NCBI RefSeq assembly: GCF_001447995.1
Contig: NZ_LDPE01000001.1
Coordinates: 1,984,001 to 2,048,000 of the forward strand
Origin: Maribacter dokdonensis DSW-8
GTDB taxonomy: Bacteria; Bacteroidota; Bacteroidia; Flavobacteriales; Flavobacteriaceae
Length of the DNA stretch: 64,000 nt
Reading direction: 5' to 3'
This document shows, piece by piece, positions 1 to 64,000 of this stretch; within the stretch, counting starts at the first letter, position 1; each line of letters begins with the position of its first letter. A program made the translations under genes and the position numbers. The notes under the pieces are model-generated. The model worked only from the letters and a program-made list of their open reading frames with translations. It did no database searches and was not told the origin of the DNA.

Positions 1-254
1 TTTTCTATCTGGGCATTTCTAATGGCTTTTAAAGACACAATGTGCCAATGAGTACCCTTGTTACGAGAAACGGAATACCCAACATCTTCCATAATATAAG
101 ACTGTTTAGGTCTATTTATTAATCGGACTCCGTTTTTTAGAACGGCTAATGTTTCTGTTAATCGTACAACTTCAGAAAAAGAATATCTGGCAAAATCGTT
201 GAAACCATTCTGTTCTACATTATATAATTTATCTCCAATTTTAAGGGTATCCAT
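1..254 (-). CDS. Hypothetical protein, 3' part missing
   Basis: An open frame starts at the ATG at 254 on the minus strand and is still open at the window edge, so only about 84 N-terminal residues are visible. It begins MDTLKIGDKLYNVEQNGF and contains a stretch reading RLINRPKQSYIMED. There is no signal peptide or membrane segment in the visible part, so it is probably cytoplasmic. I do not recognise the family. The gap of about 100 bases to the next gene upstream contains nothing I can identify. It could be a small conserved flavobacterial protein; no function is proposed. Confidence 0.6.
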   Translation of the reverse strand, partial: MDTLKIGDKLYNVEQNGFNDFARYSFSEVVRLTETLAVLKNGVRLINRPKQSYIMEDVGYSVSRNKGTHWHIVSLKAIRNAQIE

Positions 255-359
255 AACTTAAAAAAGGTGCAAATTTAAAATACCTGTTAGGGTAATGGAA
301 TAATTAACGAGTATAGTTATCCACAAAATAAATGAATAAAAAACATAACCAAGTAAATG

Positions 360-902
360 TTACGCCATACCCTTCATGGTCAACAGGGTAGTTGCCCAAA
401 CGATAACCGAAGATAAAAAGATGCCTATGGTATTCGCTAAAAAAGCTTTCTTTCTTTCAATTTTAAATAAGTAACTAGCAATGCTGCCTGCATAAACACC
501 TGTACCCGGTACTGGTAGCATTACAAAGAATATAAGTCCGTAAAACCCATACTTTTTAATTTTATCACCAGATCCCGTTTTTGCCCGTCTTGCCACAAAC
601 AACGCATTCTTTTTATAGAAATGCCATCTTAATAAATATCGATTAACGGTATTTAAAAAAAACATCATGATAGGAAATACCAGAACATTCGCTAAAAAAC
701 AAACTGCCAATACCACGTAAATATTTACTCCATGAAGTAGACCATAGGGTATACCAACTTTAGCCTCTCCTAAAGGGGAGATACTCCAAAGTGCTGCTAT
801 AAGTATATCTTTCAACAAAACGTTCTTTTTAAGCGAATGCAAAATTACGTTGTTCTTGAAAAATTGTTTGCCATTTATATCATAAATGTTATCAATTACC
901 AA
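360..902 (-). CDS. Small membrane protein, COG2426 / putative small multidrug export family
   Basis: A 180-residue inner-membrane protein with about four hydrophobic segments (roughly 32-50, 58-80, 120-143 and 153-175). The loop motif LPVPGTGVYAGS followed by KAFLANTIG is characteristic of the small-multidrug-export family (PF06695, COG2426). The family name implies efflux, but transport has not been shown for most members, so the substrate is unknown. The N-terminal 25 residues are hydrophilic, and the first Met is the only one in that stretch. The gene stands alone: the neighbour downstream is a separate hypothetical gene on the same strand about 100 bases away, and the upstream neighbour is divergent. 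Confidence 0.75.
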   Translation of the reverse strand: MVIDNIYDINGKQFFKNNVILHSLKKNVLLKDILIAALWSISPLGEAKVGIPYGLLHGVNIYVVLAVCFLANVLVFPIMMFFLNTVNRYLLRWHFYKKNALFVARRAKTGSGDKIKKYGFYGLIFFVMLPVPGTGVYAGSIASYLFKIERKKAFLANTIGIFLSSVIVWATTLLTMKGMA

Positions 903-1046
903 TTTATATAGATAAACTACTTAAGTTGAAAAATTGTTAGCGCTTAAAATCATGTATTCTCAAATTATCCAATCATGATAACCTAGCAACATCATTTATT
1001 TGGTATTTTTAATAGCTAACAACAACTAATATCAACACAAAACAAC

Positions 1047-2438
1047 ATGGATCAAAAGAATTCCAGAAGATCATTTTTAAGACAAGCATCTTTAACCACT
1101 GCTGCACTTGGCACCGCCCCCTATTTATTATCCGCATCAACAAATAAAGTACAACTACTACATAGAGAATATTCGTTTGATCAGTATGGTAGTAACGACC
1201 ATATAAATATTGCACTAATTGGCACAGGAATTCAAGGCATATATGATACACAAGCCGCCTTAATGGTAGATGGTGTAAAAATTGTAGCTGCTTGTGACCT
1301 ATATACGGGCAGACTTGATCGCGCCAAAGAATTATGGGGCAATGATATTTTTGTAACAAGAGATTATCGAGAAATATTAAGTAGAAAAGATATTGATGTC
1401 GTGTTGATTGCCACACCAGACCATTGGCACCAAACCATTACAGTAGCAGCATTGAAAGCTGGAAAACATGTGTATTGTGAAAAACCAATGGTTCAAAATT
1501 TCAACCAAGGCCAAGAAATTATAAAGGCGCAAAAAGATTCAGGTAAAATCTGTCAAATAGGTAGCCAAGGCATGGCTTCCCTTGGTAATGAAAAGGCAAA
1601 AGAACTATATGAAGATGGTGCCATTGGTGATATTGTAATGCTAGATATGTACAATGATAGATATTCAGCCGAAGGTGCTTGGCAATATCCCATACCAACG
1701 GATGCCAATAACAACACCGTAGATTTTGACACTTTTTTAGGAAACGCACCAAAGGTACCTTTTGACAATAACCGCTTTTTTAGATGGAGAAATTATCAAG
1801 ATTATGGGACCGGAGTAGCCGGTGATTTATTTGTTCATGCCTTCTCTACCTTAAATTATGTAATTAGCTCAGATGGTCCTAACAGAGCCATGGCTACAGG
1901 CGGGCTACGCTATTGGAAAGACGGCAGAGATGTTCCAGATGTTTCCATTACATTATATGACTACCCAAAAACAGAAACACATTCGCCTTTTAATGCGGCA
2001 TTTCGCATCAATTTTATTGCTGGCAGTGGAGGCGGTGGCGGTTTTAAATTAATTGGCACTGAAGGAGAAATGGAAATTGGTCAAAATTCGGTAACCGTTA
2101 ACCGTTCTAACCTAGGCTTAGAACCCAGTGGTTATTCAATGATTTCATTTACTGAAGGCATGCAAGCGGAAATAAGAAAGGAATATGCCGCTAAAAAATT
2201 AAATACTAGAGCAAGTAAATTGGCTACGGGATCAACAACTTGGCAAGCACCACGTGATTATAAAGGAGCGCATTATGACCATTTTTATAATTTTTTTACC
2301 AGCATAAGAGAAAATGGAAAAGTAATACAAGACCCAAAATTTGGACTTAGGGCAGCAGGAGCAGCTTTGTTGGCAAATGAAAGTTATACTAGAAAACAAC
2401 CGGTAAATTGGGATCCTACTAAAATGAAATTGATCTAG
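1047..2438 (+). CDS. Tat-exported Gfo/Idh/MocA-family oxidoreductase
   Basis: This 463-residue NAD(P)-dependent sugar oxidoreductase-like protein carries a twin-arginine signal (SRRSFLRQASLTTAALG, residues 6-22), so it is predicted to be exported folded to the periplasm with its cofactor. A Rossmann motif (IALIGTGIQG, about 55-64) and the family EKP motif at E145-K146-P147 are present. The C-terminal half is the usual alpha/beta domain, with a glycine run GSGGGGGFK near 330. The family includes sugar dehydrogenases and the GH109-like hydrolases that use NAD without net redox; I cannot tell the substrate. Its stop codon abuts the stop of the convergent Lrp gene with no spacer. It is a paralogue of the protein at 5904-7256 but clearly diverged. 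Confidence 0.85.
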   Translation: MDQKNSRRSFLRQASLTTAALGTAPYLLSASTNKVQLLHREYSFDQYGSNDHINIALIGTGIQGIYDTQAALMVDGVKIVAACDLYTGRLDRAKELWGNDIFVTRDYREILSRKDIDVVLIATPDHWHQTITVAALKAGKHVYCEKPMVQNFNQGQEIIKAQKDSGKICQIGSQGMASLGNEKAKELYEDGAIGDIVMLDMYNDRYSAEGAWQYPIPTDANNNTVDFDTFLGNAPKVPFDNNRFFRWRNYQDYGTGVAGDLFVHAFSTLNYVISSDGPNRAMATGGLRYWKDGRDVPDVSITLYDYPKTETHSPFNAAFRINFIAGSGGGGGFKLIGTEGEMEIGQNSVTVNRSNLGLEPSGYSMISFTEGMQAEIRKEYAAKKLNTRASKLATGSTTWQAPRDYKGAHYDHFYNFFTSIRENGKVIQDPKFGLRAAGAALLANESYTRKQPVNWDPTKMKLI

Positions 2439-2912
2439 TTAATTTTCTTCTGTTTCAACAAATTGGATATGGCGTTCCAAGTTTTCTTCAATTGAAATAA
2501 AAGATTCTATACCACGTATTCCAGAAATACTCAGAATTTCGTCTTGATATACCTGCTTATAATGAAAGCTATCCCTTGCATGCATTTTTATAAAGACGTC
2601 ATACTTTCCGGTTACGTGGTGTATTTTGACCACCTCTTCAATTTCGTTCAATCTTTCCATTACCTTTTTAAATAAACTGATCTCACTTAAAAAGATTCCC
2701 AAAAATATGGTCATCTTCCACCCCATTTTTGCATAATCAAGACTTAAGGTTGCCCCGGTAATAAGACCCATTTCTCTCATTTTACGCATTCGCATGTGCA
2801 CCGTACCTGGAGAAACAATTAATTTTTTGGCAACATCTGTATACGGGGTCTGGGCATTTTCTGCCAAAATATTTAAAATACTGAAATCTACATGATCAAG
2901 TTTATTCCTCAT
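2439..2912 (-). CDS. Lrp/AsnC-family transcriptional regulator
   Basis: 157 residues, the normal length for this family. The N-terminal winged helix-turn-helix (about 5-60; LNILAENAQTPYTDVAKKL then SPGTVHMRMRKM) is followed by the ligand-binding RAM domain (about 68-145), including VTGKYDVFIKMHARD. Such proteins respond to amino acids and bind DNA as octamers or hexadecamers. It is divergent from the exported aminotransferase at 3393 across 480 bases, so that gene and the AEC permease behind it are natural candidate targets (inference). The stop codon directly abuts that of the convergent Gfo/Idh/MocA gene. Confidence 0.9.
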   Translation of the reverse strand: MRNKLDHVDFSILNILAENAQTPYTDVAKKLIVSPGTVHMRMRKMREMGLITGATLSLDYAKMGWKMTIFLGIFLSEISLFKKVMERLNEIEEVVKIHHVTGKYDVFIKMHARDSFHYKQVYQDEILSISGIRGIESFISIEENLERHIQFVETEEN

Positions 2913-3392
2913 TTTTCATAATCATTTGAAATATTCATTGAATTATTACAAGATTTTAATCCATTTTAACAAATTTAATTTATAATTAGTTAAATTTTAG
3001 TAATTATATGACAATAAAAAGGCTTAAAAATGAGGTTTTCTTTATAATTCTCTAATCAAATTGACAAATGCATAAAAAGAGGGTTTTAGAATAATTATGC
3101 CGTATCCGTAAATTTTCAACAGTGAACAAATCACTTCTTACATTATCGGTATAATTTTAAATAAAATCTAACTATTATTCAATAAAACAAGCGATACAAC
3201 CTTTATTTACAAGCCGTTGTAAGCATAGGCTATTTCCATAATCCTTGAACATTCAATAATATTGTTTAGCACTAAACATGAACATTTACCATAGTAGCGA
3301 ACATGTTTATATCGATAAATAAAATCGATGTTTGGTTACTTTATTTATAAGGAACAAACAACCCATTACCAACATTTCAAACTTGAACAAAG
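2913..3392. promoter_or_regulatory. 480-base divergent intergenic region
   Basis: This non-coding, very AT-rich stretch separates the Lrp/AsnC gene (minus) from the exported aminotransferase gene (plus) and must hold both promoters. I see an inverted repeat near the aminotransferase side: ATCGAT at 3311-3316 and again at 3324-3329, separated by AAATAAA, preceded by AACATGTT. This could be an operator or a weak hairpin. No exact TAnnTTTG promoter box with a correctly spaced TTTG was found. No RNA gene or convincing small ORF is visible. Confidence 0.45.
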
Positions 3393-4583
3393 ATGAAAAC
3401 AACAGTAAACAGAAGAGATTGGCTTAAAAAAGGAGTTCTTTCAGCTGCTGGAGTTATGGCAGCACCTTATTTGACCTACGGGGCTTTTCCGTCACAACCT
3501 ATTGCGTTAGATGCTAACGGGAATATTCCCTACACTCCTTTTTTTAAGGAGTATTTACCACAAGCACCAATGCAACCTTTAGCCTTGGCGGCTAAGCTAA
3601 ATGCAAATGAAAACCCTTATGGACCATCACCAATGGCTGTTTCTGCCATGCAGGAGTACGCACCAAAAGGAAATCGTTATGCATGGAAAGAACTATATCA
3701 GTTAATGGATAAGATTGCAATTGAAGAAGGTGTTAAGCAAGAGAATATAATGATGGGACCTGGCTCATCTGATCTTTTGGAAAAAACCGCCATGGTATTC
3801 TTTCAAAATGGAGGAAATATCGTTTCTGCGGACCCGGCGTATATGTCACTTATTAAAGTTGCAGAAGCAACGGGTGCCACTTGGAAACCAGTTCCACTTA
3901 AAAAAGATTGGTCACATGATTTGGCTGCAATGGAAGCAGCTGTAGATGATGACACCAAGTTGGTATATATCTGCAATCCTAATAACCCAACTGGTAGTAT
4001 GACAGACCATGATGAACTTATTGATTTTTGCTCTCGTGTTTCTGAAAAGACCCCCATTTTCGTTGATGAAGCCTATTTAGGATTCTTGGATGACGCCACC
4101 AAAAAAAGTATGGTATCATTGATCAATGAAGGTAAAGACGTAATCATAGCCCGTACATTTTCAAAAATACAAGGTATGGCAGGTTTGCGTGTTGGTTATA
4201 TTGTAGCACAACCAGAAACGCTAGGAATTATTCAAAAAATTACACGTGGCGGCATGGGAATCTCCTTACCATCTGTTTACGCTGCTATGGCAAGTATGGA
4301 TGATGTTGCCTTTAAAGATAAATCCAGAAAACTAAATAAAGAATGTAGAGACTATGTATATGAAAATCTTGACAGATTGGGGTTTGAATATGTGCCTTCT
4401 TCTACCAGCTTTATTATTTTCCCCATACAAATGGACGGTAAACCCTTCTTAGAGAAGATGACCGCCGAAGGTGTTGGTGTAAGAGCTTTTGAAATCTATG
4501 GTAAAAATTGGTGCCGAGTAAGTATGGGCACTATGGATGAAATGAAGTTGTTTACAACTGCACTTGAAAAAGTGCTCGTTTAA
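3393..4583 (+). CDS. Tat-exported class I/II (HisC-like) PLP aminotransferase
   Basis: 396 residues with a fold-type I PLP aminotransferase body and a Tat leader (NRRDWLKKGVLSAAGVMAA, about 6-24). Family motifs are in order: LNANENPYGPSP near 70, CNPNNPTGS near 195, DEAYLGF near 225, the PLP-lysine motif RTFSKIQGMAGLRVGY near 255, and a C-terminal arginine in NWCRVSMG. It most resembles the histidinol-phosphate/aromatic aminotransferase group. True HisC is cytoplasmic, so this is probably not the biosynthetic enzyme. A periplasmic transaminase would need PLP loaded before export, which Tat allows. The divergent Lrp regulator and downstream permease suggest an amino-acid-related role (inference). 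Confidence 0.85.
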   Translation: MKTTVNRRDWLKKGVLSAAGVMAAPYLTYGAFPSQPIALDANGNIPYTPFFKEYLPQAPMQPLALAAKLNANENPYGPSPMAVSAMQEYAPKGNRYAWKELYQLMDKIAIEEGVKQENIMMGPGSSDLLEKTAMVFFQNGGNIVSADPAYMSLIKVAEATGATWKPVPLKKDWSHDLAAMEAAVDDDTKLVYICNPNNPTGSMTDHDELIDFCSRVSEKTPIFVDEAYLGFLDDATKKSMVSLINEGKDVIIARTFSKIQGMAGLRVGYIVAQPETLGIIQKITRGGMGISLPSVYAAMASMDDVAFKDKSRKLNKECRDYVYENLDRLGFEYVPSSTSFIIFPIQMDGKPFLEKMTAEGVGVRAFEIYGKNWCRVSMGTMDEMKLFTTALEKVLV

Positions 4584-4632
4584 GTTTGAATTAGTCCGGG
4601 AGTTGGGCATATAAAGCATTGCCTTGACACAA

Positions 4633-4668
4633 AGCCAAAGTTCAACTCCTTTGGGCTATTTCTAATTT
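4633..4668 (+). terminator. Possible intrinsic terminator
   Basis: Imperfect hairpin after the aminotransferase gene: AGCCAAAG (4633-4640) can pair with CTTTGGGCT (4649-4657) with one bulge, followed by a T-rich stretch. The stem is short and the T-run is interrupted, so read-through into the permease gene at 4707 is possible. Confidence 0.35.
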
Positions 4669-4706
4669 GCTTTACAACATCAAATCCCAATGAAATTTTC
4701 AACAGC

Positions 4707-5900
4707 ATGAATTTTGCACTACAAAAAACCCTAGAATTAATACTGATTATAGGACTTGGACTACTACTTCAAAAGAAAGTGGCAAAGCAAGATTTAAAAG
4801 GGATAAAAGTTCTGATTTTAAGCGTTGCACTACCTGCAACTATTTTTGTTGCACTATTAAAAATAGAACTTAAGGGAACCTTATTGGTGTTTCCCCTAGT
4901 TGCATTAATTTTTAATCTTATAATGTTGGCAGCAACAAAATACTTCTTAGCTGCATCATTACACAATGAAGAACAGAGCAAAAAGCGAACATTGATGATG
5001 TTGTTACCCTCAACAGCACCTGGTCTATCATGCTTTCCATTCATTGTAGCTTACCTAGGTGACGACACCTTAGCCTTAGCAGCACTTGCAGATATTGGAA
5101 ACAAGATATTTGTGCTTATCTTACTATACATGCTAGCCATGCACTGGTATCGTAAGAACTCCGTAATCAAGAAACAGGAATCTTCTAAAAGTAAGCTTAA
5201 AGGACTATTTATTTCATTGATCAATGAACCTATTAACTTGGTTATCGTCATAGGTTTGATCATGCTAGGTTTAGGACTTGATCTTTCATCACTACCAACC
5301 TTTTTTCAAAATACCGCATTGAGCATTAAAGATTTAATGACTCCGTTAGTACTCTTGTTCATAGGTATGGCGGTAAGAATTAATAAAGGAGAGTTTAAAT
5401 TGATACTTTCTATGCTCTTACGCAGAATGGGCCTGGCATTTTTAATAAGCGGTGTTTTTGCCTATACAATACCTGCATTAACGCCTGCTATGATTCTACT
5501 TTTAGTAGTCTTTCCGCAAAGTGCCTGTAGCTTTTGGCCTTTTGCCCACATGAGTGCCATACAATCTATGGAAGAAAAAGACGAACAGCCAAAACCTACA
5601 TTCGATGTTAATTTTGGGTTGAACATTTTGGCTTGTTCCCTACCCTTTTCAACACTATTAATAATTGGCATATTCTCATTTAGCGAATACTTCATTAACC
5701 CGCTTACACTTCTTGGTCTAGGCGCAATAATTTTAGGGATCACATTTGCCCCCGATATTTTTAAATCTACCAGTTTTATGCTCGACAGAGAGCGTAAGAA
5801 GATGCCAAAATCAGTTAAACCAAAATCTAAGCTGACCATCGCAAAAAACGATTTTAAACATAAGACCGAGAAAACAATGAATGAAGCTAAGGCCAGCTAA
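4707..5900 (+). CDS. AEC (auxin efflux carrier)-like permease
   Basis: A 397-residue polytopic inner-membrane protein with about ten hydrophobic segments split around a hydrophilic loop near 145-170 (KKQESSKSKLKG), the usual AEC/BASS-like arrangement. The N-terminal segment reading GLGLLLQKKVAKQDLKGIK and the following VALPATIF resemble AEC transporters, which move organic acids or amino acids. The C-terminus is a lysine-rich cytoplasmic tail from about residue 350. It lies 123 bases downstream of the exported aminotransferase on the same strand, so transport of a keto or amino acid produced or consumed there is a reasonable guess. Substrate unknown. Confidence 0.7.
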   Translation: MNFALQKTLELILIIGLGLLLQKKVAKQDLKGIKVLILSVALPATIFVALLKIELKGTLLVFPLVALIFNLIMLAATKYFLAASLHNEEQSKKRTLMMLLPSTAPGLSCFPFIVAYLGDDTLALAALADIGNKIFVLILLYMLAMHWYRKNSVIKKQESSKSKLKGLFISLINEPINLVIVIGLIMLGLGLDLSSLPTFFQNTALSIKDLMTPLVLLFIGMAVRINKGEFKLILSMLLRRMGLAFLISGVFAYTIPALTPAMILLLVVFPQSACSFWPFAHMSAIQSMEEKDEQPKPTFDVNFGLNILACSLPFSTLLIIGIFSFSEYFINPLTLLGLGAIILGITFAPDIFKSTSFMLDRERKKMPKSVKPKSKLTIAKNDFKHKTEKTMNEAKAS

Positions 5901-5903
5901 ACT

Positions 5904-7256
5904 TTAGTATGTTTCTTTCATCCATTCATAAGGCTTTCTTTTGATCCAAAGTCCCCTAGTAAAATCAGGAAAATCCTGGGGTTCGCCATTATTGGCAATA
6001 GAAGCCTCTGATAATGGTGTAACAGCACTCCAAGCAGCTGCATCGTAAGCGTCTAAAGGTGGCGCTATGTTTTGTTTTGCAGATTCAACAAATGAGTTGA
6101 GCACAAAGAAATCCATACCGCCATGACCTGCATTTAAGGCATACGCTCCATACTTTTTCCAAAGTGGATGATCATATTGTTCTAACCAAGGTTTTGCATC
6201 ATCCCATTGATGTGGTTCAGACTTTCCTTCCACATAAATACGACTTCCGTCAACCTCCCAGAGTCCGTTTGCACCTTGCACGCGAAAACCTAATGAATAA
6301 GGCCTAGGCAAATTACAGTCGTGTGTAATGATTATTGTTTCGCCATTTGCGGTATTAATGGTTGAGGTAATGACATCACCCTGCTTAAATTTAATTTTTG
6401 CATTTGGGTGTTCTGTCCCCCCCTGGCCAACAATATAATTGTGCAAGCCAATACCTTTTGTTGCATGTGAAGTCATAGATACAAATCTATTGCCCCTATT
6501 GACATCTGCCATTATAGCAACCGGCCCTAAACCATGTGTTGGGTATACATCGGCATTTCTCTTTACAGAATGCTCCGTACGCCATTTAGATTCAGAAATA
6601 CCCTTTTCACCAAATTCAACACCTTTACCATAAGCTGTTTTGCCATCATTGAACTTTACATGACGTAAATCATGCTGATATCCGCATCTATAATGTACCA
6701 TTTCGCCAAATACATTTTGCTTTACCATATTCAGAACGGCCAATACATCTCGCCTATAATTTACGTTCTCAAGGATCATCATATGGGTACCGGTACGCTC
6801 ATGCGTATTCACAAGATCCCAACATTCTTCTAAGGTATTGGACGCAGAAACTTCAACACCTGCATACTTTCCCGCTTCCATGGCATCTACCGTCATTCGG
6901 GTATGCCATAACCAAGGTGTAGCTATGATTACGGCATCAACCTCTTGCAGAGCTAATAGGTTTTTATAATCATGTTCATTAGCCCCAAATACATTAGGAC
7001 TCTTACCTTTTGCATCTGCAATATGTTTTTTGGCAATTGCTATCCTATTTTCGTCTATATCACAAATTGCGGTAACATTAACGTCTTTTCTAAGTAATAA
7101 GTTTTGCAAATGATTAGTTCCCCTTAAACCTACACCTATTAAACCTACATTTAGTTTATCCGTTACACTAAATTTTTTATGTGCAAAACCAGGTACTGTA
7201 ACAATACCCATACTTGCTATTGATGTGTTTCTAATAAATTTTCTTCTCGTTGTCAT
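5904..7256 (-). CDS. GH109-type alpha-N-acetylgalactosaminidase-like protein (Gfo/Idh/MocA fold)
   Basis: 450 residues with a Tat signal (TTRRKFIRNTSIASMG, 2-17). The Rossmann motif is NVGLIGVGLRG (36-46). The body matches my recollection of the characterised GH109 enzyme along its length: EECWDLV, ENVNYRRDV (163-171), GYQHDLR, the YPTHG motif at Y238-G242, DVNRGNR, HNYIVGQGG, THDCNLPRPY, VQGANGLWE, YDHPLWKKY and GHGGMDFF. GH109 enzymes use tightly bound NAD+ to remove terminal alpha-GalNAc (blood group A type substrates), which fits a periplasmic location. It is transcribed convergently to the AEC permease and is not linked to the SusCD locus. Other alpha-glycosides remain possible. Confidence 0.88.
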   Translation of the reverse strand: MTTRRKFIRNTSIASMGIVTVPGFAHKKFSVTDKLNVGLIGVGLRGTNHLQNLLLRKDVNVTAICDIDENRIAIAKKHIADAKGKSPNVFGANEHDYKNLLALQEVDAVIIATPWLWHTRMTVDAMEAGKYAGVEVSASNTLEECWDLVNTHERTGTHMMILENVNYRRDVLAVLNMVKQNVFGEMVHYRCGYQHDLRHVKFNDGKTAYGKGVEFGEKGISESKWRTEHSVKRNADVYPTHGLGPVAIMADVNRGNRFVSMTSHATKGIGLHNYIVGQGGTEHPNAKIKFKQGDVITSTINTANGETIIITHDCNLPRPYSLGFRVQGANGLWEVDGSRIYVEGKSEPHQWDDAKPWLEQYDHPLWKKYGAYALNAGHGGMDFFVLNSFVESAKQNIAPPLDAYDAAAWSAVTPLSEASIANNGEPQDFPDFTRGLWIKRKPYEWMKETY

Positions 7257-7398
7257 TGTTGGTGGTAATTAAGAACACTGAATTTAAAAAAAGATACTGA
7301 CTCATATTAACTAATCATCAATTTTAAAAGGGATACATCTAAAATTAGCCACAATTTCTATTAGCATTTCATATTTTTGACATTTAAACACAAAAATC

Positions 7399-8277
7399 AT
7401 GACATTACTTTTAATGGCTGCCGGTAGTGGTAGTAGATATGGAAAACTAAAACAATTTGATGATTTAGGTCCTAATGGTGAATTCTTAATGGAGTTTGCT
7501 ATATATGATGCTATTCAGAATAACTTTGAACAAATAGTAGTTATTACCAAAAAAGAAAATGTTTCTTTTTTGGAAGAACATCTTTCAAAAAGAATTCCTA
7601 GCAATATTCAATTGAACGTTCTTGCTCAAGAACTTACAGATTTACCTAACGGAGTTACTTTTACAGGTGAACGTAAAAAACCTTGGGGTACCGCTCATGC
7701 AGTTTGGACGGCAAGAAATGTGATCAACGGGCCGTTTGTAGTGATTAATGCAGATGATTTTTATGGTCAGTCTGCCTATAAAAAAGCTGCGGATTTCATG
7801 AAATCGGATGATAGTGCCTATGCACTTTTAGGCTATACCCTTAAAGACACTTTATCTGAGCATGGTTCTGTATCTAGAGGTGTTTGCGAAGTAAATGGCG
7901 ATAATCTTGTATCTGTACAAGAGCGATTAAAACTGGTACAACAGGGAGATAAGATTATTGATGAGGATACCAATTTAGAATTTACAGGTGATGAACAGGC
8001 CAGTATGAACTTTTGGGTTTGTAGACCATCTATCTTTGATAAAATTGAATCTGAATTTAGAATTTTCTTAAAAGATGATGACCGTATCGCTAACAGCGAA
8101 CTATACATTCCTTTAATGATACAAGAAATGTTACAGGCCAACGAAATTGAGGTTAAATGTATACCTTCTGGTGGAGATTGGTTTGGTGTAACATATGCCA
8201 GTGATAAGGAAAAAGCAATGAACAGTTTAAAGGAAAAATCCGATTCAGGAAAGTACCCTGCACCTATTTGGAAATAA
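7399..8277 (+). CDS. NTP-transferase-family nucleotidyltransferase
   Basis: A 292-residue cytoplasmic protein of the sugar-nucleotidyltransferase fold. The N-terminal nucleotide-binding signature LLMAAGSGSRYGKLKQFDDLG (residues 3-23) and the metal-binding NADDFYG near 117 are both present. A central EHGSVSRGVCEV and NFWVCRP segment match this orphan subfamily rather than the well-known RfbA or GalU groups. The sugar phosphate used is unknown. It is monocistronic between a divergent GH109 gene and a strong terminator at 8298. A TATTTTTG box at 7372-7379, 20 bases before the start codon, could be the -7 element, but no well-spaced -33 box was found. Confidence 0.82.
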   Translation: MTLLLMAAGSGSRYGKLKQFDDLGPNGEFLMEFAIYDAIQNNFEQIVVITKKENVSFLEEHLSKRIPSNIQLNVLAQELTDLPNGVTFTGERKKPWGTAHAVWTARNVINGPFVVINADDFYGQSAYKKAADFMKSDDSAYALLGYTLKDTLSEHGSVSRGVCEVNGDNLVSVQERLKLVQQGDKIIDEDTNLEFTGDEQASMNFWVCRPSIFDKIESEFRIFLKDDDRIANSELYIPLMIQEMLQANEIEVKCIPSGGDWFGVTYASDKEKAMNSLKEKSDSGKYPAPIWK

Positions 8278-8297
8278 CCCTTTTCAACATATACCAG

Positions 8298-8330
8298 AAC
8301 CCATTAGATTTTAATTTAGTGGGTTTTTTT
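8298..8330 (+). terminator. Intrinsic terminator of the nucleotidyltransferase gene
   Basis: AACCCA (8298-8303) pairs with TGGGTT (8320-8325), followed by a run of T to 8330. It lies about 20 bases after the stop codon. Confidence 0.75.
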
Positions 8331-8353
8331 ATGCTCTAAATCGACTTTAACTA

Positions 8354-8387
8354 AAAAGAGTCCGATCTTATCAGACCGGACTCTTTT
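8354..8387. repeat. Strong 11-bp perfect inverted repeat (possible bidirectional terminator)
   Basis: The left arm AAAAGAGTCCG (8354-8364) and right arm CGGACTCTTTT (8377-8387) pair perfectly around a 12-base loop. It has A-run and T-run flanks on both sides, so it could act as a back-up terminator in either direction. It sits between the nucleotidyltransferase terminator and the small gene at 8541. Confidence 0.6.
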
Positions 8388-8540
8388 ACGAGAACACTAT
8401 ATGAAAATGAAAAAATTTTATTCGTTTTTAATTACATTGTAAATATATAGGTAAGGTTAATTATTAGAAACAAATTGATGTCAACCCCCTATATTTTGTT
8501 GTCAGATGGGCTATTTTTGTTGTGAACTGAATCTATAGCT

Positions 8541-8906
8541 ATGAAAATTAGAATAAAAGGCGATTCTGTACGGTTTAGATTAACCCAATCTGAAGTGAAA
8601 ACATTATCGGAAAGTGGAGAAATTTACGACAGTACAAATTTTGGAACTACAAAATTTAACTATGGTGTAGTATTAAAGAGCGATATTGAGCAATTACATA
8701 TCAATTTTGAAAACAGTAGTATTATGCTTTCTATGCCAGAGGCTAATGGCAGATCTTGGTTTTCCAATGATATCATAACTTTTGACCATACCTTGAAAAC
8801 TACCGCTGGCAACAACCTGTACTTGCTATTGGAAAAAGATTTCACCTGTTTGGACAATACTATAGAAGACCAATCTGACAATTACCCCAATCCTAAGTTG
8901 AGTTAA
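8541..8906 (+). CDS. Small conserved protein (DUF7009-like) next to FdhF
   Basis: A 121-residue cytoplasmic protein beginning MKIRIKGDSVRFRLTQSEV and ending in a polar tail. It is beta-rich by composition, with no signal peptide, cysteine pair or membrane segment. I recall similar small proteins beside formate-dehydrogenase-like genes in flavobacteria (named DUF7009), but I hold that name with modest confidence. It lies 82 bases upstream of the FdhF/YdeP-family gene on the same strand, which suggests a link to molybdoenzyme function or maturation. No activity is known to me. A TATTTTTG sequence about 20 bases upstream of the start could be a promoter -7 box. Confidence 0.7.
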   Translation: MKIRIKGDSVRFRLTQSEVKTLSESGEIYDSTNFGTTKFNYGVVLKSDIEQLHINFENSSIMLSMPEANGRSWFSNDIITFDHTLKTTAGNNLYLLLEKDFTCLDNTIEDQSDNYPNPKLS

Positions 8907-8988
8907 AATATCCTATTTTAATCATTTGGACTACAGTTTTAATAGAAATGATTATAAACGTTACTATTACATTTCTTAAGTTTATTGC

Positions 8989-11286
8989 ATGAATGCAAAA
9001 AACGAACGTAACGTCTCTTTTAGAGGGTCTGAAGAATTTCTGGATATTGAAGTAAAAGAACCTGTAACACATGCTGCAGGTTATTTAGGCGTACGTGAAG
9101 CCCTAAAGCATACATTCAAAGAAATGGGCGTATTACGATCAATGCGCACCTTGCTGAGCATGAACCAAAAAGACGGTTTTGATTGCCCAAGTTGTGCTTG
9201 GCCCGATCCCGAACACCCATCACCAGTAGCTGAGTACTGCGAAAATGGAGCCAAGGCCTTAGGTGATGAAGCTACTACCCAACATATTGGTGCAGATTTT
9301 TTCAAAAATAATTCGGTAGAAGAACTTTCTCAACTTACCGATTATGAACTCAACAAATTTGGGCGCTTAATTGAACCTATGGTATTAAGACCCGGCAACG
9401 TTCATTATGAGCCAATTTCTTGGCAGGCCGCATTTGATCTGATCGCAGCTGAATTAAAAAAGTTGGACAATCCGGACGAGGCTATCTTTTACACTTCTGG
9501 TAGATCAAGTAATGAAGCTGCCTTTTTATACGGTATGTTTGCGCGTGCATTAGGCACCAACAACCTTCCGGATTGTTCTAACATGTGTCATGAGAGCAGC
9601 GGTGTTGCCTTGGGAGAAACATTGGGCATAGGCAAGGGATCAACCACTTTAGAGGATTTATACGAAGCAGAGGTCATATTGATAGCTGGGCAGAACCCAG
9701 GTACCAATCACCCTAGAATGTTATCCGCATTAGAAAAATGCAAGCAGAACGGTGGGAAGGTCATTAGTATAAATCCGTTAGAAGAATCAGGATTAGTGAA
9801 TTTTAAAAATCCGCAACATCTAGGCGGATGGATCGGCGGTGGTGAGGACATGGCAGATATTCATTTGGCGGTCAACATTAACCAAGATATACCCCTGGTA
9901 AAATTAATTTTAAAGAAATTAGTTGCATTAGAAGAAAAAGGAAATACAGTTTTTGACCATGCATTCATTGAAAAATATACAGATGGTTATGAGTCTTTGA
10001 TCTCTGATTTAAAAAACTACAATGCAGAAGACCTATTAGCCCAAACTGGCGTATCCGAAGAAAAAATAAATGACACGGTTGCACTATTGGCGAATAAATC
10101 TAAAATTATAGTGTGCTGGGCCATGGGTCTTACCCAACATAAGAATGGCGTAGAAAATATTAGAGAGTTCATAAATCTTCTATTGTTGAAAGGTGCTATT
10201 GGAAAACCAAATGCAGGTACATGTCCGGTTCGTGGCCACAGTAATGTTCAAGGAGATCGCAGCGTTGGTATTCAGCATTTTGTAGATAGTGCCATGAACG
10301 CACGTATTAAAGAACATTTAGGGTTTACCCCACCTGAGCATGAAGGTGTAGATGTTGTAGGCTCCTTAAAAGCGATGTATGAAGGTAATGCCAAAGTATT
10401 TATGTGCTTGGGCGGTAACTTTTTAATGGCGGCATCTGATACAGAATATACCGCAAAGGGAATTCAAAATTGCGATTTAACGGTACAGATCAGTACCAAA
10501 TTAAACCGTACACATTTAATCACCGGAAAAACCGCTTTGATCTTACCGACTATTGGAAGGTCTGAAAAAGATTTGAAAAATGGCAAGCCACGTCATTTTA
10601 CGGTTGAAAATAGTATGGGAAGGGTAAAACAATCAAGAGGGATTTTAAAACCAGCTTCAGAGGCCATCATGAGCGAACCAGAGATTATTGCCAATTTAGG
10701 GCATACCTTGTTCGGCGAAGAACACCCTATGAACTGGAAATCTTTAGGTGAAGATTATGAATTGATCAGAAAGCGAATTGACCAAGTTGCAAAGGGGTTC
10801 AATGATACCGAAGAACGTTCAAAAGGCGCAGGCTATTACTTACCTAATAATGTACGTGAATTGGATTTTAGCATGTTGCCTAACGGTAAAGCACAATTTA
10901 CAATTAACAAACTACCTGAACACACCTTGGCAAAAGATGAATACATGTTGATGACCATACGTTCTCACGATCAGTTCAACACCACTATTTACGGATTAGA
11001 TGACCGTTACAGAGGTGTTTACAATGCAAGAAGAGTGGTTTTTATGAATATAGACGATATGAAGGCCATTGGTGTAAACAAACTGGACATTGTTGATATT
11101 ACCAGTACTTATGACGGTATTGTAAGAACAGCCCATAATTTTAAGATCGTTCCATATAATATTCCTTCTGGAAATCTGGCTTCCTATTTTCCGGAGACCA
11201 ATGTTTTAGTACCCTACAATCATTTTGCTGATAAAAGCAAAACACCAATAAGCAAGTCTGTAAAGGTTAGACTAGTAAAGAAATAG
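8989..11286 (+). CDS. FdhF/YdeP-family molybdopterin oxidoreductase
   Basis: 765 residues, the usual length for the YdeP-type branch of the formate dehydrogenase alpha/DMSO reductase superfamily. An N-terminal cysteine pair at C66 and C69 (DCPSCAWPDP) is present, fewer than the four cysteines that hold a 4Fe-4S cluster in classical FdhF. The molybdopterin domains follow, with FYTSGRSSNEAAF, CHESSGVALGE, AGQNPGTNHPRM, CPVRGHSNVQGDRSVG and a C-terminal dinucleotide-binding domain (TIRSHDQFNTT). No Tat signal, so it is probably cytoplasmic. Substrate is uncertain; the YdeP group is linked to acid resistance in E. coli but without a defined reaction. No FdhD or molybdenum-cofactor genes are in this window. 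Confidence 0.88.
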   Translation: MNAKNERNVSFRGSEEFLDIEVKEPVTHAAGYLGVREALKHTFKEMGVLRSMRTLLSMNQKDGFDCPSCAWPDPEHPSPVAEYCENGAKALGDEATTQHIGADFFKNNSVEELSQLTDYELNKFGRLIEPMVLRPGNVHYEPISWQAAFDLIAAELKKLDNPDEAIFYTSGRSSNEAAFLYGMFARALGTNNLPDCSNMCHESSGVALGETLGIGKGSTTLEDLYEAEVILIAGQNPGTNHPRMLSALEKCKQNGGKVISINPLEESGLVNFKNPQHLGGWIGGGEDMADIHLAVNINQDIPLVKLILKKLVALEEKGNTVFDHAFIEKYTDGYESLISDLKNYNAEDLLAQTGVSEEKINDTVALLANKSKIIVCWAMGLTQHKNGVENIREFINLLLLKGAIGKPNAGTCPVRGHSNVQGDRSVGIQHFVDSAMNARIKEHLGFTPPEHEGVDVVGSLKAMYEGNAKVFMCLGGNFLMAASDTEYTAKGIQNCDLTVQISTKLNRTHLITGKTALILPTIGRSEKDLKNGKPRHFTVENSMGRVKQSRGILKPASEAIMSEPEIIANLGHTLFGEEHPMNWKSLGEDYELIRKRIDQVAKGFNDTEERSKGAGYYLPNNVRELDFSMLPNGKAQFTINKLPEHTLAKDEYMLMTIRSHDQFNTTIYGLDDRYRGVYNARRVVFMNIDDMKAIGVNKLDIVDITSTYDGIVRTAHNFKIVPYNIPSGNLASYFPETNVLVPYNHFADKSKTPISKSVKVRLVKK

Positions 11287-11403
11287 TTAATAAATACATT
11301 TCTGAAATTCAATTACTTAACAATCTCGTAACCGAATAATAAGTTAACAGTAACCTTTCTATAATCATAAATTTTGAAACTTTACGGTCATAAGTTTCAG
11401 CAT

Positions 11404-11529
11404 ATGAAATCTACTGATTTGGCCGCCTTATGTATTGCCATTCTTGCATTTAATGTCAAGTTTGAGGTGGTTCTATCTCTTTCTAATTTTCTAAAATTCC
11501 CAAGAAAGGAATCCCTCATTCACTTATGA
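11404..11529 (+). CDS. Candidate 41-residue small protein overlapping the phosphoesterase start
   Basis: A short open frame from ATG at 11404 to TGA at 11527-11529 overlaps the start codon of the next gene by four bases (ATGA), the arrangement seen in translationally coupled genes. The product has a hydrophobic stretch (DLAALCIAILAFNV) that could insert in a membrane, and a basic C-terminal part (KFPRKES). I do not recognise it. It may equally be a chance ORF in the leader of the phosphoesterase gene; the four-base overlap is the only real support. Confidence 0.3.
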   Translation: MKSTDLAALCIAILAFNVKFEVVLSLSNFLKFPRKESLIHL

Positions 11530-12389
11530 AAAAAAGACCGGTTGATATTGTGGTCATTTCCGATGTTCATTTAGGAACATATGGCTGCCACGCCAAAGAG
11601 CTTTTAAAATATTTAAAGTCCATTAAGCCAAAAGAGGTAATCCTCAATGGCGATATTGTAGATATTTGGCAATTTAGCAAACGCTATTGGCCCAAGTCTC
11701 ATATGAAAGTCATTAAACTTTTATTGGAGTGGGTAGCCAAAGGAATTCCGGTACATTATATAACCGGTAACCACGATGAACTTTTGCGGAAATTTTCGGG
11801 CAACAGTATGGGCTCATTAAATATTGTCAATAAAATGGTGATTCCGCTTGAAGATAAAAAAGCTTGGATTTTTCATGGTGACGTGTTCGATGTTACCATG
11901 CAGCATTCAAAATGGGTAGCCAAACTTGGTGCAAAAGGATATGACTTTTTAATTCTATTAAATAGAGCCATTAATTTTATAAGCAAAAAAATGGGCAAGG
12001 GTCCAATTTCAATGTCCAAGAAAATTAAGAACGGTGTAAAGTCTGCCGTTAAGTTCATAAACGACTTTGAACAGATTGCCGCAGATATTGCCATAGAAAA
12101 TGGTTATGACTATGTTATTTGCGGTCACATTCACCAACCGGAAATTCGCAATATAAAAACAGATAAAGGAGAAGTCGTCTATTTAAATTCTGGAGATTGG
12201 ATAGAAAATTTAACCGCACTTGAGTATCATAATGGTCACTGGAAACTATACTCTTATCTTGAAGATCAATTAACCATTGACCATAAAGAGGATAGTAAGG
12301 AAGAAACCTATGTATTGGAAAAAGCTGAACTGTTTCAAAGCTTGCTTGAAGAGTTTAGAATAAGTGGAATGACGCAACAGAGTAAATGA
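11526..12389 (+). CDS. Metallophosphoesterase, UDP-2,3-diacylglucosamine diphosphatase-like
   Basis: 287 residues with the calcineurin-like phosphoesterase metal motifs in order: SDVHLG (D13, H15), NGDIVDIW near 42, GNHDE near 81 and GHIHQPE near 204. The layout is closest to LpxH-like hydrolases, which cut UDP-diacylglucosamine in lipid A synthesis, but it is longer than LpxH (about 240) and groups in my memory with LpxH-like paralogues found beside glycosyltransferases. Cytoplasmic or membrane-associated. The stop overlaps the start of the next gene (ATGA at 12386-12389), so the two are almost certainly co-translated. A role in glycolipid processing with its partner is an inference. Confidence 0.82.
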   Translation: MKKRPVDIVVISDVHLGTYGCHAKELLKYLKSIKPKEVILNGDIVDIWQFSKRYWPKSHMKVIKLLLEWVAKGIPVHYITGNHDELLRKFSGNSMGSLNIVNKMVIPLEDKKAWIFHGDVFDVTMQHSKWVAKLGAKGYDFLILLNRAINFISKKMGKGPISMSKKIKNGVKSAVKFINDFEQIAADIAIENGYDYVICGHIHQPEIRNIKTDKGEVVYLNSGDWIENLTALEYHNGHWKLYSYLEDQLTIDHKEDSKEETYVLEKAELFQSLLEEFRISGMTQQSK

Positions 12390-13384
12390 GAATACTATAC
12401 GCAATTCAAGGTACCGGCAACGGACACTTGAGCAGGGCTAGAGATGTAATACCTGCAATATTAAAACATAATGTTTCATTAGATCTTTTAGTGAGCGGCA
12501 TTCAAGCAGATATAAAACTACCCTACCCCATTAAGTATCAGCTAAAAGGATTAAGCTTTATTTTCGGCAAAAAAGGAGGTGTAGATGTTTGGAAAACCTA
12601 TTACAAGGCAAACTCTATGCGTTTGCAGAAAGAGATAAAAAGTATACCGGTTGAAGATTACGACCTCATCATTAATGATTTTGAACCGGTTACGGCGTGG
12701 GCGTGCAAGTTAAAAAATATACCTTGCTATAGTTTTAGCCACCAAGCGGCAGTACTCTCCAAATTAGCTCCGAAGCCTAAAAAAACGGACAGAATGGGCA
12801 AATGGATTCTTAATAATTATGCACCCACCAGCCATCAATTCGGACTTCATTTCAAACCTTATGAACCTAATATCTATACACCTATAATCAGAAACGATAT
12901 ACGATCGGCATCAATTTCCAAAGGCGAGCATTATACCGTATATCTACCATCTTACAGTGATGAGAAATTGTTGAAGTTTTTAAGTAAGATGAAAAGGGTA
13001 AAATGGGAAGTATTTTCAAAGCACAATACCTATGAATATTTTAAAAAGAACATTCATATAAAGCCAATAACCAATGAGGCATTTGTAAAAAGTATGGCAA
13101 GTAGTAGAGGTATACTATGCGGTGCAGGTTTTGAAACACCCGCAGAAAGCCTATACATGCAAAAAAAGCTAATGGTAGTGCCTATGAAAGGGCAATATGA
13201 GCAGCAATGTAATGCAGCTGCCTTGGCAGATATGGGTGTACCGGTAATAAAATCGCTTAAAACAAAACACTTACCCAAGTTGCAACATTGGTTAGATACC
13301 GAAACCATTGTGGCGGTAGACTACCCAGATATTACCGACCAAATTGTGAGCCAACTATTAGAGAAATCTCTAAAAACACATTAA
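12386..13384 (+). CDS. MJ1255/VC2487-type glycosyltransferase
   Basis: A 332-residue GT-B fold protein. The N-terminal GTGNGHLSRA motif (about 9-18) and the C-terminal GAGFETPAESLYMQKK segment followed by QYEQQCNA are hallmarks of the MJ1255/VC2487 family, distant relatives of MurG and UDP-glucuronosyltransferases. The acceptor is unknown; a lipid is common in this superfamily. It shares a four-base overlap with the phosphoesterase upstream and ends 15 bases before the GH1 gene, so the three form one transcription unit. Confidence 0.85.
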   Translation: MRILYAIQGTGNGHLSRARDVIPAILKHNVSLDLLVSGIQADIKLPYPIKYQLKGLSFIFGKKGGVDVWKTYYKANSMRLQKEIKSIPVEDYDLIINDFEPVTAWACKLKNIPCYSFSHQAAVLSKLAPKPKKTDRMGKWILNNYAPTSHQFGLHFKPYEPNIYTPIIRNDIRSASISKGEHYTVYLPSYSDEKLLKFLSKMKRVKWEVFSKHNTYEYFKKNIHIKPITNEAFVKSMASSRGILCGAGFETPAESLYMQKKLMVVPMKGQYEQQCNAAALADMGVPVIKSLKTKHLPKLQHWLDTETIVAVDYPDITDQIVSQLLEKSLKTH

Positions 13385-13399
13385 AAAGCCACTACTCTA

Positions 13400-14761
13400 T
13401 TGAGAGAACAAGAAGAATTCTTTTTAAATGCCCATGAATTTGGCAAAAATTTCACTTGGGGAGTTTCCACCGCAGCATACCAAATTGAGGGCGCGTACGA
13501 CACCCATGGAAAGGGACCCTCTATTTGGGATACATTTACCACCAAACCAAATACGGTTTTAAATGGTAACAATGCCAATGTATCTTGCGATTACTATCAT
13601 AAATACAAGGAAGATATCCTATTGATGAAGTCCATGAATATTGACAACTATCGTTTCTCTATTTCTTGGTCAAGAATTTTACCTAATGGTATTGGCTCTG
13701 TAAACGAACCAGGTATTCAATTTTATAATAATGTCATTGACTTTTGTCTAGAACAAGGTATTACCCCATGGGTAACCCTATATCATTGGGATCTTCCACA
13801 GGTGTTAGAGGATAAAGGCGGATGGACGAATAGAAACATTATACAATGGTTTTCAGAATTTACCAGCCTTTGCGCAACTTCTTTTGGAGATAGGGTTAAA
13901 CACTGGATGGTTTTGAACGAACCCATGGTATTTACGGGTGCCGGTTACTTTCTAGGCGTACATGCACCTGGAAAAAAAAGATTGAAATATTTTCTTCCCG
14001 CCGTGCACCATGCTGTTTTGTGCCAAGCGGAAGGTGGCAGATTACTTCGTAAACTAGTACCCAATGCCCAAATAGGCACCACGTTTTCATGTTCGCAAAT
14101 TTCACCCTACAGACAAAATAACAGAGACAAGAAAACAGCTGTTCTGGTAGATGCCTTATTGAATCGGTTATTTATTGAGCCAGCATTGGGTTTAGGTTAT
14201 CCAACCAAAGAAGCTCCAGTTTTAAAAAAACTACAACCTTACATTCAACCTACTGACATGGAAGATTGCCTGTTTGATTTCGATTTTATCGGAATTCAAA
14301 ATTACACTCGAGAAAAAGTAAGATATAGTCTTTTGGTACCGTACATAAGAGCTAAAATTGTAAAGGCAAGTAAGAGAAATGTACCTACAACTTTGATGGA
14401 TTGGGAGGTATATCCGCCTAGTATTTACAATATGATCAAGAAATACAGTTCATACCCGCAAATTAAAAAAATCATCATCACCGAGAACGGAGCTGCTTTT
14501 AAAGATTCCATTGACGGAGAAATTATAAATGATATCGCTAGGGTAAATTATTTGCAGCGTTATTTAAACCAAGTGCTTAAAGCCAAAAAAGAAGGGTTGA
14601 ATATCCACGGATATTTCGTGTGGACCTTTACGGATAATTTTGAATGGGCGGAAGGGTATTACCCTAGGTTTGGCTTGGTACATATTAATTTTAAAACCTT
14701 AAAAAGGACTATTAAAGCCTCTGGTAAATGGTTTGCCGATTTTTTATCGCGAAAAAATTAG
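13400..14761 (+). CDS. Family 1 glycoside hydrolase (beta-glucosidase-like), TTG start
   Basis: 453 residues, the normal length for GH1. The acid/base is E174 in LNEP and the nucleophile is E362 in ITENG; further conserved motifs are YQIEGA near 27, YHWDLPQ near 130, FRFSISWSR-like near 80 and NFEWAEGYYPRFGL near the end. It should hydrolyse beta-D-glucosides or a near relative. No signal peptide, so it is cytoplasmic. An in-frame TAA lies at 13382 and no ATG occurs before the conserved N-terminus, so TTG at 13400 is the only sensible start. It follows the phosphoesterase and glycosyltransferase genes closely; a hydrolase in the same unit as a glycosyltransferase suggests remodelling of one glycan (inference). 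Confidence 0.92.
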   Translation: MREQEEFFLNAHEFGKNFTWGVSTAAYQIEGAYDTHGKGPSIWDTFTTKPNTVLNGNNANVSCDYYHKYKEDILLMKSMNIDNYRFSISWSRILPNGIGSVNEPGIQFYNNVIDFCLEQGITPWVTLYHWDLPQVLEDKGGWTNRNIIQWFSEFTSLCATSFGDRVKHWMVLNEPMVFTGAGYFLGVHAPGKKRLKYFLPAVHHAVLCQAEGGRLLRKLVPNAQIGTTFSCSQISPYRQNNRDKKTAVLVDALLNRLFIEPALGLGYPTKEAPVLKKLQPYIQPTDMEDCLFDFDFIGIQNYTREKVRYSLLVPYIRAKIVKASKRNVPTTLMDWEVYPPSIYNMIKKYSSYPQIKKIIITENGAAFKDSIDGEIINDIARVNYLQRYLNQVLKAKKEGLNIHGYFVWTFTDNFEWAEGYYPRFGLVHINFKTLKRTIKASGKWFADFLSRKN

Positions 14762-14764
14762 CAT

Positions 14765-14789
14765 TAAAAAAGCCGATGTCTCCATCGGC
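14765..14789 (-). terminator. Intrinsic terminator for the acyl-CoA dehydrogenase gene
   Basis: GCCGATG (14772-14778) and CATCGGC (14783-14789) form a 7-bp stem with a TCTC loop. Read on the minus strand the stem is followed by six T, about 105 bases after the dehydrogenase stop. On the plus strand there is a weaker A/T flank, so it may also help end the GH1 transcript. Confidence 0.75.
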
Positions 14790-14893
14790 CATAGCTTATA
14801 TCTAAAAAAACATGCACACATCTTACACGCGCAAATCAAAGATAGATGGTGTTCAACAGTTAAATGTTATGCCCATTAAAGCAAACCGTTAAA

Positions 14894-16072
14894 TTATTGA
14901 AAAGCAGGCATTCCAGTAATATCCGCGCCTGTAATCAGCAGATGAATATCGTGAGTACCCTCATAGGTAATTACGCTTTCCAAATTCATCATATGCCTCA
15001 TTATACTATATTCACCGGTAATACCCATACCACCTAGAACTTGTCTCGCCTCTCGTGCTATTTTAATGGCCATTTCTACATTATTCCTCTTGGCCATAGA
15101 TATTTGGGCAGAGGTTGCCTTCCCTTGATTCTTTAATTGACCTAATCTAAAGGCCAATAACTGGGCTTTGGTGATCTCCGTAATCATTTCTGCCAATTTC
15201 TTCTGCTGTAATTGAGTTGCCGCAATAGGTTTACCAAATTGAATACGTTCTTTGGCATATCTTAATGCAGTATCATAACAATCCATAGCAGCACCTATAG
15301 CACCCCAAGAAATACCAAATCTGGCAGAATCCAAACATCCTAATGGCGCCCCTAAACCAGATTTATTAGGTAACAGATTTTCTTTAGGGACCTTTACATT
15401 ATCAAATATCAATTCACCGGTAGCCGAAGCTCTTAATGACCATTTGTTATGGGTTTCCGGTGTTGTAAATCCTTCCATTCCACGCTCCACGATCAAACCA
15501 TGAATACGTCCTTCCTCGTTCTTTGCCCATACTACCGCAATATCACAAAATGGAGCATTGGAAATCCAAAGTTTGGCTCCGTTCAAAAGATAATGATCGC
15601 CCATATCCTTATACTTGGTTTCCATACCACTAGGATTAGAACCATGGTTTGGTTCTGTCAACCCAAAAGAGCCCATCCATTCGCCAGTAGCCAACTTAGG
15701 TAGGTATTTTTTACGTTGGTCTTCGGTTCCATACGTATAAATAGGATACATTACCAAAGAGGACTGTACCGATGCCGTAGAACGAACACCACTATCTCCC
15801 CTTTCAATTTCTTGCATAATAAGTCCGTAACTAATTTGATCTAATCCCGCACCGCCGTACTCCTCAGGAATATAAGGTCCGAATGCACCAATTTCAGCCA
15901 AGCCATTTATTATCTGCTTAGGAAATTCAGCTTTTTGGGCATACTCTTCAATAATTGGGGATACGTCTCTTTTTACCCATTGACGTGCGGCATCACGTAC
16001 CAACAAATGCTCTTCAGATAATAAATCATCTAAGTGATAGTAGTCTGGGGCTTCAAATAAATCTGGTCTCAT
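14894..16072 (-). CDS. gcdH: Acyl-CoA dehydrogenase, glutaryl-CoA dehydrogenase type
   Basis: A 392-residue flavoenzyme of the acyl-CoA dehydrogenase fold. N-terminal helices (about 15-125) are followed by the FAD/substrate motif GLTEPNHGSNP near 157, LRASATGE near 212, and the C-terminal helical domain with the catalytic base E371 in TYEGTHDIH. The SVQSSL segment and the RASATG motif are those I associate with glutaryl-CoA dehydrogenases, which convert glutaryl-CoA to crotonyl-CoA in lysine and tryptophan breakdown. A related short-chain dehydrogenase cannot be excluded. It is cytoplasmic. It lies 55 bases downstream of trmN6 on the same strand and ends at a clear terminator. Confidence 0.85.
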   Translation of the reverse strand: MRPDLFEAPDYYHLDDLLSEEHLLVRDAARQWVKRDVSPIIEEYAQKAEFPKQIINGLAEIGAFGPYIPEEYGGAGLDQISYGLIMQEIERGDSGVRSTASVQSSLVMYPIYTYGTEDQRKKYLPKLATGEWMGSFGLTEPNHGSNPSGMETKYKDMGDHYLLNGAKLWISNAPFCDIAVVWAKNEEGRIHGLIVERGMEGFTTPETHNKWSLRASATGELIFDNVKVPKENLLPNKSGLGAPLGCLDSARFGISWGAIGAAMDCYDTALRYAKERIQFGKPIAATQLQQKKLAEMITEITKAQLLAFRLGQLKNQGKATSAQISMAKRNNVEMAIKIAREARQVLGGMGITGEYSIMRHMMNLESVITYEGTHDIHLLITGADITGMPAFQ

Positions 16073-16127
16073 AACTATGCTTTTATCAAAGATAAATAAA
16101 GAAATATAACAATATGAAACACTATAG

Positions 16128-16841
16128 TTATATTTTTAAATAAAACTCCTTAGTTAAGGCTATATAATCATCAGTATAAGCGTGCCTTTCAGTTTCAATG
16201 ACCAATTCTGACGATTCTAATGGTGTTTTATTTTTTGAGAATGCCAATAATACCCGTTTCACCTCTGCAGTAGAATTACCCTTTACATAAGTGCATTTGA
16301 TAAGATAAAGACCTTTTTCCTCTGCCATGGCGACAAACTCATCTTTCTCTTTATAGGGTATTACCGTTGTAAACAATCCATTTTCCGCCAACAAAACAGC
16401 AGCCGAAGTAATGAGCTCATTAAAAGGTAAAAAACCGTTCTGGCGTGCTTGATCCCGTTGAAAGTTGCCAGAACTGACATTTTCCGAATAAAAAGGAGGG
16501 TTACACGTAATCAACTCATACTGGTCTTCGATTTCATCAACAAATTCATCTAAGCCGGCGTGGTAACAGTACAACCGATCTCCCCATGGGGAGCTTTCAA
16601 AATTCTCAACACATTGTTCATAAGCATCAGCATCTATCTCAATGGCATCTACCACATCCGCATTGCTTCTCTGGGCCAGCATTAAAGCGATGATTCCTGT
16701 ACCGGCGCCAATATCTAAAATAGATTCCAATGATGTGTCCACTGGCGTCCATGCACCTAACAACACACCATCTGTACCAATTTTCATGGCACAACGATCT
16801 TGTTCAATACTAAATTGTTTAAATTTAAATAGTTGGCTCAA
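16128..16841 (-). CDS. trmN6: tRNA1(Val) adenine-37 N6-methyltransferase
   Basis: A 237-residue SAM-dependent methyltransferase. Motif I is LDIGAGTGIIALML (about 42-55) and the adenine N6-methyltransferase catalytic motif NPPFY is at 114-118. The N-terminus (FKFKQFSIEQDRCAMKIGTDGVLLGAW) is typical of TrmN6/YfiC, which methylates A37 of tRNA-Val. The start is 31 bases downstream of the LytTR regulator stop, so it may be read through from the two-component genes in this genome. As I remember flavobacterial genomes, this gene commonly lies near rpsP-rimM; here 22 kb separates them. Confidence 0.88.
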   Translation of the reverse strand: MSQLFKFKQFSIEQDRCAMKIGTDGVLLGAWTPVDTSLESILDIGAGTGIIALMLAQRSNADVVDAIEIDADAYEQCVENFESSPWGDRLYCYHAGLDEFVDEIEDQYELITCNPPFYSENVSSGNFQRDQARQNGFLPFNELITSAAVLLAENGLFTTVIPYKEKDEFVAMAEEKGLYLIKCTYVKGNSTAEVKRVLLAFSKNKTPLESSELVIETERHAYTDDYIALTKEFYLKI

Positions 16842-16872
16842 GGCAATTTAATTCTATGGTGAATAAGAAATT

Positions 16873-17586
16873 TTAATCTGTAAAGTTGTTAAGTATTCTG
16901 CTTTTGGCATCGGCTAAATAGCTTCTACCTATGGTGTACCTAATACCGCCAATTTCAACGCTATTGCCCTCAACCACACTTACCTTATCAACAGCAATAG
17001 TATAGGAACGATGTATTCTTATGAAATTATCACCTGGCAACTCATCTGTAAAACTGCTTAAGGTTCTGTGAATTATATATTTTGCCGTTGGTGTTATGAT
17101 CCTAATGTAATCTTTTAGGCTCTCTATCACCATAATCTCGTCCAAATAAATCTTTTGTAACTTCTTTTTGTCAACTTTAACAAAAATGGAAGGCTTCTCT
17201 TCTTTTTCAGCACTACCGTTACTACCTATTTTCTTAAGACCTATAATACGATCTATGGATTTAAAAAATCGAGGTAATGAAATGGGTTTCACCAAATAGT
17301 CAATGGCTTCTAGTTCAAAGCTTCTTAGCGCATGTTCTTCATGAGCAGTGGTCATGATTACGAACGGTTTTTTGTGCAAGGTGCTTAAAAACTCCAATCC
17401 GTCCAAATAAGGCATATTGATATCCAAGAACATGATATCTACCTCATTGTCCCTCAAAAAGGTGGATGCATCCAAGGCATTGGAAAAAGTACCCTCTAGC
17501 TGTAATTCTTTTACCCTAAGTATATAGTTCTTAATCACATTTACTGCCAACGGCTCATCATCTACTACTATTACTTTTAAAATCAT
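16873..17586 (-). CDS. LytTR-family response regulator
   Basis: 237 residues. A CheY-like receiver domain (1-120) has the phospho-acceptor D55 in FLDINMP, acidic residues D9-D10 and the T/K switch region (TTAHEEHA, then LVKPI). The C-terminal LytTR DNA-binding domain (about 131-237) contains IVIES-type and NFIRIHRSY motifs. It overlaps its cognate kinase gene by four bases, so the two are made together. LytTR regulators bind direct repeats upstream of targets; the divergent CBM9/GHL10/SusCD genes are the obvious candidates by position (inference). Confidence 0.93.
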   Translation of the reverse strand: MILKVIVVDDEPLAVNVIKNYILRVKELQLEGTFSNALDASTFLRDNEVDIMFLDINMPYLDGLEFLSTLHKKPFVIMTTAHEEHALRSFELEAIDYLVKPISLPRFFKSIDRIIGLKKIGSNGSAEKEEKPSIFVKVDKKKLQKIYLDEIMVIESLKDYIRIITPTAKYIIHRTLSSFTDELPGDNFIRIHRSYTIAVDKVSVVEGNSVEIGGIRYTIGRSYLADAKSRILNNFTD

Positions 17587-18668
17587 ATTACCTTAAGCTT
17601 TAAAAACACATTGAACATTTTATCCTCTTCAAAAATCTTTAAATCGTACTCACTCTTAGCGTAGCCCAGCTCTAACCTCTTTTTCACATTAGAAAGACCA
17701 ATACCTCCTCGTTTTACCGGGTATACATATTCTTTCTTTACTACTGGTATGGAATTGGATACTTTAAAATCCATAAAACTATCGTCAACATTTACATCGA
17801 TCTTAATCTTCATATCACCAATGTTCTTACTTGCCCCATGCTTAAAGCAATTTTCAATAAGTGGTATCAATAACATTGGTGGTATTTTACAATTGTCAAG
17901 GTTACCCGAGATATTCATATCAATTTTCAAAGAATCATCGAACCTAATACGTTCCAAATCTATGTAATTTCTTATACAATTAATTTCACTGGTTAGATCC
18001 TGTCGTTGCTTTTTGGTTGCGTACAATAAGTAACGCATTAGCTCTGAAAGTTTTAAAACCACCTCTGGAGCTTGGTCAGACTTCTCCAAGGTCAATGAAT
18101 ATATATTGTTCAAGGTATTGAAGAAAAAGTGAGGCGATACCTGCGACCTCAAAAATCTAAGTTCGGTCTTTAGCTGTCGTTTTTCAAGATCATGTAGCTT
18201 GCTACTTTCCCTTAACCAATCTATGGTCAATTTAATTGCTGTAAAAAACGATATCACATAAACCTCACCAATCATAGTCTGCACGGCATACCCAATGGTC
18301 AATGAGTTGATAACATCCTGTGCTTCGGGCATAACATCCGTACTTACCAAGTAATACGTTAGGTTGTACTTCACCAAGAGCATCATGAACAATGACAGAA
18401 GTATATATACCGTATACTCAAAGTATCTTTTGGTATATATAAATTTTGGCATTAGGTAATAGGCATTTAAATACGCCAAAAACATATGAATGGGAAAACC
18501 TATAAGATTGGTACGTAAAGAAAGTAAAAAGTCGTTATGTATAAAGGTCCACCTAAACGTATTAAAGATAAAATAGACAGACCAAAATAAAATATGGTGC
18601 CAAGGTTTAATTTCACTTGTACCAAAAAACTTGGGCCTTCTCAAAAACTTCATTAATCTAATGTCCAT
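17583..18668 (-). CDS. LytS/YpdA-type sensor histidine kinase
   Basis: 361 residues. Four hydrophobic segments in the first 150 residues (about 25-42, 52-72, 84-107 and 132-150) form a membrane sensor with no large periplasmic domain. A short coiled coil (about 155-172) leads into the His_kinase domain with H180 in SQVSPHFFFNTLN. The ATPase part has LIPLIENCFKHG and GGIGLSNVKKRLEL. It should autophosphorylate and pass phosphate to the LytTR regulator encoded next, with which it overlaps by four bases. The signal sensed is unknown. Confidence 0.92.
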   Translation of the reverse strand: MDIRLMKFLRRPKFFGTSEIKPWHHILFWSVYFIFNTFRWTFIHNDFLLSLRTNLIGFPIHMFLAYLNAYYLMPKFIYTKRYFEYTVYILLSLFMMLLVKYNLTYYLVSTDVMPEAQDVINSLTIGYAVQTMIGEVYVISFFTAIKLTIDWLRESSKLHDLEKRQLKTELRFLRSQVSPHFFFNTLNNIYSLTLEKSDQAPEVVLKLSELMRYLLYATKKQRQDLTSEINCIRNYIDLERIRFDDSLKIDMNISGNLDNCKIPPMLLIPLIENCFKHGASKNIGDMKIKIDVNVDDSFMDFKVSNSIPVVKKEYVYPVKRGGIGLSNVKKRLELGYAKSEYDLKIFEEDKMFNVFLKLKVI

Positions 18669-19007
18669 AGGCTACTAAAACCAATTTATTTTCTCCGTTT
18701 TTTTGACGTTGAGCAACAATCTACGGTTGTTAAGCTAAAAACATTCAGTTTACGAAGAATTTTAAAAATATTCAATTATAATCTCAGAATAGCCTCCTTA
18801 GCTTAATTATTTCTAAATGTAGTTAAAAACGGCCTAAGCAAAAGTGTAATTTGTAAAATTGAAAAGCAACTTCATCGCTTAGTTTGTGCATTCAAAAACT
18901 TTAGAAAAGCTTAGCATAATACAGAAGTAGCAGATTATTCACTACTTACAATTTTCTATTCTTAGGATTATAAGATCATCAACAAGTACAGGACAGACTA
19001 TTAAGCT
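18669..19007. promoter_or_regulatory. 339-base divergent region between kinase and CBM9-like genes
   Basis: An AT-rich non-coding stretch that must hold the promoters of the two-component genes (minus) and the saccharide-utilisation genes (plus). I looked for TAnnTTTG boxes and for paired LytTR-type repeats and found no unambiguous match; ACGGTTGTTAAG at about 18722-18733 is only a loose LytTR-like half-site. No RNA gene or ORF is visible. Confidence 0.4.
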
Positions 19008-20099
19008 ATGGATATAATCAATAAAAAATCTTTAAAAACTAAAAAAGCCATAGCATTATTATTGTTTCTACTATACCTTGGAGCAATTTCCCTAATGGCC
19101 CAAGAAACACCACGCTCATATATTGCAGAAAATACACTTGAAAACATATCCATAGATGGCAAAATGAATGAGAGTGCATGGCAGACAACCACTTGGTCTA
19201 GCGATTTTATTGATATTGAAGGCATAAAGAAACCCACGTATAACACAAAATTTAAAATGCTATGGGACCAACAATACATTTATTTTTTTGCAAAAATTGA
19301 AGAACCACATATTTGGGCCACATTAAAGCAAAAGGATACCATAATATTTTACAATAACGATTTTGAAATATTCCTGGACCCAGATGGCGATACGCACAAC
19401 TATTACGAATTTGAAATAAATGCCCTAAATACCATATGGGACCTCTACTTATCAAAACCATACAGAAATAATGGGCACGTTACCGATGCTTGGGATTTTA
19501 AAGGCATTAAAACCGCCATACATTGCAACGGCACATTGAACAACTCAACGGACATAGACCAAGGTTGGACTGTTGAAGTAGCCATACCATGGTCTTTTAC
19601 TACAGCCCCAGGTGGAACAACTAAAGTACCGGAAAATGAATATTGGAGAATAAATTTTTCTAGAGTAAACTGGGATTTTGATCTTGATAATGGTACGTAT
19701 TCTAGAAAGAAAGATAGCAAAGGTATTTTTTTACCAGAATACAATTGGGTATGGTCACCACAGGGAGTCATTAATATGCACGAGCCAGAACATTGGGGAT
19801 ATGTCTATTTCAATAAAGGTAGCAAAACCCCTAAATTTAATATACCTGATGATGAACATATAAAATGGTATTTATACAAACTATATAGAAATGTCAAGAC
19901 CAAAAACGACCAAGAATGGTTGTCCATACATGGGGAACTGCAAAAAAAGCCGATTTTAATACAGGGCAAACCGGTAGTTGCTGTTTTAGAAAAGAACAAC
20001 TTTGGCTTTAACATATGGGCAAAAAGCCCATTCACGAACAACAGACTAATTATACATACTGACGGAAAATTTACAACTGACTATGACCAAACCAACTAA
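19008..20099 (+). CDS. Secreted CBM9-like carbohydrate-binding protein
   Basis: 363 residues with a signal-anchor or signal peptide (AIALLLFLLYLGAISLMAQ, about 14-32). The family 9 carbohydrate-binding-like fold spans about 40-245: IDGKMNESAWQ, then an FKMLWDQQYIYFFAKI strand pair, NDFEIFLDPDGD and YYEFEINALN, ending with WRINFSRV. The remaining 110 residues have no recognised domain. Such proteins bind saccharide chain ends and are often next to TIM-barrel glycosidases. The last 17 bases overlap the next gene, so the two are co-expressed and probably work on the same substrate. Confidence 0.82.
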   Translation: MDIINKKSLKTKKAIALLLFLLYLGAISLMAQETPRSYIAENTLENISIDGKMNESAWQTTTWSSDFIDIEGIKKPTYNTKFKMLWDQQYIYFFAKIEEPHIWATLKQKDTIIFYNNDFEIFLDPDGDTHNYYEFEINALNTIWDLYLSKPYRNNGHVTDAWDFKGIKTAIHCNGTLNNSTDIDQGWTVEVAIPWSFTTAPGGTTKVPENEYWRINFSRVNWDFDLDNGTYSRKKDSKGIFLPEYNWVWSPQGVINMHEPEHWGYVYFNKGSKTPKFNIPDDEHIKWYLYKLYRNVKTKNDQEWLSIHGELQKKPILIQGKPVVAVLEKNNFGFNIWAKSPFTNNRLIIHTDGKFTTDYDQTN

Positions 20100-21207
20100 G
20101 TTTTTACAGGCATTACTTCTTGTACTTATTACTCTTTTCATCTCATGCGGAACAAATGAACAAAAAGAAGAGAAAATAGCCACTACAGATACTTCATCTA
20201 ACACTGAGACATTTAAATTATGGACATGGATTACTGCTGACAAAGCACGGACAGATGAATCTTTTGATGAAGAGTTTAAAAAGTACGGAGACAATGGTAT
20301 TAATGCAATACTTATAAATACCTACGGAGATCCAGAATTACTGGCTAGGTTGGTACCAATAGCCAAAAAATACAATTTAGAAGTCCATGCTTGGATGTTC
20401 ACTATGAACCGCCCTGGCGATAAAGTTGCAGAACAGCATCCAGAATGGTATGCTGTAAGCAGAGATGGCAAGTCTTGCTTTGATGAACCACCCTATGTAG
20501 GATATTACAAATGGCTTTGCCCCACAAGAAAAGAATCTCGCGAACACATACTAAGTTTAATTGAAGGATTGTCAAAAGTAGAGGGTGTTGCAAGTTTCCA
20601 TTTAGATTATATTAGATACTCGGACATTTTTTTACCTATAGGTCTTCTTCCTAAATACAATTTAAAACAAGAAACGGAATTGCCAAGATACGACTTTTGC
20701 TATTGCGATGTCTGTACTTCGGAATTTGAAAAAGAACATCATAAAAACCCAAATGATTTTAGCAACCCAGCGATAGATATGGAGTGGAAAAACTTCCGTT
20801 TAAATAAAGTAAAAGCTATTGTAGACGAGGCATATAAAATTACACATGCAAATGGCAAAATACTTACCGCAGCGGTATTTCCTTATCCAGAAATGGCAGA
20901 TCACATGGTTCGTCAACGTTGGGATAAATGGAATATAGATGCAGTTCTACCAATGATCTATAATGTTTTTTATAATGAAGAAATAGATTGGATCGGGTAT
21001 GCAACCCAGCAAGGTGTTAATGATTTAAAAGGGAAAAACACTGAGTTACATACTGGCATATATGTGCCGGGCATGACACCAGAACAATTGCAGGAAGCTA
21101 TACATCAATCTATTAGCAACGGTGCAAAAGGAGTATCTTTCTTTGATGGACCTGCCATAACTGAAGAACAATGGCAAGTAATTAGAGCATCACAAAACCC
21201 TCAATAA
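20083..21207 (+). CDS. GHL10-like TIM-barrel lipoprotein (putative glycoside hydrolase)
   Basis: 374 residues with a lipoprotein signal (LVLITLFISCGTNE; the lipobox Cys is near 23), so it is anchored to the periplasmic face or cell surface. The body is a TIM barrel resembling the GHL10/DUF187 group: EVHAWMF, a HPEWYAVSRDGK-type strip, HLDYIRYSD near 167, and late barrel strands ending in AKGVSFFDG. D and E residues in DYIRYSD are plausible catalytic candidates but I cannot assign them. It overlaps the CBM9-like gene upstream by 17 bases and lies 144 bases before susC. Substrate unknown. Confidence 0.8.
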   Translation: MTKPTKFLQALLLVLITLFISCGTNEQKEEKIATTDTSSNTETFKLWTWITADKARTDESFDEEFKKYGDNGINAILINTYGDPELLARLVPIAKKYNLEVHAWMFTMNRPGDKVAEQHPEWYAVSRDGKSCFDEPPYVGYYKWLCPTRKESREHILSLIEGLSKVEGVASFHLDYIRYSDIFLPIGLLPKYNLKQETELPRYDFCYCDVCTSEFEKEHHKNPNDFSNPAIDMEWKNFRLNKVKAIVDEAYKITHANGKILTAAVFPYPEMADHMVRQRWDKWNIDAVLPMIYNVFYNEEIDWIGYATQQGVNDLKGKNTELHTGIYVPGMTPEQLQEAIHQSISNGAKGVSFFDGPAITEEQWQVIRASQNPQ

Positions 21208-21351
21208 TTGTTTCGTACTTAAAAATTTCCTTTTTATTAACACGCTGTTAAGCTTTTCATAATTGTTATTTGTCGAAATTTTTAATAATTAATTGGAATA
21301 TAGCTCACCTTATGACAGTATTTTATACAAACTAACTTAACTCAAACATTT

Positions 21352-24300
21352 ATGAATAAAAAAATCTCAAGTTTTTTGACCGTTGCTGTGCTGCTGTTTT
21401 TTCAAGCAGTAATAGGTCAAGACAAGACCGTATCTGGTGTAGTCACAGATGACACCGGTTCACCTTTGCCAGGTGTTAACGTCGTTGAAAAAGGCACAAC
21501 AAATGGAACTTCTACTGATTTTGATGGTAATTACTCCATCAACGTTGATGCAAATGCTACATTGGTTTTCTCTTCTTTAGGGTACAAAACCAAAGAAGTA
21601 GGAGTAAATGGTAGATCTACAGTAAACACTTCAATAGCGGAAGATGCCAGTGAATTGGACGAAGTAGTTGTTACAGCACTTGGTATACGTAAAGAAACCA
21701 AGGCGTTAGGATACTCCTTAACTGAAGTAGATGCCGAGGAAATTGCAACCATTAAAACTCCAAATGCAATTAATTCTTTACAGGGTAAAATTGCAGGTGT
21801 AAACATCTCTCAAAATGCTACTGGTGCCGCCGGTTCTAGTAGAGTAGTCATTAGAGGTGCAAGTTCATTATCCGGTAACAACCAACCACTTTATGTAGTG
21901 GATGGTATTCCTATCGGAAATGGTAATAACGGTTCTGCCAGTTTATGGGGTGGATCAGATGGTGGGGACGGTATCTCTAGTTTAAATCCAGATGATATTG
22001 AATCTATCTCCGTATTAAAAGGTGGTGCGGCTTCTGCGCTGTACGGTTCTCGTGCTGCGGGTGGTGTTATCATCGTTACCACAAAATCCGGTAAGGGCCA
22101 GGAAGGTTTTGGCATAGAAGTAGGTAGCTCCGTAACCTTTGACAAGGTAGACACTTCATTACAAGATTTTCAAACAGAATATGGACAAGGAGTTAGAGGT
22201 GTAAGACCATCTTCACAAAGCGCCGCATTAGAAGCAGGTAGTTCTTCATGGGGAGAAGCTTATGATGGTGTAAATTCTCCTCAGTTCGATGGTGTTTCAA
22301 GACCTTACTCCTATTTAGGTAACAATGTTGACAAATTTTATAGAACAGGGTCTACTTTCATTAACACGGTTGCTATAACCAGTGCTAAAGAAAATTTGAC
22401 CTATAGACTTTCTGCATCTAATTTGGATAATGCGGATGTATTACCAAATGCAGGATTGAACAGAAAATCTTTTTCTTTCAACTCCAGTGCTATTTTAGGA
22501 GATAAGATAACTAGTAGCGTAAATGCCAAATATATTATAGAAAAGGTACAAAACAGACCTAGACTTTCAGATTCCCCTGGTAATGCCAACTTTTCAGTGG
22601 CTTTACTTCCAGGCAATATAGATGTAACTACATTACAGCCATCTACCAATCCTGATGGTTCTGAAAGACAATTCTCAAACAATACATTTTCTACCAACCC
22701 GTATTTTGCCGCTTATAATTTCAATAATGAAGATGTCAGAAATAGAATAATTGCATCAACATCCCTTCGTTATGATATATTGGATTGGCTATCGCTAACC
22801 GGTAGAATTGGTATTGATAATGACATTATCAGAAGAACTTCCGTTGAACCTTTCGGTACGGCTTATAAACCATTGGGAGGCATTAACGAGGAAGAAAGAA
22901 GATACAATCAAGTGGATGCCGATTTAATTTTAGCGGCAGAAAAAGATATTACAGATAAGTTTGCCATTTCCGCATTAGTAGGTGCAAACAACAACCACGT
23001 TAAATCTGAAAATTTATTTTTAGGTGGTAACGACTTTATTGTTCCAGGCTTAGAAGACATAGGCAACACAGTTAGCCAATCTCGTAGCAGAGAATATTCG
23101 GAAAGAAAAATTGGTTCTGTGTACGGTTCGTTGGAATTATCTTATGATCGTTGGGCATATGTAACGTTTACCGGTAGAAATGACTGGTTCTCTACGTTAT
23201 CATTCCCGGGTAAGACTACACCAAATGATGATTTCTACCCTTCGGTTAATGGTAGTTTAATATTATCAGATGCTTTTAATATGCCTTCTTTCGTTAGCTT
23301 CTTAAAATTAAGAGGTGGTTATTCAGAAGTTGCAGGTGGTGCTCAAGATCCTTATACATTGGCTTTGAACTATGAAATTTTCGGAATCCCGATCAGCGGT
23401 CAGCCATTAGGTAGAGTTTCCGGTAGCATTGTTCCTAATGCCAATTTAGTTGCTTTTAGCAAAAGTGAAACAGAAATTGGTTTAGATATGAGATTTTTTA
23501 ATAACCGACTATCTTTTGATGTTGCTTACTATAGCAATGAAACTACAAATGATATTGTAGATGTATCAACATCTATATATTCTGGTTATACCGGGGCTAG
23601 CGCAAATCTAGGTAAGGTAACCAACGAGGGTGTTGAATTTTTAATCAGTGGTACACCGATCAGAACTAATGACTTCTCTTGGAATATGACCGTAAATGGT
23701 GCTTATAATGAAGGACTGGTAGTTGCTACAGATGATGTTAATTCTGACGTTAACTTAGATGAACCAAGAACACAGAACGTAAGAATTACACATATAGTTG
23801 GTGAAACTTATGGTTCTATAGTTGGTGTTTCTTATGAGCGTGATGAAAACGGTACCATAGTTTATGAAGTAGGAGATGATGGTGTACCTAGAGCTGTTGA
23901 AGGTGAGCGTAAAATCTTAGGTGAAGGCGTACCTCCATTGACATTAGGTTTTTCAAATTCATTTACTTACAAGAACTTTAACCTGAACTTCTTGATAGAC
24001 GGAAAATTTGGCGGACAGATCTTTTCTGGTACCAACACTATACTTTATAGTAATGGACTTCACAAAAACACTTTAGAAGGTAGAGAAAATGGGTTGACCG
24101 TATCTGGTGTTGACCAAACCGGGGCTGCATTTACAACAACGGTTGCACCAGAAAATCTAGCTGACTATTATGGTGAAATTGCAGATATCGCAGAAGAATT
24201 CGTTGAAGACTCTGATTATATAAAATTCAGACAATTAAGCCTAGGTTATTCATTACCAAAGAAAGCCTTAGACAATGTATTTTTAACCAATGTTAATGTA

Positions 24301-24453
24301 TCATTAATCGCTTCTAACTTATTCTACATAAAAAGAAGTGTAGATAATATTGACCCGGAAAGTGCATACTCTGTTGGAAACTCACAGGGTCTGGAATATT
24401 TTGGAGTTCCTTCTTCTAGAAGTTACGGTCTAACTATCAATGTAAAGTTTTAA
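21352..24453 (+). CDS. SusC/RagA-family TonB-dependent outer-membrane transporter
   Basis: 1033 residues, normal for SusC. Signal peptide about 1-22, a carboxypeptidase-like CNA-B domain (about 28-85; VSGVVTDDTGSPLPGVNV), then the plug (about 115-240) including KGGAASALYGSRAAGGVI, and a long beta-barrel ending in LTINVKF with a terminal Phe as needed for BAM insertion. It imports oligosaccharides, energised by TonB. The SusD partner begins nine bases after its stop. The long untranslated leader may carry control, but I see no clear promoter box. Substrate cannot be read from sequence. Confidence 0.96.
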   Translation: MNKKISSFLTVAVLLFFQAVIGQDKTVSGVVTDDTGSPLPGVNVVEKGTTNGTSTDFDGNYSINVDANATLVFSSLGYKTKEVGVNGRSTVNTSIAEDASELDEVVVTALGIRKETKALGYSLTEVDAEEIATIKTPNAINSLQGKIAGVNISQNATGAAGSSRVVIRGASSLSGNNQPLYVVDGIPIGNGNNGSASLWGGSDGGDGISSLNPDDIESISVLKGGAASALYGSRAAGGVIIVTTKSGKGQEGFGIEVGSSVTFDKVDTSLQDFQTEYGQGVRGVRPSSQSAALEAGSSSWGEAYDGVNSPQFDGVSRPYSYLGNNVDKFYRTGSTFINTVAITSAKENLTYRLSASNLDNADVLPNAGLNRKSFSFNSSAILGDKITSSVNAKYIIEKVQNRPRLSDSPGNANFSVALLPGNIDVTTLQPSTNPDGSERQFSNNTFSTNPYFAAYNFNNEDVRNRIIASTSLRYDILDWLSLTGRIGIDNDIIRRTSVEPFGTAYKPLGGINEEERRYNQVDADLILAAEKDITDKFAISALVGANNNHVKSENLFLGGNDFIVPGLEDIGNTVSQSRSREYSERKIGSVYGSLELSYDRWAYVTFTGRNDWFSTLSFPGKTTPNDDFYPSVNGSLILSDAFNMPSFVSFLKLRGGYSEVAGGAQDPYTLALNYEIFGIPISGQPLGRVSGSIVPNANLVAFSKSETEIGLDMRFFNNRLSFDVAYYSNETTNDIVDVSTSIYSGYTGASANLGKVTNEGVEFLISGTPIRTNDFSWNMTVNGAYNEGLVVATDDVNSDVNLDEPRTQNVRITHIVGETYGSIVGVSYERDENGTIVYEVGDDGVPRAVEGERKILGEGVPPLTLGFSNSFTYKNFNLNFLIDGKFGGQIFSGTNTILYSNGLHKNTLEGRENGLTVSGVDQTGAAFTTTVAPENLADYYGEIADIAEEFVEDSDYIKFRQLSLGYSLPKKALDNVFLTNVNVSLIASNLFYIKRSVDNIDPESAYSVGNSQGLEYFGVPSSRSYGLTINVKF

Positions 24454-24462
24454 AAGAGAACT

Positions 24463-26034
24463 ATGAAAAAATCAATATATATACTAATGTTTGCACTACT
24501 TTCTGTAGGTGCATGTGATGATGGTTTTGAAGATTTAAATGTAAATCCAACAAAACCTACCCAAGTTGCTGCGGGTAATAAGCTAACTGCGGTGATGAAA
24601 TTTATATCTAGTGAAAGATATGACAACTGGAGAGCGGCCATGATCTATCAATCTACCATGATGCAACATGTAGCTACAACTGCCGGTTACTGGAGTGGTG
24701 ATAAATATACGTGGAACAAAGGTTATGCTTCATCCTTATTGGATCGCTATTATGAGAATGCCATTAAATCAATTGAGGATTTGACCTTTCAATTAGAAGA
24801 GGAAGAAGCTCCTGAAGAAATGAAGGCAATTGTAAAAATACTACGTGTCTTTGCTTATTCCAGACTTACCGATCTATATGGTGATGTACCTTATAGCGAG
24901 GCAGGAAAAGCAGTTATAGAAGGTATTTTTCTTCCTAAATATGATGCGCAAAGCGAAATTTACCCTGATTTGTTAAATGAACTGGAAGAGGCTTCAGCTG
25001 CATTAGGCTCTGGTATTTCTGAATTTGGTTCTGCAGATGTCATCTATAATGGTGATCAAGCAAAATGGAAAAAGTTAGCTAATTCCTTGATGTTGCGTTT
25101 AGGTCTTAGACTAATTAAAGTAGACCCTACCGCTTCACAAGCATGGGTTACAAAAGCAATTGACGGAGGTGTAATGACATCTAATGATGACATCTTTTAC
25201 CTGCAACATGGTGCGGACAATAAAAATGGTATTGGCGAAGTGTTTACGGCTGATAGCAATCCAAGAATGAGCGATACGTTCATAAATTTATTAAAAGATG
25301 CAAATGACCCAAGATTAACGGTATTGGCATCATTACCTGCACAGAAAATAATTTTCAAAGAAGACCCTGATAACCCTGGTCTGTTCATAGAAGATTATAG
25401 AGAAGATAGAACAGTGGAGGAAAGACTAGATCCAGACGCACAAAGAGGTCTGTCCAATGGTAAGGATCTTCCTATGCTAAAAGAGCAAGATGTTGACCTT
25501 GATAATCTTTTCAGCAACTTAAACGACTATTCTGAGCCTAATCGTCTTTTAATTACCTCAGAAACTGCCCCTATGATTTTCCAAACTTATGCAGAAGTAG
25601 AGTTTATGCTTGCAGAAGCAAATGTAAGATGGGGTCTTGCAGGTGATGCAGAAACACATTATAACAATGGAGTTACCGCTGCTATGAAACAATTATCACT
25701 TTATGGTGATGCCGGTATTATTGCAGATGCCGACATTGCAGATTATCTTGCTGCCAATCCTTATGATTCGGCTAATGCACTAGAGCAGATCAATACACAA
25801 TATTGGGCTGCCACTTTCTTAAATGAATATGAATCTTTCTCTAACTGGAGAAGAACAGGTTTCCCGGCACTTACACCGGTAAACTACCCTGGTAATGTTA
25901 CCAACGGTACTATACCAAGAAGATTAACGTATTCTGAAAGTGAACAAAGTAACAACCCTGATAATTATGCCGCTGTAATAGCCGCTCAAGGTCCAGATGT
26001 TCTTACCACTAGAGTGTGGTGGGATGTTGAATAA
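24463..26034 (+). CDS. SusD/RagB-family nutrient-binding outer-membrane lipoprotein
   Basis: 523 residues. Lipoprotein signal ends at the Cys of VGACDDGFEDLNVNP (about residue 18). The N-terminal FEDLNVNPTKPTQV and the helical core with RLTDLYGDVPYSEA place it in the SusD-like group 2 (the so-called nutrient-binding outer membrane lipoproteins). It forms the lid of the SusC pore and captures the glycan at the cell surface. It is nine bases downstream of susC and is followed by an intrinsic terminator at 26104. Confidence 0.95.
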   Translation: MKKSIYILMFALLSVGACDDGFEDLNVNPTKPTQVAAGNKLTAVMKFISSERYDNWRAAMIYQSTMMQHVATTAGYWSGDKYTWNKGYASSLLDRYYENAIKSIEDLTFQLEEEEAPEEMKAIVKILRVFAYSRLTDLYGDVPYSEAGKAVIEGIFLPKYDAQSEIYPDLLNELEEASAALGSGISEFGSADVIYNGDQAKWKKLANSLMLRLGLRLIKVDPTASQAWVTKAIDGGVMTSNDDIFYLQHGADNKNGIGEVFTADSNPRMSDTFINLLKDANDPRLTVLASLPAQKIIFKEDPDNPGLFIEDYREDRTVEERLDPDAQRGLSNGKDLPMLKEQDVDLDNLFSNLNDYSEPNRLLITSETAPMIFQTYAEVEFMLAEANVRWGLAGDAETHYNNGVTAAMKQLSLYGDAGIIADADIADYLAANPYDSANALEQINTQYWAATFLNEYESFSNWRRTGFPALTPVNYPGNVTNGTIPRRLTYSESEQSNNPDNYAAVIAAQGPDVLTTRVWWDVE

Positions 26035-26103
26035 TAACAATTAAGTTTGGTTTTTGAGTGAAACCTCTCATAATAGTTTTGAGTTAATTTTTTATTGAGT
26101 TTG

Positions 26104-26130
26104 AAAAGGAGGGGAAACTCTCCTTTTTTT
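26104..26130 (+). terminator. Intrinsic terminator after the SusD gene
   Basis: AAAAGGAG (26104-26111) pairs with CTCCTTTT (26120-26127) and a seven-T run ends at 26130. It separates susCD from the FG-GAP lipoprotein gene, whose start codon is only 24 bases further on, so that gene needs read-through or its own promoter. Confidence 0.8.
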
Positions 26131-26153
26131 GTATAAAATAGTATCTTGTAATC

Positions 26154-29100
26154 ATGAAAATTAGGCATTTATTATACTTCTGCTCCTTACTCGTTTTATG
26201 TTGTGAAAATGCTCCTGAAGAGACCAAGGCAACACCAAAATTATTTACACTTCTCAGTTCCAATGATACAGGAATTGACTTTAATAATATTATTAAAGAT
26301 GATAAGGATAAAAACATATTTGCCTATGCCAATTTTTATGGCGGGGCAGGTGTTGGTGTGGGCGACTTTAATAATGATGGACTGCAGGACATCTTTTTTG
26401 CAGGGAATATGGTACCTGATAAATTATATCTGAACAAAGGAAATTTGGTTTTTGAAGATGTTACCATAAAAGCTGGCATCAAAAATTTTGATGGTTGGTC
26501 TACCGGAGTCACCATTGCTGACATCAATAATGACGGACACCTAGATATTTATGTTAGCAGAGAACTGTATGATGAAAACCCGGAGTGGCGCAGAAATTTG
26601 GTATACATTAACAATGGAGATGGCACTTTTACAGAAAAAGCTGAAGAGTTGTCCATTGCAAATACCGAAAGAACAAGACACGCAACATTCTTAGATTTTG
26701 ATAAAGACGGACTATTAGATCTTTTTCTATTGACCCAACCACCAAATCCGGGAAGTCTTTCTCAATATCACAGTGCGGACAATTTACTCATACCGGAATA
26801 TGCACTTAAACTTTACCAAAACAATGGTTCTACGTTCAAAGACGTATCAAAAACTGCAGGTATAGACCGCACCGGTTTTCCTAATGCCGTATCGGCGAGT
26901 GACATTAATAATGACGGATGGCCAGACCTCTATGTGGCCAATGATTTTTATGCACCAGATTTTCTATTTCTAAATAATCAAGACGGCACGTTCACAAGCA
27001 TTGAAAAAAACGCTTTAAAACAAACGTCTTACTATAGTATGGGTGTAGATGTAGCCGATATCAATAATGACCAAAATTTAGATGTATTTGTACTGGATAT
27101 GGTGTCTGAAGATAATTTCAGATTAAAATCCAACATGAGCGGCATGAACATTGGTGCTTTTTGGAAAGTAGTAGAAGACGGTGGCGGATATCAATACATG
27201 TATAATACACTACAGCTAAACAACGGTAATGAAACCTTCAGTAACATTGCGCAATTTACCGGTATGTCCGCAACAGATTGGAGCTGGTCTAATCTTATAG
27301 CCGATTTTGACAATGATGGTCTAAAAGACACGTATGTCACCAACGGATTATTGCGTGATATTAGAAATACAGATGCGGATAAAAATGTAGCCCATTATAT
27401 AAATACCACTAGAGCACAATGGCTACAGAACAATCCCAATGCCCAAAACGTTAAAAGCATATGGGATATCGTAGACCTTGAAAAAGCGGTAAGCATGGTC
27501 CCATCCCAACCTTTAAAAAACTACGCCTATCAAAATTTGGGCGATTTGGAATTTAAAAATACTTCCAACGAATGGGGTTTGGACAATGAATCTTTCTCCA
27601 ACGGATCAGCATATGCCGATTTAGATAACGATGGTGATCTAGATTTGGTGGTCAATAATATCAACAGTGAGGCATTTATTTACAGAAACAATTCGGAAGC
27701 AAAACCAAACAGTAACTATCTAAGAATACAATTGGTCGATAAAAACAACAGACCAACATTTGGAACTAGGGTAAACATATACACTCAAAATGGTGTACAA
27801 ACCTTAGAGACTACAAACGTACGTGGTATTTATTCTACCAGTGAACCTACGCTACATTTTGGATTAAAGAATTTGACACAAGTAGACAGTCTAACGGTTG
27901 TTTGGCCCAATGGAAAAAGTACTGTAAAAAGAGACATCTCGGCAAATCAACTGTTAGAAATTTCATCTGACGAATCTGAAATTTTAGACGTTAAAAATGA
28001 AGGAACGGATAAGACTCTTTTTGCAGATATGACCAATGTTTTTCCTGCAAAATTTAAACATCAAGAGAATCAATTCGATGATTTTGAGAAACAAATACTG
28101 TTGCCACATAAGCTTTCTCAATTTGGACCATCACTGACCGCGGGAGATATCAATGATGACGGATTGGATGATTTCTATATTGGCGGTGCAGCCAACCAAG
28201 CACCTACCCTATTTATTCAACAAAAAGATGGAAATTTTGAAGAAAGTCAGGTTGCATTTTGGCAAAAAGAAGCCGGTTATGAAGATGTAGATGCCTTATT
28301 TGTTGACATCAATAATGACGGATTAAAAGATTTGTACGTAGTAAGTGGTGGTAATGAGTATCCAAAAAACGATTTTCACTATACCGATAGAATCTACCTA
28401 AACCAAGGTAATGCGACCTTTAAAAAAGGAGCCATTTTAAATGCTAAAAGAATTAGTGGCTCTGTAGTAAAATCCGCCGATTATGATGGTGATGGTGATA
28501 TGGACCTTTTTGTTGGTGGCAGACATACTCCGCAACAATACCCAAACCCATCTTCTAGCATGTTATTGGTAAACGACAATGGGCAATTGGTGAACCAAAC
28601 AGAATTATTATCCCCACAATTGCTGCAAATAGGAATGATTACCGATGCCATTTGGAGCGACTATGATAATGATCAAGATTTGGATTTAGTGATTGTAGGC
28701 GAATGGATGCCTATTACCATTTTTGAAAACAATAATGGCAATCTAGCAAAGGTTGAGAATGAAAATTTTACATCAAGCTACGGCTGGTGGTTCAGCATAG
28801 AGCAAGGCGATTTTGACAATGATGGAGATTTAGATTATATAGCAGGGAATTTAGGTCTTAACTACAAGTACAAAACCAGCTCTGACAAACCTTTTGATGT
28901 ATATTATAATGACTTTGATGCCAATGGTAATGCAGATATTGTTCTAGGATATTACAACAAGGAAAAACATTATCCATTAAGAGGGTTTTCATGTTCATCG
29001 GAACAAATTCCTGCCCTAAAGAAAAAAATAGTAAAGTATGATGCCTTTGCCTCTATGGAGCTAAAGGATGTATATGGTGAAGAAAAACTGAAAAACTCCC

Positions 29101-29492
29101 TGCATTACAGCGCAGACACTTTTGCATCGGTATACATTGAAAATCTAGGCAATGGTCAATTTAAAATAACGGACTTGCCCAATGTAGCTCAACTATCTAA
29201 CCTCAATGATATGCTTGTAAGGGATTTTAACGGCGATGGCGCATTAGATGTTCTTGCCGTAGGTAACTTATACGTTTCAGAGATAGAAACCCCTAGAAAC
29301 GACGCTGGAACAGGACTACTGTTATTAGGAGATGGTAAAGGGAGCTTTTCTGCTAAAAGAGGGTCAGAGATAGGGTTCTTTGCAGATAGGGACGCCAAAA
29401 AACTGGTTACCCTAAGCAATGTTCAAAATGACTATTTCTTGGTGGGCAATAATGATGATGTCCTACAGATTTTTGAATTACAGAAAAATTAA
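26154..29492 (+). CDS. Large FG-GAP/VCBS repeat lipoprotein with ASPIC/UnbV domain
   Basis: 1112 residues. A lipoprotein signal precedes the Cys pair in LLVLCCENAPEE, so it is probably surface-exposed. Many FG-GAP/VCBS calcium-binding repeats (DFNNDG, DINNDG, DYDGDGD) form two beta-propellers (about 55-500 and 650-1100). Between them lies an ASPIC/UnbV domain (about 560-620; HFGLKNLTQVDSLTVVWPNGK). This CRTAC1-like architecture is frequently found beside SusCD pairs in marine flavobacteria, but its activity is not established to my knowledge. Its stop codon abuts that of the convergent sulfatase gene with no spacer. Confidence 0.9.
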   Translation: MKIRHLLYFCSLLVLCCENAPEETKATPKLFTLLSSNDTGIDFNNIIKDDKDKNIFAYANFYGGAGVGVGDFNNDGLQDIFFAGNMVPDKLYLNKGNLVFEDVTIKAGIKNFDGWSTGVTIADINNDGHLDIYVSRELYDENPEWRRNLVYINNGDGTFTEKAEELSIANTERTRHATFLDFDKDGLLDLFLLTQPPNPGSLSQYHSADNLLIPEYALKLYQNNGSTFKDVSKTAGIDRTGFPNAVSASDINNDGWPDLYVANDFYAPDFLFLNNQDGTFTSIEKNALKQTSYYSMGVDVADINNDQNLDVFVLDMVSEDNFRLKSNMSGMNIGAFWKVVEDGGGYQYMYNTLQLNNGNETFSNIAQFTGMSATDWSWSNLIADFDNDGLKDTYVTNGLLRDIRNTDADKNVAHYINTTRAQWLQNNPNAQNVKSIWDIVDLEKAVSMVPSQPLKNYAYQNLGDLEFKNTSNEWGLDNESFSNGSAYADLDNDGDLDLVVNNINSEAFIYRNNSEAKPNSNYLRIQLVDKNNRPTFGTRVNIYTQNGVQTLETTNVRGIYSTSEPTLHFGLKNLTQVDSLTVVWPNGKSTVKRDISANQLLEISSDESEILDVKNEGTDKTLFADMTNVFPAKFKHQENQFDDFEKQILLPHKLSQFGPSLTAGDINDDGLDDFYIGGAANQAPTLFIQQKDGNFEESQVAFWQKEAGYEDVDALFVDINNDGLKDLYVVSGGNEYPKNDFHYTDRIYLNQGNATFKKGAILNAKRISGSVVKSADYDGDGDMDLFVGGRHTPQQYPNPSSSMLLVNDNGQLVNQTELLSPQLLQIGMITDAIWSDYDNDQDLDLVIVGEWMPITIFENNNGNLAKVENENFTSSYGWWFSIEQGDFDNDGDLDYIAGNLGLNYKYKTSSDKPFDVYYNDFDANGNADIVLGYYNKEKHYPLRGFSCSSEQIPALKKKIVKYDAFASMELKDVYGEEKLKNSLHYSADTFASVYIENLGNGQFKITDLPNVAQLSNLNDMLVRDFNGDGALDVLAVGNLYVSEIETPRNDAGTGLLLLGDGKGSFSAKRGSEIGFFADRDAKKLVTLSNVQNDYFLVGNNDDVLQIFELQKN

Positions 29493-30956
29493 TTAATCAA
29501 TACGTCCGGGAGACCGGGTTTCACTACCCTTTATGTCCAAAAGGGAATCGCCCAATTTGGCTCGCATATCATCCGCCAATTTTTGTATGGTCTTTACCAC
29601 TTCTGGATGAGCTGCTGCTACATCGGTAGTTTCGCTTTCATCCTGTTCTAAATCATAGAGTTCAATTTGCTCTAGATCGATCATTTTATACAACCCGGGC
29701 AATCCGTCTTTACCAGGGGTTTGTCCGTTCATCGTTCTGTACTTGTGAGGAAAATAAAGCTTCCATTTCCCATACCGCACCCCAAATAGCTCATTTACGC
29801 GATAATAAAAGAAATAGGCTTCTTGCGGACTCTCATCTGTTTTGCCTGTAAATAAAGGCCATGCGCTTTTACCGTCTATCTTTTTCTCTGGCAAAGGAGT
29901 ATTGATAACCTCTGCTATTGAAGGTACAATATCTATTGCCATAACAGGTACCTCAATAGTAGTTCCCGCTTTTATTTCTTTCGGATATTTAATGATGAAC
30001 GGTTCACGTTGACCACCTTCCCACCCAGTGCCCTTACCCTCTCTAAAAGGCAAAGCACTTCCGGAGTGATTTCCGTATGCCAACCATGGTCCATTATCAG
30101 AAGTAAAAATAATAATGGTATTTTGGGCTAATCCATTCTTATCAACAGCCTTTATAATTTCACCTACGGACCAATCCAATTCCATAATAACGTCGCCGTA
30201 CAATCCTCTTTTAGACTTTCCCTTAAACTTATCGGACACAAATAAAGGTACGTGGGGCTGAGGATGCGGTACATACAAAAAGAATGGGTTTTCTTTATTA
30301 CGATTAATGAAGTCAACACTACGCTCTGTAATCTCTGTAGTCAAACCCGTTTGATCCGTTAATGTATCCAACACCTTTTCATTCTCATAAAGAGGCAAGG
30401 GACCAAAATTAAAAATAGGACCTTGCTGCGGATGTAACGGCCACATATCATTGGAATAAGGTATACCATAATATTCATCAAACCCTTGATTATTGGGCAT
30501 AAATTCTTTTGCATCTCCCAAATGCCATTTTCCGAAAATAGCCGTGGCATACCCTTCTGCTTTCAATAATTCGGCGAGGGTAGTTTCATCAGGATTTAAA
30601 CCTACTTTACTATTGGGCATAAAAGCGTTATGAATACCGATTCTATTAGGATATGTTCCCGTTAATATACCTGCCCTTGAGGCGGAACACACAGCTTGAG
30701 CAGCGTAAAAATGGGTAAGCATTGCACCATCTTTAGCCATTTGGTCCAAATTGGGAGTATCTATGTCGTCAGCACCAAAAACGCCCACATCATTGTAACC
30801 TTGGTCATCCGTAAAAATTAAAATAACATTTGGTCTATCATTTGCAGCAACTCCGGTTTTCTGAGCCAAAAGACGCTGCCCCATAACCAATAGGAATATT
30901 ATAAAGTAAACTGATCTTAAACTCATAACTATTATTTTAACTCTTTTAATGGACAT
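29493..30956 (-). CDS. Secreted formylglycine-dependent sulfatase
   Basis: 487 residues of the S1 sulfatase family. A signal peptide-like stretch at about 13-31 ends in LLAQ; the start may instead be the Met at residue 11 (position 30926). Metal ligands are in FTDDQGYND (49-57). The active-site motif is C90-S-A-S-R94 followed by GILTG, so it should carry formylglycine made from Cys90, which needs a maturase not present in this window. FTSDNGPWLAYGNHSG and a KWHLGD strip complete the active site. It should desulfate a glycan or other sulfate ester in the periplasm. It is the last gene of the six-gene minus-strand operon, 22 bases after the DUF2231 gene. Confidence 0.92.
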   Translation of the reverse strand: MSIKRVKIIVMSLRSVYFIIFLLVMGQRLLAQKTGVAANDRPNVILIFTDDQGYNDVGVFGADDIDTPNLDQMAKDGAMLTHFYAAQAVCSASRAGILTGTYPNRIGIHNAFMPNSKVGLNPDETTLAELLKAEGYATAIFGKWHLGDAKEFMPNNQGFDEYYGIPYSNDMWPLHPQQGPIFNFGPLPLYENEKVLDTLTDQTGLTTEITERSVDFINRNKENPFFLYVPHPQPHVPLFVSDKFKGKSKRGLYGDVIMELDWSVGEIIKAVDKNGLAQNTIIIFTSDNGPWLAYGNHSGSALPFREGKGTGWEGGQREPFIIKYPKEIKAGTTIEVPVMAIDIVPSIAEVINTPLPEKKIDGKSAWPLFTGKTDESPQEAYFFYYRVNELFGVRYGKWKLYFPHKYRTMNGQTPGKDGLPGLYKMIDLEQIELYDLEQDESETTDVAAAHPEVVKTIQKLADDMRAKLGDSLLDIKGSETRSPGRID

Positions 30957-30978
30957 TTTTCAATACAGTTTCCACTTT

Positions 30979-33036
30979 TTAATTCAGCACTACTTCATCA
31001 ATAAAAATCCAGCTTTTACCACCAGGATCAGTGTGCCAATCAGGGTTTTTCAAGGGACTCTTAATGGATAGTTTTACATACTTTGCTTGGGTGGTAGGTA
31101 TGTCTAAATCGAAAAAAGTGAGTTTCACCTCGGCATTGGGTTTCTCTTCTCCTATATCTTTTCTCCCTACTTCCTTAAAGTTAGTACCATCATTGGAAAC
31201 CGATACCACAAAAGATGTGGGGTAAAAAATCCAACTCGCAGGTGCGGACAATGCACCAATAGATACTTTTGAAATGGCGTTCTGCTCTTTCAACTCTACC
31301 ACGGCATTCAAGTGCTTTCCTTCAAAACCCAACCAGTTACCATCTACAAAATTGGTAGACCCACGCTTTTGATCCATTAAAGTTTTACCTTTTTTCCCTT
31401 GATACTTATCATTGGGCACCGTTAATAAATCTACATCGGCATAGGCTATATTGTTCTTAATAAACGTTCGCTCAGTAATGTTGCTTGGCTCCCATTCTTT
31501 TTTTGCCGCAATCGCTTTCACATTTGCCGTTGTTTCCAATGTGATCTCACCATCATACTTCAAGGAAGATTCCGTGGGCTCAGAGCCATCAAGCGTGTAG
31601 TAAATCTCAGTACTATCAAATAGGCTTTCAATAGCTATGGTTAAACTATCACTAAAAAAACTACGGTCACTTATAATGGTGGGCGGGTCTAAAACGGTTG
31701 CCTTAAATACGTCTGCCCCAATTTGCTGAATGGTCACTCCCGGTAAATTCTGCTGTAATTGTGCTAGTCCGTCTTCCGTAAAATCAGTTTTCCATAAATA
31801 AATATTACGAAGCTTTTTGTTTTCCTTTAAATCAAGAACGATCTTATCGGTAACGGTGGTACCATATAAATTTAATGACTCTAACAGTTCAAAATCACTA
31901 AGATATTTCCCAATAGCATCGGTTACTTTAGTGTGCTGTAACTTTAATTTCAACAGATTTTTAAACGGTTTCAATTCTGAGGCAAGATCATCGTTAAAAT
32001 TGCTGAACCCTAAATCTAGTTCCACAATGTTGGATGCATATTCTTCAAGCACTTCCAACGTATCGTCAGTAATAGAATCCATACTTGCCATATTCACCGA
32101 GAGCAAGTGATTCTCACCAGATAAGGTTTGAACCGATATACCGGCGCGCCTAACATTTTGCAACCATTCTTGCGGCACTTCCAATGCTTCTTTCGTTAAT
32201 ACGGCAATTGCAGAAGTGTCTTGTTCCAATGAAGTTAATATTCCTGCTATATTTCTTTCCCTAGTCAGTTCATTTACTTTACACTCAAAGCAATTGTTAT
32301 TTTCCATCCACCATTCAAGCAAAGCCTTTTCATTATCGGTCAATTGCACCTTACCTTTTGGTGGCATATGTTCATCATGATCTAAAGGCAGATGCACCCT
32401 TTCCAAGAACAAAGATTTTTCTTGACCTGAAATAGTATCTAAAAGACTACCCGTATCACCACCTTTAATAATATCATTAGGTGAACCCATAAGCAAACCG
32501 CCTTTAGCCTTGCTTTCATTATGGCAGCTTACACATTTAGCGTCAAAAATAGGTTGTATGACTTGGGCGTAAACCTGAGCCTCTTCAATATTTGTAATGA
32601 CAATAGCTTCTTTTTCATCTACAAATAAATAATCTTCTCCATGGGTCATATTACCGCCAAAGTGACCGGTAAGGCTAATTAATGCCAATACCAATAAAAA
32701 CGTTGGAATATAGGTTTTTCTAATCCACCCAATTTTACTTCGTTTTACCAAATAGAGAAGTACTGTTGTCACGGTAAACGCAACAGCCATCCACCTATGT
32801 AGAAAAAGGGAATCTTCATCATAACCACTTTCCTCTCCGAGCAACCACCCGGTACCCAGTGAAAATATTGCCGTAATACCCGCTACCAAAAGTGTAAATT
32901 CTACTACCTCAGCAAAAGATTCTTTTGACTTTAATCTACCATAAACCTCTAAAATAAAGGCAAGCATGATGATACCTATGGGCAGGTGAACAAAAAGCGG
33001 GTGCAGGTGTCCTATTTGTATTCCTAATTGAATCAT
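30979..33036 (-). CDS. Membrane cytochrome: DUF2231, PSCyt1-type heme site, LRR-like and FN3/discoidin-like modules
   Basis: 685 residues. Four membrane segments in the first 130 residues start with HPLFVHLPIGIIMLAF (DUF2231-like). A periplasmic c-type heme motif CVSCH lies near residue 170 in a Planctomycete-type cytochrome domain, with the distal part HMPPKGKVQLTDNEKALLEWW. A leucine-rich-repeat-like section follows (about 300-430; LDLGFSNF, LKLQHTKVTDA, LNLYGTTVTD). Residues about 475-530 form an Fn3-associated/CHB_HEX_C unit (YYTLDGSEPTESS), and about 550-685 a discoidin-like module ending in SWIFIDEVVLN. The last two modules are also found in the next protein. It looks like an electron-transfer plus ligand-binding protein; its partner is unknown. 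It starts one base after the upstream gene's stop. Confidence 0.82.
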   Translation of the reverse strand: MIQLGIQIGHLHPLFVHLPIGIIMLAFILEVYGRLKSKESFAEVVEFTLLVAGITAIFSLGTGWLLGEESGYDEDSLFLHRWMAVAFTVTTVLLYLVKRSKIGWIRKTYIPTFLLVLALISLTGHFGGNMTHGEDYLFVDEKEAIVITNIEEAQVYAQVIQPIFDAKCVSCHNESKAKGGLLMGSPNDIIKGGDTGSLLDTISGQEKSLFLERVHLPLDHDEHMPPKGKVQLTDNEKALLEWWMENNNCFECKVNELTRERNIAGILTSLEQDTSAIAVLTKEALEVPQEWLQNVRRAGISVQTLSGENHLLSVNMASMDSITDDTLEVLEEYASNIVELDLGFSNFNDDLASELKPFKNLLKLKLQHTKVTDAIGKYLSDFELLESLNLYGTTVTDKIVLDLKENKKLRNIYLWKTDFTEDGLAQLQQNLPGVTIQQIGADVFKATVLDPPTIISDRSFFSDSLTIAIESLFDSTEIYYTLDGSEPTESSLKYDGEITLETTANVKAIAAKKEWEPSNITERTFIKNNIAYADVDLLTVPNDKYQGKKGKTLMDQKRGSTNFVDGNWLGFEGKHLNAVVELKEQNAISKVSIGALSAPASWIFYPTSFVVSVSNDGTNFKEVGRKDIGEEKPNAEVKLTFFDLDIPTTQAKYVKLSIKSPLKNPDWHTDPGGKSWIFIDEVVLN

Positions 33037-33037
33037 G

Positions 33038-33844
33038 CTATTGTATAATTATTTCATCTATAAAAACCCAAGGCGTTGTTCCTTTTCCTTGGTGCCATGC
33101 TGGAATTTCGCTTAGTGGATGTATTACCACATTCAACGTATTGTACATTCCTGTACTTACCGGTACATGTAAAAATGTAGGACTGTTAGGTGTTTCTTGT
33201 TCACTCTTTGCAAACGTCCTTTCTCCTATTAATTCGCCCTCATTAAAAACTTCAATTTTACCAGGAGCGAATATCCAGTTGGATTGATTGGTCAATACAC
33301 TGACCACTATTTTATTGACCGTGCTATTCTTTTCTAGCTGAAGTGATGCCGTTATCTTCTCCGTTTGAAAACCCATCCACTGTTTATCCCCTGCAAATTG
33401 TGCACTTCCTTTTTTCAAATCCGATAATCCCATAGCACCCTTACCTGAATATTTCTCACTAGGTTCCGGTTTAATTGCTACCTGCTTAATAGCACTGTTC
33501 TTGGCAATCTTTACCACTTCTAATTCAACTTCATCACTTTCTCTATAATCCGGATGAAACATTTTAGCCTTGATTACGGCACTTTCCTGTATTTTCAATG
33601 GTTCAGAAAACACCTTTGCGTTTTGATTTACCGAGCTGCCATCCAAGGTATACTTTATAATCGAATTTGGCATATCTACGCTGAAATTGAGCGTAGTACA
33701 CGAATCGAAAAATATGGACGACACTTGAACACGAGGGTTGGATAATTGAAATAAGGCTGTTGGTGCATGTTCCGTATTTTGAGAAATACAGGCTTGGCAC
33801 AATAGTAGAACTATAGCTATTGAATAGAAAATTCTTTTGATCAT
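33038..33844 (-). CDS. Lipoprotein with Fn3-associated and discoidin-like modules
   Basis: 268 residues. Lipoprotein signal with Cys near 18 in LLLCQACISQN. An Fn3-associated/CHB_HEX_C unit (about 55-105; IKYTLDGSS) is followed by a galactose-binding-like module (about 125-268) with KYSGKGAMGLSDLKKGS, WMGFQ, NWIFAPG and a C-terminal WVFIDEIIIQ. This is the same two-module arrangement, in the same order, as the C-terminal 210 residues of the neighbouring DUF2231 cytochrome. No catalytic domain, so a binding role at the cell surface or periplasm is likely. It overlaps the NHL-repeat gene upstream by four bases and precedes the cytochrome gene by one base. Confidence 0.75.
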   Translation of the reverse strand: MIKRIFYSIAIVLLLCQACISQNTEHAPTALFQLSNPRVQVSSIFFDSCTTLNFSVDMPNSIIKYTLDGSSVNQNAKVFSEPLKIQESAVIKAKMFHPDYRESDEVELEVVKIAKNSAIKQVAIKPEPSEKYSGKGAMGLSDLKKGSAQFAGDKQWMGFQTEKITASLQLEKNSTVNKIVVSVLTNQSNWIFAPGKIEVFNEGELIGERTFAKSEQETPNSPTFLHVPVSTGMYNTLNVVIHPLSEIPAWHQGKGTTPWVFIDEIIIQ

Positions 33845-34875
33845 ATTCTATTCAGTTTTATAGGATACGTCTTCCCTGAATTCCACTGGGCAACATATAA
33901 ATTATCTTCATCATCTACACATACATCATGCGGATGCGTAAATATTTTGATGGATTGATACATAGGCTCTAAACCATTTTTCCCATAAACAGGAGCACAT
34001 CCGCCAGGTGCGGATGTAAGTTTATTATGCTTATCCAATATGGAGATAAATCCGGTACCATCAGACCCATCACCAGACCAGATAGTTGCCAAATAAATGG
34101 TATCACCCTTAATTACCGGTCTACAAATATATGCTCCGGGCAAATCTATACTTGCTATAAATTCCCCATCCATGGTAAACCGTTTCAACTTATTTTGCTG
34201 TCTTGCTGTTATTAAAAGTTCGGGAGACTTCCCGCCTCTGGTATCTATACAAATACCGTGGGCATTATTAAAAAGGTGATCTGCATCGCCTTTACCGCCA
34301 AAAGTTTGTAACAACTCCCCTTTCGCATTGTACCGCATAATGTATTGAGCGCCATAACCATCGGCAATATATACATCGCCATTTTCAGCAATAGCCGTTT
34401 CTGTGGGTATGTATTGCTCCATGGCAGTATATTTTCCCGATTCCTTCGGATACGAAAAAACTTGTACCACCTTTCCGTCTATGGTTGTCTTAATCACCTC
34501 ATGCCTATTGTTATCCGCTATGTACAGAAAGTCTTCACCATTTTCAACATTCAATGTTAAACCGTGTGCACCGGGATAATCCGTTCCCCAAGTTTCTAAC
34601 AATTTACCAGAACGGTCATAAACAATAACATTGTTCTTGGTATGGTTGGTTAACAATAAAATCCTGCCCTTGGAATCTTGTACCATTTCATGGCAATCGT
34701 TCACCGGATGGTAATTAGAATTCAATGCACCCCAGTTCAAATCTATTTTATACCGGTGACTGCCATGACCAATAACGGCATCTTTATATTCCAATATACT
34801 TGCGCCAAAAGAAGAGCAAGTTAAAAGTCCCGCTGAGGCTGCGGCGGTATTCTTTATAAATGTTCTTCTCTGCAT
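33841..34875 (-). CDS. Exported NHL-repeat beta-propeller protein
   Basis: 344 residues. The N-terminus QRRTFIKNTAAASAGLLTCSSFG is a Tat-type leader with the RR at 2-3. The rest is a six-bladed NHL/SMP-30-like propeller: repeats of HGLTLN, HGICIDT, HPHDVCVDDEDNLYVAQW and similar, with KVVQVFSYPKE between. Such proteins resemble peptidyl-hydroxyglycine lyases or lactonases in fold, but no specific activity can be assigned. The start shares its A with the stop of the DUF1501 gene (TAATG), and its stop overlaps the next start by four bases, so translation is coupled on both sides. Confidence 0.8.
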   Translation of the reverse strand: MQRRTFIKNTAAASAGLLTCSSFGASILEYKDAVIGHGSHRYKIDLNWGALNSNYHPVNDCHEMVQDSKGRILLLTNHTKNNVIVYDRSGKLLETWGTDYPGAHGLTLNVENGEDFLYIADNNRHEVIKTTIDGKVVQVFSYPKESGKYTAMEQYIPTETAIAENGDVYIADGYGAQYIMRYNAKGELLQTFGGKGDADHLFNNAHGICIDTRGGKSPELLITARQQNKLKRFTMDGEFIASIDLPGAYICRPVIKGDTIYLATIWSGDGSDGTGFISILDKHNKLTSAPGGCAPVYGKNGLEPMYQSIKIFTHPHDVCVDDEDNLYVAQWNSGKTYPIKLNRI

Positions 34876-36368
34876 TACGATAAAATATCTTTAACCACAT
34901 GACCTTCAACATCGGTAAGTCTAAATCGTCTACCTTGATATTTATAGGTGAATTTCTCATGATCAATACCCAACTGATGCAACATAGTAGCCTGAAAATC
35001 GTGAACATGCACCGGGTTCTTGGTAATGTTATACCCAAAATCATCGGTTTCACCATACACAATACCCGGTTTAATACCGCCACCTGCCATCCACATGGTA
35101 AAACATCTTGGGTGGTGATCTCTCCCATAATTGGTATCTGTGAGCAAACCTTGGGAGTAATTGGTTCTACCGAATTCTCCTCCCCAAACCACCAAAGTAT
35201 CTTCTAGCATACCACGTTGTTTAAGATCTGCCACCAAAGCTGCCGATGCTTGATCCACATCTTTAGCCTGTTTTTCTATTGCCCCAGGAAGGTTATCATG
35301 CTGATCCCAGCCCATGTGGTACAATTGTATAAAACGAACATCTTTCTCTGCCAATCGTCTTGCTAAAAGACAATTAGCTGCAAAAGTCCCGGGAATTTTA
35401 GCATCCGAACCATACATTTTATAAATATAATCTGGCTCACCATCCGTATTCATAACATCTGGCACAGAAGTTTGCATTCTATATGCCATTTCATACTGGG
35501 CAATTCTACTTTGAATTTCAGGATCGTTAGATTCTTGGTAATGTTGATCATTGAGTTCTGCCAATTTATCAAGCATAGATCTTTTAACATCTGCCGTAGT
35601 TCCTTTGGGGTCATTCAAATATAAAACAGGATCTTTTGCCGCTCTGAATTGTACTCCTTGATGAAGGGAGTGTAAAAACCCGTTACCCCAAAGTCTCGTA
35701 TACAACGGTTGCCCGTTAGGTCTACCCGAACCTCTGGACAGAAGCACCGTAAAAGCGGGTAAATTTTCATTCTCGCTACCCAGCCCGTAACTTAACCACG
35801 AGCCAATACTTGGTCTACCCGGTTGCTGTGATCCCGTTTGAAAAAATGTTACCGCAGGATCATGGTTAATAGCTTCCGTGTACATTGATTTAACAATACA
35901 GATATCATCTACAATTTTGGCGGTATAAGGCAAAAGGTCACTAATATAGGTACCATTTTTACCATACTGCTGAAATCCGAAATTAGAGCCCACCAAAGGA
36001 AATCTATCTTGACCGGAAGTCATACCCGTTAATCGTTGTCCGTTACGAATAGATTCCGGCAGATCTTCACCTCTACGTTTGTTTAAAAGCGGTTTATAAT
36101 CAAACAGCTCCAATTGCGAAGGACCACCACTTTGAAATAAATAAATAACTCTTTTAATTTTCGATGGATGATGTAGCGAATCCAATACGCCCTTTACTCC
36201 AGTAGGTCCGCTATCTGCCGTATATAATCCGTTTTCACCTTTTCTAAATAAGTTTGTACCCAATAAAGAAGCCAATCCAATTCCACCAACTCCCAATGCA
36301 GCCTTTCCTAAAAAAGACCGCCTGTTTAGAATTAGCGACCGCTCTTCAACTATTTTCTTTTCGCTCAT
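34875..36368 (-). CDS. DUF1501 family protein, Tat-exported (alkaline-phosphatase-like fold)
   Basis: 497 residues. Tat leader LNRRSFLGKAALGVGGIGL (about 13-31). The body carries DUF1501 hallmarks: YLFQSGGPSQLELFDYKP, AINHDPAVTFFQTGSQQPGRPS-type segments, QLYHMGWDQHDN and VVWGGEFGRTNYSQ, then GRDHHPRCFTMWMAGGG. DUF1501 belongs to the alkaline phosphatase/sulfatase superfamily and in Planctomycetes nearly always accompanies the cytochrome/DUF1553 protein encoded next to it, as it does here with a two-base gap. Its substrate is unknown; a role in degrading sulfated or modified glycans is often suggested but unproven. Confidence 0.9.
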   Translation of the reverse strand: MSEKKIVEERSLILNRRSFLGKAALGVGGIGLASLLGTNLFRKGENGLYTADSGPTGVKGVLDSLHHPSKIKRVIYLFQSGGPSQLELFDYKPLLNKRRGEDLPESIRNGQRLTGMTSGQDRFPLVGSNFGFQQYGKNGTYISDLLPYTAKIVDDICIVKSMYTEAINHDPAVTFFQTGSQQPGRPSIGSWLSYGLGSENENLPAFTVLLSRGSGRPNGQPLYTRLWGNGFLHSLHQGVQFRAAKDPVLYLNDPKGTTADVKRSMLDKLAELNDQHYQESNDPEIQSRIAQYEMAYRMQTSVPDVMNTDGEPDYIYKMYGSDAKIPGTFAANCLLARRLAEKDVRFIQLYHMGWDQHDNLPGAIEKQAKDVDQASAALVADLKQRGMLEDTLVVWGGEFGRTNYSQGLLTDTNYGRDHHPRCFTMWMAGGGIKPGIVYGETDDFGYNITKNPVHVHDFQATMLHQLGIDHEKFTYKYQGRRFRLTDVEGHVVKDILS

Positions 36369-36370
36369 AA

Positions 36371-38722
36371 TCAGCCTCTATTTATAGTTTCGTCTAAATT
36401 CAAAATTGTGTGTGCCGTTAAGGTCATTGCCACTAACTTTTCTTTGTTCAAACCCGTAGGTACTTCACTTCTGCCAATACTTAAATATTCGCTTGTAGAA
36501 ATTTCGCCGTTCTCAACTTTCGACAACATTTCAGTATAGTAATCGGTCAAAGACTGTATCTCCGTCTCATTGGGCATACGCGAGGTCGCTTTGTAAAACA
36601 GGGTTTTTATCTGCTCGCTCTCCGCATTTGGGTTTGCCTCCATCTCACCTACGGCGGCAACCCTTGCGGCTTCAACTATTTGTGGATCATTTAATAACAC
36701 CAAAGCTTGTAACGGCGTATTGGTCTCTTGCCTTTTAACCGAACAATAATCTCTTGAGCTACTGTCAAAAGTCATCATACTTGGTGGTGGAACGGTACGT
36801 TTCCAAAACGTATAAATACTTTTTCTATACACATCTTCACCTTCACTTAAGGTATAGGAAGCCGTACTACCACCACCGCCACCCGTGGTTTCTTCCCAGA
36901 TACCTTCTGGCTGATAGGGCTTAACACTAGGACCGCCCACTTCCCTATTCAGCAATCCGCTAAACGCCAAGGCTTGATCACGAATAGCCTCGGAAGAAAG
37001 TCGTAAACGAGAGGCGCGCGCCAAATATTTATTTTCAGGATCTTGCTCCAACTTCTCGGGACTAGCCTTTGTATCTTGTTGGTATGCATCGGACATTGCA
37101 ATGTATTTCAACATTTTTCTGGTATCCCAACCTTCAGTTTTGTATTTGATTGCTAGATAATCCAACAATTCCGGGTGTGTAGGCAACGAACCTTGATTAC
37201 CAAAGTCGAAAGAAGATGCTACAATACCACTACCGAACATTCGCTGCCATAATCTGTTCACCGCAACCCTTGCCGTAAGTGGGTGCTCATCATCAAACAA
37301 CCATTTTGCCAATCCTAATCTGTTCTTCGGATAGTTATCAAAAGGTAAAATGGATTCCGGAGTATCAGGAAATACCTCATCGCCATATTGATCATAAATA
37401 CCTCTTTTTAATATAAATGAAGACCTAGGCTGATCCATTTCTTTCATCACCATCACCGGCACCTCTTTCATCTCACTTTTCTCTAGGTTGATGAATCCTA
37501 GAATATCGCTCACTTCTTTCTGCGTCACTTTAATGTAAGGTTCGGGCAAATCCGCAGCATTATCCAACAAGCCTTTTTCTGGTATTGTATTGAAGAAGCT
37601 ATAAAACTGAAAGTGATCTTTTTGACTAATGGGATCGTACTTATGGTCATGGCACCTTGCACATTCTAAGGTAAGCCCCAAAAACGCCGTACCCAGCGTG
37701 GTATTTCTATCCTCTACATATTCAACCCGGTATTCTTCAGGAATCACCCCACCTTCGGCAGTTATCTTGTGATTCCTGTTAAAACCGGTAGCTAATATTT
37801 GTTCCAGGTTGGCATTTGGCATTAGATCACCCGCTAATTGATAGGTAACGAACTGGTCATATGGCATATTCTCCTTAAAAGCGTGAATAACCCAATCTCG
37901 CCAAGGCCACATGGTACGTTCAAAATCATCTTGATAGCCATGTGTATCTGCGTATCTGGCAATATCCATCCATTCTGCAGCCATATTCTCGGCATAATCC
38001 ACTGATAACAGCAAAGAATCTATAACCTCTTCATATTTTTCCTGTGAAGGATTTGCAGCAAATTTTTCTATTTGCTCTAAAGTGGGTGGCAATCCGGTTA
38101 AGTCAAAAGTAATTCTGCGCAATAGTTTTTCACTACTTGCCCGAGAACTAGGGCTCATCCCTTTTTCGGTCAATTTATTTAAGATAAAAGCATCTATTTC
38201 ATTGCTGCCCCAAACTTTAGCACCATCATTTTCCGGTACTTCTTGCGGAGTAGGTGGTATAAATGCCCAATGTGTTTTATACTCGGCACCTTGTGCTATC
38301 CATTTTTCTAGAATAGCTTTTTCAAAATCCTCTAAAACCAGGTTAGATTCCGGTGGCGGCATGATCAAATTAGGATCATCACTGAAAATACGTTCTACCA
38401 AACTACTTTGAGCTGCATTACCGGGCACAATAGCCGCATGGTCTTTAAGTTCTCCTAAATCCCTGTATGCTTCTTCGGCGGAGTGAAGGGATAGATCACC
38501 TTCAACGGCATTCTTATCCGGACCGTGACATATAAAACATCGGTCCGATAGAATAGGCTTTACATGAAAAGTGAAATCGATTTTTTCGGGTATGGCCGTT
38601 TCTTTATTGCCATCTTCCAGTGCAATTGTCTTATCAGCTTCAGAAGCACAACTGCATAATACACAGCTTGCAAAAACAAAAGCAGCAATGCTGAACAATT
38701 GGCTCATTACATTCTTGGTCAT
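36371..38722 (-). CDS. PSCyt1-DUF1549-DUF1553 multidomain lipoprotein
   Basis: 783 residues. Lipoprotein signal with a Cys pair near 20-25 (FASCVLCSCASEA). A Planctomycete-type cytochrome domain follows: the heme motif CFICHGPD lies near 61-68 and a distal IMPPPES near 120. DUF1549 covers about 165-370 (DEIDAFIL-like, then RRITFDLTGLPPT and EWMDIARYADTHGYQDD), and DUF1553 about 455-735 (FDNYPKNRLGLAKWL, then ARVAVNRLWQRMFG and TNTPLQALVLLNDPQIVEA). The function is unknown; electron transfer coupled to oxidation of a substrate by a partner has been proposed for such families. It is the first gene of a six-gene minus-strand unit. Confidence 0.9.
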   Translation of the reverse strand: MTKNVMSQLFSIAAFVFASCVLCSCASEADKTIALEDGNKETAIPEKIDFTFHVKPILSDRCFICHGPDKNAVEGDLSLHSAEEAYRDLGELKDHAAIVPGNAAQSSLVERIFSDDPNLIMPPPESNLVLEDFEKAILEKWIAQGAEYKTHWAFIPPTPQEVPENDGAKVWGSNEIDAFILNKLTEKGMSPSSRASSEKLLRRITFDLTGLPPTLEQIEKFAANPSQEKYEEVIDSLLLSVDYAENMAAEWMDIARYADTHGYQDDFERTMWPWRDWVIHAFKENMPYDQFVTYQLAGDLMPNANLEQILATGFNRNHKITAEGGVIPEEYRVEYVEDRNTTLGTAFLGLTLECARCHDHKYDPISQKDHFQFYSFFNTIPEKGLLDNAADLPEPYIKVTQKEVSDILGFINLEKSEMKEVPVMVMKEMDQPRSSFILKRGIYDQYGDEVFPDTPESILPFDNYPKNRLGLAKWLFDDEHPLTARVAVNRLWQRMFGSGIVASSFDFGNQGSLPTHPELLDYLAIKYKTEGWDTRKMLKYIAMSDAYQQDTKASPEKLEQDPENKYLARASRLRLSSEAIRDQALAFSGLLNREVGGPSVKPYQPEGIWEETTGGGGGSTASYTLSEGEDVYRKSIYTFWKRTVPPPSMMTFDSSSRDYCSVKRQETNTPLQALVLLNDPQIVEAARVAAVGEMEANPNAESEQIKTLFYKATSRMPNETEIQSLTDYYTEMLSKVENGEISTSEYLSIGRSEVPTGLNKEKLVAMTLTAHTILNLDETINRG

Positions 38723-38910
38723 TGATGGTGGTTTTAAATCTGTAATGAACTTACAAACTTTACCATTTAGTAACCGTTAAAATTCGACCAATAACAGAGC
38801 AAACAAGCTAAATAATATCAAAATTCGTAAAAATGAAATCATAAAATATGATTATCTCAAAAAACACTTGAAATACTTACAAAAACAGCAATAAGCAGTA
38901 GTGTTTGATT

Positions 38911-39438
38911 TTAAGATAGATACAGATCTACTAGACCTTCTGGTGTAGTTACAAGAATACGCTTATTCTCACGATCTACCTTAGTGATGATATCATCACT
39001 TATGGGTATTAATAATTGTGCGCCATCTTTTTCTACCTCAAAGAGTGCTTGTGCAGTTGTATCGTTAACACTTTGTATAATACCAATATCACCGTGAACG
39101 GAATCAATCATAGCGAAACCGATAATCTCATGATAATAGAATTTGTTGCCGGTAAGTTTTGGCAACATGGTAAGGGGCAAATAAAGTCCAGATTTCATGA
39201 TGCGATCTGCATCTGATTCTGATTTCACCTCTTCAAAATCTATACGAAGTAAGTTAGATTTATGAAGTCGGCATCTTTTAATAAAAAATGGAACCAGATT
39301 GTTTCCTAAAGAAACAAATACTGATTCCATATTTTCGTATATCTCAGGATCATCGGTATCTAGTTTAACCAATACCTCACCTTTGAAGCTATATTTTGAA
39401 ACGATATTACCTAGGTAGAAACAATCTTCCTTTCGCAT
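38911..39438 (-). CDS. rimM: Ribosome maturation factor RimM
   Basis: 175 residues, the standard RimM length. The N-terminal beta-barrel starts CFYLGNIVSKYSFKGEVLVKL, and the C-terminal PRC-barrel contains YYHEIIGFAMID and LLIPISDDIITKVD. RimM binds S19 in the 30S head and helps 16S rRNA processing. It follows rpsP by 13 bases in the usual order. In the flavobacterial layout as I remember it, trmN6 is a common nearby gene; here a 22-kb accessory block lies between. Confidence 0.95.
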   Translation of the reverse strand: MRKEDCFYLGNIVSKYSFKGEVLVKLDTDDPEIYENMESVFVSLGNNLVPFFIKRCRLHKSNLLRIDFEEVKSESDADRIMKSGLYLPLTMLPKLTGNKFYYHEIIGFAMIDSVHGDIGIIQSVNDTTAQALFEVEKDGAQLLIPISDDIITKVDRENKRILVTTPEGLVDLYLS

Positions 39439-39451
39439 CGTTTCTTAAAAA

Positions 39452-40015
39452 TTATGCTTTATCGTCTTCAGCAGGAGCTTCAGTAGCCTGTTCTGGCTCA
39501 CCAGCAGCTTCAACAGCTTCAACTTCTGCTTCAGCGTCTTCACCTTCTGGAGTCTCTGGCAAAGCAGCAGCGGCAGCTTCAGCAGCACGCTTATCGTTTA
39601 CTTCTTTCTCAGCCTTTAATGCAGCAGCTTTAGCTTCTGCTTTCGCTTTATCCAATCCACCAACTTTATCGGCAATTGCAGCTTCTTTTTCAGTAACCCA
39701 AGCATTGAATTTTTCTTCAGCTTGCTCTTCGGTCAATGCTCCTTTACGAACACCACCTAATAAATGATGCTTTAAAAGCACACCTCTATAAGAAAGAATA
39801 GCTTTAGCAGTATCCGTTGGTTGTGCACCGTTTTGTAACCACTTTACAGAACTATCAACATCAAGTTCAATAGTTGCAGGGTTTGTATTAGGATTGTAGA
39901 TACCTAATTTTTCCAAAAATTTACCATCTCTTTTAGCTCTTGCATCTGCAGCAACTACCCAATAGAATGGCTTCCCTTTTTTACCGTGTCTTTGTAATCT
40001 AATTTTTACTGGCAT
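39452..40015 (-). CDS. rpsP: 30S ribosomal protein S16 with long acidic/alanine-rich C-terminal extension
   Basis: 187 residues. The first 80 or so are canonical S16 (VKIRLQRHGKKGKPFYWVV, then FLEKLGIYNPNTNP and WLQNGAQPTDTAK). Residues about 100-187 are an extension rich in Ala, Glu and Lys (EKFNAWVTEKEAA, then APAEDDKA at the end), more than doubling the usual length. Such extensions occur in other Bacteroidota S16 proteins as I recall, so this is not a frameshift. A well-spaced promoter lies upstream at 40112-40141. Confidence 0.96.
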   Translation of the reverse strand: MPVKIRLQRHGKKGKPFYWVVAADARAKRDGKFLEKLGIYNPNTNPATIELDVDSSVKWLQNGAQPTDTAKAILSYRGVLLKHHLLGGVRKGALTEEQAEEKFNAWVTEKEAAIADKVGGLDKAKAEAKAAALKAEKEVNDKRAAEAAAAALPETPEGEDAEAEVEAVEAAGEPEQATEAPAEDDKA

Positions 40016-40369
40016 ATCACATTAATTTGTAGGGTGCCCGACCCCTGATTATTAATTCTAGTTTTTTAACTCGTTCGCCATCAACAAGCAAAGCTCATCT
40101 GAAAGCGGGTGCAAATATAATTCAAAATGCTGAATTGGCAACAATGTTTTAAAGTTATTTGAATCAACAAACCCAAAATTCTTTTCAAGCTCTAAAAACA
40201 CTCAAATTCAATTATTTAAATCAGGAATAGCCCAAATAAAAATAGCTAAAAAATCACCCGTTGATAACTCTTAGCAACTACGTTTTCACCAACACCTCCT
40301 TTTTCGTAATTTTATAGGCACTTTTTAGGTCAAAATTCTGACCTCTTTTGAACACTCAGAAAACACGAT
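40016..40369. promoter_or_regulatory. 354-base divergent region between rpsP and dnaE
   Basis: It holds the predicted rpsP promoter (40112-40141, minus), giving an rpsP leader of about 90 bases that contains a G/C-rich patch (GGGTCGGGCACCC when read on minus). The dnaE side has no exact TAnnTTTG box that I can place; a loose candidate lies in the T-rich stretch near 40305-40320. No ORF or RNA gene recognised. Confidence 0.45.
40112..40141 (-). promoter_or_regulatory. Predicted Bacteroidota promoter of rpsP-rimM
   Basis: Read on the minus strand: TTG, 19 bases, then TATATTTG (plus-strand CAAATATA at 40112-40119 and CAA at 40139-40141). This matches the Bacteroidota sigma-A consensus TTG/TTTG-N19-TAnnTTTG and lies about 100 bases before the rpsP start. 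Confidence 0.65.
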
Positions 40370-43300
40370 ATGTACCTTATTTTTGATACCGAAACCACCG
40401 GTCTTCCAAAAAATTGGAATGCCCCTATTACTGACACGGACAACTGGCCCCGTTGTATACAGATCGCTTGGCAGTTGCATGATGAAATGGGTAATTGTAT
40501 TGAACATCAAGATTATTTGGTGCGCCCAGACGGATTCAACATACCCTATGATGCTGAACAGATCCACGGTATTTCTACAGAACTTGCGGAGCAACAAGGT
40601 GTATCTCTTGCAGAGGTTTTAGAGAAATTCAACATTGCTATGTCCAAAACAAAATTCATTGTTGGGCAAAATGTTGGATTCGATGTGAATATCATGGGGG
40701 CGGAATTTCACCGTTTAGGTGTTGAAAATCCGTTACAAGAACTTCCTGTTTTAGATACTTGTACAGAACACACTGCACAACTATGTCAAATACCCGGTGG
40801 TCGTGGCGGTAAGTTCAAATTACCCACATTGACAGAACTACATGAGTTTTTGTTTGGCGAACCATTTGGTGAAGCACACAATGCAACTGCCGATGTTGAA
40901 GCTACCACACGTTGTTTTCTAGAACTTATACGAAAGCAACAATATACCAAAGAACAATTAGACGTTCAACCCGATTATTTCAAGAATTTCTCCGAAGCTA
41001 ATCCGCAAGAGATTCAACTCATTGGTCTTAAGCATATCAACCTTAAAAAAGCATCGAAAAAAATTGCCGATGCCCTATGGGAAAAAGATACGGGCGGAGT
41101 TTCACAAGAAGAAATACAGGAAAACCTTGCGACATTAGAAAATGCAAGTTTTGCGCATTTACATAACCACACGCAATTCTCTATTCTACAGTCCACCATT
41201 AGTGTTCCGGATCTAGTAGCCGCCGCCGCCAAGGCAAAAATGCCGGCAGTAGCTATGACGGACCATGCGAATATGATGGGCGCCTTTCATTTCGTCAACG
41301 GCGTACTCAATCACAATAAAGGAGTAGTATCCAGGAACGAAGCCAATCAAAAGCGCTATGAGGCTACCCAAAACGGAACGCTGGAAGAAGGTCAAGAACC
41401 TTTAGAGGAATTGCCCGAACCAGAACAGGAGATCACACCCATAATTGGTTGTGAATTTCAAGTATGTGAAGACCATACCAACAAATCTCAAAAAGACAAT
41501 GGATACCAAATAGTCATGCTTGCCAAAAGCAAAAAAGGATATCTAAATTTGGCAAAAATGTCTTCAATAGCCTTTGTAGACGGTAAATACTACGTACCAC
41601 GTATTGATAAGAAAATTGTTGAGCAGTACAAGGAAGACGTCATGGTACTTACCGGTAACTTATATGGTGAAGTTTCAAGTAAAGTACTGAACGTAGGTGA
41701 AAATCAGGCTGAAGAGGCATTGCTTTGGTGGAAAGAAACCTTTGGCGATGATCTCTACATAGAAATTATGCGCCATGGTCAAGAAGATGAAGACCGTGTG
41801 AACCAAGTTTTAATACAGTTCGCAAAAAAGCACAATGTTAAGCTCGTTGCTACCAATAACACGTATTATGCAGAGAAAGAAAATGCCCATGCGCATGATA
41901 TTCTTTTATGTGTAAAAGATGGGGAAAAACAATCAACTCCCATAGGTCGTGGTCGTGGTTACCGCTATGGCTTGCCCAACCAAGAATACTACTTTAAATC
42001 ATCTGATGAGATGAAGGAGCTTTTTAAGGATATTCCTGAAGCCATCATCAATATTCAAGAAATTATAGACAAGGTAGAAACCTTTACTCTAGCACGTGAC
42101 GTACTGTTACCTGCTTTTGATATTCCAGAAGAGTTTCAATTCGAAGAAGATAAATTAGATGGAGGCAAACGTGGTGAGAACAAATTTCTAAGACACATCA
42201 CCTATGAAGGTGCTAAAAAGAGATATGGGGAGATTACGCCCGAAATTGATGAACGTTTAGACTTTGAACTCAAGGTAATTGAAAAGACCGGCTACCCAGG
42301 GTATTTCTTGATCGTGGAAGATTTCATAAGGGCGGCAAGGCAAATGGATGTATCCGTTGGTCCGGGTCGTGGATCGGCTGCGGGATCTGCAGTTGCCTAT
42401 TGCTTATGGATTACGAATTTAGACCCTATTAAGTACGATTTACTTTTTGAGCGTTTCCTAAATCCGGATCGTGTAAGTATGCCCGATATCGATATTGACT
42501 TTGACGACGAAGGGCGAAGTCGGGTTATGGACTATGTAATTGACAAGTATGGATCTAACCAGGTGGCACAGATTATTACCTATGGTACCATGGCCGCGAA
42601 ATCATCTATTCGAGATACGGCAAGAGCGCTTGATCTACCTCTAGGTGATGCGGACCGTATGGCGAAATTGATCCCGAACATGTCCAAGCTGAAAAAAATT
42701 ATCGGCGTTGATGAAAAGGTACTCCGAAGCAAATTCAACAGTGAAGAACTCGAGAAAATAAACGAGCTTTTGAACATTTCCGAAGGCGACGGATTAGAAT
42801 CTGAAACCTTAAACCAAGCATACGTATTGGAAGGCTCTGTACGTAACACCGGTATTCATGCCTGTGGGGTTATCATTACACCAGATGATATAACCAAGTT
42901 CGTACCCGTGGCACTTGCCAAAGATTCGGAAATGTACTGTACCCAATTTGACAACTCGGTAGTGGAAAGCGCAGGGTTGTTGAAAATGGATTTCTTGGGA
43001 CTAAAAACGTTGACCTTAATTAAGGATACCGTTAAAATTGTAAAAGCCAAACATGGTGTTGAGCTAGACCCGGAGAATTTTCCGCTGGATGACGAAAAAA
43101 CCTATGAACTTTTCCAACGAGGTGAAACGGTAGGTGTATTCCAATATGAATCTCCCGGAATGCAGAAACACATGAGATCCCTAAAACCAACGGTTTTTGC
43201 CGATCTTATTGCTATGAACGCCTTGTACCGTCCTGGCCCAATGGAATACATACCAAGTTTCATTGCACGTAAACACGGTACCGAAGAAATTGTATATGAC

Positions 43301-44806
43301 CTTGACGCTTGTGAAGAATACCTAGCGGAAACTTATGGTATTACAGTTTACCAAGAGCAAGTGATGCTCCTATCGCAAAAATTGGCAGACTTTACAAAAG
43401 GTGAAGCCGATGTATTGCGTAAGGCAATGGGTAAAAAACAGAAGCACGTACTAGATAAAATGAAGCCAAAGTTCATTGAACAAGCTTCAGCAAAAGGGCA
43501 TGCCGTAGATAAATTGGAAAAAATTTGGAAAGACTGGGAAGCGTTTGCAGCCTATGCCTTTAACAAATCGCACTCCACTTGCTATGCCTGGATCGCCTAC
43601 CAAACTGCATATTGTAAAGCCCACTACCCTGCCGAATATATGGCGGCGGTACTGAGCAACAACATGAACGATATTAAACAGGTTACATTTTTCATGGAAG
43701 AATGTAAGCGTATGGGCTTAGATGTACTTGGACCAGACGTAAACGAATCTTACTACAAATTTGCCGTAAACGATGCCGGTGCGGTTCGTTTTGGTATGGG
43801 AGCAGTAAAAGGCGTTGGTCGTGGTGCCGTTGAAACCATAGTTGAAAACAGAAAAGATGTAGGTCCTTATAAATCAGTATTCGATTTTGCCAAGCGAATA
43901 GACCTACGTGCAGCCAATAAAAAGGCATTTGAGAACCTTGCCGTTGCAGGTGGCTTCGATTCTTTTGGCACTACACATAGGGCACAATATTTTCATGATG
44001 AAGGTGACGGCATTACATTCCTTGAAAAAGTCATTAAGTACGGTGCCAAGTATCAAGAAAACGAAAACTCTTCACAGGTAAGCCTTTTTGGTGACGCCAG
44101 TGAAGTACAAATACCAGAACCCGTTGTACCACCTTGTGAAGAATGGGGAACCATGGAAAAACTCCGTCGAGAAAAGGAAGTAGTAGGTATCTATATATCC
44201 GGACACCCTTTGGACGATTTTAAAACGGAAATCAAAGCTTTTTGTAACGCAAATGTCGGCTGTGTAAATGATTTACCAACATATGTAAACAGAGAACTTA
44301 CGTTTGCAGGAGTCATTACAGATGTACAGCATAGGGTTTCTAAAAACGGTAAAGGCTGGGCTGCGTTTACCATGGAAGATTATACGGACTCTTTTGAATT
44401 TAGAATATTTGGTGAGGAATACCTGAAATTCAGACATTTCTTAATGATCAATTCCTTCGCTTATGTAAAACTCTATGTACGAGATGGATGGACAAATAAG
44501 GATACGGGAAAGAAAGGAGATCCAAGAATGCAATTCAATAGCTTTATGTTATTACAAGAGGTCATGGAAACCTATGCCAGAAAACTGACCATTAAACTTA
44601 ATATTGCCGAGTTAAAAGAAGAAAAAGTCAGGACCTTAAAAGACACCTTTGACAACCATAAAGGAGACCATGCCATTAATTTTATTGTCTACGAAATGGA
44701 AGAAAAAATTAAGGTGAATTTGAACAGTAGACGACAAAAAGTGCAGATTTCGAGCGAATTATTACAACTTTTAGAGCAACAAGACGTTCATTTTAAGCTC
44801 AACTAA
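40370..44806 (+). CDS. dnaE: DNA polymerase III alpha subunit with N-terminal proofreading exonuclease
   Basis: 1478 residues. Residues 1-190 form a DEDDh 3'-5' exonuclease: FDTETTGLP (D5, E7), GQNVGFDVN near 100 and HNATADVEAT near 168, all acidic residues intact. The PHP domain starts near 262 (HLHNHTQFSIL), the polymerase palm has PDIDIDFDDEGR near 704-715, and the fingers contain GPGRGSAAGS near 664. An OB domain lies near 1300-1390. The extra exonuclease makes it about 300 residues longer than E. coli DnaE and means proofreading sits in the same chain. It is the replicative polymerase. trxA and a DUF58 gene follow. Confidence 0.97.
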   Translation: MYLIFDTETTGLPKNWNAPITDTDNWPRCIQIAWQLHDEMGNCIEHQDYLVRPDGFNIPYDAEQIHGISTELAEQQGVSLAEVLEKFNIAMSKTKFIVGQNVGFDVNIMGAEFHRLGVENPLQELPVLDTCTEHTAQLCQIPGGRGGKFKLPTLTELHEFLFGEPFGEAHNATADVEATTRCFLELIRKQQYTKEQLDVQPDYFKNFSEANPQEIQLIGLKHINLKKASKKIADALWEKDTGGVSQEEIQENLATLENASFAHLHNHTQFSILQSTISVPDLVAAAAKAKMPAVAMTDHANMMGAFHFVNGVLNHNKGVVSRNEANQKRYEATQNGTLEEGQEPLEELPEPEQEITPIIGCEFQVCEDHTNKSQKDNGYQIVMLAKSKKGYLNLAKMSSIAFVDGKYYVPRIDKKIVEQYKEDVMVLTGNLYGEVSSKVLNVGENQAEEALLWWKETFGDDLYIEIMRHGQEDEDRVNQVLIQFAKKHNVKLVATNNTYYAEKENAHAHDILLCVKDGEKQSTPIGRGRGYRYGLPNQEYYFKSSDEMKELFKDIPEAIINIQEIIDKVETFTLARDVLLPAFDIPEEFQFEEDKLDGGKRGENKFLRHITYEGAKKRYGEITPEIDERLDFELKVIEKTGYPGYFLIVEDFIRAARQMDVSVGPGRGSAAGSAVAYCLWITNLDPIKYDLLFERFLNPDRVSMPDIDIDFDDEGRSRVMDYVIDKYGSNQVAQIITYGTMAAKSSIRDTARALDLPLGDADRMAKLIPNMSKLKKIIGVDEKVLRSKFNSEELEKINELLNISEGDGLESETLNQAYVLEGSVRNTGIHACGVIITPDDITKFVPVALAKDSEMYCTQFDNSVVESAGLLKMDFLGLKTLTLIKDTVKIVKAKHGVELDPENFPLDDEKTYELFQRGETVGVFQYESPGMQKHMRSLKPTVFADLIAMNALYRPGPMEYIPSFIARKHGTEEIVYDLDACEEYLAETYGITVYQEQVMLLSQKLADFTKGEADVLRKAMGKKQKHVLDKMKPKFIEQASAKGHAVDKLEKIWKDWEAFAAYAFNKSHSTCYAWIAYQTAYCKAHYPAEYMAAVLSNNMNDIKQVTFFMEECKRMGLDVLGPDVNESYYKFAVNDAGAVRFGMGAVKGVGRGAVETIVENRKDVGPYKSVFDFAKRIDLRAANKKAFENLAVAGGFDSFGTTHRAQYFHDEGDGITFLEKVIKYGAKYQENENSSQVSLFGDASEVQIPEPVVPPCEEWGTMEKLRREKEVVGIYISGHPLDDFKTEIKAFCNANVGCVNDLPTYVNRELTFAGVITDVQHRVSKNGKGWAAFTMEDYTDSFEFRIFGEEYLKFRHFLMINSFAYVKLYVRDGWTNKDTGKKGDPRMQFNSFMLLQEVMETYARKLTIKLNIAELKEEKVRTLKDTFDNHKGDHAINFIVYEMEEKIKVNLNSRRQKVQISSELLQLLEQQDVHFKLN

Positions 44807-44987
44807 ATAATGTATTTATGGAGTATTAGGCTAAGAATATGCGTTTTACAAACATCCTTACCGCAAATTATAACTTTTATTTAGCAGTAAAATGTAAGAA
44901 AATAGCCCTAAAAATTGATAAATTAGCTTGATACACGTATAGGCAAAACGAATTGTTGGCACGTAAGGAAACAGAAGAATAATTGAC

Positions 44988-44995
44988 TAAATTTG
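44988..44995 (+). promoter_or_regulatory. Possible -7 promoter box of trxA
   Basis: TAAATTTG matches the Bacteroidota -7 box TAnnTTTG and lies 23 bases before the trxA start codon. No well-spaced TTTG is seen upstream, so this is a half-supported call. Confidence 0.35.
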
Positions 44996-45018
44996 CATAA
45001 TCAATAAAAGTAAATAAA

Positions 45019-45336
45019 ATGGCATTAGAAATAACAGATGCTACTTTTGACGAGGTAGTTTTAAAAAGCGATAAACCTGTAGTAGTAGATTTTTGGGCAG
45101 CATGGTGCGGTCCTTGTCGTATGGTAGGTCCTATCATAGACGAAGTTAGTACTGAATATGACGGCAAAGCTGTTGTTGGTAAGGTTGATGTAGATGCAAA
45201 TCAAGAGTTTGCTGCAAAATATGGTGTACGTAATATACCAACAGTTTTAGTTTTTAAAGACGGCGAGATAGTAAGTAGACAAGTAGGTGTTTCACCTAAG
45301 AAAGTGTACACAGACGCTATTGACGCAGCTTTGTAA
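45019..45336 (+). CDS. trxA: Thioredoxin
   Basis: 105 residues, the standard thioredoxin length, with the redox motif W-C30-G-P-C33 (DFWAAWCGPCR) and the cis-proline loop RNIPTVLVF. It is a cytoplasmic disulfide reductase that supplies electrons to ribonucleotide reductase and others. No export signal. It stands between dnaE and the DUF58 gene and ends before a G/C-rich hairpin at 45372-45391. Confidence 0.97.
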   Translation: MALEITDATFDEVVLKSDKPVVVDFWAAWCGPCRMVGPIIDEVSTEYDGKAVVGKVDVDANQEFAAKYGVRNIPTVLVFKDGEIVSRQVGVSPKKVYTDAIDAAL

Positions 45337-45370
45337 GCAACTGTGTCACGTTATAATAAAATAAGTTAGG

Positions 45371-45400
45371 AGAGCCGGCAAATGCCGGCTCTTGTTATTT
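45371..45400 (+). terminator. Intrinsic terminator after trxA
   Basis: GAGCCGGCA (45372-45380) pairs with TGCCGGCTC (45383-45391), giving a strong nine-base stem or a shorter stem with a six-base loop, followed by a weak T-rich tail. An upstream ATG for the DUF58 gene would lie inside this hairpin, which argues against that start. Confidence 0.65.
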
Positions 45401-45459
45401 GCTGTAATTTTAATTCTTTCCATTTATATAGTTCAGCCGTCTTCACTATCTTTAGTAAT

Positions 45460-46389
45460 GTGAATCTACAATCAGAATTAAACAAATCGTCGTTATTCTC
45501 CAACTTAGAGCTACTTGCCAATCAAGTTGTAGAAGGCTTTATAAGTGGAATACACCGCAGTCCGTTCCATGGGTTTTCTGCGGAATTTGCGGAACATAAA
45601 ATCTATAACAATGGCGAAAGCACCAAGCATATAGATTGGAAACTATTTGCCAAAACAGACAAGCTGTACACCAAGAGATATGAGGAAGAGACCAATTTAA
45701 GGTGCCACATGATCTTGGATAACTCTACTTCTATGTATTATCCGGAGGTAGACAATTTAAGTATAGACAACTTAAATAAAATTGGTTTTAGCGTCTTGAG
45801 TATAGCAGCGTTGATGAACGTACTTAAAAGACAACGAGATGCTGTTGGCCTTAGCATATACTCCGATACTTATAACTATTACGCCCCAGAAAAAGGCAGC
45901 GAACGTCATTTTCAGATGCTTTTAGCCCAGTTAAGTGGTGTGGGCATGGCAAAGAATCCACCAAAGGAGACCAAAACGTACACCTATTTACATCAGATTG
46001 CAGAAAATATTAAGCGTAGAAGTCTCATTTTTTTGTTTACCGATATGTTTCAGACTGAAAAAAACGATGCAGAATTGTTTGAAGCGCTACGTCATTTAAA
46101 ATATAATAAGCATGATGTGGTACTTTTTCACCCAATGGACAAACAGCGAGAAATCTTCTTCAATTTTGAAAACACCCCCAAGAGATTTGTCGATGTAGAA
46201 ACCGGAGAACATTTAGACCTTTATGCAGACAACATAAAAGAAGCTTATAATGAACGGGTTACAAATTACCTAAATGATATAAAAATGAAATGTGCCCAAT
46301 ATAAAATTAAATATGTGGACATAGATATACACCGAGATTTCTCTACAGTGCTCAATACTTTTCTTGTGGAGAGAAATAAGTTTCTCTAG
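45460..46389 (+). CDS. DUF58 domain protein, GTG start chosen
   Basis: About 309 residues from GTG at 45460 (VNLQSELNKSSLFSNLELL), which is where the family's conserved N-terminus begins. A longer frame opens at ATG 45382, but that codon is inside the trxA terminator hairpin and the extra 26 residues are unlike the family. Motifs: VVEGFISGIHRSPFHGFSAEFAEH-type start, NNGESTKHIDWKLFAKTDKLY, RYEEETNLRCHMILDNSTSMYY (a degenerate vWA-like strip). DUF58 proteins often accompany MoxR ATPases and vWA proteins in the bat gene cluster; those partners are not in this window. Function unknown; cytoplasmic. Confidence 0.85.
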   Translation: MNLQSELNKSSLFSNLELLANQVVEGFISGIHRSPFHGFSAEFAEHKIYNNGESTKHIDWKLFAKTDKLYTKRYEEETNLRCHMILDNSTSMYYPEVDNLSIDNLNKIGFSVLSIAALMNVLKRQRDAVGLSIYSDTYNYYAPEKGSERHFQMLLAQLSGVGMAKNPPKETKTYTYLHQIAENIKRRSLIFLFTDMFQTEKNDAELFEALRHLKYNKHDVVLFHPMDKQREIFFNFENTPKRFVDVETGEHLDLYADNIKEAYNERVTNYLNDIKMKCAQYKIKYVDIDIHRDFSTVLNTFLVERNKFL

Positions 46390-46413
46390 TTTGGAAAAAA
46401 ATAAAGAAAAATG

Positions 46414-46444
46414 TTTGTGCAATTGAAAATGCGGTGTATATTTG
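46414..46444 (+). promoter_or_regulatory. Predicted Bacteroidota promoter of tRNA-Asp
   Basis: TTTG at 46414-46417, a 19-base spacer and TATATTTG at 46437-46444: an exact match to the consensus TTTG-N19-TAnnTTTG. Transcription would start close to 46450, about a dozen bases before the mature tRNA 5' end. Confidence 0.75.
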
Positions 46445-46461
46445 CACTCGCTAAACGCCAC

Positions 46462-46535
46462 GGTCTGGTAGTTCAGTTGGTTAGAATACCTGCCTGTCAC
46501 GCAGGGGGTCGCGGGTTCGAGTCCCGTCCAGACCG
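46462..46535 (+). tRNA. tRNA-Asp (anticodon GTC)
   Basis: 74 bases. The acceptor 5' strand GGTCTGG pairs perfectly with CCAGACC, with discriminator G at 46535. The anticodon stem CCTGC/GCAGG encloses CTGTCAC, giving anticodon GTC. The T arm GCGGG-TTCGAGT-CCCGT is intact. The CCA end is not encoded. A consensus promoter lies just upstream and a terminator just downstream. The 3' portion is reused twice in degenerate form in the tandem repeat that follows. Confidence 0.95.
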
Positions 46536-46536
46536 C

Positions 46537-46567
46537 AAAAGCTCTCAAGAAATTGAGAGCTTTTTTT
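46537..46567 (+). terminator. Intrinsic terminator of tRNA-Asp (repeat copy 1)
   Basis: GCTCTCAA (46541-46548) and TTGAGAGC (46553-46560) pair with A-run before and seven T after. It starts one base past the tRNA 3' end. Confidence 0.85.
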
Positions 46568-46591
46568 GTTTAAAGCCTTTTCCTAAGTTGT

Positions 46592-46855
46592 ATGATTCAC
46601 CACTACGTATATATTATTTATTCCCCTTCACATGATGTCTACTACAAAGGGTATTCTACGGACTACTTGCGGAGATTAGAACAACACAACGCCGGCAAAA
46701 CATCTTATACCAAAAACAAAGGACCGTGGAAATTGGTCTATGCAGAAGAATTGGGCTCTAAAAAAGAAGCGCTCATAAAAGAGAAAATGCTGAAAAGACA
46801 ACATAGACAATATCTACTTTGGCTTTTCAAACAAAAAACCAACCTTATAGGATAG
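46592..46855 (+). CDS. GIY-YIG nuclease-family small protein (copy 1)
   Basis: 87 residues, the usual size for stand-alone GIY-YIG (UPF0213-like) proteins. The core reads HYVYIIYSPSHDVYYKGYS (residues 4-22), followed by RRLEQHN (27-33) with the conserved arginine R28, then GPWKLVYAEEL and KEKMLKRQ with the acidic residue expected for metal binding. The family are single-domain nucleases, many without known targets. The start is 24 bases beyond the tRNA-Asp terminator with no promoter box between, so expression should depend on read-through. The downstream copy differs at four residues: H3R, R27W, S38T and A51V. Confidence 0.82.
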   Translation: MIHHYVYIIYSPSHDVYYKGYSTDYLRRLEQHNAGKTSYTKNKGPWKLVYAEELGSKKEALIKEKMLKRQHRQYLLWLFKQKTNLIG

Positions 46856-46937
46856 TTTGGAATACCTGTCCCGGCTCGGCCGGGAGGGTCGCGGGTTCGA
46901 GTAACCGCTTGTCTCGGACCAGCCGAGATCCAGACCG
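46856..46937 (+). pseudogene. Degenerate tRNA-Asp body with hairpin insertions (copy 1)
   Basis: Beginning directly after the GIY-YIG stop, this segment keeps tRNA-Asp pieces in order: AATACCTG from the D/anticodon side, GGGTCGCGGGTTCGAGT from the variable loop and T arm, and TCCAGACCG from the acceptor 3' strand. The anticodon loop is replaced by TCCCGGC-TCG-GCCGGGA, a perfect 7-bp hairpin. The T-stem 3' strand is replaced by AACCGCTTG plus TCTCGG-ACCAG-CCGAGA, another hairpin. No acceptor 5' strand exists, so it cannot fold as a tRNA. Confidence 0.8.
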
Positions 46938-46938
46938 C

Positions 46939-46969
46939 AAAAGCTCTCAAGAAATTGAGAGCTTTTTTT
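46939..46969 (+). terminator. Intrinsic terminator (repeat copy 2)
   Basis: Same stem as after the real tRNA: GCTCTCAA at 46943-46950 and TTGAGAGC at 46955-46962, then seven T. Confidence 0.8.
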
Positions 46970-46993
46970 GTTTAAAGCCTTTTCCTAAGTTGT

Positions 46994-47257
46994 ATGATTC
47001 GCCACTACGTATATATTATTTATTCCCCTTCACATGATGTCTACTACAAAGGGTATTCTACGGACTACTTGTGGAGATTAGAACAACACAACGCCGGCAA
47101 AACTACTTATACCAAAAATAAAGGACCGTGGAAATTGGTCTATGTAGAAGAATTGGGTTCTAAAAAAGAAGCGCTCATAAAAGAGAAAATGCTGAAAAGA
47201 CAACATAGACAATATCTACTTTGGCTTTTCAAACAAAAAACCAACCTTATAGGATAG
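46994..47257 (+). CDS. GIY-YIG nuclease-family small protein (copy 2)
   Basis: An 87-residue near-identical duplicate of the protein at 46592-46855. Differences are H3R, R27W, S38T and A51V; the conserved R28, the Y-Y-K-G core and the C-terminal KEKMLKRQ strip are kept, and several silent changes are present in the DNA. Both copies remain open. The R27W change sits next to the catalytic arginine and could weaken activity, though position 27 is less conserved. Like copy 1 it lies directly behind a terminator and has no visible promoter of its own. Confidence 0.8.
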   Translation: MIRHYVYIIYSPSHDVYYKGYSTDYLWRLEQHNAGKTTYTKNKGPWKLVYVEELGSKKEALIKEKMLKRQHRQYLLWLFKQKTNLIG

Positions 47258-47339
47258 TTTGGAATACCTGTCCCGGCTCGGCCGAGAGGGTCACGGGTTC
47301 GAGTAACCGCTTGTCTCGGACTAGCCGAGATCCAGACCG
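47258..47339 (+). pseudogene. Degenerate tRNA-Asp body with hairpin insertions (copy 2)
   Basis: Second copy of the decorated tRNA-Asp remnant. Compared with the first, the anticodon-replacing hairpin has one change (GCCGAGA for GCCGGGA) that creates the perfect palindrome CTCGGCCGAG but one mismatch in the longer stem. The T-arm begins ACGGG instead of GCGGG. The second hairpin changes only in its loop (ACTAG for ACCAG), leaving its stem intact. Confidence 0.78.
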
Positions 47340-47340
47340 C

Positions 47341-47372
47341 AAAAAGCTCTCAAGAAATTGAGAGCTTTTTTT
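47341..47372 (+). terminator. Intrinsic terminator (repeat copy 3)
   Basis: Third copy of the stem (GCTCTCAA 47346-47353, TTGAGAGC 47358-47365), followed by seven T. One extra A precedes it. It closes the repeat array. Confidence 0.8.
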
Positions 47373-47428
47373 ATACATTAATAAATCAAGATTATAATAG
47401 AATTGTCTTAGATAAGTAAGCGAAAAAA

Positions 47429-47695
47429 TTAAATCAACTTACGCTTAGTTCTTAGCATTCGCTCGTTCATTAATTGAGCATATAGTATCTGATTTTCTTC
47501 AATTAACCTTTCTCGCTCAGAAACCTCGGATACCCTTTCATCACTTACAAATGCACCATAAGATTCCTCATCTTTTTGACTTTCAATAGTTAAATCGTTC
47601 AACAATAGATTTAACTCGTTAGTTACTTCAGTTTCAGATAATGCTACGGTATTTTCTTTAGAGACCACAGATTTGAATAGGCTTAAAAACGTCAT
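47429..47695 (-). CDS. Hypothetical 88-residue protein
   Basis: A small acidic protein beginning MTFLSLFKSVVSKENTVAL. The C-terminal third (SERERLIEENQILYAQLMNERM) has heptad-like spacing and could form a coiled coil, so dimerisation is plausible. The first residues are mildly hydrophobic but there is no convincing signal peptide. I do not recognise a family. It lies on the opposite strand between the tRNA-Asp repeat array and the exopolysaccharide locus, with an ordinary codon pattern for this genome. Confidence 0.55.
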   Translation of the reverse strand: MTFLSLFKSVVSKENTVALSETEVTNELNLLLNDLTIESQKDEESYGAFVSDERVSEVSERERLIEENQILYAQLMNERMLRTKRKLI

Positions 47696-47936
47696 AGGTA
47701 TTGATTTGGGGTTTCGTATAAAACGATGCTTATGTCAAAATAGTATAATTGAAAGTAATCTTTTTCCTACTTATTTTAATAACAACAAATAGTACCTTCT
47801 AACTATAAAAAACTATAATTAGCTCATTTACGCCAAACCATACACGTATGAATGCAAAATTCTTATTTTAGGGTATCCAAAATACTACAAAAGCAAAAAA
47901 ATAGTTACCATATTAGAGAATCCATTATCTATATTT

Positions 47937-48416
47937 ATGTTGAAAAACTGGTATGTACTTTATGTAAAACCTAAGAATGAAAAAAAGGTAGCAGAAAGAT
48001 TATTGAGCCATCAAATTGAAGTCTACTGCCCAATGATAAAGGAAGTAAAGCAATGGAGCGACCGTAAAAAGACCATTGAAGTCCCTTTATTCAAATCTTA
48101 CGTTTTTGTACAAATTGCAGAATCGGACAGACAGAAGGTGTTTAACGTTCCTGGTGTTGTACGGTACTTGTACTGGTTAGGCAAACCAGCCATAGTGCGC
48201 AATACTGAAATGGAAGCTTTAAAAAACTGGTTATCTAATGATACGGTAGAAAACTACAGTTTATGTAAACTAGAATCTGGTGATAAGGTTGCCATTAAAT
48301 ATGGGGCGTTAAAGGATCAAAAAGCCGAAGTTATAGAAGTAGGTAAAAAACGTGTAAGATTGGTTCTAGAAGGTATGGGTGTTGTACTTAATATGAAAAT
48401 TAGGGATTTGGCATAA
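47937..48416 (+). CDS. upxY: UpxY-type transcription antiterminator (NusG-like)
   Basis: 159 residues. The NusG N-terminal domain spans about 4-100 (NWYVLYVKPKNEKKVAERL, CPMIKEVKQW, FKSYVFVQI, PGVVRYLYWLGKPA), and a KOW-like C-terminal part follows (about 108-150; SGDKVAIKYG, KAEVIEVGKKRVRL). In Bacteroides each capsule locus encodes such a protein, which binds the leader transcript of its own locus and prevents early termination. Here it is the first gene of the exopolysaccharide locus. The 573-base gap behind it holds a predicted promoter and a terminator-like hairpin that would be a natural target. Confidence 0.9.
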   Translation: MLKNWYVLYVKPKNEKKVAERLLSHQIEVYCPMIKEVKQWSDRKKTIEVPLFKSYVFVQIAESDRQKVFNVPGVVRYLYWLGKPAIVRNTEMEALKNWLSNDTVENYSLCKLESGDKVAIKYGALKDQKAEVIEVGKKRVRLVLEGMGVVLNMKIRDLA

Positions 48417-48694
48417 TTTTTCTTCACTACCTTCTGCTTTAGCTCCATACCTATGTATCTAGCTTGTTCCAATTACCAAAGACATATTTGTGCTTAGCCA
48501 TGTCATATTTTCATACTTCCTACCCTTTGTTCTAAACTAAATACATCATAACATAGTAGAATTATTCTATTCTTATCATTTTAAAAAATCACACTTATAA
48601 ATTCATAATAATAATTGTGAAATTATACCAAAGTACTTGTAAATAGAGATCTAAAATTTCTATTTCACAATTAACCATTTGGTTATCGATATTT

Positions 48695-48726
48695 TTTGGA
48701 ATGTTACTTTATGCTACTTAAGTTTG
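48695..48726 (+). promoter_or_regulatory. Predicted Bacteroidota promoter upstream of the exopolysaccharide genes
   Basis: TTTG (48695-48698), a 20-base spacer and TAAGTTTG (48719-48726) match the consensus TTTG-N19/20-TAnnTTTG. Transcription would begin near 48733, leaving a leader of about 255 bases before the first structural gene. Confidence 0.6.
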
Positions 48727-48759
48727 TTCCTACATTTTACTCCCCCGTAAAAGTTTAAT

Positions 48760-48784
48760 GAAGTATTAGGTATACTTCGTTTTT
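48760..48784 (+). terminator. Leader hairpin resembling an attenuator
   Basis: GAAGTAT (48760-48766) pairs with ATACTTC (48772-48778) around a five-base loop and is followed by GTTTTT. It lies about 30 bases after the predicted transcription start, so most transcripts could end here unless an antiterminator acts. Confidence 0.5.
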
Positions 48785-48989
48785 AAAATACAAACCTACG
48801 GTTGGTTCTAGAAAATGGGGCTGACAATGCGGAGCGCTATACCCTATTTTAAAAATCAGGCATTTTCTTAGTAACGAATCTTACATCACTTTTGCACGCT
48901 GTAGTTAATAGAATTCATTCCAATTTTTTCATTAAAGGCTACAATAGCCACAAGCTTAACGTCCTTAATCAATCTTTATCTCCAGCAAA

Positions 48990-50336
48990 TTGAAAAAGTC
49001 ATTTTTTGTTATACCACTTTCGTTCATAGCACATATATTAATTATAAATATTACTTCATATGTACTTACCCCCTACACCTATCTAAATGCATTTAGTATT
49101 CTATTTTATAATCTGGCTTGGTTTATTGCCACCTATAGTCTAGATTTTTATCCTACAGCAAGAAGGGAGGGTTTTAATGTTAATTTTAAAAATTTTTTTA
49201 AGCTAATTATAGTTTTTGGCCTTGCTTATTTTACCTCTTTTACATTTTTGACTCCGCATCCTTACTCTTGGCAACATCTGCTCATGGTATATGTGGTTAT
49301 ATGTTTATTGCTTTTGCTGTTTAGATTGTTCTTTTACTGGGCAAGAAATCTTGTCAGAACAAAAGAATATGTTCATACCAGAGCGGTTGTTATCGGTAGG
49401 GATAAAAACCTTAAAAAAATTCGTCACATTTTTGATATCCCAAAATATGGGTATCGGTATATGGGTTATTTTGACAATTCTAAATCAAACAGTCCTACCT
49501 ATTTAGGCAACATTGAAAGTAGTTATGAATATATCTTTAAGAACAATGTTGAAGAAGTGTATTGCATGGCATCACGTTTGTCAAAAGACGAGATAAAGCA
49601 CTTAATGAATATTGCCGACAACAGTTTAAAGAAGCTTAAGATCATTCCAGATAACAAGGAGCTTTTTTCAAGAGCTATGTCCATCGAATTGTATGACTCT
49701 GTACCCGTGTTAAACTTAAGGGCCTCACCATTAGACTTAGAATATTCCAATTTAATAAAACGCATATTTGACATCATCTTTTCTTTAATGGTCATAATTT
49801 TTGTTCTCTCTTGGCTAACACCTTTGGTGTATATATTAATGAAGTTAGATTCCAAAGGACCTTTATTTTTTAAACAAAAGCGTCATGGGGTCAATAAAAA
49901 TACATTTTGGTGCTACAAATTTAGATCCATGACCAAAAGTGATGATAGTGACACCAAAATGGCTACAAAAAATGATATGCGTGTAACCAAACTTGGCAAA
50001 ATACTACGTAAAACCAGTATAGATGAATTACCACAGTTCTTCAATGTATTAAAGGGTGATATGAGTATTGTAGGACCAAGACCGCATATGGAAGTACATA
50101 CTAAACAGTATGAAACATCTGTTGAGAAATACTTGGTACGTCACTTCTTAAAACCAGGGATAACAGGCTTGGCTCAGGTAAAAGGATATAGAGGGGAAAT
50201 CATACGTAAATCGGACATTGTAAACCGAGTTCGCTATGATATTTTCTACATGGAAAAATGGTCCATTCTTCTTGATATTCAAATAATTGTACTAACATTT
50301 ACTAATATTTTTACTAATGAAGAAAAAGCGTATTAA
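48990..50336 (+). CDS. Undecaprenyl-phosphate glycosylphosphotransferase (WcaJ/WbaP-type), TTG start
   Basis: 448 residues. Four membrane segments in the first 120 residues, a Rossmann-like central domain (about 130-240), a fifth membrane segment (about 265-285) and the catalytic bacterial sugar transferase domain (about 258-448). Signatures are KRIFDIIFSLMVIIF, GPLFFKQKRHG, CYKFRSM, SIDELPQFFNVLKGDMS and GPRPHMEVH. It transfers a sugar-1-phosphate to undecaprenyl phosphate and so starts repeat-unit assembly. The TTG at 48990 precedes KKSFFVIPLS, and no ATG is available before the first membrane segment. The sugar is not predictable. First structural gene of the operon. Confidence 0.92.
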   Translation: MKKSFFVIPLSFIAHILIINITSYVLTPYTYLNAFSILFYNLAWFIATYSLDFYPTARREGFNVNFKNFFKLIIVFGLAYFTSFTFLTPHPYSWQHLLMVYVVICLLLLLFRLFFYWARNLVRTKEYVHTRAVVIGRDKNLKKIRHIFDIPKYGYRYMGYFDNSKSNSPTYLGNIESSYEYIFKNNVEEVYCMASRLSKDEIKHLMNIADNSLKKLKIIPDNKELFSRAMSIELYDSVPVLNLRASPLDLEYSNLIKRIFDIIFSLMVIIFVLSWLTPLVYILMKLDSKGPLFFKQKRHGVNKNTFWCYKFRSMTKSDDSDTKMATKNDMRVTKLGKILRKTSIDELPQFFNVLKGDMSIVGPRPHMEVHTKQYETSVEKYLVRHFLKPGITGLAQVKGYRGEIIRKSDIVNRVRYDIFYMEKWSILLDIQIIVLTFTNIFTNEEKAY

Positions 50337-50467
50337 AATAATTTCCACCATTTAACTAGTACTTATAAGCATTAACAAATTGCTCTTTAACGAATAATAT
50401 TATTTTTGAATTTACATAAAAAAATTACGAGCCATATCCTTACTTTTAGCATATAATCTTGAACACT

Positions 50468-51250
50468 ATGAACAATAAAGTATTTTTAAATAGATTTTTA
50501 ATTCTCCTTTTACTTCCCTTAACATTTTCCTGCTCTAAAAGAAATTTAGGGTACTTCAGTAATTATGGTGATGAAAAACTACTTACGGAAGATATTACTC
50601 TTATAACAACCCAGCCAATTATTCAACCGGGGGATCTTTTACAGATTACGGTAAGTGATAATAATCCTATCGCTGCTGCACCTTTTAATAAAATCAATTT
50701 TAAAGAAGAGAACAATGAAAACGCATCTTCAAACGTACAAGATGGATATTTAGTGGACCAAAACGGGATTATTGATTTCCCAGTGATAGGAAGAATAAAA
50801 ATTGGCGGTCAAACTAAAGCAAACGCAAAAATAAGTATAACCAACCTTTTAACTAATTATCTAGGAAATCCTATTGTTTCTATTCGTTATTTAAATTATA
50901 AAGTTACAGTTGTTGGTGAAGTTAAAAATCCAAGTACTTTTTTGGTACCATCAGAACGAATCAATTTAATAGAAGCACTAAGTATGGCTGGTGATCTAAC
51001 GATTTACGGTAAGCGCGAAAATGTAATGGTAATTAACGAGTCTAATGGTGTACGTACGGTTTCTCATTTAGATTTAAATGATAAAGCTATATTAGACTCC
51101 CCTAATTTTTATTTAAAACCTAATGATATCGTTTATGTTGAACCCGTCAAAGCAAGAAAAGATCAATCTAGCTTAACCCGGTCGAATATAAGTCTAGTAT
51201 TAGGAGTCATATCTGCTGCATCATTAATCTTATTGAATATAAATAGGTAG
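50468..51250 (+). CDS. Wza-like polysaccharide export lipoprotein
   Basis: 260 residues from ATG 50468 (MNNKVFLNRFLI); a TTG nine bases earlier is in frame but less likely. Lipoprotein signal ends at the Cys of LTFSCSKRNLG (about residue 20). The Poly_export domain (about 45-125; QPIIQPGDLLQITVSDNNP) and a SLBB repeat (about 135-200; VTVVGEVKNPSTFLVP) follow, with a C-terminal hydrophobic anchor (LVLGVISAASLILL). It forms the outer-membrane export channel with the Wzc-like protein encoded 107 bases downstream. Confidence 0.92.
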   Translation: MNNKVFLNRFLILLLLPLTFSCSKRNLGYFSNYGDEKLLTEDITLITTQPIIQPGDLLQITVSDNNPIAAAPFNKINFKEENNENASSNVQDGYLVDQNGIIDFPVIGRIKIGGQTKANAKISITNLLTNYLGNPIVSIRYLNYKVTVVGEVKNPSTFLVPSERINLIEALSMAGDLTIYGKRENVMVINESNGVRTVSHLDLNDKAILDSPNFYLKPNDIVYVEPVKARKDQSSLTRSNISLVLGVISAASLILLNINR

Positions 51251-51357
51251 ATTAATAAGTAGGTATTAGCTTTTGTATATAGTTATATCTACCATAAATC
51301 TTGTAATTAGCTGAAATATTTAATCCCATTATTTCATAAGCCTTTATTTTAATACAT

Positions 51358-53661
51358 ATGAATGAATCAAAAAATGAGCTATTTGGCTCGAATGATAATA
51401 ATGTTGCCGATATTTTAAAAAAATATTTAAAATATTGGCCCTTATTTGCAATTTGTATTGCAATATGTATAACAAGTGTTTTCCTATACATTCGTTATAA
51501 AGCAGATACCGAATATGCCATCTTAAGCACTATATTCATAAAAGAAACCACAACTGGCCAAAGCGTAAATGAAAACCAAGGATTTAATAACCTAGGGCTA
51601 ATTAAAACATCACACAGCATTGATGATGAAATGGGTATATTAAGGTCTTCGGGTATAATGGAAAAAGTCATTTCTAAATTAAATCTGAATGTTGCCTATT
51701 TTCTGGAAGGAAAAATACGTGATATAGAGATTTATGGAGCTGATGTACCTGTTAATATTCTGGTAGATGAAACATCAGACAACCTAGCTTTTGATCTTCC
51801 TATTTATATTAAAACTCTTACAGAAGACACTTATGAACTAAAAACTGAGTTTCAAGAGAAAACCATAAAATCTGTACATAATTTTGGAGATTTAGTATCA
51901 GAATCTTTTGGTACAGTGACTATAACCAAAAAAGAAAATACCACCTTTATAGAAGATGGCAAACCTGTATATTTTTTGATAAAAAATAAAGACCGATTAG
52001 TCATTGATTTTTTAGGAAGATTAGGTATTGCTCCATCAAACAAAGGAGGCAATTTGCTAAATATTAACTTTCTAAGTTCTTCCAGACAAAAAGGAGAAGA
52101 CATTGTTGCTGGCTTAATCGAAACCTATGTAGAAGAAACAATTAAATATGAAAATGAGATTGCTGAAAATACCATTCAGATGATTGATGACCGCTTAACA
52201 AAACTCTCAAGTGAAATAGACGGTGTTGAAAGCAATGTCGAAAATTTCAAATCTAGAAATGTAATTACAGATGTTGCTAGTAATGCGAATAGTTATATAG
52301 GCCAGGCCAACGATTATAAAAATAGAATCTCAGAATATCAATCGCAGATCAATGTTTTAGTTTATGTTGAAGAATCATTAAATACTAATAGTGGAGATGC
52401 ATCAATTAGCAGTTCTGTTGCCATGAATGATGGGGTATTAAGCAATATGGTCAATAATTACAATGAAGCATTGATAGAGAAGAAGCGATTATCACAAACA
52501 ACTCCTTCCAGTAACCCAGTCATTGTAGATTTAGACTCCACTCTTAACAATTTACGTACTTCCATATTACAAAACGTACGAAGCACTAAAAACGGACTAG
52601 TAATTGCTCAACGCAATTTACAATCTAACGCAAATAAGTATCAAGCTCAAATAGCAAGGGTTCCTTCTATGGAACGCAAATTATCAGATATTAGTAGGGA
52701 GCAAAGTACCAAAGAAGGTCTTTTTCTATATCTTTTGCAAAAACGTGAAGAAGAAATACTATCCATGGCAGCTCCAGTCTCTTCTACCCGTATTGTAAGT
52801 TTACCTAAAGCTAGTTTATATCCAATAAGTCCAAATAAAATTTCCTTATACCTAGGTGGTATCCTACTAGGGTTGTTCTTGCCTTTCTGTATTGTCTTCA
52901 CTAAGGAAATGTTAGATAATAAAGTGAGCTCCTTAGATCAATTAACAAAATTATCTTTAGCACCAGTTCTTGGTGAGATTTCTAAAAACAAATCAAAAAA
53001 CAACCTAGTTGCAACGGAAAGAGAACGTACCGCTACCGCAGAACTATTTCGTTTACTTCGTTTCAATTTAGAATATTTAAAAAAGAATGACAAGAATCAA
53101 ACCTTAATGGTCACCTCATCCGTTAAAGGGGAAGGTAAAAGTTTCGTATCTGCCAATTTAGCCATTTCTTTAGCTGCCGCAGGCGAAAAAGTTATCCTAC
53201 TTTCCTTTGATTTACGAGAACCAAGCTTAATGCCATTATTTGGACTAACAGAGAAACCAGGTATAACCGATTTTATCGTAAAAAAAGGAATGACTATAGA
53301 TGAAATCATACAAACCCCTACCGATATTGATAATTTAAGTCTAATTGGATCTGGAATTCCAATGATTGAAGTGGGTAAATTAATCTTAAATGAACGAATA
53401 GAAGTTTTGTTCAAAGAACTTAAAACCAAATACGATCGAATAGTTATAGATACCGCTCCTATCGGAAAAGTTTCCGACGGTTTTGCCTTAAATTCTTATA
53501 TCGATAGTACAATTTATGTAGTAAGGCAGAGTTATACAAAAAACGAATATTTAAAATCATTGAACAATATATATCAAAATAACAAACTCCGTAATACTAT
53601 GGTATTACTAAATGACACCACTGCCGGTCAAACTTATGGATATGGAAATAAATCAAGTTAA
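51358..53661 (+). CDS. Wzc-like polysaccharide co-polymerase / tyrosine autokinase
   Basis: 767 residues. A Wzz-type N-terminal region with a membrane segment near 30-50, a long periplasmic coiled-coil part (about 270-460) and a second membrane segment near 495-515. The cytoplasmic BY-kinase domain follows, with Walker A SSVKGEGKSFVSANLA near 582, Walker A' ILLSFDLREPSL and Walker B VIDTAPIG. It controls chain length and drives export with the Wza-like lipoprotein. The C-terminal tail is short (TAGQTYGYGNKSS) with only two tyrosines, fewer than the cluster in E. coli Wzc. Confidence 0.92.
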   Translation: MNESKNELFGSNDNNVADILKKYLKYWPLFAICIAICITSVFLYIRYKADTEYAILSTIFIKETTTGQSVNENQGFNNLGLIKTSHSIDDEMGILRSSGIMEKVISKLNLNVAYFLEGKIRDIEIYGADVPVNILVDETSDNLAFDLPIYIKTLTEDTYELKTEFQEKTIKSVHNFGDLVSESFGTVTITKKENTTFIEDGKPVYFLIKNKDRLVIDFLGRLGIAPSNKGGNLLNINFLSSSRQKGEDIVAGLIETYVEETIKYENEIAENTIQMIDDRLTKLSSEIDGVESNVENFKSRNVITDVASNANSYIGQANDYKNRISEYQSQINVLVYVEESLNTNSGDASISSSVAMNDGVLSNMVNNYNEALIEKKRLSQTTPSSNPVIVDLDSTLNNLRTSILQNVRSTKNGLVIAQRNLQSNANKYQAQIARVPSMERKLSDISREQSTKEGLFLYLLQKREEEILSMAAPVSSTRIVSLPKASLYPISPNKISLYLGGILLGLFLPFCIVFTKEMLDNKVSSLDQLTKLSLAPVLGEISKNKSKNNLVATERERTATAELFRLLRFNLEYLKKNDKNQTLMVTSSVKGEGKSFVSANLAISLAAAGEKVILLSFDLREPSLMPLFGLTEKPGITDFIVKKGMTIDEIIQTPTDIDNLSLIGSGIPMIEVGKLILNERIEVLFKELKTKYDRIVIDTAPIGKVSDGFALNSYIDSTIYVVRQSYTKNEYLKSLNNIYQNNKLRNTMVLLNDTTAGQTYGYGNKSS

Positions 53662-53710
53662 TAGTAAGCAAACTAACTGATAAAAAATCCAAACGAAATA
53701 AATCAAAATA

Positions 53711-55042
53711 TTGAATTTTTTTAAAAAAATAAGTGAGATAATTTCTAAATACATTCCATCTCCACTAAGAAAAGCTATCAGTCAAGTATTGGGAGCTCAA
53801 TTTTTATTGCAACTTATGGGTCTGGGTATAAGTGTTCTCATGGTTAGGGTTCTACCAAAGTCAGAATATGGTATTTATACTGTACTTATGGCCGTTTTAG
53901 GGATGCTAAGTGTCATATCCGGTTCTGGTATAATGATTGGTTTCAAAAAAATAGGTGGTCAGGTTTGGAATCAAAATAAAGCTTTAGCTGATCTAATTAA
54001 AACTACTTTTTCAATTCGGAAATATTTAATTCTATTTGCCTTTTTGGTTGTTGGAACTTATGCATTTTTAGTTTTCAATAGACAGAATGTTCCATTTTAC
54101 GACAGTTTATTTTTTATTGTCACATTACTTTTTATGGTGATACCAAATGCCAGTATCGGAATTTATTCAGAAGGCTTAAGGCTACAGAAAATATATGCTC
54201 CGGTACAATTACAATCACTCATTAGCCAAGGTATAAGAATAATAGGCATTTTTGTTTTATTTTTTTTTTGGAAAGAATATTTAACTATCAAAAGTATCTT
54301 GATCATTACCGTAATTGGTCTGTGGGTATCCTTGATTTACCTAAAGAAAAAACAAAATGCTAGTTTATTAATTAGTAATTCGCTTATAGAAACACCTAAT
54401 GTAAATATTGAATATAGAAATACATTAATAAAATTTATAAAATTAAATTGGCACAATTCAATATTCTTTGCCTTCAAAGACCAAATCTCTATTTTCATAA
54501 TCGGTATTTATGGCTCAAAGGCAAGTTTAGCAGACTTAGGGGCTATTACAAGATATTCAATGGTTTTTTTGGTAATTGTTGCACTTATTACCAATATTTT
54601 AGGACCAACATTTGGTAGGTGCAATAAAAAACAAAGGTTAAAACAGATAACCTTATTCACCTTAATTAGTTATTTATTCTTCTTCGTTTTTGTAATAATT
54701 ATGGTTGTTCTTTTTTCAGACCAATTACTATGGCTTTTAGGATCAAAATATGAAGGGTTAAATAAAGAATTACTTTTGGTATTTATTTCTAGTTTATTAT
54801 TACTCGGTGTACAAATTGTTAGCGCACTAAACAGCTCAAAAGGATGGATTAAATATTCTCCACTATTAGAAATACCACTTGGCATTATTGGTATTATTAC
54901 AAGCATCATCGTATTTGATTTGAGTACTGTTACAGGTGCTCTATATCTGTCGATTGTTTCTATGACAATAATGCTTTTAATGCATATTGCAAATTTTATA
55001 TTTGGCTATAAACATTTCAAAGAAATAACAAGTTTTTCATAA
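53711..55042 (+). CDS. Wzx-type polysaccharide flippase, TTG start
   Basis: A 443-residue polytopic membrane protein of the MATE/PST superfamily with about twelve segments. The N-terminal amphipathic stretch is followed by GAQFLLQLMGLGISVLMVRVLPKSEYG and GSGIMIGFKKIG, typical for Wzx/RfbX. It flips the lipid-linked repeat unit across the inner membrane. Start is TTG at 53711; the next Met is well inside the first membrane segment. It follows the Wzc-like gene by 49 bases. Confidence 0.88.
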   Translation: MNFFKKISEIISKYIPSPLRKAISQVLGAQFLLQLMGLGISVLMVRVLPKSEYGIYTVLMAVLGMLSVISGSGIMIGFKKIGGQVWNQNKALADLIKTTFSIRKYLILFAFLVVGTYAFLVFNRQNVPFYDSLFFIVTLLFMVIPNASIGIYSEGLRLQKIYAPVQLQSLISQGIRIIGIFVLFFFWKEYLTIKSILIITVIGLWVSLIYLKKKQNASLLISNSLIETPNVNIEYRNTLIKFIKLNWHNSIFFAFKDQISIFIIGIYGSKASLADLGAITRYSMVFLVIVALITNILGPTFGRCNKKQRLKQITLFTLISYLFFFVFVIIMVVLFSDQLLWLLGSKYEGLNKELLLVFISSLLLLGVQIVSALNSSKGWIKYSPLLEIPLGIIGIITSIIVFDLSTVTGALYLSIVSMTIMLLMHIANFIFGYKHFKEITSFS

Positions 55043-55053
55043 ACGAAGTTAAT

Positions 55054-56022
55054 ATGAATATTTCTGTAGTTGTACCAACCTATAAACGTACTAAAGATTT
55101 TATTAGAGCTTTAATGTCATTACAGAATCAAGTAAGACCAGTTGATGAATTGATTGTTGTCATTGGGCCTGGTGATACCGATACTATTATAGCTGTAGAC
55201 AATTTCGAATTTAATATCAATAAAGTTAAAATTTTAAAAGCCAAAAAACCAAGTTTAATACACTCATTAAATTTAGCCCTTAGAAATGTAGAAGGAGATA
55301 TTATTTGTTTACTAGATGATGATGTTTGGTTACCTCTAGACTGGTCCAAAAAAATTGAAAAAGCTTATAAAGAGAATAAACAAATGGGAGCTTATGGCGG
55401 AAGAGACCATTTACAATCTGAAAACAAAGCTTTAGCTAGCCCATCACCTGCAATTACAGTAGGAACTTTTCTTGCGAATGGAACTGCATCAGGAAATCAT
55501 CATTGTGGTTCAGTAAAATCCCCTGCAGTTGTTGATGTTTTAAAAGGTGTTAATCTGTCATTCAGAAAATCAGCCTTTAGCAAACTAGAAATAGATACTC
55601 AGTTAGAAAGTAAAGGTGCAGAAATATGCTCTGAAATTGATATCTGTCAAAGTATTCAAAAGAATAACTTTACCGTAGTTTACGATAATGATAATTATCT
55701 TTTGCATTTTGCATCCCCACGACCTAGTTATGATAATCGTGAAATATTTTTTCAATCCATTGAGAAAAATAGAATATTTAACAAATCATATGTTTATGGA
55801 AAATATAGACCATTATCTGAAATATTCTTATTTACCATAAGACAAACAATCATTGGCAATAAATTACAACCAGGAATTGTTTGGTCTTTAATTCTGTTAA
55901 CTAGAACTAAAAAAATGAAAGCACTAGTATTTCCTTTTAGTCTTTACAAATACATGGTTAAAGGATTGGTAAAAGGCAGAAGAAATTATTATACACAGAA
56001 TACCCAAAAAAAAATAACTTAA
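55054..56022 (+). CDS. Family 2 glycosyltransferase
   Basis: 322 residues, GT-A fold. VVPTYKRTKDFIRALMSL at the N-terminus, the DxD-type metal site in ICLLDDDVWLP near 90, and a late acidic strip SEIDICQSIQKN. No membrane segment, so it acts on the cytoplasmic side of the membrane. It adds one sugar of the repeat unit; donor unknown. It starts 11 bases after the flippase gene and its stop is followed immediately by a decayed glycosyltransferase pseudogene. Confidence 0.9.
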   Translation: MNISVVVPTYKRTKDFIRALMSLQNQVRPVDELIVVIGPGDTDTIIAVDNFEFNINKVKILKAKKPSLIHSLNLALRNVEGDIICLLDDDVWLPLDWSKKIEKAYKENKQMGAYGGRDHLQSENKALASPSPAITVGTFLANGTASGNHHCGSVKSPAVVDVLKGVNLSFRKSAFSKLEIDTQLESKGAEICSEIDICQSIQKNNFTVVYDNDNYLLHFASPRPSYDNREIFFQSIEKNRIFNKSYVYGKYRPLSEIFLFTIRQTIIGNKLQPGIVWSLILLTRTKKMKALVFPFSLYKYMVKGLVKGRRNYYTQNTQKKIT

Positions 56023-56503
56023 CTGAAAGTTATTGTCTTACATCCAAAAAGTAAACAAGCCAATAATGCTATTTTTAATTGAGCTTTATAAAGCGAAACA
56101 GTTATGGGATTTTTACACTTTTGTAGCTGTATTTACAAATGATCATTTAGCCAAGCTAACTAAATTCCGACCATAAGCAGTATTAAGCAAAAGACATTTA
56201 TAATGTTACTTGCAAAATTAGAACTTTACTCATACTTAAAAGAGTTCATAAAATTTTTGTTGCCAAAAACAAGTATGAAAACAATTAACCAAAGTTGAAC
56301 AATCATAGTTCCCATTCTATTTCCTTTACCATTATTTTGATAAAATAGCTGCAAATAAAATACTTAAATAACAAAAAGTATGACAAATGCTATATATACC
56401 TAATGAAGATGATGCATACTCATTAAATTTTAGATACTTAGTAGGTGCAGCGGTAACAAAGTCAATACTCCATATTAAAATTTGGGAAAGTATATCCACT
56501 TAA
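56023..56503 (+). pseudogene. Decayed N-terminal part of a family 4 glycosyltransferase
   Basis: Translated in pieces, this stretch follows the N-terminal 130 residues of the intact glycosyltransferase at 57331: LKVIVLHPKSKQANNAI against MKIIVSHPTSNQVNRAM, then in another frame LYKAKQLWDFYTFVAVF against LYKANQLQSFYTSVATF, then LAKLELYSYLKEF and LPKTSMK, then LYHYFDKIAANKIL against AYQYFDKMVAKQLL, and LYIPNEDDAY against LYAYEDGAYHS. At least four frame changes and several in-frame stops separate them, and the start is CTG. The C-terminal two thirds are missing. The 61 bases after it to 56564 hold nothing I recognise. Confidence 0.82.
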
Positions 56504-56570
56504 AATTGGTAATCACATAAAACAACTAAACCATACTGTTAATTACAGAAGACTACTAAATAATTTGAAT

Positions 56571-57155
56571 ATGGAAAATAAAGTTATCCAAAAATCATTC
56601 TTCGTTTTTAAATTTAGACTCATAAGTAGTGCTACCTCGTCTTTAAGAAAAATTTATTATAGAACTAAAGGGATGACCATTAAAAAAGGGACAAATCTTC
56701 CGAAAATTTTTATAACATGGCCACACCAAGTGTATATTGGTGCAAATTGTAAACTTGAGCATCACATTTATTTTAGATTTGACGGTATTTGGAAACCTGG
56801 TAAAGCTATCCAAATTGAAGACAATACTTTCATAGGTTCAGGCACGGAATTTAATATAACTAAAGGAATTAAAATTGGAAAAAATTGTTTGATAGCCTCA
56901 GGTTCTAGATTCATTGATCATGATCACGGTTACGACACTAGATCAGTCCTTATGAATATTTCAAGAACTGGAAAAGAAGCTACTATAAAAATTGGTGAAG
57001 ATGTATGGCTAGGTTGTAACGTTGTAGTTTTAAAAGGGGTTCAAATTGGTAATGGGGCCATAGTTGCAGCCGGTGCAGTTGTTAATAAATCCATACCAAA
57101 ATATGAAATTTGGGGCGGAGTTCCAGCAAGAAAAATTGGAGTAAGACCTTTATAA
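56571..57155 (+). CDS. LbH-fold acyltransferase (WcaF/WcaB-like)
   Basis: 194 residues from ATG 56571; an in-frame TTG two codons earlier is less likely. Left-handed beta-helix hexapeptide repeats ([49 protein letters not shown]) and a C-terminal GGVPARKIG are typical of maltose-acetyltransferase-like enzymes. The HDHGYD segment near 120 holds the likely catalytic His. It probably acetylates a sugar of the exopolysaccharide using acetyl-CoA. It sits between the pseudogene and the intact glycosyltransferase. Confidence 0.9.
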
Positions 57156-57330
57156 TTAATACAATTAAATACATCTGTAACCCAAGGCTACTTTTCAAAT
57201 AAAGTTGAGTTAACTTTTTTAAGTAAACTAAAAGAGATTTAAAAAAGTAAAAAATTGACCAATATCATTTTTATAGTTTTTAAATAAAAACTAAACTAAC
57301 AAGCAAAATACCTTTATTATTAAAGCATAA

Positions 57331-58572
57331 ATGAAAATAATTGTCTCACACCCTACAAGTAACCAAGTCAACAGAGCTATGTTAAAAGGTCTTTATAAAG
57401 CTAATCAACTACAAAGCTTTTACACCTCTGTAGCAACTTTCCCAAACGATTCTTTAGATAGGTTAAGTGGACTAAAACCTTTTTCAGAATTAAAAAAAAG
57501 GCAGTTTGCAAGTGAACTTCAAAATATGACGCATACTTATCCATATAAAGAACTAATGCGTATGGTGTTGCCAAAAATTGGAATGAACAGCTTTACTGCT
57601 GAAGAAAAATCTAAATTTTCTATATATAGTGCGTATCAATATTTTGACAAAATGGTAGCTAAACAACTATTGATAGAACAAAATAAAGGTGCCACTGCAC
57701 TTTATGCCTATGAAGATGGTGCATACCATTCATTTTTGAGAGCAAAAGAATTGGGTGTAAAATGTATGTATGATCAACCTATAGGCTATTGGCGAGTTGC
57801 ACATCGTATACTACAAAAAGAACGTGAATTATGGCCGGAATGGGAAGCCACTATACCTGGCCTAAATGACTCAGAAGAAAAGTTATTAAATAAGGATAAC
57901 GAATTACAATTAGCGGATTGCGTATTTGCCGCTAGTACTTTTACCGCTAACTCATTAAAAGAGTATCCTGGAGAATTAAAACAAATTAAAGTAATACCTT
58001 TTGGCTTTCCCGAAATTAAAACCAACAAACAATTCAAAAACATTTCACCTAATAGTAAGATTCGCCTTTTATTTGTAGGTGGACTATCTCAACGAAAAGG
58101 AATTGCAAATTTATTTACAGCAGTAAACAAATTTAAAAATCAAATAGAATTAACAATCGTAGGTAGAAAGCTTAACGAAAATTGCGAAGTATTAAATAAA
58201 GAGCTTAAAAAACATAATTATATTTCCAGTCTACCTTTCCAAAAAGTTTTGGAATTAATGGGGCAAAATGATGTTTTTGTATTCCCATCACTTTTTGAAG
58301 GTTTTGGTATGGTAATAACTGAGGCCATGTCACAAGGTTTACCGGTTATAACTACCATAAACACGGCTGGTGGAGATTTAATAGAACATGGTAAAAACGG
58401 ATGGCTAGTACAACCTGGCGACACCGACGGCTTAATTGATATGCTACAAGAATTAATTCAGAACCCCGAACAAATTACAGTTGTTGCAAAAGAAGCTATA
58501 AAAACGGCAGAGGCAAGACCATGGTTTAAGTATTCAAAAGAAGTAGCAAATACTTTGACCAAATTAAAGTAA
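57331..58572 (+). CDS. Family 4 glycosyltransferase
   Basis: 413 residues, GT-B fold. The N-terminal acceptor half starts MKIIVSHPTSNQVNRAM, and the donor half has RLLFVGGLSQRKGIANL near 248, the EGFGMVITEAMSQGLPV nucleotide-sugar motif near 325 and GDLIEHGKNGWLVQPGD. It uses a nucleotide sugar to extend the repeat unit. A decayed relative of this gene lies 1.3 kb upstream, which suggests duplication followed by loss. The stop is six bases before the TTG of the polymerase-like gene. Confidence 0.93.
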   Translation: MKIIVSHPTSNQVNRAMLKGLYKANQLQSFYTSVATFPNDSLDRLSGLKPFSELKKRQFASELQNMTHTYPYKELMRMVLPKIGMNSFTAEEKSKFSIYSAYQYFDKMVAKQLLIEQNKGATALYAYEDGAYHSFLRAKELGVKCMYDQPIGYWRVAHRILQKERELWPEWEATIPGLNDSEEKLLNKDNELQLADCVFAASTFTANSLKEYPGELKQIKVIPFGFPEIKTNKQFKNISPNSKIRLLFVGGLSQRKGIANLFTAVNKFKNQIELTIVGRKLNENCEVLNKELKKHNYISSLPFQKVLELMGQNDVFVFPSLFEGFGMVITEAMSQGLPVITTINTAGGDLIEHGKNGWLVQPGDTDGLIDMLQELIQNPEQITVVAKEAIKTAEARPWFKYSKEVANTLTKLK

Positions 58573-58578
58573 ATTATT

Positions 58579-59880
58579 TTGATCCGATTATCTCAAAAAA
58601 TAGACACTGAAAACTATACCTTAGTTTGGTTGAAAAGAGGCATATGGCTGTACTTCTTTTTACTGATTTTTGAAGGCGCGCTACGAAAATGGGTACTACC
58701 AGGGCTCTCAGATTTGTTATTAATTATAAGAGACCCACTAGCTATTGTAATGCTATTTTTTGCATGGAAAGCAAATATTTCAAAAGTAAATGGGTATATC
58801 ATTACTATGAGTGCTATTACAATATTAAGTGTAATTGCTACCTTTTTTACTGGTCATCAAAATATTGTTGTAACTGTTTATGGAGCTAGAATATTACTAA
58901 TTCAGTTTCCGTTTATTTTTGTCATAGGGTCTGTTTTTTCTAAGGAAGATGTTATTAAAGTTGGCAAACTTTTACTTTGGATATCTATTCCTATGACAAT
59001 TTTAATAGTACTCCAATTTTATAGTCCTCAATCTGCATGGGTAAATAGAGGGGTTGGTGGTGATTTGGAAGGTGCTGGATTTTCTGGTGCTTTGGGTTAT
59101 TATAGACCTCCGGGAACTTTTTCTTTTACTAATGGTACTAGTTTATTTTATCATTTTTTAGCATGCTTTGTTTTTATCTTCTGGCTAATGCCTAAAACAA
59201 TCAACAAATTATTATTGGTCTTAGCCACCATATGTGTATTAATTGCCATACCCATATCTATAAGTAGAACTTTATTGTTTTCTGTAGTTATCTCGCTGAT
59301 ATTTTATTTTTTTGCTTCATATTTTAGACCAAATTTTTTAAGAAAGTTATTGATTTTTATTACTAGTATTTTGGTTATTGGTTTTATTGTATCTAACCTA
59401 GAATTTATGGGTGATGCCACCGAAGCCTTTACATCAAGATTTACCAATGCTAGTGAAAGCGAAGGAGGTTTAGAGGGTACTTTAATTGACAGATACTTGG
59501 GTTTATTGATTGGAGCTGTAACAGATACCCAAGGTATTCCTTTTTTTGGGCACGGTATGGGCATGGGTACTAATGCAGGCAGTCAACTTTTAACAGGTGG
59601 TCGTACATTTTTAATCGCTGAAGATGAATGGGCACGTACCATTGGCGAAATGGGTATTTTTCTTGGAGTAGCAGTTATTTTTACAAGATTAATACTAACA
59701 TTTAATTTAAGCTTGCAAAGTTTTAAAGCCGTAAAAAATTTAAATTTTATTCCATTTTTATTATCTAGCTTTATTATTCTCATAGTTCCTCAAGGGCAAT
59801 GGTCACAACCCACAAGTTTAGGTTTCGCCATTTTTGTTACTGGCATTTTAATAGCTTCATTTAACACCAAAATCAATTGA
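58579..59880 (+). CDS. O-antigen polymerase/ligase-like membrane protein (Wzy candidate), TTG start
   Basis: 433 residues with about ten to twelve membrane segments and a large periplasmic loop (about 285-330; FTSRFTNASESEGGLEGTLIDRY) as in Wzy/WaaL proteins. Segments such as LIFEGALRKWVLPGLSDLL and FFGHGMGMGTNAG are familiar from flavobacterial O-antigen ligase family proteins. In this locus it is the only candidate polymerase, so joining of repeat units is the likely role (inference). The TTG at 58579 is needed to keep the first membrane segment; the next Met is inside the second. Confidence 0.8.
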   Translation: MIRLSQKIDTENYTLVWLKRGIWLYFFLLIFEGALRKWVLPGLSDLLLIIRDPLAIVMLFFAWKANISKVNGYIITMSAITILSVIATFFTGHQNIVVTVYGARILLIQFPFIFVIGSVFSKEDVIKVGKLLLWISIPMTILIVLQFYSPQSAWVNRGVGGDLEGAGFSGALGYYRPPGTFSFTNGTSLFYHFLACFVFIFWLMPKTINKLLLVLATICVLIAIPISISRTLLFSVVISLIFYFFASYFRPNFLRKLLIFITSILVIGFIVSNLEFMGDATEAFTSRFTNASESEGGLEGTLIDRYLGLLIGAVTDTQGIPFFGHGMGMGTNAGSQLLTGGRTFLIAEDEWARTIGEMGIFLGVAVIFTRLILTFNLSLQSFKAVKNLNFIPFLLSSFIILIVPQGQWSQPTSLGFAIFVTGILIASFNTKIN

Positions 59881-59934
59881 ACAGTTTTAATTATCCCAAA
59901 CTATATAATTACAATTTTCAATTCATCATATTTT

Positions 59935-61068
59935 ATGCAAGAAAGCAATAGAAATTATACTCTAGATCTAATTAGAGGAGTTAGTGCCCTTATAGTTTTG
60001 ATGAGTCATTTAAGAGCAGCCATGTTTTTAGATTTTAATCAACTAGATTTAAATGTGGGTACCGGTATTATTGCAAAAGTATTCTATTTTATAACAGGTT
60101 TAGGTCACCAAGCGGTAATGGTATTTTTTGTTTTAAGCGGATATTTTGTTGGTGGATCTATATTAAAGCTTAGAAAAAAGTTTACTTTCAAAAAATACCT
60201 TATTGCACGATTATCGAGACTTTGGACTCCCTTGATCCCTATTTTATTTTTTACCCTTTTTATCGATTATTTTTTAAATATTTTATTTCCCGAAATTATT
60301 TCTGGCAATTATTATGATATATTAAATTCAGGACCAACTACAGATTATTCAAACTCAATAATCACCTTCATTTCCAATATATTGTTTTTGCAAACAACTA
60401 TGACTCCTGTATATGGTTCTAACGGTCCTTTATGGAGTCTTGCATATGAATTCTGGTATTATATAATTTTTCCTTTAATAGCAATTGTTGTTGGGGTTAT
60501 ACCTTCAAGTGTATGGAATAAAATAATTTCCATAATTTTCATAATACTTATCTCTGTTACTGTATCAACAAATATGCTTCAAGGTTTTTTGATTTGGATG
60601 TTAGGTGTTGGCGTATATTATATCACAACTAAGAACAATATCAAGACAAACACTCTATTTATAACGATTTTTATTCTATTTTTTGTAGTTTCCTTAATAC
60701 ATAGTAAATTTCATTTCTTTAATTCGAAGAATGATTTTTTAGAGGACTTATTTGTGGGGCTTGCATTTAGTGGATTATTAATATCTATAATTAATTATCA
60801 ATTACCTAAAATATCATTTTTAAACCTTAGAAAATTATCTTTTGGTCTATCTGAAATCTCTTATACGCTATACATATTACACTTTCCATTAGTATTACTA
60901 ATTTATGGTATATTCTATATAAAAGACCAAGAGGTTTTTAGCGTATCTAGCCTTTTACAATTCTTTGCATGGTCATTGTTTTTAATTATTGTTAGTGCTT
61001 TATTTTGGTATTTATTTGAAAGGAACACTAATAGTGTCCGTCAATTTATGATTAAAATTTTTAAATAA
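59935..61068 (+). CDS. OafA/YrhL-type membrane acyltransferase
   Basis: 377 residues of the acyltransferase 3 family with about ten membrane segments. It begins with the family signature LDLIRGVSALIVLMSHLRAA, with the catalytic His in SHLR, and has VMVFFVLSGYFVGGSI near 64 and SRLWTPLIP near 96. It transfers an acyl group (commonly acetyl) to a sugar on the lipid-linked unit or finished polymer. It is the second acyltransferase of the locus. Its frame continues past two stop codons straight into a glycosyltransferase remnant. Confidence 0.9.
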   Translation: MQESNRNYTLDLIRGVSALIVLMSHLRAAMFLDFNQLDLNVGTGIIAKVFYFITGLGHQAVMVFFVLSGYFVGGSILKLRKKFTFKKYLIARLSRLWTPLIPILFFTLFIDYFLNILFPEIISGNYYDILNSGPTTDYSNSIITFISNILFLQTTMTPVYGSNGPLWSLAYEFWYYIIFPLIAIVVGVIPSSVWNKIISIIFIILISVTVSTNMLQGFLIWMLGVGVYYITTKNNIKTNTLFITIFILFFVVSLIHSKFHFFNSKNDFLEDLFVGLAFSGLLISIINYQLPKISFLNLRKLSFGLSEISYTLYILHFPLVLLIYGIFYIKDQEVFSVSSLLQFFAWSLFLIIVSALFWYLFERNTNSVRQFMIKIFK

Positions 61069-61359
61069 TAATTAGGAGGAATCTATTTCAGAAAACCACA
61101 TAATGTATTTACTAACAATCCGACGCCTATGAATGAAGTTGGTGGTAATTCAGCTATCTATATAGAACCTTTCTTTAAGACCAACGAAATTAAGACTAAG
61201 GCAACTAAAGCAGCAAAAGTTGTTAATACCATTTTAACTTTTAAAGGACAATAAATTTCTAAGTCTTAGAACAACCAAAGTAGAACAGGTTAAAATTTCT
61301 ATGATGAAAGTTTTTTAAAAGAAATAGAATCATTCTACAAGTCTATAGTTACTTCTTAA
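61069..61359 (+). pseudogene. Decayed C-terminal fragment of a family 4 glycosyltransferase
   Basis: Immediately after the acyltransferase stop, in the same frame, the translation reads RKPHNVFTNNPTPMNEVGG, then NSAIYIEPFF, the C-terminal donor-site pattern of GT4 enzymes (compare IIEVANDAVAFVFP in the gene at 63012). It ends at TAA 61252-61254. After a frame change the stretch to 61359 reads KFYDESFLKEIESFYKSIV, which fits the terminal helix of such proteins. The N-terminal 250 or so residues are gone and no start is available. From 61360 to 61447 I see nothing. Confidence 0.75.
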
Positions 61360-61447
61360 TGCAATTAATAGGACTACAGTTTAATCCAATACTTATTTCA
61401 ATTGCAGATATCATATTCATATTACACAATCTTTTAAAGCGTACATC

Positions 61448-62737
61448 ATGAAAACAAGTAATACAAAACGCATTTTGTTCGTCGGTTATAATTTTTCTCC
61501 AGAACTTACAGGTATTGGTAAATATTCAGGAGAAATGATGCATTGGTTAGCAGAAAAAGGACATGAGTGCACCGTTCTAACCTCCTACCCTTATTACCCA
61601 TATTGGAAGATACAGAAACCTTATAGAATTAACCGTTTTTGGTATAAAAAAGAGGTGACCGAATTTGAATCAGGTGGAAAACTACGGGTTATACGTTGTC
61701 CTATGTACGTGCCAAATAAACCAAGTGGATTAAAAAGAATGCTTCTAGACTGTACCTTTTCACTATCAGCATTTTTAGTGAGTGTTCCACTTTTTTTCTA
61801 TAAAAAATATAGCAGAGTTATTACCGTTGCACCTTCTTTTCAAATTGGTTTACTAGGTGTCTTTTATAAAAGAATTAGACATGCGATGCATATACACCAC
61901 ATACAGGATATGCAAATTGAGGCTGCACAAGATTTAGGCATGATCAAATCTCCAAAGCTACTAAAAGCTTTATATGGTATTGAAAAATACATTTATAAAC
62001 ATACTGATATTATTAGCAGCATATCTGACGGCATGATTGAAAAAATAGAACATAAAGCATTAAAACCTGTTTCATTTTTCCCTAATTGGACAGAAACCAA
62101 GAACTTTTACCCCATTGAAAACAATGAACATTTAAAAAAGCAATTTGGATTTAAACCTTCAGATTATGTTGTTTTATATTCCGGGGGTATTGGTGAGAAA
62201 CAAGGCTTAGATGCCATATTGTACTCAGCCAGGCATCTGAACTCACACAAATCGTTACAGTTTGTTATTTGTGGCACAGGTCCTTATAAGCAAGTGCTTA
62301 AAAAGAAAACAAATGAAATGAATTTGAACAATGTTCATTTTATGCCGTTGCAACCAAAAGAAAACTTTAATCAATTTTTAAATATGGCCGATTTACATTT
62401 GGTCATACAAAAAGAAAAAGCCAGTGATCTTGTCATGCCGTCTAAACTTACCACCATTTTAGCGGTAGGTGGATTATCTTTAATAACAGCGAATCCTGAC
62501 TCTAGTTTACATCGTGTAGTAAGTAAACACAGTATGGGTATTTTAGTTTCTCCTGAAAATCAAGAAGCTTTAAATAAAGGTATCCTAAAAGGTCTAAATG
62601 AAATGGACAACAAAAATATAAAGAAGGCTGCACGTAAATATGCCGAAAAATATTTAGCCATTGATACTGTAATGCAAGATTTCAATAAAAAAATTACCGC
62701 TGATCAAAAAAGACAAGTATTTCAATTTGTCGATTAA
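61448..62737 (+). CDS. WcaI-like family 4 glycosyltransferase
   Basis: 429 residues. The N-terminus RILFVGYNFSPELTGIGKY then GEMMHWLAEKGH and YPYYPYWKIQ closely follows the WcaI type from colanic acid synthesis. RVIRCPMYVPNKPSGLKRM and HIHHIQDMQIEAAQDLGM are further matches, and the donor half has VLYSGGIGEKQGLD and LVMPSKLTTILAVGG. WcaI is thought to be a fucosyltransferase, but donor specificity cannot be assumed here. It starts after the glycosyltransferase remnant. Confidence 0.9.
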   Translation: MKTSNTKRILFVGYNFSPELTGIGKYSGEMMHWLAEKGHECTVLTSYPYYPYWKIQKPYRINRFWYKKEVTEFESGGKLRVIRCPMYVPNKPSGLKRMLLDCTFSLSAFLVSVPLFFYKKYSRVITVAPSFQIGLLGVFYKRIRHAMHIHHIQDMQIEAAQDLGMIKSPKLLKALYGIEKYIYKHTDIISSISDGMIEKIEHKALKPVSFFPNWTETKNFYPIENNEHLKKQFGFKPSDYVVLYSGGIGEKQGLDAILYSARHLNSHKSLQFVICGTGPYKQVLKKKTNEMNLNNVHFMPLQPKENFNQFLNMADLHLVIQKEKASDLVMPSKLTTILAVGGLSLITANPDSSLHRVVSKHSMGILVSPENQEALNKGILKGLNEMDNKNIKKAARKYAEKYLAIDTVMQDFNKKITADQKRQVFQFVD

Positions 62738-63011
62738 AATTTCATCAATAACCTATTAAATGATTTCCTCTAATTACCAAAGGTGTAGTACTGAAATTAA
62801 AATTTATAACGTTTATAAACAAATTAGGTAGGTCGTTATTACAGATAGTAAGTATAGAATTGTAACAATGGAACGGTTAAGTATCGAAATTGTACTTCCA
62901 GTAGCCTAACAAAGTCTTGGCTATAAACATCTAGTTTTACGCGGCTTTTACATAAAATGATAATTTAATATTACAAAACAACAACTACTTAAAGTTTCAA
63001 CTATTTTTTGA

Positions 63012-64000
63012 ATGAAAATCAATTATTTCTTTAGACATCCAAAAGTCGGTCATTCTATACATCGCGTATTCAGAACTTTAATTCAAGAGTTAAAAAAAAC
63101 AGTTGAAATAGATACCTTTAACGTACCCAACATTGGGTCAATGCCATTTGATGTCCTAAAAAATAATTTTTACATCTATAAAAAACGAGACACAAAGGCT
63201 ATTCATCATGTTACAGGTCATATACACGATGTACTTTTATCCCTGACCAGTGTTAAAACGGTTTTAACCATCCATGACCTAGTATTCTTAGACAATGTTA
63301 ATAATCCTATCAAACGTCTCTACAAATGGTTGTTTTGGTTCTATCTACCTATTAAAATAGCAGATAGGGTAGTTTGCATATCTAACCAAACCAAAAACAA
63401 CATTTTAAACAAAATAAGCACAGACAAATTATCGGTTATTTACAATGCAGTAGACCCCATATTTAAATATACACCACATGATTTTAATGAAGAAAAACCA
63501 GTGATACTTCATATTGGAACAGGGTGGAATAAAAATCTAGAGCTTACAGTTGAAGCATTAGAAGATATTGATTGTCATTTAAGAATCATTGGAAATATAA
63601 GTGATAAACAATTACAACTTCTAATGAAATATAAAATTGATTTTTCAAATGAATCTAATATGACCGATGAACAAATTAAACAGGAATATGTTAATTGTGA
63701 TATTGTAAATTTCCCTTCTAAATATGAAGGCTTTGGTATGCCCGTAATAGAAGGGCAACAGACCGGAAGAGTTGTTGTCACCACTAAAATAGAACCTATT
63801 ATTGAAGTTGCCAATGACGCTGTAGCTTTCGTATTTCCTGATGACGTTAATTCATTGAGAAATACATATTTGAAAATAAAAACTAATTCTGCTTATAGAA
63901 ACAATATTATTGAAAAAGGACTAGCTAATGCAAAGCGGTTTTCCGTTGAAACTATTGCGTTACAGTATATTAACTTATATCAAGATTTATATAAAGAATG
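63012..64000 (+). CDS. Family 4 glycosyltransferase, 3' end beyond the window
   Basis: The frame opens at ATG 63012 (MKINYFFRHPKVGHSIHRVF) and is open at 64000, giving at least 329 residues. Motifs: VKTVLTIHDLVF near 87, ADRVVCISNQTKNNI near 118, VIYNAVDPIF, then HIGTGWNKNLEL near 165, FPSKYEGFGMPVIEGQQTG near 236 and IIEVANDAVAFVFP. The terminal helix has already begun (IALQYINLYQDLYKE), so only a few residues are missing. It resembles mannosyl/rhamnosyl-type GT4 enzymes of surface polysaccharide loci. The 274 bases before it hold nothing I recognise. Confidence 0.88.
   Translation, partial: MKINYFFRHPKVGHSIHRVFRTLIQELKKTVEIDTFNVPNIGSMPFDVLKNNFYIYKKRDTKAIHHVTGHIHDVLLSLTSVKTVLTIHDLVFLDNVNNPIKRLYKWLFWFYLPIKIADRVVCISNQTKNNILNKISTDKLSVIYNAVDPIFKYTPHDFNEEKPVILHIGTGWNKNLELTVEALEDIDCHLRIIGNISDKQLQLLMKYKIDFSNESNMTDEQIKQEYVNCDIVNFPSKYEGFGMPVIEGQQTGRVVVTTKIEPIIEVANDAVAFVFPDDVNSLRNTYLKIKTNSAYRNNIIEKGLANAKRFSVETIALQYINLYQDLYKE

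Follow-up and report, generated by a model that had tools for sequence, protein, structure and literature searches.

The window analysed here, a 64-kb (64,000-nucleotide) stretch of the Maribacter dokdonensis DSW-8 genome (G000), contains a single ARAGORN tRNA call, tRNA-Asp(GTC), and this gene runs into the one tandem array that TRF reports at the site (46527–47372, period 402, 2.1 copies, 97% matches, 0% indels, score 1613). Each unit opens with a terminator-like hairpin, continues with an 87-aa ORF whose product carries a GIY-YIG domain (PF01541; 2e-15 for ORF 1, 2.9e-14 for ORF 2) and closes with a tRNA-Asp remnant (Table 1). The initial annotation had described a tandem tRNA-Asp/GIY-YIG module with a 402-bp period, which TRF, ARAGORN and Pfam confirm, and had counted two full units and a partial third; the full units stand, whereas the "third" is merely the tRNA 3′ end and terminator, extending to 47372. 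The tRNA-Asp-like body said to close each unit is indeed derived from the tRNA 3′ part, starting at approximately position 20, but is not a near-intact tRNA, as it is interrupted by two 17-base palindromes and was called neither by ARAGORN nor by the Rfam tRNA model at gathering threshold (L001). The array is best explained as two tandem copies of a ~400-bp cassette made up of a single-domain GIY-YIG gene and an incomplete, non-functional version of the tRNA that it targets. Five A's precede the stem of the third terminator copy, as at the empty site of genome G010, a weak hint that this copy is perhaps the original chromosomal terminator.

Table 1. Features of the tRNA-Asp array in the window (positions are those of the window).
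Feature	Position	Strand	Evidence
Intact tRNA-Asp(GTC), host gene and putative landing place	46462–46536	+	ARAGORN
Terminator-like hairpin and T-run, copy 1, opening unit 1 (46537–46938)	46537–46567	+	Sequence, TRF
ORF 1, 87-aa GIY-YIG nuclease	46592–46855	+	ORF list, Pfam, AlphaFold2
tRNA-Asp remnant 1, tRNA 3′ part with inserts	46859–46938	+	Sequence, alignment
Palindrome 1 of remnant 1, anticodon arm	46869–46885	none	
Palindrome 2 of remnant 1, T arm	46912–46928	none	
Terminator copy 2, opening unit 2 (46939–47340)	46939–46969	+	Sequence, TRF
ORF 2, 87-aa GIY-YIG nuclease, 95% identity to ORF 1	46994–47257	+	
tRNA-Asp remnant 2	47261–47340	+	
Palindrome 1 of remnant 2, single arm base altered	47271–47287	none	
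Palindrome 2 of remnant 2	47314–47330	none	
Distal terminator copy 3	47341–47372	+	Sequence

The window genome holds two close copies of the nuclease, both in the array, and a third match (34% identity) is of another GIY-YIG type. Pfam recognises one domain only in the window protein (residues 4–73 of 87) and no further DNA-binding module; across loci the protein measures ~77–97 aa, truncated copies apart. Tyr, Arg, His and Glu (Y18, R28, H32 and E64), which we take to be the catalytic residues of the GIY-YIG fold, are conserved in 116, 116, 114 and 117 of 117 aligned rows, respectively. The closest solved relatives of the AlphaFold2 model (pLDDT 91) by sequence and fold are UPF0213 proteins (1zg2, 1ywl) and SLX1, with one Foldseek match under 1e-3, and the model appears closer to these than to I-TevI. 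A nuclease preferring branched DNA would fit a target capable of forming a cruciform, be it the tRNA gene or a palindrome.

Downstream of the array lies a gene for an 88-aa protein (47429–47695, minus strand) without a Pfam or NCBIfam match, which also trails the arrays of G032, G004 and G024 (84%, 50% and 50–51% identity, respectively). It stands just ahead of an UpxY-type antiterminator (47937–48416), and the ORFs beyond that look, by eye, like a polysaccharide cluster.

Association of the nuclease gene with tRNA genes

Relatives were collected with a profile (A1) built from 16 of 22 linked proteins, all 16 carrying PF01541, in which the L036 protein was cut ahead of its C-terminal tail, whose coding sequence belongs to the next tRNA remnant; a control profile (A2) comprised 7 of 11 control proteins. 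A1 matched in 116 of 149 sampled family genomes (threshold 1e-9) and 122 of 198 sampled phylum genomes (threshold 1e-12), a match by itself being no proof of tRNA linkage. Loci entered the tally if they scored ≥65 with A1 and higher with A1 than with A2; duplicates were removed. Among the resulting 143 non-redundant loci, 116 had an intact tRNA within 180 nt, in every case (116/116) on the same strand, 13 had a tRNA fragment only and 14 had neither, six of the latter lying no more than 250 nt from where the available DNA ends. As an association, the tie between element and tRNA gene put forward in the initial annotation is therefore strongly supported.

Linkage was found in all sources (phylum search 23/26, family search 26/28, hand-picked regions 35/51 and 14/18, genus 10/10, genome contigs 8/10), the 60 and 20 survey regions having been chosen by hand, mostly by rank, among the matches listed, and hence not being random samples. 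Chance linkage would be ~0.4% per gene, assuming ~50 tRNAs in 4.4 Mb. The control GIY-YIG type of the same family (A2) was within 150 nt of a tRNA at none of 30 loci and within 500 nt at one of 30, and its flanks scored 18–28 against the whole tRNA library, below the fragment cut of 40; for linked loci, scoring the reverse strand without removal of the intact tRNA gave values up to 40. The linked tRNAs include the isotypes Asp, Arg, Met, Asn, Val, Leu, Ala, Pro, Ser, Phe, Cys and Glu. Rfam at gathering thresholds returned 17 tRNA matches and one fluoride riboswitch for 15 loci, the riboswitch (RF01734, 45.5 bits, 3704–3773, minus strand) being near a Ser-tRNA cassette on an Ignavibacteriae contig (L041), a locus from outside the Bacteroidota that likewise passes the tRNA-distance test.

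The cassettes occur in two layouts. Layout A, as in the window, consists of intact tRNA, terminator, ORF and 3′ remnant, and directly repeats the tRNA 3′ end; layout B consists of 5′ remnant, ORF and intact tRNA, repeats the tRNA 5′ part, and its ORF often ends a few bases from the tRNA start. Assigned by the nearest called tRNA, 64 of 117 loci follow layout A and 53 layout B, two B labels (L099, L120) resting on remnants that were themselves called as tRNAs. The idea that insertion rebuilds the tRNA 3′ end is consistent with the window, but this split, with the ORF upstream and a 5′ remnant at 53 loci, means that it does not extend to a general 3′-end rule. A tRNA-Arg can bear traces on either side at once, with an upstream palindrome-bearing remnant and a downstream cassette at L078 and with upstream as well as downstream ORFs at L084.

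The framing fragments were compared, after masking ORFs and same-strand tRNAs, with the adjacent tRNA and with every tRNA of other isotypes. The adjacent tRNA beat all other isotypes at 96 of 117 loci (own reverse-strand scores ≤28), and it scored at least 30 at 92 of 117. Most of the 21 misses (n = 16) scored below 30 and so had no clear remnant, L123 among them, where the nearest tRNA is Ser and the flank matches Pro; the rest were four Val loci beaten only by the tRNA-called remnants of L099 and L120, and L120 itself. Relatives free of tRNA fragments are thus not the general case, most having them. Nor is the duplication peculiar to the window genome: tandem arrays recur elsewhere, including in single-contig genomes (G026, G149, G182, G307, G344, G361), and 48 of the 143 loci have two or more ORFs, with a maximum of eight. 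L108 (G169:C34) has eight tandem GIY-YIG ORFs spaced 359–368 bp; its flanks correspond to a portion of a Met tRNA, and an intact tRNA was called nowhere in the 5 kb examined.

Within the genus Maribacter, 28 of 36 genomes have a nuclease match (E ≤ 1e-3), and many of these matches are distant. Close relatives lie beside tRNA-Asp and more distant ones beside tRNA-Phe, Arg, Ala and Met; for the most distant type no tRNA was present within the 1.8–3.2 kb examined. The tRNA-Asp itself matched once in 33 of 34 matching genus genomes, G000 included, and twice in G009. At tRNA-Asp, the arrays of G024 and G026 both consist of three copies spaced 402–403 bp, the third with a stop.

Occupied and empty alleles of one homologous site were seen for both tRNA-Asp and tRNA-Arg loci in the genus. 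Empty tRNA-Asp sites include those of G005, G010, G014 and G015, and decayed ORF starts are present at tRNA-Asp in G020 and G033. For tRNA-Arg(TCG), alignment of four empty genomes (G026, G030, G031 and G035) with the occupied G006 runs from tRNA base 1 to base 76–85 and resumes from tRNA base 29 at G006 base 956, giving an insertion of 927 bp (91 N included) with the native terminator after the last remnant. The same tRNA carries a 308-bp layout-B insertion in G001, compared with G002. A quick tree places the nucleases of G001 and G006 in separate clades, so tRNA-Arg(TCG) seems to have been entered at least twice. At the level of sequence, insertion leaves the tRNA intact together with a remnant of its own isotype, and the nuclease gene is thereby framed by direct tRNA-derived repeats; where a locus was examined closely, its native flank proved undisturbed. 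Nucleases of different clades sit at one tRNA locus in one genus, and arrays grow in tandem.

Isotype lineages and selection on the nuclease

The protein tree is a quick tree of 79 columns; among its 119 inner branches, 62 lack resolution and 12 are starred. Linked and control proteins separate in it (99, starred). Isotype requires 27 changes on this tree against a shuffled mean of 81.4, a value as low being reached in 0 of 200 shuffles, and the family label requires 33. The Leu, Met, Cys and Asp groups each span several families, and isotype is shared by 29 of the 60 most alike cross-family pairs compared with 239 of 3,008 overall, a count that omits rows from named contigs. The clustering and the cross-family pairs therefore indicate that lineages mostly keep one tRNA and seldom switch. 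Recent horizontal transfer between families was not supported, the best cross-family identity being only 68%, hence the isotype lineages may date far back and have descended mostly vertically.

One alternative holds that the cassettes are passengers of integrases, the tRNA repeats being attachment sites at which a tyrosine recombinase acting in trans moves the cassette, with the nuclease as cargo. Integrative elements that target tRNA genes insert in them and leave an intact tRNA and a partial tRNA repeat, and the direct repeat of layout A, a tRNA 3′ part, resembles theirs. Something may also have entered the same tRNA-Asp elsewhere in the genus: in G032 (L049) the Asp array is ~11 kb from tRNA-Asp on the same strand and retains 16 nt of the tRNA 3′ end, and in G013 (L047) array and tRNA-Asp are on different contigs, with 23 nt of the 3′ end retained, as though a larger integrative element had inserted at the tRNA-Asp 3′ end and split array from tRNA. 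However, the mirror layout duplicates the tRNA 5′ part, the units are spaced 301–403 bp across loci with the GIY-YIG ORF alone inside (no tyrosine or serine recombinase was found in the units read), and passenger status leaves both the isotype-following lineages and the near-invariant key residues unexplained. We consider it unlikely beside a homing-like origin.

Selection was examined in the Asp-type ORFs, for which dN/dS was 0.01–0.13 in 10 first-copy genome pairs, although dS was saturated in some pairs (up to 3.2; mean over 25 pairs undefined) and the low ratios are therefore rough in those. Copies 1 and 2 of the G026 array differ with a dS of 0.62 and a dN of 0.007; within the G000 and G024 arrays the counts are too low to carry weight. 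Judged from these substitutions, the Asp-type nuclease is under purifying selection. Divergence of the Maribacter Asp cassette is approximately that of the host flank, and as ORF identity is near flank identity, vertical descent inside the Maribacter Asp clade is favoured.

A nuclease that serves its host as a guard, attacking invading integrative elements or phages that copy the same tRNA in their attachment site, with isotype specificity reflecting the target, would suit the strong purifying selection, the near-vertical divergence alongside the host flank and the conservation of both old copies in G026. Such a nuclease should cut the host's own tRNA as well, however, and the patchy presence, the decayed copies and the G032 and G013 arrays split from tRNA-Asp, possibly by the very elements to be guarded against, also count against it. 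The guard reading is likewise improbable, and a homing-like cassette is preferred.

Palindromes within the tRNA remnants

Insertions of at least 8 bases were detected in 87 of 156 remnants (99 loci), 120 insertions in total. The mean longest perfect stem in remnants was 5.05 compared with 3.20 after shuffling, with a stem of at least 6 in 57; the shuffles were plain base shuffles, and the alignment at times splits a palindrome. Many insertions cost no tRNA base, and their points recur after positions 9, 15, 22 and 32 and in the T loop at 56–57 (69–71 in tRNA-Ser). Sequences at one point can differ, as at point 22 in Arg, Ala and Met tRNAs, and palindromes in general differ between loci and form just part of the remnant. 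One of them, CCTGCCTGCCGGCAGGCAGG, is a dispersed repeat with 0–19 sites per genome in 12 genomes (≤1 mismatch, reversed control 0), being dispersed in 10 of the 12 searched. The window palindrome was also considered as a genome-wide REP and rejected, since a search allowing ≤2 mismatches gives three sites, all inside the array. With CCTGCCTGCCGGCAGGCAGG dispersed and the window palindrome confined to its array, the palindromes are therefore a mixed lot. A cluster of 11 copies of CCTGCCTGCCGGCAGGCAGG, eight exact and three with one mismatch, was observed within ~32 kb of one contig (G189:C2:1200428-1232722).

We favour the view that the palindromes disable the leftover tRNA and hinder recombinational loss. 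In layout B they could possibly have the alternative role of regulating translation, by analogy with phage T4, where translation of a homing endonuclease is regulated by RNA hairpins (PMC2988022). In 11 aligned Asp remnants 87.1% of cells are paired, and covariation in their hairpins does not go beyond that of shuffles, hence a selected role of the palindromes is unsupported in the Asp remnants.

A further alternative is an RNA-level conflict, in which the protein would act on the tRNA or its transcript, the remnant being a decoy or regulatory RNA. Co-direction of linked ORF and tRNA at every locus fits such a conflict, as does remnant 1 of the window, which folds as a three-hairpin, tRNA-like shape. 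Conserved RNA structure in the remnant was not supported, fold z-scores being only -1.4 and -0.18 with no excess covariation, and among solved structures the protein comes closest to UPF0213 and to SLX1, a structure-specific DNA nuclease; an RNA-level conflict thus seems quite improbable.

The Val-type remnants of L099 and L120, in which the anticodon arm has been replaced, are labelled "tRNA-Stop(tta)" and "tRNA-SeC(tca)" by ARAGORN. Annotators should be warned that such remnants may pass as suppressor or selenocysteine tRNAs.

A proposed homing-like cassette and its comparison with known systems

The finding extends far beyond one genome, and its anatomy, tRNA linkage, empty sites and isotype lineages are all shown. 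The reading that we hold with moderate confidence is that these are homing-like selfish cassettes for which duplicated tRNA sequence serves as the landing place, with cutting and movement inferred. The nuclease would break an unoccupied tRNA gene of its own isotype, or a branched structure formed there, and repair would copy the cassette in, the tRNA repeats acting as portable homology arms independent of the chromosomal flank. Unequal exchange between the same tRNA repeats would then produce tandem arrays, and the remnant palindromes would prevent tRNA function and reduce recombination of the cassette out of the site. A bolder version, that minimal mobile cassettes parasitise essential tRNA genes across the phylum, each nuclease lineage using one isotype, its own tRNA copy supplying homology arms into any genome and palindromes locking it in, is possible, and we advance it tentatively.

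Plain local duplication, in which a resident gene near a tRNA slipped into tandem copies with no element behaviour, fits the 402-bp period with 97% matches and no indels, as after recent unequal exchange, but is refuted as a full account by the many tRNA isotypes across the phylum, the empty sites with clean insertion and the dS of 0.62 between G026 copies, and is very improbable on its own, slippage being the likely origin of copy number.

Several observations count against the homing-like reading. The intact tRNA remains beside the cassette despite being the proposed nuclease target, the Asp cassettes diverge in a vertical-like manner with cross-family identity of at most 68%, and the protein has no DNA-binding module. 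Furthermore, 14 of 143 loci lack a tRNA or fragment, another isotype than the adjacent one scores best at 21 of 117 (16 of these without a clear remnant), the third copies of G024 and G026 contain stops, and dS is saturated in some of the pairs compared.

Because the same arrangement recurs beside many different tRNA genes across Bacteroidota, it points to a type of self-spreading gene that takes up residence in tRNA genes and has drawn little notice. If so, an ordinary-looking small gene would mark a common, overlooked selfish insertion in this phylum, and would offer a testable case of a nuclease living in an indispensable gene without destroying it. It would also give a reason for the half-tRNAs and palindromes at some bacterial tRNA loci, and a route to isotype specificity in an 80-residue nuclease.

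Known systems share parts of this picture. Although UPF0213/YhbQ-type and SLX1 nucleases are the nearest solved relatives of the cassette nuclease by sequence and fold, we know of no tie between them and tRNA genes. A group I intron with a homing gene was rejected, no intron family being found by Rfam at gathering thresholds in 15 loci. REP-type palindromic repeats are similar in that one remnant palindrome is likewise dispersed, with palindromes forming only part of the remnant; a REP/RAYT system was rejected, as the nuclease is GIY-YIG rather than HUH and the palindromes, though present, are mixed. Unlike tRNA-targeting integrative elements, the cassettes have units of ~300–400 bp, no integrase and, at 53 of 117 loci, a 5′ remnant. 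Among the matches listed in a literature search that left most subscription journals and bioRxiv outside its coverage, we found no description of GIY-YIG genes lodged in bacterial tRNA genes.

Phage or plasmid carriers were also rejected, as no close relatives were found with one or two queries each: two queries against viral contigs confirmed no relatives, and one query gave matches in 15 phage records, all below 60% identity, both searches being able to detect close relatives only. In phages, SegB is a GIY-YIG homing enzyme enriched near phage tRNAs, where it drives a tRNA gene's segmental amplification; a break followed by recombination at microhomology is the likely route (PMC13096335). 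The cassettes resemble SegB and the free-standing GIY-YIG homing endonucleases of T-even phages (PMC13096335, PMC2988022) in having the gene near tRNAs of many isotypes and in tandem amplification. They differ in being chromosomal genes for a single-domain protein of ~77–97 aa, where SegB is phage-borne and free-standing, and in having an intact tRNA on one side and, on the other, a copy of the same tRNA broken by palindromes, with a mirror layout and isotype-bound lineages. By the features tested, the lack of a second DNA-binding module and of phage carriage, the cassettes are not members of the SegB family. SegB is nearest in behaviour, and neither SegB nor tRNA-targeting integrative elements are known to have the anatomy of the cassettes.
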